25,954 nucleotides of DNA from a virus: positions 1-25,954 of IMG/VR virus record IMGVR_UViG_3300007640_000203. One strand, 5' to 3'. Each line of letters starts with the position of its first letter. Position 1 is the stretch's first letter. The notes beneath the pieces are model-generated. The model did no database searches. It was not told where the DNA came from and was given only the letters and a program-made list of their open reading frames with translations. Below, piece by piece: positions 1-25,954 of this stretch. A program made the translations under genes and the position numbers.

Positions 1-180
1 GAATTAGATATAATATATTGGGAATATATTGCAATGGGAAGTTACGCAAAAGGATATAAATTTAAATGGAATGATGAAAAATACGTAAACTATCAAAAGG
101 AAAAAACAATAGATTACGTACACAAACTACAAAACATTTACTTTGCATTAACAGGAGAAGAACTAACAATAAAAGAGTAA
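1..180 (+). CDS. 3' end of an unknown gene (truncated by window edge)
   Basis: Frame 1 is open from the first base to a TAA at 178-180 and encodes 59 residues rich in Tyr, Lys and Glu (ending LTGEELTIKE). The true start lies upstream of the window. I do not recognise a family or any membrane segment or metal-binding motif. It precedes the small terminase gene by 48 bases and probably ends the preceding transcription unit, because a promoter-like element follows it. Being open across the whole segment in the same direction as its neighbours is the main reason to call it real. Confidence 0.55.
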   Translation, partial: ELDIIYWEYIAMGSYAKGYKFKWNDEKYVNYQKEKTIDYVHKLQNIYFALTGEELTIKE

Positions 181-195
181 TTAAAAAATAATTGT

Positions 196-203
196 TAAAT
201 TTG
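196..203 (+). promoter_or_regulatory. Bacteroidota-type -7 element upstream of the terminase genes
   Basis: TAAATTTG is an exact match to the TAnnTTTG -7 element of Bacteroidota primary-sigma promoters and lies 25 bases before the small terminase ATG in a short gap. No clear TTG sits at the expected -33 distance, so the call rests on the -7 match and the position. The leader that follows contains a perfect 10-base tandem repeat (209-228). Confidence 0.4.
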
Positions 204-208
204 TAGTA

Positions 209-228
209 AAATACAACAAAATACAACA
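209..228 (+). repeat. Tandem 10-bp repeat in the small-terminase leader
   Basis: AAATACAACA occurs twice in direct succession, ending on the base before the ATG at 229. It occupies the place a ribosome-binding site would take. Bacteroidota genes commonly use A-rich unstructured leaders instead of Shine-Dalgarno sequences, so the repeat may simply supply such a leader; it could also be a protein-binding site. Confidence 0.5.
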
Positions 229-558
229 ATGGGTTTTGAAGATAGACCAGATGATATAAATAAAAACGGAAGACCAAAAGGTTCTCCAAATAAAACAACT
301 CAAGAGATTAGAGATGCTTTTCAATGCTTTGTAGAAGACAACACAGATAAACTACAAGATTGGTTAGAAAGAGTAGCAGAAAAGAACCCAGCTAAAGCAA
401 TAGAGCTAATGAGTAACTTATCTGAATACATACTACCAAAACTAAGCAGAACAGAAGTAAAAGCAGAAGTAAAGATTGAAGATGAAGTTGATTTAAGTAA
501 GCTACCACAAGACGTAATAGATAAATTGTTGAATGAAGACAACGCTAACCAAACTTAG
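229..558 (+). CDS. Putative terminase small subunit (DUF5681-like)
   Basis: A 109-aa protein. Residues 14-22 (NGRPKGSPN) match the basic GRPKGxxNK signature of DUF5681-type phage proteins, which lie directly before large terminase genes and are taken to be small terminase subunits that recognise phage DNA. The rest is helical and charged, with an acidic C-terminus (EDEVDLSKL). The gene overlaps the large terminase start by 26 bases, consistent with translational coupling. A promoter-like TAAATTTG lies upstream. The family assignment rests on the motif and location; DNA binding is inferred. Confidence 0.65.
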   Translation: MGFEDRPDDINKNGRPKGSPNKTTQEIRDAFQCFVEDNTDKLQDWLERVAEKNPAKAIELMSNLSEYILPKLSRTEVKAEVKIEDEVDLSKLPQDVIDKLLNEDNANQT

Positions 559-1972
559 AGCAGAATCTTATAGACGTTCATTTTATAAGTTTTGTTTAGA
601 AGCGTTTAAAGTATTACACAACGGTCAGCCAATGGTTGAGAATTGGCACATTAAGTATATTTGTGATAGACTACAAAAAGAAGCAATTAGAGTAGTAAAC
701 AAAGAACCAAGAGATAAGCACTTAATAATTAACGTACCACCAAGAACTTTAAAGTCTGAAATAGTAAATGTTTACTTTTCAGTTTACCTATGGATATTAG
801 ATGATAGTGTTCAGTTCATTAGTAGCTCTTATTCTGCTTCATTATCTACATCATTAAGCGTACAGGCAAGACGTTTAATAGAATCTGATTGGTTTATTAA
901 GCATTTTCCTAACATTCAAATCAGTAGAGATGAAAACACTAAGACTAAATACACAACACCTAACAACGGATTAAGATATTCAACCTCAACTGGTGGTACT
1001 GTAACTGGTATGGGTGGAGATGTAATAGTAATAGACGACCCACAAAACCCACAAGAAGCAAGAAGCGAAAAAGAAAGAGAAAGAGCAAACACATTTTTTA
1101 ATGAAACACTAAGGAGTAGATTAAACAATCCAGAGTTCGGAGTATTCATAATTATAATGCAACGACTACACGAAAACGACTTGACTGGAATGTTGTTAAG
1201 TGAAGACGCTGATAACTTTGAACATATTTGTTTACCTGCTGAATTATCACCTAACGTATTTCCAAGCGATTTAACAAACTTTTATACTGATTCGCTACTA
1301 TTCCCTCAAAGACTATCTAAAAGTGTCTTAGATAGCTTTAAAATAGGTTTAGGAAGTTATGGTTATTCAGGTCAGTATATGCAAAAACCATCCCCAGCAG
1401 AAGGTGGTATGTTAAAAAGAAATTGGTTTAACATCATTGATGAGCTACCAAAAGACAAGAGCGACAACGAAATACAGTTAAAATGGGACTTCTTCTTAGA
1501 TACAGCTTACACAGATAAGACTTATAATGACGCTACTGCTATGTTAGCTTTTGCTAAACACAACGAAGAGTTTATTATTAGAAAGATTGAAACGGTTAGA
1601 TTAGAGTTCCCAGAGTTGGTTAAAAAGATACAAGAGTTTGTTTATGCTAACGGTTATACTAATTCAAGTAGAATATTCATAGAGCCTAAAGCAAGTGGTA
1701 AAAGTATTATACAACAGTTAAAACGTCAAACAGGGTTAAATGTAATAGAAGATAAACCACCAACACAGGATAAGATTAGTAGAGTTAATGCTATATCTCC
1801 AGTAGTAGAAGCAAGGCGTGTCAATTTGTTAGATGGTCGTTATATTGATTCTTTTTTAGATGAATGTTCAGCGTTTCCAAATGGTAATCACGATGACCAA
1901 GTCGATGTATTGGTTATGGCTTTAGATAATTACACAACAAGAAATAAATCAGTTCAAGCATTTGCAATATAA
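533..1972 (+). CDS. terL: Terminase large subunit (packaging ATPase and nuclease)
   Basis: A 479-aa protein of normal TerL length. The ATPase domain shows a Walker A-like PPRTLKSE at residues 69-76, Walker B DVIVIDD at 163-169 and the MQRLHENDL motif near 209-217 typical of phage TerL. The C-terminal RNase H-like nuclease supplies acidic residues in FLDTAY (D323), FIEPKASG (E384) and NHDDQVDV (D454, D455, D458). It should drive DNA into the prohead and cut concatemers. The usual Walker A form in this group is PPRxGKS; here Leu replaces Gly. The ATG overlaps the small subunit gene. The portal is not adjacent but about 21 kb downstream, which is unusual. Confidence 0.95.
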   Translation: MKTTLTKLRAESYRRSFYKFCLEAFKVLHNGQPMVENWHIKYICDRLQKEAIRVVNKEPRDKHLIINVPPRTLKSEIVNVYFSVYLWILDDSVQFISSSYSASLSTSLSVQARRLIESDWFIKHFPNIQISRDENTKTKYTTPNNGLRYSTSTGGTVTGMGGDVIVIDDPQNPQEARSEKERERANTFFNETLRSRLNNPEFGVFIIIMQRLHENDLTGMLLSEDADNFEHICLPAELSPNVFPSDLTNFYTDSLLFPQRLSKSVLDSFKIGLGSYGYSGQYMQKPSPAEGGMLKRNWFNIIDELPKDKSDNEIQLKWDFFLDTAYTDKTYNDATAMLAFAKHNEEFIIRKIETVRLEFPELVKKIQEFVYANGYTNSSRIFIEPKASGKSIIQQLKRQTGLNVIEDKPPTQDKISRVNAISPVVEARRVNLLDGRYIDSFLDECSAFPNGNHDDQVDVLVMALDNYTTRNKSVQAFAI

Positions 1973-1986
1973 AATATTGAAAAAAG

Positions 1987-2018
1987 TTTTGTATTTAAAA
2001 TTATATTTTGTAATATTG
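1987..2018 (+). promoter_or_regulatory. Possible weak promoter after the terminase gene
   Basis: The 50-base gap holds TTTTG at 1987-1991, then 19 bases, then TAATATTG at 2011-2018, a 7-of-8 match to TAnnTTTG at the usual spacing. A second near match, TATATTTTG, lies at 2002-2010. Either would start transcription almost at the ATG at 2023, giving a nearly leaderless message, so this is weaker than the other promoter calls. Confidence 0.25.
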
Positions 2019-2022
2019 CTTT

Positions 2023-2316
2023 ATGACTTGCAATCATTGTAAAGAAGAAATAACAGAAAAGCCTTTTAAGTGGGGTGGTTATTGGGCTAAAGTAGAACAA
2101 TACTATCATCAAGAATGTAAAAGTGCTGTTGATAAATCAATATATGAAATGCAACTAATAGATACTAATTGCAATGATTGTATCTTTTTAGAAAGGAGTA
2201 ACAAGAAAGTTAACAATATATTATATGGTAAGTGTAAAAAACTAAATAAGGATATTACATTTATTCCTAAACATTGTATGATAGAAAACCAAGATTGTTT
2301 TAAACATAGAAAATGA
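2023..2316 (+). CDS. Small cysteine-rich, probably zinc-binding protein
   Basis: A 97-aa protein with two cysteine clusters. The first is CNHC at residues 3-6 followed by H29 and C32, a treble-clef or zinc-ribbon-like pattern. The second is CNDC at 50-53 with C71, C85 and C92. Such small metal-binding proteins are common in phages of Bacteroidota, but their role is not established. It follows the terminase gene after a 50-base gap and precedes another small unknown gene by 13 bases. It could bind nucleic acid or a protein partner; nothing visible decides this. Confidence 0.65.
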   Translation: MTCNHCKEEITEKPFKWGGYWAKVEQYYHQECKSAVDKSIYEMQLIDTNCNDCIFLERSNKKVNNILYGKCKKLNKDITFIPKHCMIENQDCFKHRK

Positions 2317-2329
2317 TAACATTAATTTT

Positions 2330-2563
2330 ATGAAAGAAGAAAAATATTTAAAAGTAGCTCTAGAAATTGCTGTTGATTACATACAAAGTAGAATGAGTAA
2401 TGTTTATTTTGAAAGCACAAAAGCAAGGAATAACGCTAATTGGTATATGATGAAAAATCACGTTGACTTATTTAAAGATGTTTTTAATATAGACCTATCA
2501 AACATATCATTTAAGTTTATGGAAACAAAAGAAGAAATGATAAAAAAGATGTTGAAACAATGA
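2330..2563 (+). CDS. Unknown small helical protein
   Basis: A 77-aa charged protein of likely helical character (KYLKVALEIAVDYIQSRM at the N-terminus). No family recognised. It ends with an ATGA overlap into the next gene at 2560, a typical coupled junction, which together with its position in a continuous same-strand series supports it as real. It lies directly before the putative tail assembly chaperone. Confidence 0.6.
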   Translation: MKEEKYLKVALEIAVDYIQSRMSNVYFESTKARNNANWYMMKNHVDLFKDVFNIDLSNISFKFMETKEEMIKKMLKQ

Positions 2564-3288
2564 TAACATTAGAAATTGAAAACAAAAAATATCAATGCCC
2601 TAATAATTACAGCGATATTACATTAGGTAGATTTAAGCAAATTCAAACTTGGTTAGAGTTAGAACATAATCAACCGATAGTAGATAAGATAATTAAAAGC
2701 GAAGTAGATGATGAAGAAGAGGCTTTAAATTTCTATTTAGACTTTATCAACTATGTAACTAAGATACCCAAGAAATATCTAATGCAAGTTAAACCGTATG
2801 GAGATGACAAGATAGATGAGCTATCTATTCAATGGGTATTTGAAACACTATCATTTTTATTATGTGTACCACAGATAGAAAACCCAAAACCAGTTGAAAG
2901 GATAGACAACTTATATTTTATAGATAAGATTGATTTAAACCAAGCTATATTAAAGGACTTAACATTTAGAGAATACGTAGAAGCCAACGGTGTTATAAAA
3001 GCATTTAACGAACTAAAAGAAGGGCGTTATGAATACCTTAATTTATTGTTAGCTGTTATGTATAGACCAAAAGAAACAAAAGGTAAGCTATGGTGGAAGA
3101 AAGAAGTAATTGAAGAGTATGATAGTGAGAAAGTAAAAAGACGTGCTGAATGGTTTGACAATGTTAATATGGATATTATATGGAACACATTGTTTTTTTT
3201 TATGCAGTCGAAAACAAACTCTCTAAAAAATATAGAGGCGTATTTTCAAGAGGAAATGGCAAAGGCACAGCAAGACTTAAAGGTTTAA
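2560..3288 (+). CDS. Putative tail assembly chaperone, short form (G-like)
   Basis: A 242-aa soluble protein beginning MITLEIENKKYQCPNNYSDI, a small beta-rich start followed by helices. I do not recognise it from sequence alone. The assignment rests on architecture: a second reading frame, -1 relative to this one, is open from 3168 and continues past this gene's stop to 3458, and in the overlap this frame reads through T TTT TTT (3195-3201) and A AAA AAT (3225-3231). This is the G/GT arrangement of long-tailed phages, in which a minority of ribosomes shift -1 to make an extended chaperone that binds the tape measure. The tape measure gene is about 12.7 kb downstream rather than adjacent, which weakens the case. 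Confidence 0.6.
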   Translation: MITLEIENKKYQCPNNYSDITLGRFKQIQTWLELEHNQPIVDKIIKSEVDDEEEALNFYLDFINYVTKIPKKYLMQVKPYGDDKIDELSIQWVFETLSFLLCVPQIENPKPVERIDNLYFIDKIDLNQAILKDLTFREYVEANGVIKAFNELKEGRYEYLNLLLAVMYRPKETKGKLWWKKEVIEEYDSEKVKRRAEWFDNVNMDIIWNTLFFFMQSKTNSLKNIEAYFQEEMAKAQQDLKV

Positions 3289-3458
3289 ATTGGTTTATAA
3301 TGAGGTATGATATAGCAGAGAGTGGAGTGTTTAATAAATCAGATATGACCCCATTTGATGCAGTAGGATATGAGAATATTCACAATGTATTAAGATACGC
3401 AGATGTAAGAGCAATACAAGCTGACGAAAGAAACAAAGAAGCTAAAAAGAAAAAATAA
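3180..3458 (+). CDS. Probable -1 frameshift extension of the tail assembly chaperone (T-like)
   Basis: This frame is open from 3168 to 3458. Slipping at the T9 run would give a product of about 299 aa: 214 residues from the 2560 frame, then 85 residues beginning YAVENK. The part beyond the upstream stop (LNWFIMRYDIAESGVF and NIHNVLRYADVRAIQADE) resembles the short helical C-terminal domains of GT-type chaperones. An alternative is an independent 52-aa gene starting at the ATG at 3300, 12 bases after the upstream stop; another ATG at 3180 would overlap by 109 bases. The lysine-rich end (KEAKKKK) is followed within 6 bases by the next gene. Confidence 0.55.
   Translation: MEHIVFFYAVENKLSKKYRGVFSRGNGKGTARLKGLNWFIMRYDIAESGVFNKSDMTPFDAVGYENIHNVLRYADVRAIQADERNKEAKKKK
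3193..3231 (+). promoter_or_regulatory. Candidate -1 ribosomal frameshift sites
   Basis: Nine consecutive T (3193-3201) are read as three Phe codons in the 2560 frame, so T TTT TTT is an ideal X XXY YYZ heptamer. A second, A AAA AAT at 3225-3231, also fits the pattern in the same frame. Both lie inside the window where the -1 frame is already open and before the zero-frame stop at 3286-3288. I could not identify a convincing stimulatory hairpin by eye. Confidence 0.5.
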
Positions 3459-3464
3459 CTAAAG

Positions 3465-3656
3465 ATGAAAAAGATTAATATTATAAGACATAAAGATTTA
3501 GATGTAGTCTTACCAATGCTTAGTTATGTAGTAGAAAAGAGCAGAGAGTTAAATAGAGAGCTACCACAAGAAATAGAAGAAATTAGATTACACTACATAA
3601 AATATTTAACATTATTAAAATTAAAAATGCAATGGGAGATAAACCTCGTATCTTAA
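3465..3656 (+). CDS. Unknown 63-aa helical protein
   Basis: Starts 6 bases after the chaperone extension and overlaps the first glycosyltransferase-like gene by 25 bases. The product is predominantly helical (VLPMLSYVVEKSRELNRELP) with no recognised domain. Its last residues (KMQWEINLVS) fall in the overlap and may be a by-product of it. It could be a tail-assembly accessory or belong to the accessory block. Confidence 0.5.
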   Translation: MKKINIIRHKDLDVVLPMLSYVVEKSRELNRELPQEIEEIRLHYIKYLTLLKLKMQWEINLVS

Positions 3657-4444
3657 TAGGAACTGTAACAAATCAAGTAAAGGATTATTGTTGGGCTGCA
3701 TTTAAAAAGCAGTTATTAGAGTTTAAGAAGCTAGGACACGATGTTTTAATAGTTGACAACACTCATAAGATAATAAATAGACCACCATTTAAAACTATAC
3801 ATTATAATCCTAAACCAATATACAGTAAGTTAGCTGGTACTGGTAGAAATCCTTTAACGGTTATCACTAGAGATTGTATGAATATACTACGTGATGAGTT
3901 CTTAAAAGGCGATTATACTCATTTATTTGTATTAGAAAGCGATGTATTCATAGAAATAGAAAGACTACAAAAGTTAGTTGATATGAAAGCAGATGTAGCT
4001 AACTATACATATCCGATGAGATTATCAAGAAATAACGGTTTAATTAGCTTATGCGTTCAAAGTAGAGGTACTGACAACGCTTCTATAATGTTAAGCCCAC
4101 AAGATAGTAAAGACTTAGTAGAAAGTGGTTTAAAAGTTTTAAATGTAGATACTATAAATGGCAGGACTATTTCGCATTGTGGTTATGGTTGTACTTTGAT
4201 AAGTCGTAAGGTATTAGAAAAAATAGAATTTCAAGCTGTTATAACTCCAGATGGTAAACAACCTTTTCCAGATTCAATGTTTCACGAAGACGTAAAGAGT
4301 AACAACTTTTATAGTGTATTAGATACTGATTATCTAGCATTCCACGCTAATCTACACGATGAAACAGTAAAATATAAAAGAGTTTTAGACATACAAAGCA
4401 AGACCACTAGAAGACAAAGACGTGCATCTAAAAGAAGAAATTAA
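3632..4444 (+). CDS. Glycosyltransferase-like protein (GT-A fold, family 2-like)
   Basis: A 270-aa protein. The N-terminus (RILIGTVTN, then HDVLIVDNT) resembles the nucleotide-binding start of GT-A enzymes. THLFVLESDVFIE at about residues 96-108 holds ESD in the place of the metal-binding DxD motif, and HEDVKSNNFYSVLDTDYLAFH near the C-terminus resembles the ED...H end of such domains. It would transfer a sugar from a nucleotide sugar; donor and acceptor are unknown. It lacks membrane segments, so it is probably cytoplasmic. The C-terminal end is basic (TTRRQRRASKRRN). It opens the accessory block. At about 270 aa it is compact but normal for phage glycosyltransferases. Confidence 0.65.
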   Translation: MGDKPRILIGTVTNQVKDYCWAAFKKQLLEFKKLGHDVLIVDNTHKIINRPPFKTIHYNPKPIYSKLAGTGRNPLTVITRDCMNILRDEFLKGDYTHLFVLESDVFIEIERLQKLVDMKADVANYTYPMRLSRNNGLISLCVQSRGTDNASIMLSPQDSKDLVESGLKVLNVDTINGRTISHCGYGCTLISRKVLEKIEFQAVITPDGKQPFPDSMFHEDVKSNNFYSVLDTDYLAFHANLHDETVKYKRVLDIQSKTTRRQRRASKRRN

Positions 4445-4688
4445 AAATATAAAAGGAAATAAGTTGATAGTAGCTAAAACAAGGTTAAGAGGACACTATT
4501 ATATAAACTCAAATAGAAAGTTTGAGCATTTGTTAGATGATTTACAAGTTAGATTAATAGCATTAGACGTAAGAGAAAACGAAGAGCAAGATTTAACAGT
4601 AGTATTAAAGACAGATTATAATAAGAGATTAGTAGAAGAAATTAGTAAATTGCAAAAAGTAATAAGATTTAAAATAGTTGAGTTATGA
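4422..4688 (+). CDS. Unknown 88-aa protein, GTG start
   Basis: No family recognised. The product is charged with alternating helix and strand tendency (KLIVAKTRLRGHYYINSN, LQVRLIALDVRENEEQDL). It contains no internal methionine; the frame begins with GTG at 4422, overlapping the preceding gene by 23 bases, and the next candidate is TTG at 4464, which would give 74 aa. It ends in an ATGA overlap with the next gene, supporting its reality within the block. Confidence 0.5.
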   Translation: MHLKEEIKNIKGNKLIVAKTRLRGHYYINSNRKFEHLLDDLQVRLIALDVRENEEQDLTVVLKTDYNKRLVEEISKLQKVIRFKIVEL

Positions 4689-5008
4689 TGGATGTAAAAA
4701 GAGAATATTTAGATATACCTTGTTTGGACTTATTTGATTATGATGGTGTTTTGATAGACGACCTAATTAAATACCTAAGATATATAAAAAAGAGTGGGTG
4801 TAAAAAAGTTGGAATGTCTAGTGTTGATTATGGGTGTTATGAATTTATAGGTTGGAAATATGTTAAGATGACAAAGAAAGAAATAGAGGAATTAAATAAT
4901 AATGATTGGTCTATGCTTAATCTTATTCCACCCCAAAAAGAAATATTGCAAGAAGAAATGATTGACGATATTATAAAAGAAATGATTGAAAAAAATAAAG
5001 ATGAATAA
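4685..5008 (+). CDS. Unknown 107-aa acidic protein
   Basis: Starts with ATGATG at 4685, overlapping the previous stop by 4 bases, and ends in an 8-base overlap (ATGAATAA) with the next glycosyltransferase-like gene. The N-terminal half has an acidic stretch (CLDLFDYDGVLIDDLI) and the C-terminus is a Glu/Lys-rich helix. The DYDGVLIDD string recalls the nucleotide-binding DxDGxL of HAD phosphatases, but the rest of a HAD domain is absent, so I do not assign it. Confidence 0.5.
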   Translation: MMDVKREYLDIPCLDLFDYDGVLIDDLIKYLRYIKKSGCKKVGMSSVDYGCYEFIGWKYVKMTKKEIEELNNNDWSMLNLIPPQKEILQEEMIDDIIKEMIEKNKDE

Positions 5009-5657
5009 AGTTTGTATAGTACCAATATTCGGAGATTATGACACTCTAAAAGAGCCTACTGTTATAAGTGATGGCTGGAAGTATATCTGCATATCAGACA
5101 GACATCATAAGTCTAAAGTATGGAAAACTAAAATACTTAAAGCAGACACAACTAATAAGCGTAAGAGTGGGTATGTATTAACTCAATTACATAGAATAAT
5201 AGATTTTGATATTGCTTGTGTAGTAGGTGGGCAGATACAAATTAACACAGACTTAAATAAGTATATTGAAGATGTTGATTTTATAAGTTTAGACCACCCA
5301 TCAAGGAATTGTATTTATAAAGAAGCACAGGCTTGTATATTGTATGAAAAGGACGACCCAAAAGTAATAGCAAGGCAAATGTATAAATACTTAGAAAGCG
5401 GCTATCCAGTAAACAATGGAATGATACAAACAGGAGTAACATTTAGAAAAGATAGCAATTTAATTCGTACATTTATGAATCATTGGTGGCACGAAATACA
5501 GCAAGGAAGTCATAGAGACCAATTAAGTTTTAACTATATATTAGATAAGTATAAGATAAGCACAAAAGAATTGAGTAGTAATTTATTAAGAAACGAATTT
5601 AGGTTAAATAATCATAATGAAAATAGCAATAGTAACAGCAATATGGCAACGTCCTGA
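5001..5657 (+). CDS. Glycosyltransferase-like protein (DUF616/TOD1-like)
   Basis: I choose the ATG at 5001 (MNKVCIVPIFGDYDTL, 218 aa) because it gives the 8-base overlap seen at other junctions; 4986 is also possible. The layout (start, then WKYICISDRH, then KTKILKAD, then a hydrophobic strand around DIACVVGGQIQIN, then HPSRNCIYKEAQAC) resembles DUF616-type hexosyltransferase-like domains, where the strand normally ends in an acidic metal site; here GGQIQI replaces the expected acidic residues. The C-terminus (NENSNSNSNMATS) is encoded wholly inside the start of the next gene and is low in complexity. It probably transfers or binds a nucleotide sugar, but with an altered metal site the activity is uncertain. 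Confidence 0.55.
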   Translation: MNKVCIVPIFGDYDTLKEPTVISDGWKYICISDRHHKSKVWKTKILKADTTNKRKSGYVLTQLHRIIDFDIACVVGGQIQINTDLNKYIEDVDFISLDHPSRNCIYKEAQACILYEKDDPKVIARQMYKYLESGYPVNNGMIQTGVTFRKDSNLIRTFMNHWWHEIQQGSHRDQLSFNYILDKYKISTKELSSNLLRNEFRLNNHNENSNSNSNMATS

Positions 5658-6339
5658 AGTATGGGATATGTTTAAACAAGGTGTTAGACGTTTACGTAAT
5701 CAATATGAAGATGTAGAAGTAGAAGTTTGCGTTGCTGGTTCAGAGGGTTATCGTAGTCAAAACAGATGTAAAGAGAATTGGATTCACTATGTAGAAATGC
5801 CAAACAACCCACTAGGACGTAAAATGAACGCAGCATCTTTATTAAGTAAAGAAACTAACGCAGATTATTATTTACTAATGGGTAGTGATGACATCATTTG
5901 TAATAACCTATTTGATTTGTATTTAGATTATATGGAGCAAGGGATAGACTACATTTATTTAATGGATGGTTTCTTCTTTGACACAACAACTAAAAAGTCT
6001 TTATATTGGGCAGGGTATAGACAAGACCATAATAAAGGCGATTCTTTAGGGGCTGGAAGAATGTTAAGTAAGAAAATGATGGAGAAAATGGATTATCAAT
6101 GTTGGTATGATGTTAAAATGAGTGGGCTATTAGACCAAGCGATGAATGAAAAACTAGAAGGATTTGAATACACTAAACAAGAAATATGGTTAAGAGATAA
6201 TAACTGTATGCTATTAGATATAAAGAGCAGTACTAATATGACTAAGTTTGCTAAATGGGATAATACCGAGTTTATAGATACTAAGCGTTTATTAGACTTT
6301 TTACCTACATACGAATTTAATAAGATATACAATGGATAA
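5617..6339 (+). CDS. Glycosyltransferase family 2-like protein
   Basis: A 240-aa protein that begins MKIAIVTAIWQRPEV, a characteristic GT2 start, and has YYLLMGSDDII at about residues 84-94 with the acidic pair D91-D92 where the metal and nucleotide-sugar site lies. A later Trp/Tyr-rich section (LYWAGYRQDHNKGD, CWYDVKMSGLLDQAMNEKL) fits an acceptor-side region. The start is fixed by this conserved N-terminus despite a 41-base overlap with the previous gene. It ends in an 8-base ATGGATAA overlap with the next. No membrane segments are visible. It would add one sugar to an unknown acceptor. Confidence 0.75.
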   Translation: MKIAIVTAIWQRPEVWDMFKQGVRRLRNQYEDVEVEVCVAGSEGYRSQNRCKENWIHYVEMPNNPLGRKMNAASLLSKETNADYYLLMGSDDIICNNLFDLYLDYMEQGIDYIYLMDGFFFDTTTKKSLYWAGYRQDHNKGDSLGAGRMLSKKMMEKMDYQCWYDVKMSGLLDQAMNEKLEGFEYTKQEIWLRDNNCMLLDIKSSTNMTKFAKWDNTEFIDTKRLLDFLPTYEFNKIYNG

Positions 6340-6688
6340 GATATACAATAAAAAAAAATTAAAATCATTTAATCCGTACAACGAGAAAGATTTTAAATTT
6401 ACAAATGATAGTGCAAAATATCTGATGTCAATAGATGAGTTTATTGAAAATATAAATTCTCAAGTTGAGTTAGGTGCTACTCATTTAAAGGTTTATGGTA
6501 GTAATGATGAGTATAATGATTATGTGTACTTTTCTTTTTATGAATTAAGCGAAGAAACTGATGAACAGAAAAACACTAGGGAAGCTAAATACAAATTAGA
6601 TAAACTCGTTTTAGAAGCACGTTGGAAGGCTAAAAAAAGAAATGAATTAGCTATATTATTAAGAATGAAACAGGAGGGGGAGATATGA
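6332..6688 (+). CDS. Unknown 118-aa protein inside the glycan block
   Basis: No family recognised. It has a central mixed region (SIDEFIENINSQVELGATHLKVYG) followed by a charged C-terminal helix (KYKLDKLVLEARWKAKKRNE). It is joined to its neighbours by an 8-base overlap upstream and a 4-base ATGA overlap downstream. Its last codons carry an AGGAGG sequence that serves as the ribosome-binding site of the following sulfotransferase gene. Confidence 0.55.
   Translation: MDKIYNKKKLKSFNPYNEKDFKFTNDSAKYLMSIDEFIENINSQVELGATHLKVYGSNDEYNDYVYFSFYELSEETDEQKNTREAKYKLDKLVLEARWKAKKRNELAILLRMKQEGEI
6673..6678 (+). promoter_or_regulatory. Canonical Shine-Dalgarno before the sulfotransferase gene
   Basis: AGGAGG followed by GGG lies 6 bases before the ATG at 6685. 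Nearly every other gene here has an A-rich upstream region and no such sequence, as expected for Bacteroidota. Confidence 0.65.
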
Positions 6689-7302
6689 GTAAGATATTTA
6701 TTACAGGAGTAGCTAAAAGCGGAACAACCCTGCTAAAAAGAATGTTCTTTGCGTTTGAAGATGTAGCTATAATAAAACAAGAAGTAACAATAGACGACTT
6801 TGTTAAGCAAGAAGTACCTAATGGAAGAACTTTGATAGGTAAAAGAGGCTCTCAAACTTTATTAGGTTGTGGTTCTTTACCGTTTGCAGAAAGAGAACGC
6901 CAAGCAGAACTAATGAAGGATATGATTATTATTAATATAGTTAGGCATCCTAATTCAGTATGTAAGTCTTATCTTAGAGATTTTGATGTTGACGGTGGTT
7001 TTGATTGGGTTTATAGTGTTTATGATTATCTTGATTATAAATATTTAATAAGGCTTAATATTAAGTATGAGGATTTAATAGAAAACCCAAACGAAGTTCA
7101 GAAAAGAATAAGTGAAGCAACAGGATTAAAGATTAAACATAAGTTTAGTGATTACCCTAGTTTTTTCCCTGATAGAGATGTTGAAATGCAAGAACAATAC
7201 CAAGCTAGAAAATTAGAGAAAATAGAAATGCCTGAAAGATGTAATACTCTTATGTCTGAAGAATCAATCAATATTGCTAAAAAAGTTTACGGTTATGAAT
7301 GA
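6685..7302 (+). CDS. PAPS-dependent sulfotransferase family protein
   Basis: A 205-aa protein. The 5'-phosphosulfate-binding loop is GVAKSGTTLL at residues 8-17 and the 3'-phosphate-binding element is IVRHPNSVCKSYL at about 85-97, with R87 and S95 in the expected places. IKYEDLIENP (about 146-155) is the conserved YExL segment of carbohydrate and protein sulfotransferases. It would transfer sulfate from PAPS to a hydroxyl or amine, most likely on a sugar given its glycosyltransferase neighbours. At 205 aa it is shorter than the usual 250-350, with little beyond the PAPS-binding core. It is preceded by the only strong Shine-Dalgarno sequence I found. Confidence 0.85.
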   Translation: MSKIFITGVAKSGTTLLKRMFFAFEDVAIIKQEVTIDDFVKQEVPNGRTLIGKRGSQTLLGCGSLPFAERERQAELMKDMIIINIVRHPNSVCKSYLRDFDVDGGFDWVYSVYDYLDYKYLIRLNIKYEDLIENPNEVQKRISEATGLKIKHKFSDYPSFFPDRDVEMQEQYQARKLEKIEMPERCNTLMSEESINIAKKVYGYE

Positions 7303-7885
7303 TGTAAGCCCATTTGCATACGTTAGCCCATACGCTATATTAGGCAAAGGAAACGTAATAGAAGAAGGTGTTGTAATAAAAGACAACGTAGTTATAGGAG
7401 ATAACAACCATATATCGCCTTATGTTACTATTGGTTTAGCTGGAGAAGTAAGAGGGGAAAACGAAATAAAAGGAAAAGTAGTAATAGGTAGCAATAATGT
7501 AATAAGAGAATTTACATCTATACAAAGTCCTCAAAGATATGACTTTACTCAAATAGGTAATAACTGCTTTATAATGGATAAAGTACATATAGCACACGAT
7601 TGTATAGTAGGGGACAATGTAACAATAGCACCAATGGTTACTTTAGGTGGTTGTGTTAATATAGGTGATTATACTAATCTAGGTATAAACTGCTCAATAC
7701 ATCAACGATTAACAATAGGAGAAAGTGTAATGATTGGAATGGGTAGTATAATAACAAAAGATGTTCCTAATTATGAGAAGTGGTTTGGTTGTCCAGCCAT
7801 TTTTAAAGGTTATAATTTAATAGGATTACAAAAGAGATACCCAGAGAAAACAGAAGAAGAATTAATTAATATTTGTAGAAAATGA
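7295..7885 (+). CDS. LpxA-like left-handed beta-helix acyltransferase
   Basis: I choose the ATG at 7295 (196 aa), which gives the ATGAATGA overlap with the previous gene; 7274 would add 7 residues. The protein is built of hexapeptide repeats (IGDNNH, IGSNNV, IGNNCF, VGDNVT, IGDYTN, IGESVM). KVHIAHDC at residues 96-103 matches the HIAHDC active-site segment of LpxA, with H101 at the position of the catalytic His125 of E. coli, and IHQRLTIG (H136) matches its VHQFCIIG. YNLIGLQKRY corresponds to the VNIEGLKRR segment. LpxA moves a hydroxyacyl chain from ACP to UDP-GlcNAc. This version is about 65 residues shorter, lacking most of the C-terminal helical domain, so donor and acceptor may differ. 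Confidence 0.8.
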   Translation: MNDVSPFAYVSPYAILGKGNVIEEGVVIKDNVVIGDNNHISPYVTIGLAGEVRGENEIKGKVVIGSNNVIREFTSIQSPQRYDFTQIGNNCFIMDKVHIAHDCIVGDNVTIAPMVTLGGCVNIGDYTNLGINCSIHQRLTIGESVMIGMGSIITKDVPNYEKWFGCPAIFKGYNLIGLQKRYPEKTEEELINICRK

Positions 7886-8823
7886 GTTTTAAAAGAGGAT
7901 TATGTGATATAGGTGTTTTAGAAGCTGCTGCTGGGTGCAATTTAAGATGTGCGTCCTGTGTTGCTTGGACTGAAAAGGGTAAAGACCTTATTACGGAAGA
8001 AATAATAGAAAAAGCAATGCCCCTATTTAAAAGAGTAGGCGTTAAGCAAGTACAGATGTATTGGCGTGGAGACCCTTGTATTCACCCAAGACTGCCAGAG
8101 ATGAATGAAATAGTTTTAAGGCACGGAATGAAAACAATAGTAAGTACTAATGGGGTGACTAAGCATTGTGGTAATCCAGAGTATATGAGAAAACTATTAA
8201 ACACAACTACTCACTATGCTGTTTGTTTAGATGGACACGACGCAGAATCATTGGCTAAATATAGGATAGGTGCTAAATGGGATAGAATGATTAACAATTT
8301 AGAAATAGCGTCTAAGATTGATTCTAATTGTGATAAGATTCTAGCTGTATTAATGTTTAAATACAACGAGGGGAAAGAGCATATATTCGAGGAAATAGCA
8401 AAGAAATATGGCTTTAGGGTTGATTTTAAAGCACCTAATGTATTAGGAGAGTACATATTGACAGAAGACCAAGCTAATGAATGGTTAGCAGAATCACCAA
8501 AGTATAGCAGATACGACAAGACACCATCAAAAGATATTGAGGGTATTAAATGGAGAGGTAATGATGTAGCACCTAAAAATATGGGAGAGTATGTTTACAT
8601 ACATAGAAACGCAGACAACTGTACGTCTGGGAATATTATTGTAGCTGCGAATGGAGATATACCTATATGTGGTCAATTCACTAAAGAAATTAATGGACTA
8701 GGTAATGTATTTGACCCAATAGATAATATACTTGCTAGATACGCTGGTATAAATGAAGATATGTATGATAGAAAGTTGAAAGAGTGTAGTGAGAAATGTT
8801 TATGTATTGTTAAACCAAGATAG
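7882..8823 (+). CDS. Radical SAM protein with SPASM-like C-terminus
   Basis: A 313-aa protein. CNLRCASC (C19, C23, C26) is the CX3CX2C motif that binds the [4Fe-4S] cluster used to cleave S-adenosylmethionine. YWRGDPCIHP (about 55-64) stands in the place of the GGEP motif. The C-terminal part carries further cysteines (NCTSGNIIVAANGDIPICGQ and ECSEKCLC) in the pattern of a SPASM-type auxiliary cluster region. It would carry out a radical reaction on a substrate that cannot be read from sequence. SPASM proteins include peptide-maturing enzymes and aminoglycoside/sugar dehydrogenase-type enzymes. It is coupled by ATGA to the LpxA-like gene upstream and followed one base later by the amidotransferase genes. 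Confidence 0.88.
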   Translation: MSFKRGLCDIGVLEAAAGCNLRCASCVAWTEKGKDLITEEIIEKAMPLFKRVGVKQVQMYWRGDPCIHPRLPEMNEIVLRHGMKTIVSTNGVTKHCGNPEYMRKLLNTTTHYAVCLDGHDAESLAKYRIGAKWDRMINNLEIASKIDSNCDKILAVLMFKYNEGKEHIFEEIAKKYGFRVDFKAPNVLGEYILTEDQANEWLAESPKYSRYDKTPSKDIEGIKWRGNDVAPKNMGEYVYIHRNADNCTSGNIIVAANGDIPICGQFTKEINGLGNVFDPIDNILARYAGINEDMYDRKLKECSEKCLCIVKPR

Positions 8824-8824
8824 T

Positions 8825-9310
8825 ATGTGTGGAATATTAGCTATACAAGGTAAACATAGGTATAAAGAAATACCAGAAGCTCTAATTGAAAGAGGTCGAG
8901 ATAGTCAAGGAATGTATCAAGATGAATACGCTCAACTTATACAGACTAGGCTACATATTACTGGTGGTGATGTTCAATTACCCTACCAACAAGAAGAATT
9001 TGTTTTACTGTTTAATGGCGAAATATACAATTATAAAACATTTGCAGACAACGAATATAAAGCTATCATAGAAGCATATAAAAGCGATAGGATGAACGAA
9101 TTAGACGGTCAGTATGCTATTATAATTTACAACAAAGAAACGCATTTAATGGACGTTTATTTAGACGAACTAAGAATACACGCTTTGTATATGGATGAAT
9201 ACAACGGAAGCACTATCTACTCATCAAATTTAAGAAGCCTACCAAAGTTAGAATACGATAAATACCAACATCGAGGTTATGGAAACATCACAAAGCAAAG
9301 AGTTTTATAG
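8825..9310 (+). CDS. Glutaminase (class II amidotransferase) half of an asparagine synthetase-like enzyme
   Basis: The start is the ATG at 8825, because class II glutaminases need Cys2 as nucleophile after removal of Met and the protein begins MCGILAIQG. The product is 161 aa. It shows ERGRDSQG at residues 22-29 (the RGPDxxG motif with Arg for Pro), LLFNGEIYNY at 61-70 and LDGQYAI at 93-99, all glutaminase-domain signatures. It would release ammonia from glutamine for the partner synthetase domain encoded next. In almost all homologues the two domains are one chain of 500-630 aa; here they are separate frames overlapping by 32 bases. The last residues (NITKQRVL) lie in that overlap. Confidence 0.85.
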   Translation: MCGILAIQGKHRYKEIPEALIERGRDSQGMYQDEYAQLIQTRLHITGGDVQLPYQQEEFVLLFNGEIYNYKTFADNEYKAIIEAYKSDRMNELDGQYAIIIYNKETHLMDVYLDELRIHALYMDEYNGSTIYSSNLRSLPKLEYDKYQHRGYGNITKQRVL

Positions 9311-10028
9311 CGATTTTTTAAGTGCTATTTATAAGCGAATGACTAATAGAGTAGTTGTTCCAGTTTCAGGTGGGTTAGATTCTACATTAATAGTTAAGGC
9401 TTTATATGACTTAGGACTACATAAAGACGTTAAATACGTAACAATGGGTAGTAGTAAGTATGTTGATGCTGTTAGTTCAAAGTATGGTATTTATGTTGAA
9501 AGTTTTGAGCCGCAAATAAACAAGGGAGATTTAAGAAAGCAAATAGAAATATTAGAAGAGCCTTTTTATGCACCAAGTGTTAACTATTATCTATATGAAA
9601 AAATACATCAAATGGGTGGTAGAGTTTCATTCTCTGGATTAGGTGCAGATGAATTGTTCGGTGGTTATGACTACTACAACACAGAATTATATCCAAGAGG
9701 GTTGTTTCAAGAAATTAAAGCAGTAACAAACGAAGAGAAGAAAGAGCAGGATAAATACTTTTTAACTCACCATCATTTAAGAGAAAACGAAAAGATAGGT
9801 TTATATTGGCAAGTAGAGGGGCGTTATCCGTTTTTAGATAAAGAAGTTCGTAAGCATAATGATATTGGTAAGTCAATAATAAAAGAAATACTATTAAGAG
9901 ATTTTAAAGATAGCTTCGTTAATAGAAAAAAAGAGGGATTTAGACTAACAGAAGTTAAAGACCGTTCTAAACAAAGACTACAATATTTAGAACAATTAGC
10001 AATATTTAGAGATATATTCAAAATTTAG
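9279..10028 (+). CDS. Synthetase (ATP-pyrophosphatase) half of an asparagine synthetase-like enzyme
   Basis: A 249-aa protein. VSGGLDST at residues 29-36 is the PP-loop that binds ATP pyrophosphate. FSGLGADELFGGY at 118-130 matches the LSGDGGDELFGGY motif of AsnB. EGRYPFLD at 180-187 and NRKKEGF at 215-221 match later conserved segments. It would adenylate a carboxylate and replace AMP with ammonia from the glutaminase partner. The acceptor might be aspartate or a uronic or nonulosonic acid on a glycan, as in several O-antigen amidotransferases. The frame is +1 relative to the glutaminase gene and open only from 9252. The pair totals about 410 residues, which is compact. Confidence 0.87.
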   Translation: METSQSKEFYSDFLSAIYKRMTNRVVVPVSGGLDSTLIVKALYDLGLHKDVKYVTMGSSKYVDAVSSKYGIYVESFEPQINKGDLRKQIEILEEPFYAPSVNYYLYEKIHQMGGRVSFSGLGADELFGGYDYYNTELYPRGLFQEIKAVTNEEKKEQDKYFLTHHHLRENEKIGLYWQVEGRYPFLDKEVRKHNDIGKSIIKEILLRDFKDSFVNRKKEGFRLTEVKDRSKQRLQYLEQLAIFRDIFKI

Positions 10029-10045
10029 TATTGTATTTGACCGAC

Positions 10046-10066
10046 TAAACAAAATAATGTTGTTTA
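10046..10066 (+). repeat. Inverted repeat just upstream of a -7 element
   Basis: TAAACAA (10046-10052) and TTGTTTA (10060-10066) form a perfect 7-bp inverted repeat around a 7-base spacer. Its right arm overlaps the first two bases of the TAATTTTG promoter-like element. The position suits an operator; it could also act as a weak terminator for the accessory block. Confidence 0.4.
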
Positions 10067-10072
10067 ATTTTG
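10065..10072 (+). promoter_or_regulatory. Bacteroidota-type -7 element upstream of the neck/tail genes
   Basis: TAATTTTG is an exact TAnnTTTG match 16 bases before the ATG at 10089, in a 60-base gap, one of the largest in the window. TTTG at 10036-10039 lies 25 bases upstream, slightly beyond the usual 17-23, so the -33 element is uncertain. It would restart transcription of structural genes after the glycan block. Confidence 0.45.
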
Positions 10073-10088
10073 TATAAATACTTAATAA

Positions 10089-10568
10089 ATGGCAAGATTA
10101 AAAGACGTTGTTGATGAATGTTTAACTGTCGCAGATGCTTACGTTGATATTAGTTCAAGTACTTATAATGAATTAAGTGCTGTAAATTGGGAAGATAACG
10201 ATAAAGACTTTCCAATGTTTCTATTTGATAAACGAAGTGTAAACGTAACAGTTGACAAATATTCAAGAACTAACTTACCATCATCTTCTATCTATACAGC
10301 AACAGTTTATTTCTTTAACACTTACAAGGAAAGCGAAAAAGCGAGTACCGACCTACAAACAAAGCAAGATACTTTGATTGACTATGCAAGTAAATACTTT
10401 GCAGAACTAAGAAGTCGAAACGAAAGTGGTTCAAATGGTTTTTATTTGGGTGCAATATCCTTTAACAGTTTAGATGAAGCTCATAGTGGTAACCTTATAC
10501 AACTTGCTTATAATGTTGAATTTATTGTCAAGGTAGAAAATTGTACTCTTGGCGATTTTAATTATTAA
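10089..10568 (+). CDS. Putative tail terminator / tail completion protein
   Basis: A 159-aa mixed alpha/beta protein without membrane segments. The arrangement (FPMFLFDKRSVNVTV, YTATVYFFNTYKES, a central helix, then LIQLAYNVEFIVKVENC) resembles tail-terminator/neck proteins of Bacteroidota phages, which cap the tail tube, and it lies next to an HK97-gp10-like gene as expected for neck modules. I recognise the architecture rather than a definite family. It is the first gene after a promoter-like gap. Confidence 0.45.
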   Translation: MARLKDVVDECLTVADAYVDISSSTYNELSAVNWEDNDKDFPMFLFDKRSVNVTVDKYSRTNLPSSSIYTATVYFFNTYKESEKASTDLQTKQDTLIDYASKYFAELRSRNESGSNGFYLGAISFNSLDEAHSGNLIQLAYNVEFIVKVENCTLGDFNY

Positions 10569-10571
10569 AAA

Positions 10572-10853
10572 ATGAACGAAGAAAGTAAAATGATTGGTGA
10601 GAATGGGTGTGTCTTTATAGACAACTCTGTAACCAATGAAGATATTTATATGATTCACGTTGTTTCTGACGCTGTATTTACAGTATTAAACGAAACAGAT
10701 GCTAAAGGTGGTAGTGAAACAGATGTACTATCTACAATGAATTTAAGTGGTAATACTATACCAGCAGGAGCAATATTAACTCCATACGATGAAGTGTTTA
10801 GTGATGTATCTATTTCAAGTGGTAGTTTAATAGCTTATAAGCTAGGTAGGTAA
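10572..10853 (+). CDS. Small beta-rich virion protein
   Basis: A 93-aa protein starting 3 bases after the previous stop. It has FTVLNETDA, a Gly/Ser loop, GNTIPAGAILTPYDEVFSD and SSGSLIAYKLGR, the pattern of short beta-domains (often ending PAG...SG.viAYK) widespread in phage virion proteins and frequently attached to capsid or tail surfaces. Its exact site is unknown. Confidence 0.5.
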   Translation: MNEESKMIGENGCVFIDNSVTNEDIYMIHVVSDAVFTVLNETDAKGGSETDVLSTMNLSGNTIPAGAILTPYDEVFSDVSISSGSLIAYKLGR

Positions 10854-11329
10854 TGGCTAAGAATATAACAGATGGACTTAGCGATATAGGTCAGTATGTT
10901 ATTGAAGAGTTAGCCAAAGAGATAATAAAGCAAGACCACTCTAATACTGGTAAATTAATTGATAGCTTAGACTATAACGTAAATACTGCAAACACGTCAA
11001 TAGATGTGTATATGAACGACTATGGTAGATATGTTAACACAGGACGTAAAAGAGGTGCAAGAAAAGTACCGATTCAAGCACTTGTTGAATGGATTAAACA
11101 ACGTGGTATCGAAACGAACAATAAAAAAGCACTCGGTATCGCATTTGCAATACAAAAAACCATTGAAAAGCAAGGCAGTCCAACAGTCAACAGTAGAAAG
11201 AAAGGTAAGCGAACTGAATTTGTTGATGATACCATAGAAAGAATAAGTAACAAAGTTGAAAATATGGTAGCTGATGTATTTGAGAAAGAGATTGAAATTC
11301 AGTTAGATAATTTTGTAAAAAGAATATAA
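10853..11329 (+). CDS. HK97 gp10-like neck/tail protein
   Basis: A 158-aa protein. GKLIDSLDYNV, DYGRYVNTGRKRG and VPIQALVEWIKQRG followed by IAFAIQKTIEKQGSPT reproduce the succession seen in HK97-gp10-like proteins, which act at the head-tail junction or in tail completion: a helix, a Y..YVNxG strand, a W-containing helix and a final helix. The start overlaps the previous stop by one base (TAATG). The C-terminal helix (FEKEIEIQLDNFVKRI) is also typical. Confidence 0.7.
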   Translation: MAKNITDGLSDIGQYVIEELAKEIIKQDHSNTGKLIDSLDYNVNTANTSIDVYMNDYGRYVNTGRKRGARKVPIQALVEWIKQRGIETNNKKALGIAFAIQKTIEKQGSPTVNSRKKGKRTEFVDDTIERISNKVENMVADVFEKEIEIQLDNFVKRI

Positions 11330-12496
11330 ATGGCTATAACGATATACACAGAGCCAGCAGGAGTTACAAGTCCTTATAGACCTGTTTACTTTGACTGCTC
11401 TAGTGATTTAGGAACTATAACAAGTATGATAGCTGACGTTTATACTGATGGTAGTTTAGTTTCTACGATAGATGTTGACCCTATACTTGGAGAAACAGAC
11501 CAGTTTAGAATTGAAATAGGAGAAGTATTAAAGAAACAATTAACAAGCGAGTTTAACGAATCAGTAGCCTCTTTAAATGCTTTTGACCAAACAACGAGTG
11601 CTAAACAGTATTACGTTAGATTATTTGAAGTTTATACAAGTGGGAGTGTTTTAGATACATCTTGGACTGAAGAAGGTGCTGGTGTAGGATATGAGCAGTC
11701 TTCAACACTATACACTCACAACTTAATATTTCAACACGAACAAAAAGACACAGCTTCAGATTATGCTTTATTAAATTCATCTGCTTTATTCCAAACAAAC
11801 AGACCACAACTAAGCAATGTTAGTAGAGCTGAATTTCTTTATTTTGGTGGTACAATAGTTCCATCAAACCCACAAATGAAGTTCCAATTAGATGTTTATA
11901 CTGGTGCTAATGGTGGTGGTTCTTCATCTAGCACAACAAGTTCCAACGTACAATCTACTAATAGAAAAGTAAACTATTGTGTTGATGTTTCGGCTATATC
12001 AACTACTAGAAAATCATTAGGGGTAACTGCTTACGATTCTACATCAACTCAACGAAGTGCTGAATTTATAGTTAATATAATTGATAGCTGCGATGACGAT
12101 GTAATAATGTACTGGCAGAATCATTATGGATTCTTTGATTCATATACTTTTAGAGGTAGATATAGAGAAAAAACAAAGAACAAAAAGCGAAGCATAGAAA
12201 AAAGATTAGCGTTAGATTATGCTATTTCAGATAGAGGAGAAACTGACATATCAAACGAGAATGAGAGAAGTTTTGAAATTTACTCACAAACAGAATCAAA
12301 AGCTGTTATTAAATGGTTAGCAGAGATAGGAGAAAGCGTTGATGTTAGAATAAAAAAAACAATAGATGGCAGTATTGAATTTCTACCAGTAAATGTTACA
12401 AGTGTATCTAGTACAATAGAAGATTCAGACAGAGTAATACATCAAATAAAAGTTAACTACAAACTAAGTAACAAAAGAATAAATCAACTTGGATAA
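11330..12496 (+). CDS. Tail protein, probably distal tail/tail-tip component
   Basis: A 388-aa protein starting directly after the previous stop. It is beta-rich with a Gly/Ser-rich linker at about residues 196-206 (GGGSSSSTTSSN). The segment YWQNHYGFFDSYTFRG (about 262-277) recalls a W.N.yGGFDsf.F pattern seen in tail proteins of Bacteroidota phages. Its position before a very large hub/fibre-like protein suggests the tail tip. The final codons are read through an 8-base TTGGATAA overlap with the next gene. Confidence 0.5.
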   Translation: MAITIYTEPAGVTSPYRPVYFDCSSDLGTITSMIADVYTDGSLVSTIDVDPILGETDQFRIEIGEVLKKQLTSEFNESVASLNAFDQTTSAKQYYVRLFEVYTSGSVLDTSWTEEGAGVGYEQSSTLYTHNLIFQHEQKDTASDYALLNSSALFQTNRPQLSNVSRAEFLYFGGTIVPSNPQMKFQLDVYTGANGGGSSSSTTSSNVQSTNRKVNYCVDVSAISTTRKSLGVTAYDSTSTQRSAEFIVNIIDSCDDDVIMYWQNHYGFFDSYTFRGRYREKTKNKKRSIEKRLALDYAISDRGETDISNENERSFEIYSQTESKAVIKWLAEIGESVDVRIKKTIDGSIEFLPVNVTSVSSTIEDSDRVIHQIKVNYKLSNKRINQLG

Positions 12497-15425
12497 CGTA
12501 CAAATTGAAATATTAGACCCTGACAATAATATTGAGGGTGTTTTAGATGTAGGTAATTCTAAGAACTTTTCTATGTCTTTGACTACTTCAATAGCAGATA
12601 TTAAAGACATTTCTACGCGTTCTGGTAGCTTTTCTACTTCTTTTAAAGTACCTAGTACAAAAGACAACGACAATCTGTTAGACCACATCTATTTAAGCCA
12701 ACACAAAAACTATAAAGACTTTGACGCAGAAAAAGATTGTAGAATAAGAGTTAACGGTATTAATATTGAAAAAGGCAAACTACAAATAACTAGAATAGCT
12801 AGAGAGGGTAGAGATGGTAATTCGTATTCTTTAAAATTCTTTGGTAATAATATGGATTGGGTTCTTAATATGAAAGAGAAAACAACTCAAGACTTACCAT
12901 ACTTAGATAATACATTTACTTATGACAGTACAAGCGTAGAGGCTTCTTGGCAAGATAGTGGAGCAAATCAACAACCATTATATGCTTTAATAAATAGAGG
13001 GCAAAAAACAACATTAGGAGCTTATAACGTATTAGATTTAAGACCTGACTACTATGTAATAGACTATCTTAATAATGCTTTTAAATCTGTTGGTTATAAT
13101 TTTGAAAGCACGTTTTTCAACACAACAGCTAACAAGAAGTTAATAATACCTTTCTTTGGTAAGAACTTTAGAGATTATGATAGGTCAGTTTCAAATACAG
13201 CGATAGTTAAGCTAGATACATCTGCTACAAACTTTGATAATACATTTACTACTGCTGCTGGTACTTTTAATGATGTAATAAGATTCGATGCGTTGACCGT
13301 TTCAGAAATGGAAGACCAACGTATGAACTATCAAGCTACATCTTTTAGTTCTCACGCTGCCTCAACTGGTGGTGGGATAACAATAACAAATGCTTCGATA
13401 GATACAAGTTTTAGCGACACTCCAGCACCTTTAAAAGATGATAGCAGTAACTATGCTTCAAATCAATATGTAGTGCCTTACAACAATAAATATAGAGTTA
13501 AGGCTATAATTGACGCTGTATTAACAGAAGACCAAACAAAAGCCTTTTTAAACCCTCAATTAAACCACTATATAAAACTAACTAGAGGTGGTAATGTTTC
13601 TAAGTTTCCAATGGTTGCTCAAAGTCAAGGAACAGAAGTAATAACTAATGTAAGTTCAAATAGGCAAAAAAGAACATTTACAAGAGAAGTTGCATCTTCT
13701 TGGTTTTCTGCTCAAGCTGGAGATATACTAGAGATAGGATATGAATTTTATGTAAATAAAGGTCAAGGTACTTGGTCTTCTGATGATTACTACTTTAAAC
13801 TAGAACACAACCCAACTATAATAACATACGAACCTTATCCTTATTTAGATGAAGGAGATACTTTTAATTGGGCTACTGTTTCAGATGACAACATAAGCGT
13901 ATTAGATATTGTATTAGATATTGGTAGATTATTTCATATTTACTGGGAAACAAACACAGCAACTAAAACAGTTTCAGCAGAGCCTAGAGATGATTATTAT
14001 AACGAAATATCAACAGCAACTAACGAAACAGATAGAGTTGACCCATCAAAGCAATTTGAGATAACATATAATTCCAGTGCTTACAAAAGAAACCAAGTAT
14101 TCAGATACAAAGAAGATGATAAAGATGGTTATTTAGTAGCACGAAACAAAGAAGCTGCAACAGAATGGTGTTCTTATGAGCATAGTTTTCCTAGTAAATT
14201 CGTTGAGGGAACAACATCTGTAGAAACAAAAGTATTAAGTGCTACATATACTTTAGAAGATATTTATTGTGGTGGTGGTATTGCTCCAATATTGGCTCGT
14301 TTTTGGGTAGATGAAACAAACCTTAAAAACATTTATGAAAGTGAAGCGTTAGCACCTAGAATACTTTATTTTAGATATACTGCTCAATTTGATATAGATG
14401 GAAACTTTAGAGATTTTCAATGGCGTACAGAATCAACAACTAGAAAGTCTATACCTTATGCTTTACCTTTTCCAGTATATGACGAGGGACAATTATTAGC
14501 AACAGTACCAAACGAATTAACATTTAAAGAAGTTCAAGGAGATGATGGTTTATGGTATGATAACTACCGATTAACAGCAGCAGAAATAAGAGATGGTAAA
14601 AGCCTTGCTTTATATTTAAGAACTGATTTAGTTGACTATAAAAACATAGACTTTAAGAAGATTTATTACTTCGATAATCGCTACCCAGACATTGAGGGTT
14701 ATTGGAGATTGATAAGAGTATCTAATTTTAAACCAACATCTAATGAGATTAGTGTTAAGCACGAATTTACACAAGCTAGAAACTTTGAAGCTGAAGCGAC
14801 AACACCAGACCTTACAGATGAAGTTGAAAGTGGTTTAGACAACAACAACACTCAAACTTATAGACAACAACCACCTAATACTGGAATAAATACTGGAGAA
14901 TCAACCTCTGGTGGGCGTCAATCTCATAGTACTGGATTTGATAATAACATAAAAGATTCTTCAAACATAGCTTTTGGGAATGGATTGAGTACAGATGGAA
15001 CAGGTGTTTTAAGAATGGGTATTAACAACCTAGACGTAAGCACAGATTTATTTCAATTAGGAACTGGAACGCCCGACAATCCATTTAGTATTTTAAGAGT
15101 TGACCAAAGCGGAAACACTTATTTTAATGGTGAGTTAGTAGTTAATGGAGATGTTTACGTAGATGTAACTACTGATTATACAATGAATGGAACAGAAAAA
15201 GGTATTTATTTAGATTCTAGTAGCGGTGGGTTTACATTAACACTTCCACCTTCTCCAAGTAATGACTATCAATGTAAGATTATAGATTCTACTGGTAGTT
15301 GTGGTGGTAATAATGTAACTGTTGACGGGAATGGATATAACATAAACGGAGGCTTATCGGGTACAATAAGTTCTGACTATGAAAGTTGGAATGTAATTTT
15401 TAACGGAACACAATATAATATATGA
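12489..15425 (+). CDS. Large tail-tip hub / fibre-like protein, TTG start
   Basis: A 978-aa protein. The N-terminal section (STRSGSFSTSFKVPST, residues about 42-57, then RVNGINIEKGKLQITRI) resembles the start of tail-associated proteins of Bacteroidota phages. The middle is large and beta-rich (WATVSDDNISVLDIVLDIGR). The C-terminal ~150 residues are Gly/Asn/Thr-rich (LRVDQSGNTYFNGELVVNGD, FTLTLPPSPSNDYQCKI), a tail-fibre style domain. It may bind the host surface. Translation must begin at the TTG at 12489, which gives the same 8-base overlap geometry as ATG junctions elsewhere. It ends with an ATGA overlap. Confidence 0.65.
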   Translation: MDNVQIEILDPDNNIEGVLDVGNSKNFSMSLTTSIADIKDISTRSGSFSTSFKVPSTKDNDNLLDHIYLSQHKNYKDFDAEKDCRIRVNGINIEKGKLQITRIAREGRDGNSYSLKFFGNNMDWVLNMKEKTTQDLPYLDNTFTYDSTSVEASWQDSGANQQPLYALINRGQKTTLGAYNVLDLRPDYYVIDYLNNAFKSVGYNFESTFFNTTANKKLIIPFFGKNFRDYDRSVSNTAIVKLDTSATNFDNTFTTAAGTFNDVIRFDALTVSEMEDQRMNYQATSFSSHAASTGGGITITNASIDTSFSDTPAPLKDDSSNYASNQYVVPYNNKYRVKAIIDAVLTEDQTKAFLNPQLNHYIKLTRGGNVSKFPMVAQSQGTEVITNVSSNRQKRTFTREVASSWFSAQAGDILEIGYEFYVNKGQGTWSSDDYYFKLEHNPTIITYEPYPYLDEGDTFNWATVSDDNISVLDIVLDIGRLFHIYWETNTATKTVSAEPRDDYYNEISTATNETDRVDPSKQFEITYNSSAYKRNQVFRYKEDDKDGYLVARNKEAATEWCSYEHSFPSKFVEGTTSVETKVLSATYTLEDIYCGGGIAPILARFWVDETNLKNIYESEALAPRILYFRYTAQFDIDGNFRDFQWRTESTTRKSIPYALPFPVYDEGQLLATVPNELTFKEVQGDDGLWYDNYRLTAAEIRDGKSLALYLRTDLVDYKNIDFKKIYYFDNRYPDIEGYWRLIRVSNFKPTSNEISVKHEFTQARNFEAEATTPDLTDEVESGLDNNNTQTYRQQPPNTGINTGESTSGGRQSHSTGFDNNIKDSSNIAFGNGLSTDGTGVLRMGINNLDVSTDLFQLGTGTPDNPFSILRVDQSGNTYFNGELVVNGDVYVDVTTDYTMNGTEKGIYLDSSSGGFTLTLPPSPSNDYQCKIIDSTGSCGGNNVTVDGNGYNINGGLSGTISSDYESWNVIFNGTQYNI

Positions 15426-16204
15426 CTTTTATACCTAATATAGAATACGACATTAAACAAGCAATAGATGTTATTTATAGCACCTATGGAGATACTGTTA
15501 GTGTTAGTGAGAAAAAGAAAAACCTTTTAAAATTTGGTTCAAGAACAACAGTTGGTACAGGGTGGGAAACCTTAATGACAACACAAGGTTCTGAAACAGC
15601 AGAAACACTATTATCTACAAATGGAATAACAACAGTAGTTTCTAGTAGTGGTAGTGATACAAGTACAATAAAATATGAGTATCACACAATAGCTGGAGAT
15701 TCCGCTACATTCGGAGTAAGTACAGATGTAACATTAACAGGAACAACACCAGTAACACTACCAACAGCAGCAGCGAGAGTAAGTAGAGCCTATAATTCAG
15801 ATGGAACAGCCTTAGTAGGTAATATTTATTTCTACGAAGGTGGTACAAGAACAGATGCTAATACTCACGCAGTTATTCCAGCAGGAGAACAACAAACACA
15901 AAAGGCTCAAACAACCATTAGTTCAACTGATTATTGGATAGTAACTAATATAACATTATCAGTATTATCAAAAACAAGTGCTTATGCAGAAGGTAGATTA
16001 GAGGCTAAACCAATAGGGACAAGTTATTGGCGTCCAATATCTCAAAACTTCTCTTGTAAAGATTCGAGTGGAACGGTAGAACTATCAAAAAAACCATATA
16101 TAATAGTACCTAAAAACTATGATGTTAGATTGGTCGTAAAAACAAATGCTGCTAGTGTAAGTGTTGCTGGTGGGTTTAATGGATATTTAGCAAAAGTAAT
16201 ATAA
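15422..16204 (+). CDS. Virion structural protein of the KFG...TP-V type
   Basis: A 260-aa protein. KKKNLLKFGSRTTVGTGWET (about 32-51), ITTVVSSSGSDTST and DVTLTGTTPVTLPTAAARVS match a domain often found in virion proteins of marine phages (typically KFGxN..V.T..ETvW, then VSSSS.ND, then v.L.GTtpV). Its function in those phages is not established. The rest is beta-rich without membrane segments. It lies between the fibre-like gene and the tape measure gene, so a tail-tip or appendage position is likely. Confidence 0.6.
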   Translation: MTFIPNIEYDIKQAIDVIYSTYGDTVSVSEKKKNLLKFGSRTTVGTGWETLMTTQGSETAETLLSTNGITTVVSSSGSDTSTIKYEYHTIAGDSATFGVSTDVTLTGTTPVTLPTAAARVSRAYNSDGTALVGNIYFYEGGTRTDANTHAVIPAGEQQTQKAQTTISSTDYWIVTNITLSVLSKTSAYAEGRLEAKPIGTSYWRPISQNFSCKDSSGTVELSKKPYIIVPKNYDVRLVVKTNAASVSVAGGFNGYLAKVI

Positions 16205-19141
16205 ATGGCAACAACAAAGACATTAGCGTTAAAGATAGATGTACAAGGAGAAGAGCAGTTAAAACAGTTACAATATAATTTTGACAATTCTAGACGTGCT
16301 TTACAGACTTTAAACAAAGCAGAAAAAGCGGGTATAATTACAGCTAAACAAGCAAACGCTGAAAGGGCTAGATTAAACGTACAGTTAAAAGCAAATAGAA
16401 ACGCTTTAACAGACCAACAAAACGCCATACTAAGAAACAATGACGCTTTAAAAAAGAATAGTGGATTTGTTGCTGGTGTTAAGAAGGGAGTAGGTCAATG
16501 GGCTACTTCGATGATTGGTGTAACTGCTGCTATCGCTATAGGGACTAGGGTTATTGGTAATATGGTTAGTGTTGTAACCGATTTTAGTAAATCAACATCG
16601 ACATTAGCTGCTGTATTAGGTAAATCAAAAGAAGAAATAAGAGATTTATCAACACAGGCAAAACAATTAGGAGCAACAACAGCGTTTACAGCATCACAAG
16701 TTGTTGAGCTTCAAACTGAATTTGCAAAATTAGGTTTCCCAACTGGAGATATAAAGAATATGACAGCATCAACATTAGATGCTGCTGCTGCACTTGGTTC
16801 TGATTTAGGGGAACAAGCAGCTTTAACTGGAGCTGTATTAAAAGGTTTTGGATTAGATTCAACAGAAGCAGCTAGAGTTAATGATGTATTAGCTAAATCT
16901 GCTAGTAGTTCTGCATTAGATTTTAGTAAATTAAGTACAGCCTTGCCAATAGTAGGTGCAACAGCTAAAACTGCTGGTGTTGATTTAGAAAGAACAACAG
17001 CTTTATTAGGTACTTTATCAGATAGGGGTATTGACGCTAGTACTTCTGCTACTTCATTAAGAAATATATTCTTAGAATTAAGTAAGAAAGGATTGACTTT
17101 CGAGGAAGCAATGGCTAAGATAAACGGGGCAGCAGATAAAAACGCTGTTGCTATGGATTTATTCGGTAAAAGAAGTGCTACTGCTGGTATTATTATAGCT
17201 GAAGCTGGTATTAGTATTGATAAACTAGAGGGAACACTAAATAATGCGGAAGGAGCAGCAAAAGCAATGGCTGACACAATGCTTGATAATTTAGCTGGAG
17301 ATATTACAAAAGCAGAATCAGCTTGGGAAGGATTTATACTTTCTTTGGAAGATGGCGAGGGTGCTTTTAGTCAAGTTTCTAGGTCATTTACACAAGGGTT
17401 TACTTCTATATTAGGACAGTTAACAAAGATGAATGAGGGCGACTGGTTTGGGGTTGGCATGGAATCGTTAAGACAAATTAATCCTGAATTAGAAAACTTT
17501 ATTGAAGTAACCGATAGAGCAACAGGAGAAACAAGAAAACTAAGTATAACTCAAGAAGATTTACTCGTAGCATCTGAAAAGAACGCTGAAATATTTGGAG
17601 CTTTAAACGAGGCTTATAAAAACAAAACAATAAGTGCTGAAAAATACGCTGCTGGTGTAAAAGAATTGGTTGGTGGATATGATGGTTTAACAGATTCAGA
17701 GAGAAAATTTAGAGATGATATTGCTGGGTTAGTAGAAGACTTAAAACGTGGTGAAATAAGTTTAGAGCAGTTTCAGGAAAGTGTTGAAAAAACAAGAGAA
17801 CAAAGAATTGCACTTGGTAGAAAAAAGATGGCTGAAGAAGTTAAGCAACGAAACGCAGAAAGAAAGGCAGCCGAAAACCAAGCGTTAAATGAAAAGTTGG
17901 CAGCAGATAACGCAGCAGCGGAAGAAGAAGAAAAAGCAAACGAGAAACGAGAAAAAGCAGCAGTAGCTTCGGCTAAAAGAATAGCAGACGCCAAACGTAA
18001 AGAAGAAGAAAAAGCCTTTGAAGATAAAAAGAAAAGAGAAATAGATGCTCAAAAACAATTAGAACAACTAGCAATACAATCTATTGAAGATGATAGAACA
18101 AGAGAAAAACTCGCTTTAGCTGCTAAGTTTGATGATAAAATTGCAGCAATAAAACAAGATAGTGAGGCTGAAAAAACATTAGTATTAGCAATAGAAGAAC
18201 AAAAAAGGACAGCACTAAATGAACAGGATGCTAAGTTTAAAGAAGAAGATAAGGCAAAACAGCAATTAGAGAGAGCTTTAAAATTGGAAAATGCTTTGAT
18301 GCAGGCAGAGGAAGATTTAGCACAACAAAATATAATATTAGAACAACAAAGACAATTACAGTTAGAAAATGATAAGTTAACTAGTGCTGAACGTGAAAGA
18401 ATAAATTTAGAATTTAATCAACGTATTGCGGAAAACACAAAAAACTTAGAAAAAGAAAAACAGAAAGCGGTAGTGGCAACAGCTAATATTGCTATAGGCG
18501 CTTTAGATGCAGCTTCAGCATTTGCAGCAGAGGGTTCTGATTCACAAAAAGCCTTAGCTTCAGCAGCAGCTTTAATTAGTACTTATCTAGCAGCACAACA
18601 AGCGTATCAATCACAGATGGCTATATTTACTCCTGACGCACCAATTAGAGCAACCGTAGCAGCTGGTGTAGCTGTTGCACAAGGTTTAGCTAGAGTTAAA
18701 GCAATAAACGCTGTAAAAGCTGCAAAAGGAATGTATTTAGAAGATGGTGGAATGATTAACGGAGCATCACACGCAAACGGTGGAGTGCCTTTTACAGTAG
18801 ATGGTAGAACTGGATTTGAAGCAGAAGGTGGAGAGGCTATAATTAATAAACGTAGTACAGCGTTATTTAAACCTTTATTAAGTCAAATCAATCAAGCTGG
18901 TGGTGGTGTTGCTTTTGCTAAAGGTGGTTTAGTAAGTAAGTTTCAAAACGGTGGATTAAGTCCTAGTAACGTGGGGGTAACTTCAGCACAGCAAGGATTT
19001 AATCAAGGAATAATAGATATAGATGGATTATCACAGTCAATAAGCAACAACATCAATTCAATAGAAGTAGTAAATGTAGCTACAAATACAAGTCAAGTAG
19101 CAACAGAAGTAATTAACATACAAAACGAAGCAACATTTTGA
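16205..19141 (+). CDS. Tail tape measure protein
   Basis: A 978-aa protein. It has an N-terminal Lys/Gln/Asn-rich helix, a hydrophobic stretch around residues 100-125 (MIGVTAAIAIGTRVIGNMV), then the tape-measure core (KQLGATTAFTASQVVELQTE, LDFSKLSTALPIVGATAK, RGIDASTSATSLRNIF). A long Ala/Glu/Lys coiled coil follows at about 540-760, then a second hydrophobic region and a conserved C-terminal GGEAIINKRST segment. It sets tail length; at about 1.5 Å per residue this predicts a tail near 145 nm. No lytic domain is visible. The next gene starts at TTG inside its stop. Confidence 0.95.
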   Translation: MATTKTLALKIDVQGEEQLKQLQYNFDNSRRALQTLNKAEKAGIITAKQANAERARLNVQLKANRNALTDQQNAILRNNDALKKNSGFVAGVKKGVGQWATSMIGVTAAIAIGTRVIGNMVSVVTDFSKSTSTLAAVLGKSKEEIRDLSTQAKQLGATTAFTASQVVELQTEFAKLGFPTGDIKNMTASTLDAAAALGSDLGEQAALTGAVLKGFGLDSTEAARVNDVLAKSASSSALDFSKLSTALPIVGATAKTAGVDLERTTALLGTLSDRGIDASTSATSLRNIFLELSKKGLTFEEAMAKINGAADKNAVAMDLFGKRSATAGIIIAEAGISIDKLEGTLNNAEGAAKAMADTMLDNLAGDITKAESAWEGFILSLEDGEGAFSQVSRSFTQGFTSILGQLTKMNEGDWFGVGMESLRQINPELENFIEVTDRATGETRKLSITQEDLLVASEKNAEIFGALNEAYKNKTISAEKYAAGVKELVGGYDGLTDSERKFRDDIAGLVEDLKRGEISLEQFQESVEKTREQRIALGRKKMAEEVKQRNAERKAAENQALNEKLAADNAAAEEEEKANEKREKAAVASAKRIADAKRKEEEKAFEDKKKREIDAQKQLEQLAIQSIEDDRTREKLALAAKFDDKIAAIKQDSEAEKTLVLAIEEQKRTALNEQDAKFKEEDKAKQQLERALKLENALMQAEEDLAQQNIILEQQRQLQLENDKLTSAERERINLEFNQRIAENTKNLEKEKQKAVVATANIAIGALDAASAFAAEGSDSQKALASAAALISTYLAAQQAYQSQMAIFTPDAPIRATVAAGVAVAQGLARVKAINAVKAAKGMYLEDGGMINGASHANGGVPFTVDGRTGFEAEGGEAIINKRSTALFKPLLSQINQAGGGVAFAKGGLVSKFQNGGLSPSNVGVTSAQQGFNQGIIDIDGLSQSISNNINSIEVVNVATNTSQVATEVINIQNEATF

Positions 19142-19326
19142 TAGTAGATGAAGAAACAAAAAAGAACAGGCGAGATATATGTGAATTATGCCCACACAAA
19201 AGAGGAGATTTTAAATTATTCGGTATCACTTTCTTTAAGCGAGTATCACAATGCTCAATTTGTAAGTGTAGCCTATTGTTAAAAACTGCGTTAGAGGACG
19301 CTAAATGCCCTAAAGATAAATGGTAG
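19138..19326 (+). CDS. Small zinc-binding protein, TTG start
   Basis: A 62-aa protein with CELC at residues 15-18, CSICKC at 39-44 and C57, the spacing of a small zinc ribbon, ending CPKDKW. Small proteins of this kind occur in Bacteroidota phages near tail genes; their function is unknown. The frame has no internal methionine, so the start is the TTG at 19138, overlapping the tape-measure stop as TTGA. The end overlaps the next gene by 7 bases. Confidence 0.65.
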   Translation: MIVDEETKKNRRDICELCPHKRGDFKLFGITFFKRVSQCSICKCSLLLKTALEDAKCPKDKW

Positions 19327-19562
19327 CACCAAAACATAAAGCGATTAATTACATCGACCAACGGTCTATAATTGATGCTTACGAAGAACTTAATAAACTA
19401 AAACCTGATGCAGATAAAATAAGGTTTTTAATTGGTTTATTTAATGAGTTTCACAATAACGAGATGTTAACTTGGCGTTCATACAGTAGATGTATGGATT
19501 GCAAAAACGCTTTAAGAAAGTTTTTTAGATACGTAATAGAAGAATGGAAAAAGACATTATAA
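19320..19562 (+). CDS. Unknown 80-aa helical protein
   Basis: Starts with the ATG in ATGGTAG, overlapping the previous stop by 7 bases. The product is helical and basic, with a CMDC pair near residues 58-61. No family recognised. It may be a tail accessory or unrelated to the virion. Confidence 0.55.
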   Translation: MVAPKHKAINYIDQRSIIDAYEELNKLKPDADKIRFLIGLFNEFHNNEMLTWRSYSRCMDCKNALRKFFRYVIEEWKKTL

Positions 19563-19810
19563 AAGAATTACTAGAAAGTTATAAATTAGATGTTAATACC
19601 AAATTAGTTAACGCTGTTTATAATATGATGCAACTAGGTTTTGATGCTATGTGGTTGCGAAATATGACTATAATAAAAGACTTTGATGAACTTTACAAAA
19701 CAGATACTCCAGTAATGGAGATATACGGAGATTTAAGTATTAAGTATAAAGATTTATCAGTTAATCATATCCGTAAGATAATATCCGAAAGACGCTTATA
19801 CGAGATTTAA
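19544..19810 (+). CDS. Unknown 88-aa protein, possibly HTH-like
   Basis: Overlaps the previous gene by 19 bases. The C-terminal part (VMEIYGDLSIKYKDLSVNHI, then RKIISERRLYEI) reads like a helix-turn-helix in which DLSVNHIRKIISER would be the recognition helix, recalling Mor-like or sigma-like HTH segments. This is a resemblance only. The gene is last before a gap with a promoter-like element driving the head genes, a plausible place for a late regulator. Confidence 0.5.
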   Translation: MEKDIIKELLESYKLDVNTKLVNAVYNMMQLGFDAMWLRNMTIIKDFDELYKTDTPVMEIYGDLSIKYKDLSVNHIRKIISERRLYEI

Positions 19811-19811
19811 T

Positions 19812-19828
19812 TGCTTAAATAGTAAGCA
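19812..19828 (+). repeat. Short inverted repeat after the small-gene cluster
   Basis: TGCTTA (19812-19817) and TAAGCA (19823-19828) form a 6-bp stem with a 5-base loop one base after the preceding stop codon. No T-run follows, so it is a weak terminator candidate at best. Confidence 0.25.
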
Positions 19829-19849
19829 CAACAAAATATTATATTGCTT

Positions 19850-19857
19850 TAACTTTG
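19850..19857 (+). promoter_or_regulatory. Bacteroidota-type -7 element upstream of the head genes
   Basis: TAACTTTG is an exact TAnnTTTG match 20 bases before the protease/scaffold ATG, in a 67-base gap, the largest in the window. No TTG is present at the expected -33 spacing. It is preceded by ATATTGCTTTA, an 11-base string also present at 2013-2023 before the zinc-protein gene. Confidence 0.45.
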
Positions 19858-19877
19858 TATTATAAAATTTTATTTTT

Positions 19878-20891
19878 ATGATATTCAATAAAGCAGAAAA
19901 CAAAACCGAGATTAACATTAATGATGAAATCGGTTTCTGGGGGATTACCCATACTGACTTTACTAATCAATTAAATGGCGTTGAAGGAGATATTCAACTA
20001 AACATCGCTTCTTATGGTGGTGTTGTTTCTGACGCTTTTGCAATCTACAATTCTTTAAAATCTCACAAAGGGCGAGTAACAGCTAATATCTACGGAGATA
20101 GTGCAAGTTCAGCTACATTAATTGCTATGGCAGCAGACGAGATTAGAATTGCAGATAATGTAATGTTTTTAATTCATAATGTTTGGGGCGGAGTAACTGG
20201 AGAAGCAGACGATTTAAGAAAGGCAGCTGACAATATGGATAAAGTAAATGACAACATTATAGAAGCATATAAAAAGAAAACAGGGTTAAACAAAAACACT
20301 ATTAAATCTTTAATGAATAAAGGAGATTGGATGACAGCAAAAGAAGCTAAGTCTAATGGTTTTGTTGATTCTATTGTTCAAGCAGAAGATGTATTTAATA
20401 GAAGTGAATCAGTATTAATGAATTGTGCTAATGAAGAAATGAAAAAAGCACTATTAGAAAAAGTAAACACAATTAATAATAAAAATCAATTTCAAATGAC
20501 AGAAGACAACAAAAGTTGGTTTCAAGAGCAATTTGATAACTTGAAAAACTCTTTTAAAACTGAAGAGCCAAAAGTTGAAGAAGTTGTTGAAACTAAAGAA
20601 GAAACTATTTCTAAAGAAGAAGTTTCTGAAATGTTAAATTCAGTTAAAGAAGAAATTTCTAATGTTAAAGCTACTAACGAAACAATCGTTAATGCTAAAG
20701 ATGAAGAAATAGCTAAACTTAAAGCTGAATTAGAAAAGAAAAATGCTAACCCAACAGAGGTAAAAGCAGAAAGTAAAAACCCAGAAGAGGACACTAAAAA
20801 AGAAGTAGAATCTTGTTCAGGTATTGCAAAAATATTTGTAAACAGAATGAACAGAAAATATGGGTCAGTAATTAATTTTAAAACTAAATAA
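19878..20891 (+). CDS. Head maturation protease (ClpP/S49-like) fused to a scaffold domain
   Basis: A 337-aa protein. Residues 1-175 form a ClpP-like fold: NIASYGGVVSDAFAIYNSL (42-60), IYGDSASSATLIAMAADEI (71-89) with S77 as likely nucleophile, and MFLIHNVWGG with H100 as likely catalytic His. Residues about 207-313 are an acidic Glu/Lys coiled coil typical of capsid scaffolds, followed by a basic C-terminus (IFVNRMNRKYG) like capsid-binding ends of scaffolds. It should guide prohead assembly and then digest the scaffold. M207 (ATG at 20496, A-rich upstream region) sits exactly at the domain boundary and could start a separate 131-aa scaffold. The major capsid gene follows directly. Confidence 0.88.
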   Translation: MIFNKAENKTEININDEIGFWGITHTDFTNQLNGVEGDIQLNIASYGGVVSDAFAIYNSLKSHKGRVTANIYGDSASSATLIAMAADEIRIADNVMFLIHNVWGGVTGEADDLRKAADNMDKVNDNIIEAYKKKTGLNKNTIKSLMNKGDWMTAKEAKSNGFVDSIVQAEDVFNRSESVLMNCANEEMKKALLEKVNTINNKNQFQMTEDNKSWFQEQFDNLKNSFKTEEPKVEEVVETKEETISKEEVSEMLNSVKEEISNVKATNETIVNAKDEEIAKLKAELEKKNANPTEVKAESKNPEEDTKKEVESCSGIAKIFVNRMNRKYGSVINFKTK

Positions 20892-20893
20892 AA

Positions 20894-21925
20894 ATGGCAG
20901 AAGTATTACAATCAAATATTTCACATACTTACGCTGGTAAAGAAATAATTGATGAGTTGTTTTATCAACCTCAAGAGAATGTTCCAGCTTTAAGTGATTG
21001 GTATAGATTTATGCCAGTTGTAGGTGATAAGGTAAATTTATATTTACCAAATACATTAACAAAAGTATTAAGAAAGTACTCAACTTGTGGCTTTAGTGCT
21101 GCTGGTGGTACGGCTAACATTGATGACGTAGTGTTGTCAGTAGAAAAAGTAAAAGCAAATGTTGAAGAGTGTGTTGATACTTGGGATGATACAATCTTTG
21201 CTGAAACTATGAAAACTGGTGTTGATAGAGATAATTTATCAGGAACTTTAATTGATACTATCATTAGAACTCAATTAGTAAAAGGTTTACAATCAGATAT
21301 TCATAGAATTGCTTGGTTTGCTGATGCTAACGATGCTGATTCAGACTGGAATCAATTTGATGGATGGATTACAAACTTTGTAGATAACTCTGCAACTATC
21401 GGAGCTACTCGTTTTATTGATATGGATGGAACATCTTTTGAATCTTCTGATGCTCTTGCTTCAGGTGGTGCTTATGGATTGTTAAAGCAAATTTGGGAAG
21501 CTCAAACAGCTACTTTAAGAGCTTTACCAGCTATGGATAAAAAGTTCTACGTTACTAATACAGTATTAGATAACTACCGTAACACTTTAGAATCTCAATC
21601 TAACTCTTTAGGTCAAGCATTAATACAAGATGGAGTTGAAAGACTTTACTTTAGAGGTGTTGAATTGGTTGCTGTACCTGAATGGGACACTAACTTAGCT
21701 GATTCTACTAACCCTCACTATACTGGTTCAGGTCTTGGTATCGGTTCAAACTTAATTGTTTACGCTGCTAAAGATAACTTAGTATTTGGTTCGGATGTTT
21801 CAGATGGAGCTTCTCAATTAAAACTTAGATATTCTGACGATGACGATGAGCAAATGAAAGCTATATCTAAATTCAAATTAGGAGTACAGACAATTCACTA
21901 CGAATTGGTTTGTGTAGCATACTAA
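20894..21925 (+). CDS. Major capsid protein
   Basis: A 343-aa protein directly after the protease/scaffold gene, the standard place for an HK97-type capsid protein. It starts MAEVLQSNISHTYAGKEIID without an obvious long delta domain, and has long helical and beta sections (AYGLLKQIWEAQTATLRALP, KKFYVTNTVLDNYRNTLE, YFRGVELVAVPEWDTN) resembling the spine helix and loops of capsid proteins. The gene is closed by a strong hairpin terminator, consistent with very high expression. No capsid cross-linking motif could be identified by eye. Confidence 0.85.
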   Translation: MAEVLQSNISHTYAGKEIIDELFYQPQENVPALSDWYRFMPVVGDKVNLYLPNTLTKVLRKYSTCGFSAAGGTANIDDVVLSVEKVKANVEECVDTWDDTIFAETMKTGVDRDNLSGTLIDTIIRTQLVKGLQSDIHRIAWFADANDADSDWNQFDGWITNFVDNSATIGATRFIDMDGTSFESSDALASGGAYGLLKQIWEAQTATLRALPAMDKKFYVTNTVLDNYRNTLESQSNSLGQALIQDGVERLYFRGVELVAVPEWDTNLADSTNPHYTGSGLGIGSNLIVYAAKDNLVFGSDVSDGASQLKLRYSDDDDEQMKAISKFKLGVQTIHYELVCVAY

Positions 21926-21930
21926 ATTAA

Positions 21931-21958
21931 TAAGGCGAGTGTTTCGACACTCGCTTTT
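21931..21958 (+). terminator. Intrinsic terminator with UUCG tetraloop after the capsid gene
   Basis: GCGAGTGT (21935-21942) and ACACTCGC (21947-21954) form a perfect 8-bp stem capped by TTCG, followed by TTTT. Upstream AAG can extend the stem into the T-run. The UUCG loop and T-run are textbook features of a strong intrinsic terminator. Confidence 0.85.
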
Positions 21959-21980
21959 ATAAACTTTTAAACTAAATAAA

Positions 21981-22547
21981 ATGGCAGAAATAACTTCAGA
22001 TATTCTAGTTGCTTGTGAAGACGAGAACAGAAGAGGTGGTTTAAAAAGACTGTTCGTTATCAATAGAGAAAACGTAACATCTTTCACAGCTGGTTCTACT
22101 CACGACTATACAGCTGTTACATTAGATGCTACTTCAGACGTATTTTTTGAGATACAATTTGACGATGAGGGAGCTTCTTATACAGCAGAAGGTTCTCGTG
22201 AAAATGGCTCATCTTTACAAGAGCATACTATTGAGGCAGTAATACCTAGAATACATAAAACTAAAGCAAAAGAATTACAAGCACTATTTACTAGTTGTAA
22301 AGTAATTGTTATTGCTGAAACTTATATTTCTACTGGAACATATAACCAAGCATTTGTAATAGGTTACGATGAAATTTTAACAGATGACGCAGCTTTAAGA
22401 GCTAACGTAACTACAACTGTTGAAGCAGAATTACAAGGTCAAAACGCTTACACACTTACAATGAGTGGTAAGAGTGCTGAAATTGCAAGAGAATTTGTTG
22501 GTAGCATAACTTCAAATGCGAGTGGTACTGTAAACTTCGGTAGCTAA
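21981..22547 (+). CDS. Putative major tail tube protein
   Basis: A 188-aa beta-rich protein (MAEITSDILVACEDENRRGG, then FFEIQFDDEGASYTAEGS, KVIVIAETYISTGTYNQAFV and a final AYTLTMSGKSAEIA). Length, composition and the SGKS.E.A..F-type ending resemble tail tube proteins of Bacteroidota phages. It stands alone between two hairpin terminators next to the capsid gene, as expected for a virion protein needed in many copies. No promoter-like TAnnTTTG is visible in the gap before it, so it may rely on readthrough. Confidence 0.6.
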   Translation: MAEITSDILVACEDENRRGGLKRLFVINRENVTSFTAGSTHDYTAVTLDATSDVFFEIQFDDEGASYTAEGSRENGSSLQEHTIEAVIPRIHKTKAKELQALFTSCKVIVIAETYISTGTYNQAFVIGYDEILTDDAALRANVTTTVEAELQGQNAYTLTMSGKSAEIAREFVGSITSNASGTVNFGS

Positions 22548-22558
22548 TAAGCATAAAT

Positions 22559-22582
22559 AGGCGAGGGTTTAGGCTCTCGCCT
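22559..22582 (+). terminator. Hairpin terminator after the tail tube gene
   Basis: AGGCGAGGG (22559-22567) pairs with CTCTCGCCT (22574-22582) over 9 bp, with one G-U pair and a 6-base loop. The downstream TTAATATAA is a poor T-run, so termination may be partial. The left arm shares AGGCGAG with the hairpin after the capsid gene. Confidence 0.65.
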
Positions 22583-22596
22583 TAATATAAGATACT

Positions 22597-22857
22597 ATGT
22601 ATAAATTAAAAGAAAGTGGTCTTGGTAAAAAGTGGTGTGGTGATGAGATTATCATATTAACCAACGAATTAAGCCAAAGAAAGTTAAAAAAATTATTTAA
22701 TAAGAATTGCGAATTTGTAGAATATGAGCAACAAACCACAAGCGAGGAAACCCAGACATCGGACAGTACCGCCAAGAACAAAGATACAAGCACTAGCAGT
22801 ATCAACAGACGTAAATCAAACAAAGGAAAAACAAACAAAAAGCGAAAAACAGACTAA
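22597..22857 (+). CDS. Small protein overlapping the portal gene
   Basis: An 86-aa product. Residues 1-45 (MYKLKESGLGKKWCGDEIII, NELSQRKLKKLFNKNCEFVEYE) look like a real small domain, of the type found beside head genes in Bacteroidota phages. Residues 46-86 are low-complexity Ser/Thr/Lys (NRRKSNKGKTNKKRKTD) and are encoded wholly within the first 134 bases of the portal gene in another frame. The function is unknown. It starts 14 bases after the hairpin terminator. Confidence 0.6.
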   Translation: MYKLKESGLGKKWCGDEIIILTNELSQRKLKKLFNKNCEFVEYEQQTTSEETQTSDSTAKNKDTSTSSINRRKSNKGKTNKKRKTD

Positions 22858-24025
22858 ATGGTATCCGTTTTTTGTTGATTCCGACAATATTTATATTAAT
22901 GACTTAGCAGCAAGAGCTAAAAGAAGCTCTACTCATGGTGCTATTGTTCAATCTAAGGCAAACTACACTAAAGGACAAGATTTTGTTTATTATCGTAATA
23001 ATGAAAGTGTAGAATTAAACGCTAAAGAAGAAGAATACTTTAACGAAGTAAATAAGTATAGACAAAGTTTACACGATGTATATGGCTTAAACGCCTACGA
23101 TTTTGTGTACTCTGGTAATTGTTACATTGAAGTGATAAGAGGTAAGGATTTTGATTCTATCTTTTATTTAGACGCTTCTAAAGTAAGAAAAAACGAGAAA
23201 ACAGCCTTTATATCTGGTTATTGGCGTGAAATATTATTACAACAAAATCCAACGGATGAATACCCTATTAAAACTGTTGAGCTTTGGAATGGTGAAATAG
23301 ATACAAAACAAAAACACTTTATAATTCACGTTAAAAATCATTGTCCAGAGTATGATTATTATGGATTACCTGAACACGTACAAGTATTAAAGTGGGCTGA
23401 TATTGAGTATAAAATTGCTCAATTCAATTTAAAGAAATTAAAAAACGGATTCTTTCCTAGTGCTGCGATTACTATTGTAGGTCAACCACCTGAAGGAAAG
23501 AACGCGCAAGAGTATGTAGAAGCTATTAGAGATAACTTTACAGATGAAGAAAACAACCACAAGATGTTTGTTCAAATGGTTGATAGTCCAGACCAAGCAG
23601 TACAAGTAAATGAATTTACAACTGTAAGAGAAGGTGAAATGATGGAGCTACAAAGATTAGCAAGAGAAAACATAATCTCTGGTCATAGATGGTTCGCTAG
23701 TTTAGCTGGTATTTCAACTGCTGGAAGTTTAGGGAGTAACCAACAAATAAGAAACGAATACAACATAGCTTTAAAGGGTGTGGTTGTTCCACAATTTCAA
23801 ACACCTCTATTAAATGCTTATGATACATTATTAAAAATATTAGGCTTTGATTTAGAGTTAGGAGTACTTAATGTAGCTCCAGTAGGAATAGAAGATAGAA
23901 TTGAGCCTAAAGAAGTACTAACTAAAAACGAGCAACGTGAGCTATTAGGTTACGAGCCGTTAGAAGAAAACGAACAAAATGAGCCTGACAACGGAAATGA
24001 TGACGACAGCGGAAGTGAAGACTAA
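22724..24025 (+). CDS. Portal protein
   Basis: A 433-aa protein. After a basic low-complexity N-terminus (residues 1-45) come AARAKRSSTHGAIVQSKANY, YGLNAYDFVYSGNCYIEVIR and YYGLPEHVQVLKWADIEYKI, the succession characteristic of portal proteins of the PBSX/HK97 type, and later REGEMMELQRLARENIISGH. An acidic tail (NEPDNGNDDDSGSED) ends it. It forms the dodecameric ring through which DNA enters. The next methionine is far inside the domain, so the ATG at 22724 must be the start despite the 134-base overlap. Its place after the capsid and tail tube genes rather than next to the terminase is unusual. Confidence 0.9.
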   Translation: MSNKPQARKPRHRTVPPRTKIQALAVSTDVNQTKEKQTKSEKQTKWYPFFVDSDNIYINDLAARAKRSSTHGAIVQSKANYTKGQDFVYYRNNESVELNAKEEEYFNEVNKYRQSLHDVYGLNAYDFVYSGNCYIEVIRGKDFDSIFYLDASKVRKNEKTAFISGYWREILLQQNPTDEYPIKTVELWNGEIDTKQKHFIIHVKNHCPEYDYYGLPEHVQVLKWADIEYKIAQFNLKKLKNGFFPSAAITIVGQPPEGKNAQEYVEAIRDNFTDEENNHKMFVQMVDSPDQAVQVNEFTTVREGEMMELQRLARENIISGHRWFASLAGISTAGSLGSNQQIRNEYNIALKGVVVPQFQTPLLNAYDTLLKILGFDLELGVLNVAPVGIEDRIEPKEVLTKNEQRELLGYEPLEENEQNEPDNGNDDDSGSED

Positions 24026-24470
24026 CGCTTTAGTTAACGCAAATATAGACACAGCTTATTTAGACCAATACATTTTATTGGCTCAAAGAAAGTATTTTAG
24101 AAAGTTTTTAGATAATGACTTCTACGAAGAATTATTAACTCAAATAGCTGCTTCTTCTTTGACTTCTGATAATTCTACTTTACTAGAAAGCTACATAAAA
24201 CCAGCGTTAGCACACTATATAGTCTATGAAAGTTTACCACAATTAAGAAACTCAATCGACAAAGGTGGTGTTTATCTTAATTTAAGTGAAACATCTGACG
24301 CTGTAAGTGATTTTGGTTACGGTCAAGTAAGAGATGATTATTTAGCTAAAGCAGACGCATTAAGAGAAGAAATAGATTTTTTTATAAAAGACGCCCAAAA
24401 AGATGATTCTACAAAATATCCTTTATATTGTGGTAAATCAAGTCAAAACAGCGGAATAATAATATACTAA
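23979..24470 (+). CDS. Head-tail connector (gp6-like/DUF6712-like)
   Basis: A protein of up to 163 aa; ATG codons at 23979, 23997 and 24000 are all possible, giving overlaps of 47 to 26 bases with the portal gene. The body is helical (LDQYILLAQRKYFRKFLDND, EELLTQIAAS, YIKPALAHYIVYESLPQLRN), the pattern of gp6-like adaptors that attach to the portal ring. Position directly after the portal gene supports this. The C-terminus is short and contains PLYCGKSS. Confidence 0.65.
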   Translation: MSLTTEMMTTAEVKTNALVNANIDTAYLDQYILLAQRKYFRKFLDNDFYEELLTQIAASSLTSDNSTLLESYIKPALAHYIVYESLPQLRNSIDKGGVYLNLSETSDAVSDFGYGQVRDDYLAKADALREEIDFFIKDAQKDDSTKYPLYCGKSSQNSGIIIY

Positions 24471-25258
24471 TGAAGTTAACAGTTTATAGAAATAACATAT
24501 ACAGTAATAGAGTTCCGTTAAATGCTTTTTCTGATAACTATTCTATCTTATTAGATGGAGTAGATGAGTATATTAATATAGATGCTTTACAATCTGCAAC
24601 AGCAAGTAACACAAATGGAACTATATCTATATGGGTTAAGCCAGTAGATGCAACACCTAGTAGTAATGAGTTTTTATTTTCTTTTGGTGACACTAATGCA
24701 GATACTAGAATATCTGGTTTTATCCGTACTGATGGAACAGTAAGATTTGAAGCAAAAACAGCTGGAGGTATTTGGTGGCGTGTTACAACTGATGCAGCAC
24801 TATTAAGTGATGGTACTTGGGGGCATTTAAGTTTTGTGCAAGACGGCACAACCCCAAGAATTGATTTTAATGGAACTACTCCTGCACAAACAACTACTTC
24901 GGTTTCAGATATAACTTATTGGTTTAATGGTATAGGTGATATTGATAATGGGCGTTTAGGTTGTAAGAATGATGATTCATTAGGAAATATTTTATTTTTT
25001 AATGGTAATATTGATGATTTCCTATACACTTCGGATGCTAAAACATTAGCACAAATACAAGATATTTATAATTCTGGAACTCCAAAAGATGAAAGCGGAA
25101 TAACCAATGGAGTAAGTTATTACTTAATGGGTGATGCCTCTGGAGATAATTATAATAGTGGAGTAGCTAGTGAGTGGCAATTTATTGACCAGATAGGAAG
25201 TAATAATGCTTACACAGTTAATTGCGAAGAAGCAGACATAGAAACAGATACACCATGA
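24470..25258 (+). CDS. LamG/concanavalin A-like virion protein
   Basis: A 262-aa protein. YSILLDGVDEYINID (24-38), GTISIWVKPV, FEAKTAGGIWWRV, DGTWGHLSFVQDGTTPRIDF and NGNIDDFLYTSDAKTLAQI follow in order the hallmark segments of LamG-like lectin domains, nearly filling the protein. Such domains bind carbohydrate or act as capsid or fibre decorations. It follows the connector with a TAATG junction, so it is probably a head or neck appendage. There is no signal peptide. Confidence 0.75.
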   Translation: MKLTVYRNNIYSNRVPLNAFSDNYSILLDGVDEYINIDALQSATASNTNGTISIWVKPVDATPSSNEFLFSFGDTNADTRISGFIRTDGTVRFEAKTAGGIWWRVTTDAALLSDGTWGHLSFVQDGTTPRIDFNGTTPAQTTTSVSDITYWFNGIGDIDNGRLGCKNDDSLGNILFFNGNIDDFLYTSDAKTLAQIQDIYNSGTPKDESGITNGVSYYLMGDASGDNYNSGVASEWQFIDQIGSNNAYTVNCEEADIETDTP

Positions 25259-25482
25259 TAAACGAATATTACATATTACCAACAGGAATGTTAAATGTTT
25301 TAGACAACTACGAAGTTGTAGAAACTTTAGAAACTGTTAGATATAATCTTAACGGTACTAAGTTTGTTTGTAAAACAAGAAGCGGAGTTACCAACCCACC
25401 TTTTATGAACCCACATACAGCTAAAACACATTCAGAGGTATTAGTTGAAATGGCTAAAGCAGAATGGACTACAAATGAATGA
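25255..25482 (+). CDS. Unknown 75-aa protein
   Basis: I choose the ATG at 25255, which overlaps the LamG gene's stop as ATGA; an earlier ATG at 25222 would add 11 arginine-rich residues that look out of frame. The product (MINEYYILPTGMLNVLDNYE, then RSGVTNPPFMNPHTAKTHSE) has no recognised domain. It ends in an 8-base overlap with the holin candidate. Confidence 0.55.
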   Translation: MINEYYILPTGMLNVLDNYEVVETLETVRYNLNGTKFVCKTRSGVTNPPFMNPHTAKTHSEVLVEMAKAEWTTNE

Positions 25483-25678
25483 ACATCAAGAAATATTAAC
25501 CACTAAACTAGGGCTTATTGTAGGAAGTGTAACAGCAGGATTAACACTAGCTGACATAGATTTAATAATGGCTATTCTTTTAAAGTTTGTATCAATAGTT
25601 TCATTTATAATAGTTATAGCCTTAAACATTCCTAAATTGTATAACAAGATTAAGAGTTGGAAGAATGGAAATACTTAA
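25475..25678 (+). CDS. Small two-TM membrane protein, holin candidate
   Basis: I choose the ATG at 25475, forming ATGAATGA with the previous stop; the product is 67 aa. It has two adjacent hydrophobic segments, about residues 11-30 (KLGLIVGSVTAGLTLADIDL) and 32-52 (AILLKFVSIVSFIIVIALNI), then a basic tail (KLYNKIKSWKNGNT). Size, two TM helices and a basic C-terminus fit a class II-type holin, but no endolysin gene is visible to confirm a lysis cassette. Confidence 0.55.
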   Translation: MNEHQEILTTKLGLIVGSVTAGLTLADIDLIMAILLKFVSIVSFIIVIALNIPKLYNKIKSWKNGNT

Positions 25679-25954
25679 AAAATACGGTATAAATATACTG
25701 ATGGCTATTGCTATGGTTGTATGGGGTTTGATTCAGAAAGGTGCTACTTTAGAATTTAAAGAAAAGGTAGGAGAAGTAATGACTGAAAAGATTAACTCTA
25801 AGGACTTTATGGATAAGGTTATGACATCTAGTTATATGAAGGAATATAAAGAAGTAGAGAAGCTAAAAACATTAAAAGAAGTAGTAAAAGTAGTTGATAG
25901 TGAAAAGGTTGATTTTATACAAGTATTAAGTTTAAAAACAGGATTAACCAAAGA
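25665..25954 (+). CDS. TM plus coiled-coil protein, cut by window edge
   Basis: The frame opens at ATG 25665, overlaps the holin candidate by 14 bases and stays open to the window end, giving 96 residues. MEILKKYGINILMAIAMVVW and the following GLIQ form one N-terminal membrane anchor. The rest is a Lys/Glu helix (KEYKEVEKLKTLKEVVKVVD) of coiled-coil type. One anchor plus coiled coil next to a holin candidate recalls an inner-membrane spanin, but the C-terminus is missing and other membrane proteins are possible. Confidence 0.6.
   Translation, partial: MEILKKYGINILMAIAMVVWGLIQKGATLEFKEKVGEVMTEKINSKDFMDKVMTSSYMKEYKEVEKLKTLKEVVKVVDSEKVDFIQVLSLKTGLTK

Follow-up and report, generated by a model that had tools for sequence, protein, structure and literature searches.

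To our knowledge, all verified −1 shifts in tail-chaperone genes are ribosomal. The model case is phage lambda, in which gpG and the frameshifted gpGT act in tail assembly; lambda G/GT and two chaperone genes of the HK97 type, for which 6-7% was measured, either are ribosomal or have been treated so (PMC5009743; PMC3711429). Programmed transcriptional slippage at A9 or T9 is described for Thermus dnaX (A9), Shigella mxiE and spa13, and the transposases of IS elements (PMC5009743, PMC1088944). T runs of at least 7 make the RNA polymerase of E. coli slip; the enzyme prefers T to A and inserts more than it deletes (PMC6260861), and in many bacterial genomes the avoidance of A/T runs becomes evident at nine (PMC1088944). 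Our literature search found no phage tail gene reported as using programmed transcriptional slippage.

Here, we describe a phage gene pair in a 25,954-base IMG/VR virus record, referred to in its entirety as the window. In the explanation that we consider best overall and hold with moderate confidence, the gene G and the −1 frame that follows it, T, would together constitute one recoded gene, with slippage of RNA polymerase as the most likely means. Most decoding would end at position 3288 and produce G, while a minority would enter the −1 frame at a run of nine T's and produce a fusion, GT, of 299 amino acids. The features of the window on which this account draws are the following:

Positions 2560 to 3288, plus strand: G, a zero-frame protein of 242 amino acids running from an ATG at 2560 to a TAA at 3286-3288, with homologues in about 170 phage contigs; it would be the N-terminal part common to G and GT.
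Positions 3193 to 3201, plus strand: the T9 run, the putative slip site, with an in-frame T TTT TTT at 3195-3201.
Positions 3168 to 3458, plus strand: the T frame (−1), open from stop to stop and coding from 3201 on, with 85 codons to 3455.
Positions 3225 to 3231, plus strand: an A AAA AAT heptamer, in the G frame as CTA AAA AAT ATA, probably not the operative site.
Positions 2560 to 3458, plus strand: the predicted GT fusion, 299 amino acids, made of 214 amino acids of G (through the third TTT) and 85 of T.
Positions 533 to 1972, plus strand: the large terminase, a conserved neighbour of G and T.
Positions 16205 to 19141, plus strand: the tape-measure protein (PhageMin_Tail, E 1.6e-29), about 12.7 kb from T.

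The T9 run reads TTG TTT TTT TTT ATG in the G frame, and nowhere else does the plus strand of the window (26 kb) have eight or more T's in a row. A sequence-only reading of this DNA had placed T9 and A AAA AAT in G and the open −1 frame at 3168-3458, and all of these proved exact to the base. The predicted GT junction is ...NTLFFFYAVENK..., and the same junction peptide, LFFFYAV, results whether RNA polymerase or the ribosome slips. The window's only other homopolymer of nine is an A9 run at 6350-6358, near the start of an ORF at 6332-6688.

Between G/T and the tail genes lies a cassette (3632-10028), parts of which are kept in relatives, with an LpxA-like/sugar acyltransferase, a radical-SAM protein and an asparagine-synthase pair, as well as glycosyltransferases and a sulfotransferase that were read by eye and have no NCBIfam match. 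The asparagine-synthase-like protein is encoded in two pieces, a glutaminase part (8789-9310) and a synthetase part (9279-10028), whose ORFs share 32 nt in the +1 frame; five related contigs (the window, L003, L004, L005 and L006) agree in the length of this overlap and in the ATG of the second ORF.

Single-protein searches recovered only a near-copy of the window, the phage collection gave no match, and the relatives of G and T had to be found by alignment-based searches. Contigs with terminases 61-78% identical were reached through the window's terminase, and several of them carry G and T together. Alignment searches gave about 50 relatives of G, then 80 more loci, and then a third set of 95 loci; two alignments contained no part conserved well enough to serve as a query. 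The first set holds 53 distinct G proteins and, after removal of near-copies, 39 pairs; the first and second sets together comprise 103 distinct pairs, the third set 80 distinct sequences, and merging leaves about 174 distinct. The two final scans used patterns with FF residues, which could favour T-rich codons. T overlaps G in the −1 frame throughout the first set except for the broken contig L150, and the same holds for all intact pairs of sets one and two; in about 170 distinct relatives, the −1 frame of G encodes T across the same T-run. L150 was left out, as both its G and its tape-measure gene are broken in several frames, which suggests sequencing errors. Homologues have kept the two reading frames together with a slip site, so the refuting case set out in the sequence-only reading, a separate gene at 3300-3458 that lacks a conserved site, fails. 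The recoding site is real, conserved, and unannotated in a large phage family.

The T-run comprises at least nine T's in 103 of 103 distinct pairs from the first two sets and in 80 of 80 later sequences, in three codon registers. The run has 9, 10 or 11 T's in 98, 4 and 1 of the 103 pairs, and in 67, 12 and 1 of the later 80. All 39 first-set pairs carry T TTT TTT in frame, and all later sequences an in-frame T7 core; the T's added to this core are distributed differently among lineages: two before and none after in the window's clade, one on each side in the largest group, and none before and two after in the L098 clade, L149 and L227, or more. These extras never sum to fewer than two (103/103 and 80/80), and shuffling downstream against upstream extras gave P of about 7e-4 for 11 representatives below 40% identity and 5e-4 for 20 representatives below 50%, values that are optimistic because the representatives are related. 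The tree needs several changes of codon register, and the length of the run has been kept regardless of register. For the other coding sequence of related loci (484 genes, 378 kb), synonymous codon shuffles predict 8.8 T runs of at least nine and there are none, although this avoidance may reflect replication slippage.

The site at which decoding would change frame, and the form in which T is made, can be weighed together. We recoded G synonymously 2,000 times in 20 representatives less than 50% identical in G and scored the T frame. The ten T-frame codons after the run are under coding selection: their mean BLOSUM62 per pair is +0.82 against −0.73 (sd 0.14) in the recodings, and stops, which 14.2 sequences would be expected to contain, occur in none. 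For the ten codons upstream of the run, stops are not depleted (8 against 8.2 expected) and the score is only slightly in excess, with 2.8% of recodings reaching the real score. Because the coding signal of the T frame sets in behind the run and is not seen ahead of it, we identify the T-run as the slip site. The sequence-only reading had asked which of two heptamers is used; the T-run occurs in all lineages, whereas A AAA AAT is found in 5 of the 39 first-set pairs (the window, L086, L003, L006 and L011), all within the window's clade. That A AAA AAT works as the slip site, or as a second one, is therefore very unlikely: although it is in frame and in all five members of the clade, it is missing from other lineages, and it is forced by Leu-Lys-Asn in G over Lys-Lys-Tyr in T, codon use alone giving a chance of about 0.24 per sequence. 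Within the clade, moreover, the T frame between T9 and this heptamer already scores 2.55 against 0.48 ± 0.39 in recoded controls and has no stops, figures that are optimistic because the sequences are related. The alternative that T is a stand-alone gene, starting at 3180 or 3300, is scarcely credible. It has in its favour that the first ATG of the window's T frame lies at 3180 and another at 3300, and that L086 also has an ATG; against it, 71 of the 103 relatives have no ATG, GTG or TTG in the T frame between the point where it opens and 30 nt beyond the start of the heptamer, and L126, L094 and L151 have none anywhere in this frame. With so many relatives lacking a usable start, T is generally not a separate gene. 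A start at 3300 would also lose the conserved first part of T, and the suggestion that the downstream product runs from 3300 fails on the same ground, as the coding signal follows directly on the T-run and the fused part begins well before 3300.

Relatives in which G and T are one continuous ORF also stand against a separate T, and they provide the strongest argument for GT as a real product. A fold search led to Flavobacterium phage 6H, and the T domain of 6H, used in tblastn, led to cultured phages. In Flavobacterium phages 2A, 23T, FPSV-D15 and laban6-1 and in Bacteroides phage BT-TP2, G-T forms a single ORF of 293, 301 or 270 amino acids, and these genes carry no T run of 7 or more. The window's locus should therefore likewise yield a GT fusion, of 299 residues. 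In 6H itself (L239), a patch at about 10350-10390 on the minus strand has a 2-nt indel relative to its close relative 2A that breaks the continuous G-T ORF; at first this looked like another frame arrangement, and it may be a sequencing error or real. Assembly error was considered as an explanation and was rejected or ranked low.

Which machine slips is a separate question, and here the sequences favour RNA polymerase with moderate probability, while a ribosomal shift is plausible but clearly less probable. In the transcriptional scheme, RNA polymerase would realign on T9 in a programmed manner and add one U to give U10, bringing the T frame into line, and ordinary ribosomes would then read GT from the U10 transcript; one inserted U gives exactly the −1 frame. 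Transcriptional slippage wants an A/T homopolymer of about 8-9 or more (PMC1088944, PMC3711429), and the T-run of this family has both the length and the conservation. In the ribosomal scheme, a canonical −1 frameshift at U UUU UUU (3195-3201) would yield G and GT as in lambda. It draws on the same coding evidence, on the in-frame T TTT TTT that always lies within the run, and on the precedent of the lambda-type genes cited above. However, a ribosomal heptamer needs 7 T's in register 3, 8 in register 2 and 9 in register 1, whereas the run has at least nine in every register, and none of the members uses a different heptamer, for instance T TTT TTC. Against the polymerase, ribosomal slippage too may increase with longer U runs, and the residues flanking the run are also under protein constraint in two frames. 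A test of folding stability found no conserved downstream fold that could act as a ribosomal stimulator: 35 relatives showed no excess (mean z −0.06 against −0.23 in control regions), and the mildly stable downstream region of the window alone (z −2.1) has no counterpart across them. Flavobacterial ribosomes are generally held to use Shine-Dalgarno pairing little, which makes a Shine-Dalgarno stimulator unlikely.

Taken together, a run length that is independent of register, the absence of T9 from the other coding sequence of these loci and the lack of excess RNA stability downstream favour polymerase slippage, to which ribosomal −1 slippage at U UUU UUU within the same run could contribute, with the same junction. 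Of the earlier proposal of a G/GT-type −1 frameshift, the recoding and the −1 position of T thus stand, and the ribosomal slip is not established, given that the run length is kept independently of register. Phase variation, in which replication slippage would alter the length of the T-run so that G and T are in frame in part of the phage population, is extremely unlikely. One relative speaks for it: in L335 (1106-1861), a T11 run places G and T in one frame, as opposed to close relatives with T10 in the −1 arrangement, through either a run-length mutation or a sequencing error. All other intact sequences, about 170, are in the −1 state, although a switch would leave many in-frame assemblies, and the two separate isolates P12024L and P12024S both have T9.

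A role for the pair as tail chaperone is quite probable, judging from the G/GT architecture in a phage whose tape-measure gene indicates a long tail. The tape-measure gene was recovered in 15 of 22 related contigs, a set that includes many fragments, and in laban6-1, one of the one-ORF phages, about 5 kb separate the GT gene from the tape measure downstream. G/T is not located between the major tail protein and tape-measure genes; in the window, it adjoins TerL and is 12.7 kb from the tape measure, and TerL directly upstream of G, or one small gene removed, recurs in the distant relatives L153, L145 and L149 and in P12024L. The AlphaFold model of G is confident, with a pLDDT of 84. PDB fold searches gave no significant match, neither G nor T received a function from Pfam or PHROGs (NCBIfam being applied to the neighbouring genes only), and the BFVD fold matches are uncharacterised phage proteins. 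BFVD matches named tail assembly chaperone were set aside because their E values are above 1, and a profile match to 7uek 'OT3' was given no weight. The name tail assembly chaperone, proposed from the sequence alone, is therefore not established: these searches gave no sequence match and no significant fold match to a known chaperone, and the gene adjoins the terminase and not the tape measure. We expect that the gene pair works like G/GT, and it may belong to that family; in tail assembly, G and GT would act as gpG and gpGT do in lambda.

Hosts of the named phages that carry a related terminase or G/T are Croceibacter, Nonlabens/Persicivirga, Flavobacterium and Bacteroides. The host of the window phage is likely a member of the Bacteroidota, probably a flavobacterium; one query of a genome collection returned no relative, and hence no prophage host. 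The G/T family is probably one of marine and freshwater phages with flavobacterial hosts. It is an even call whether this widespread lineage sets its G:GT ratio by RNA-polymerase slippage at a length-conserved T9, with sister phages having made the fusion permanent. If the slippage is transcriptional, the host RNA polymerase and not the ribosome would determine the ratio of the two proteins. A run of at least nine T's in any register offers a rule for finding unannotated recoding in Bacteroidota phages, and the analysis names a protein family in hundreds of environmental phage contigs that are now filed as hypothetical proteins.

Compared with the known systems, the locus shares with lambda G/GT an upstream ORF followed by a −1 overlapping downstream ORF with no usable start, an expectation of few fusion molecules, and a long-tailed phage; no sequence match and no significant fold match between the two was found. 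The slip site of lambda is GGGAAAG, whereas here it is a run of nine or more T's; lambda G/T follows the major tail gene and directly precedes the tape measure, whereas G/T here adjoins the large terminase; and lambda's slip is ribosomal, whereas the run-length rule found here suggests RNA polymerase slippage. With transcriptional slippage at A9/T9, the locus shares a conserved A/T homopolymer of at least nine, a −1 product that would arise via one inserted base, and the avoidance of nine-runs elsewhere, but it differs in being a phage gene pair with G/GT architecture. The one-ORF G-T proteins of Duneviridae (2A, 23T, FPSV-D15 and laban6-1; phrog_25418, of unknown function) and of BT-TP2 have a homologous T domain and a G-like N-terminal part, and at 270-301 amino acids they are close to the 299 predicted here; their continuous frame with no T-run makes no separate G by this route. 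The cultured Nonlabens phages P12024L (gp40/gp41) and P12024S (gp38/gp39) have the same G/T pair beside the terminase, with T9, and thus provide a system usable for testing. Each pair is annotated as two unrelated hypothetical proteins, of 175 and 56 amino acids in P12024L, and the deposited annotation of both phages (L237, 12001-12695, for P12024L; L238, 3001-3695, for P12024S) shows neither the recoding at T9 nor how long T really is. Should the slippage in this family be transcriptional, lambda and these phages would have reached the same two-product solution with two different machines.
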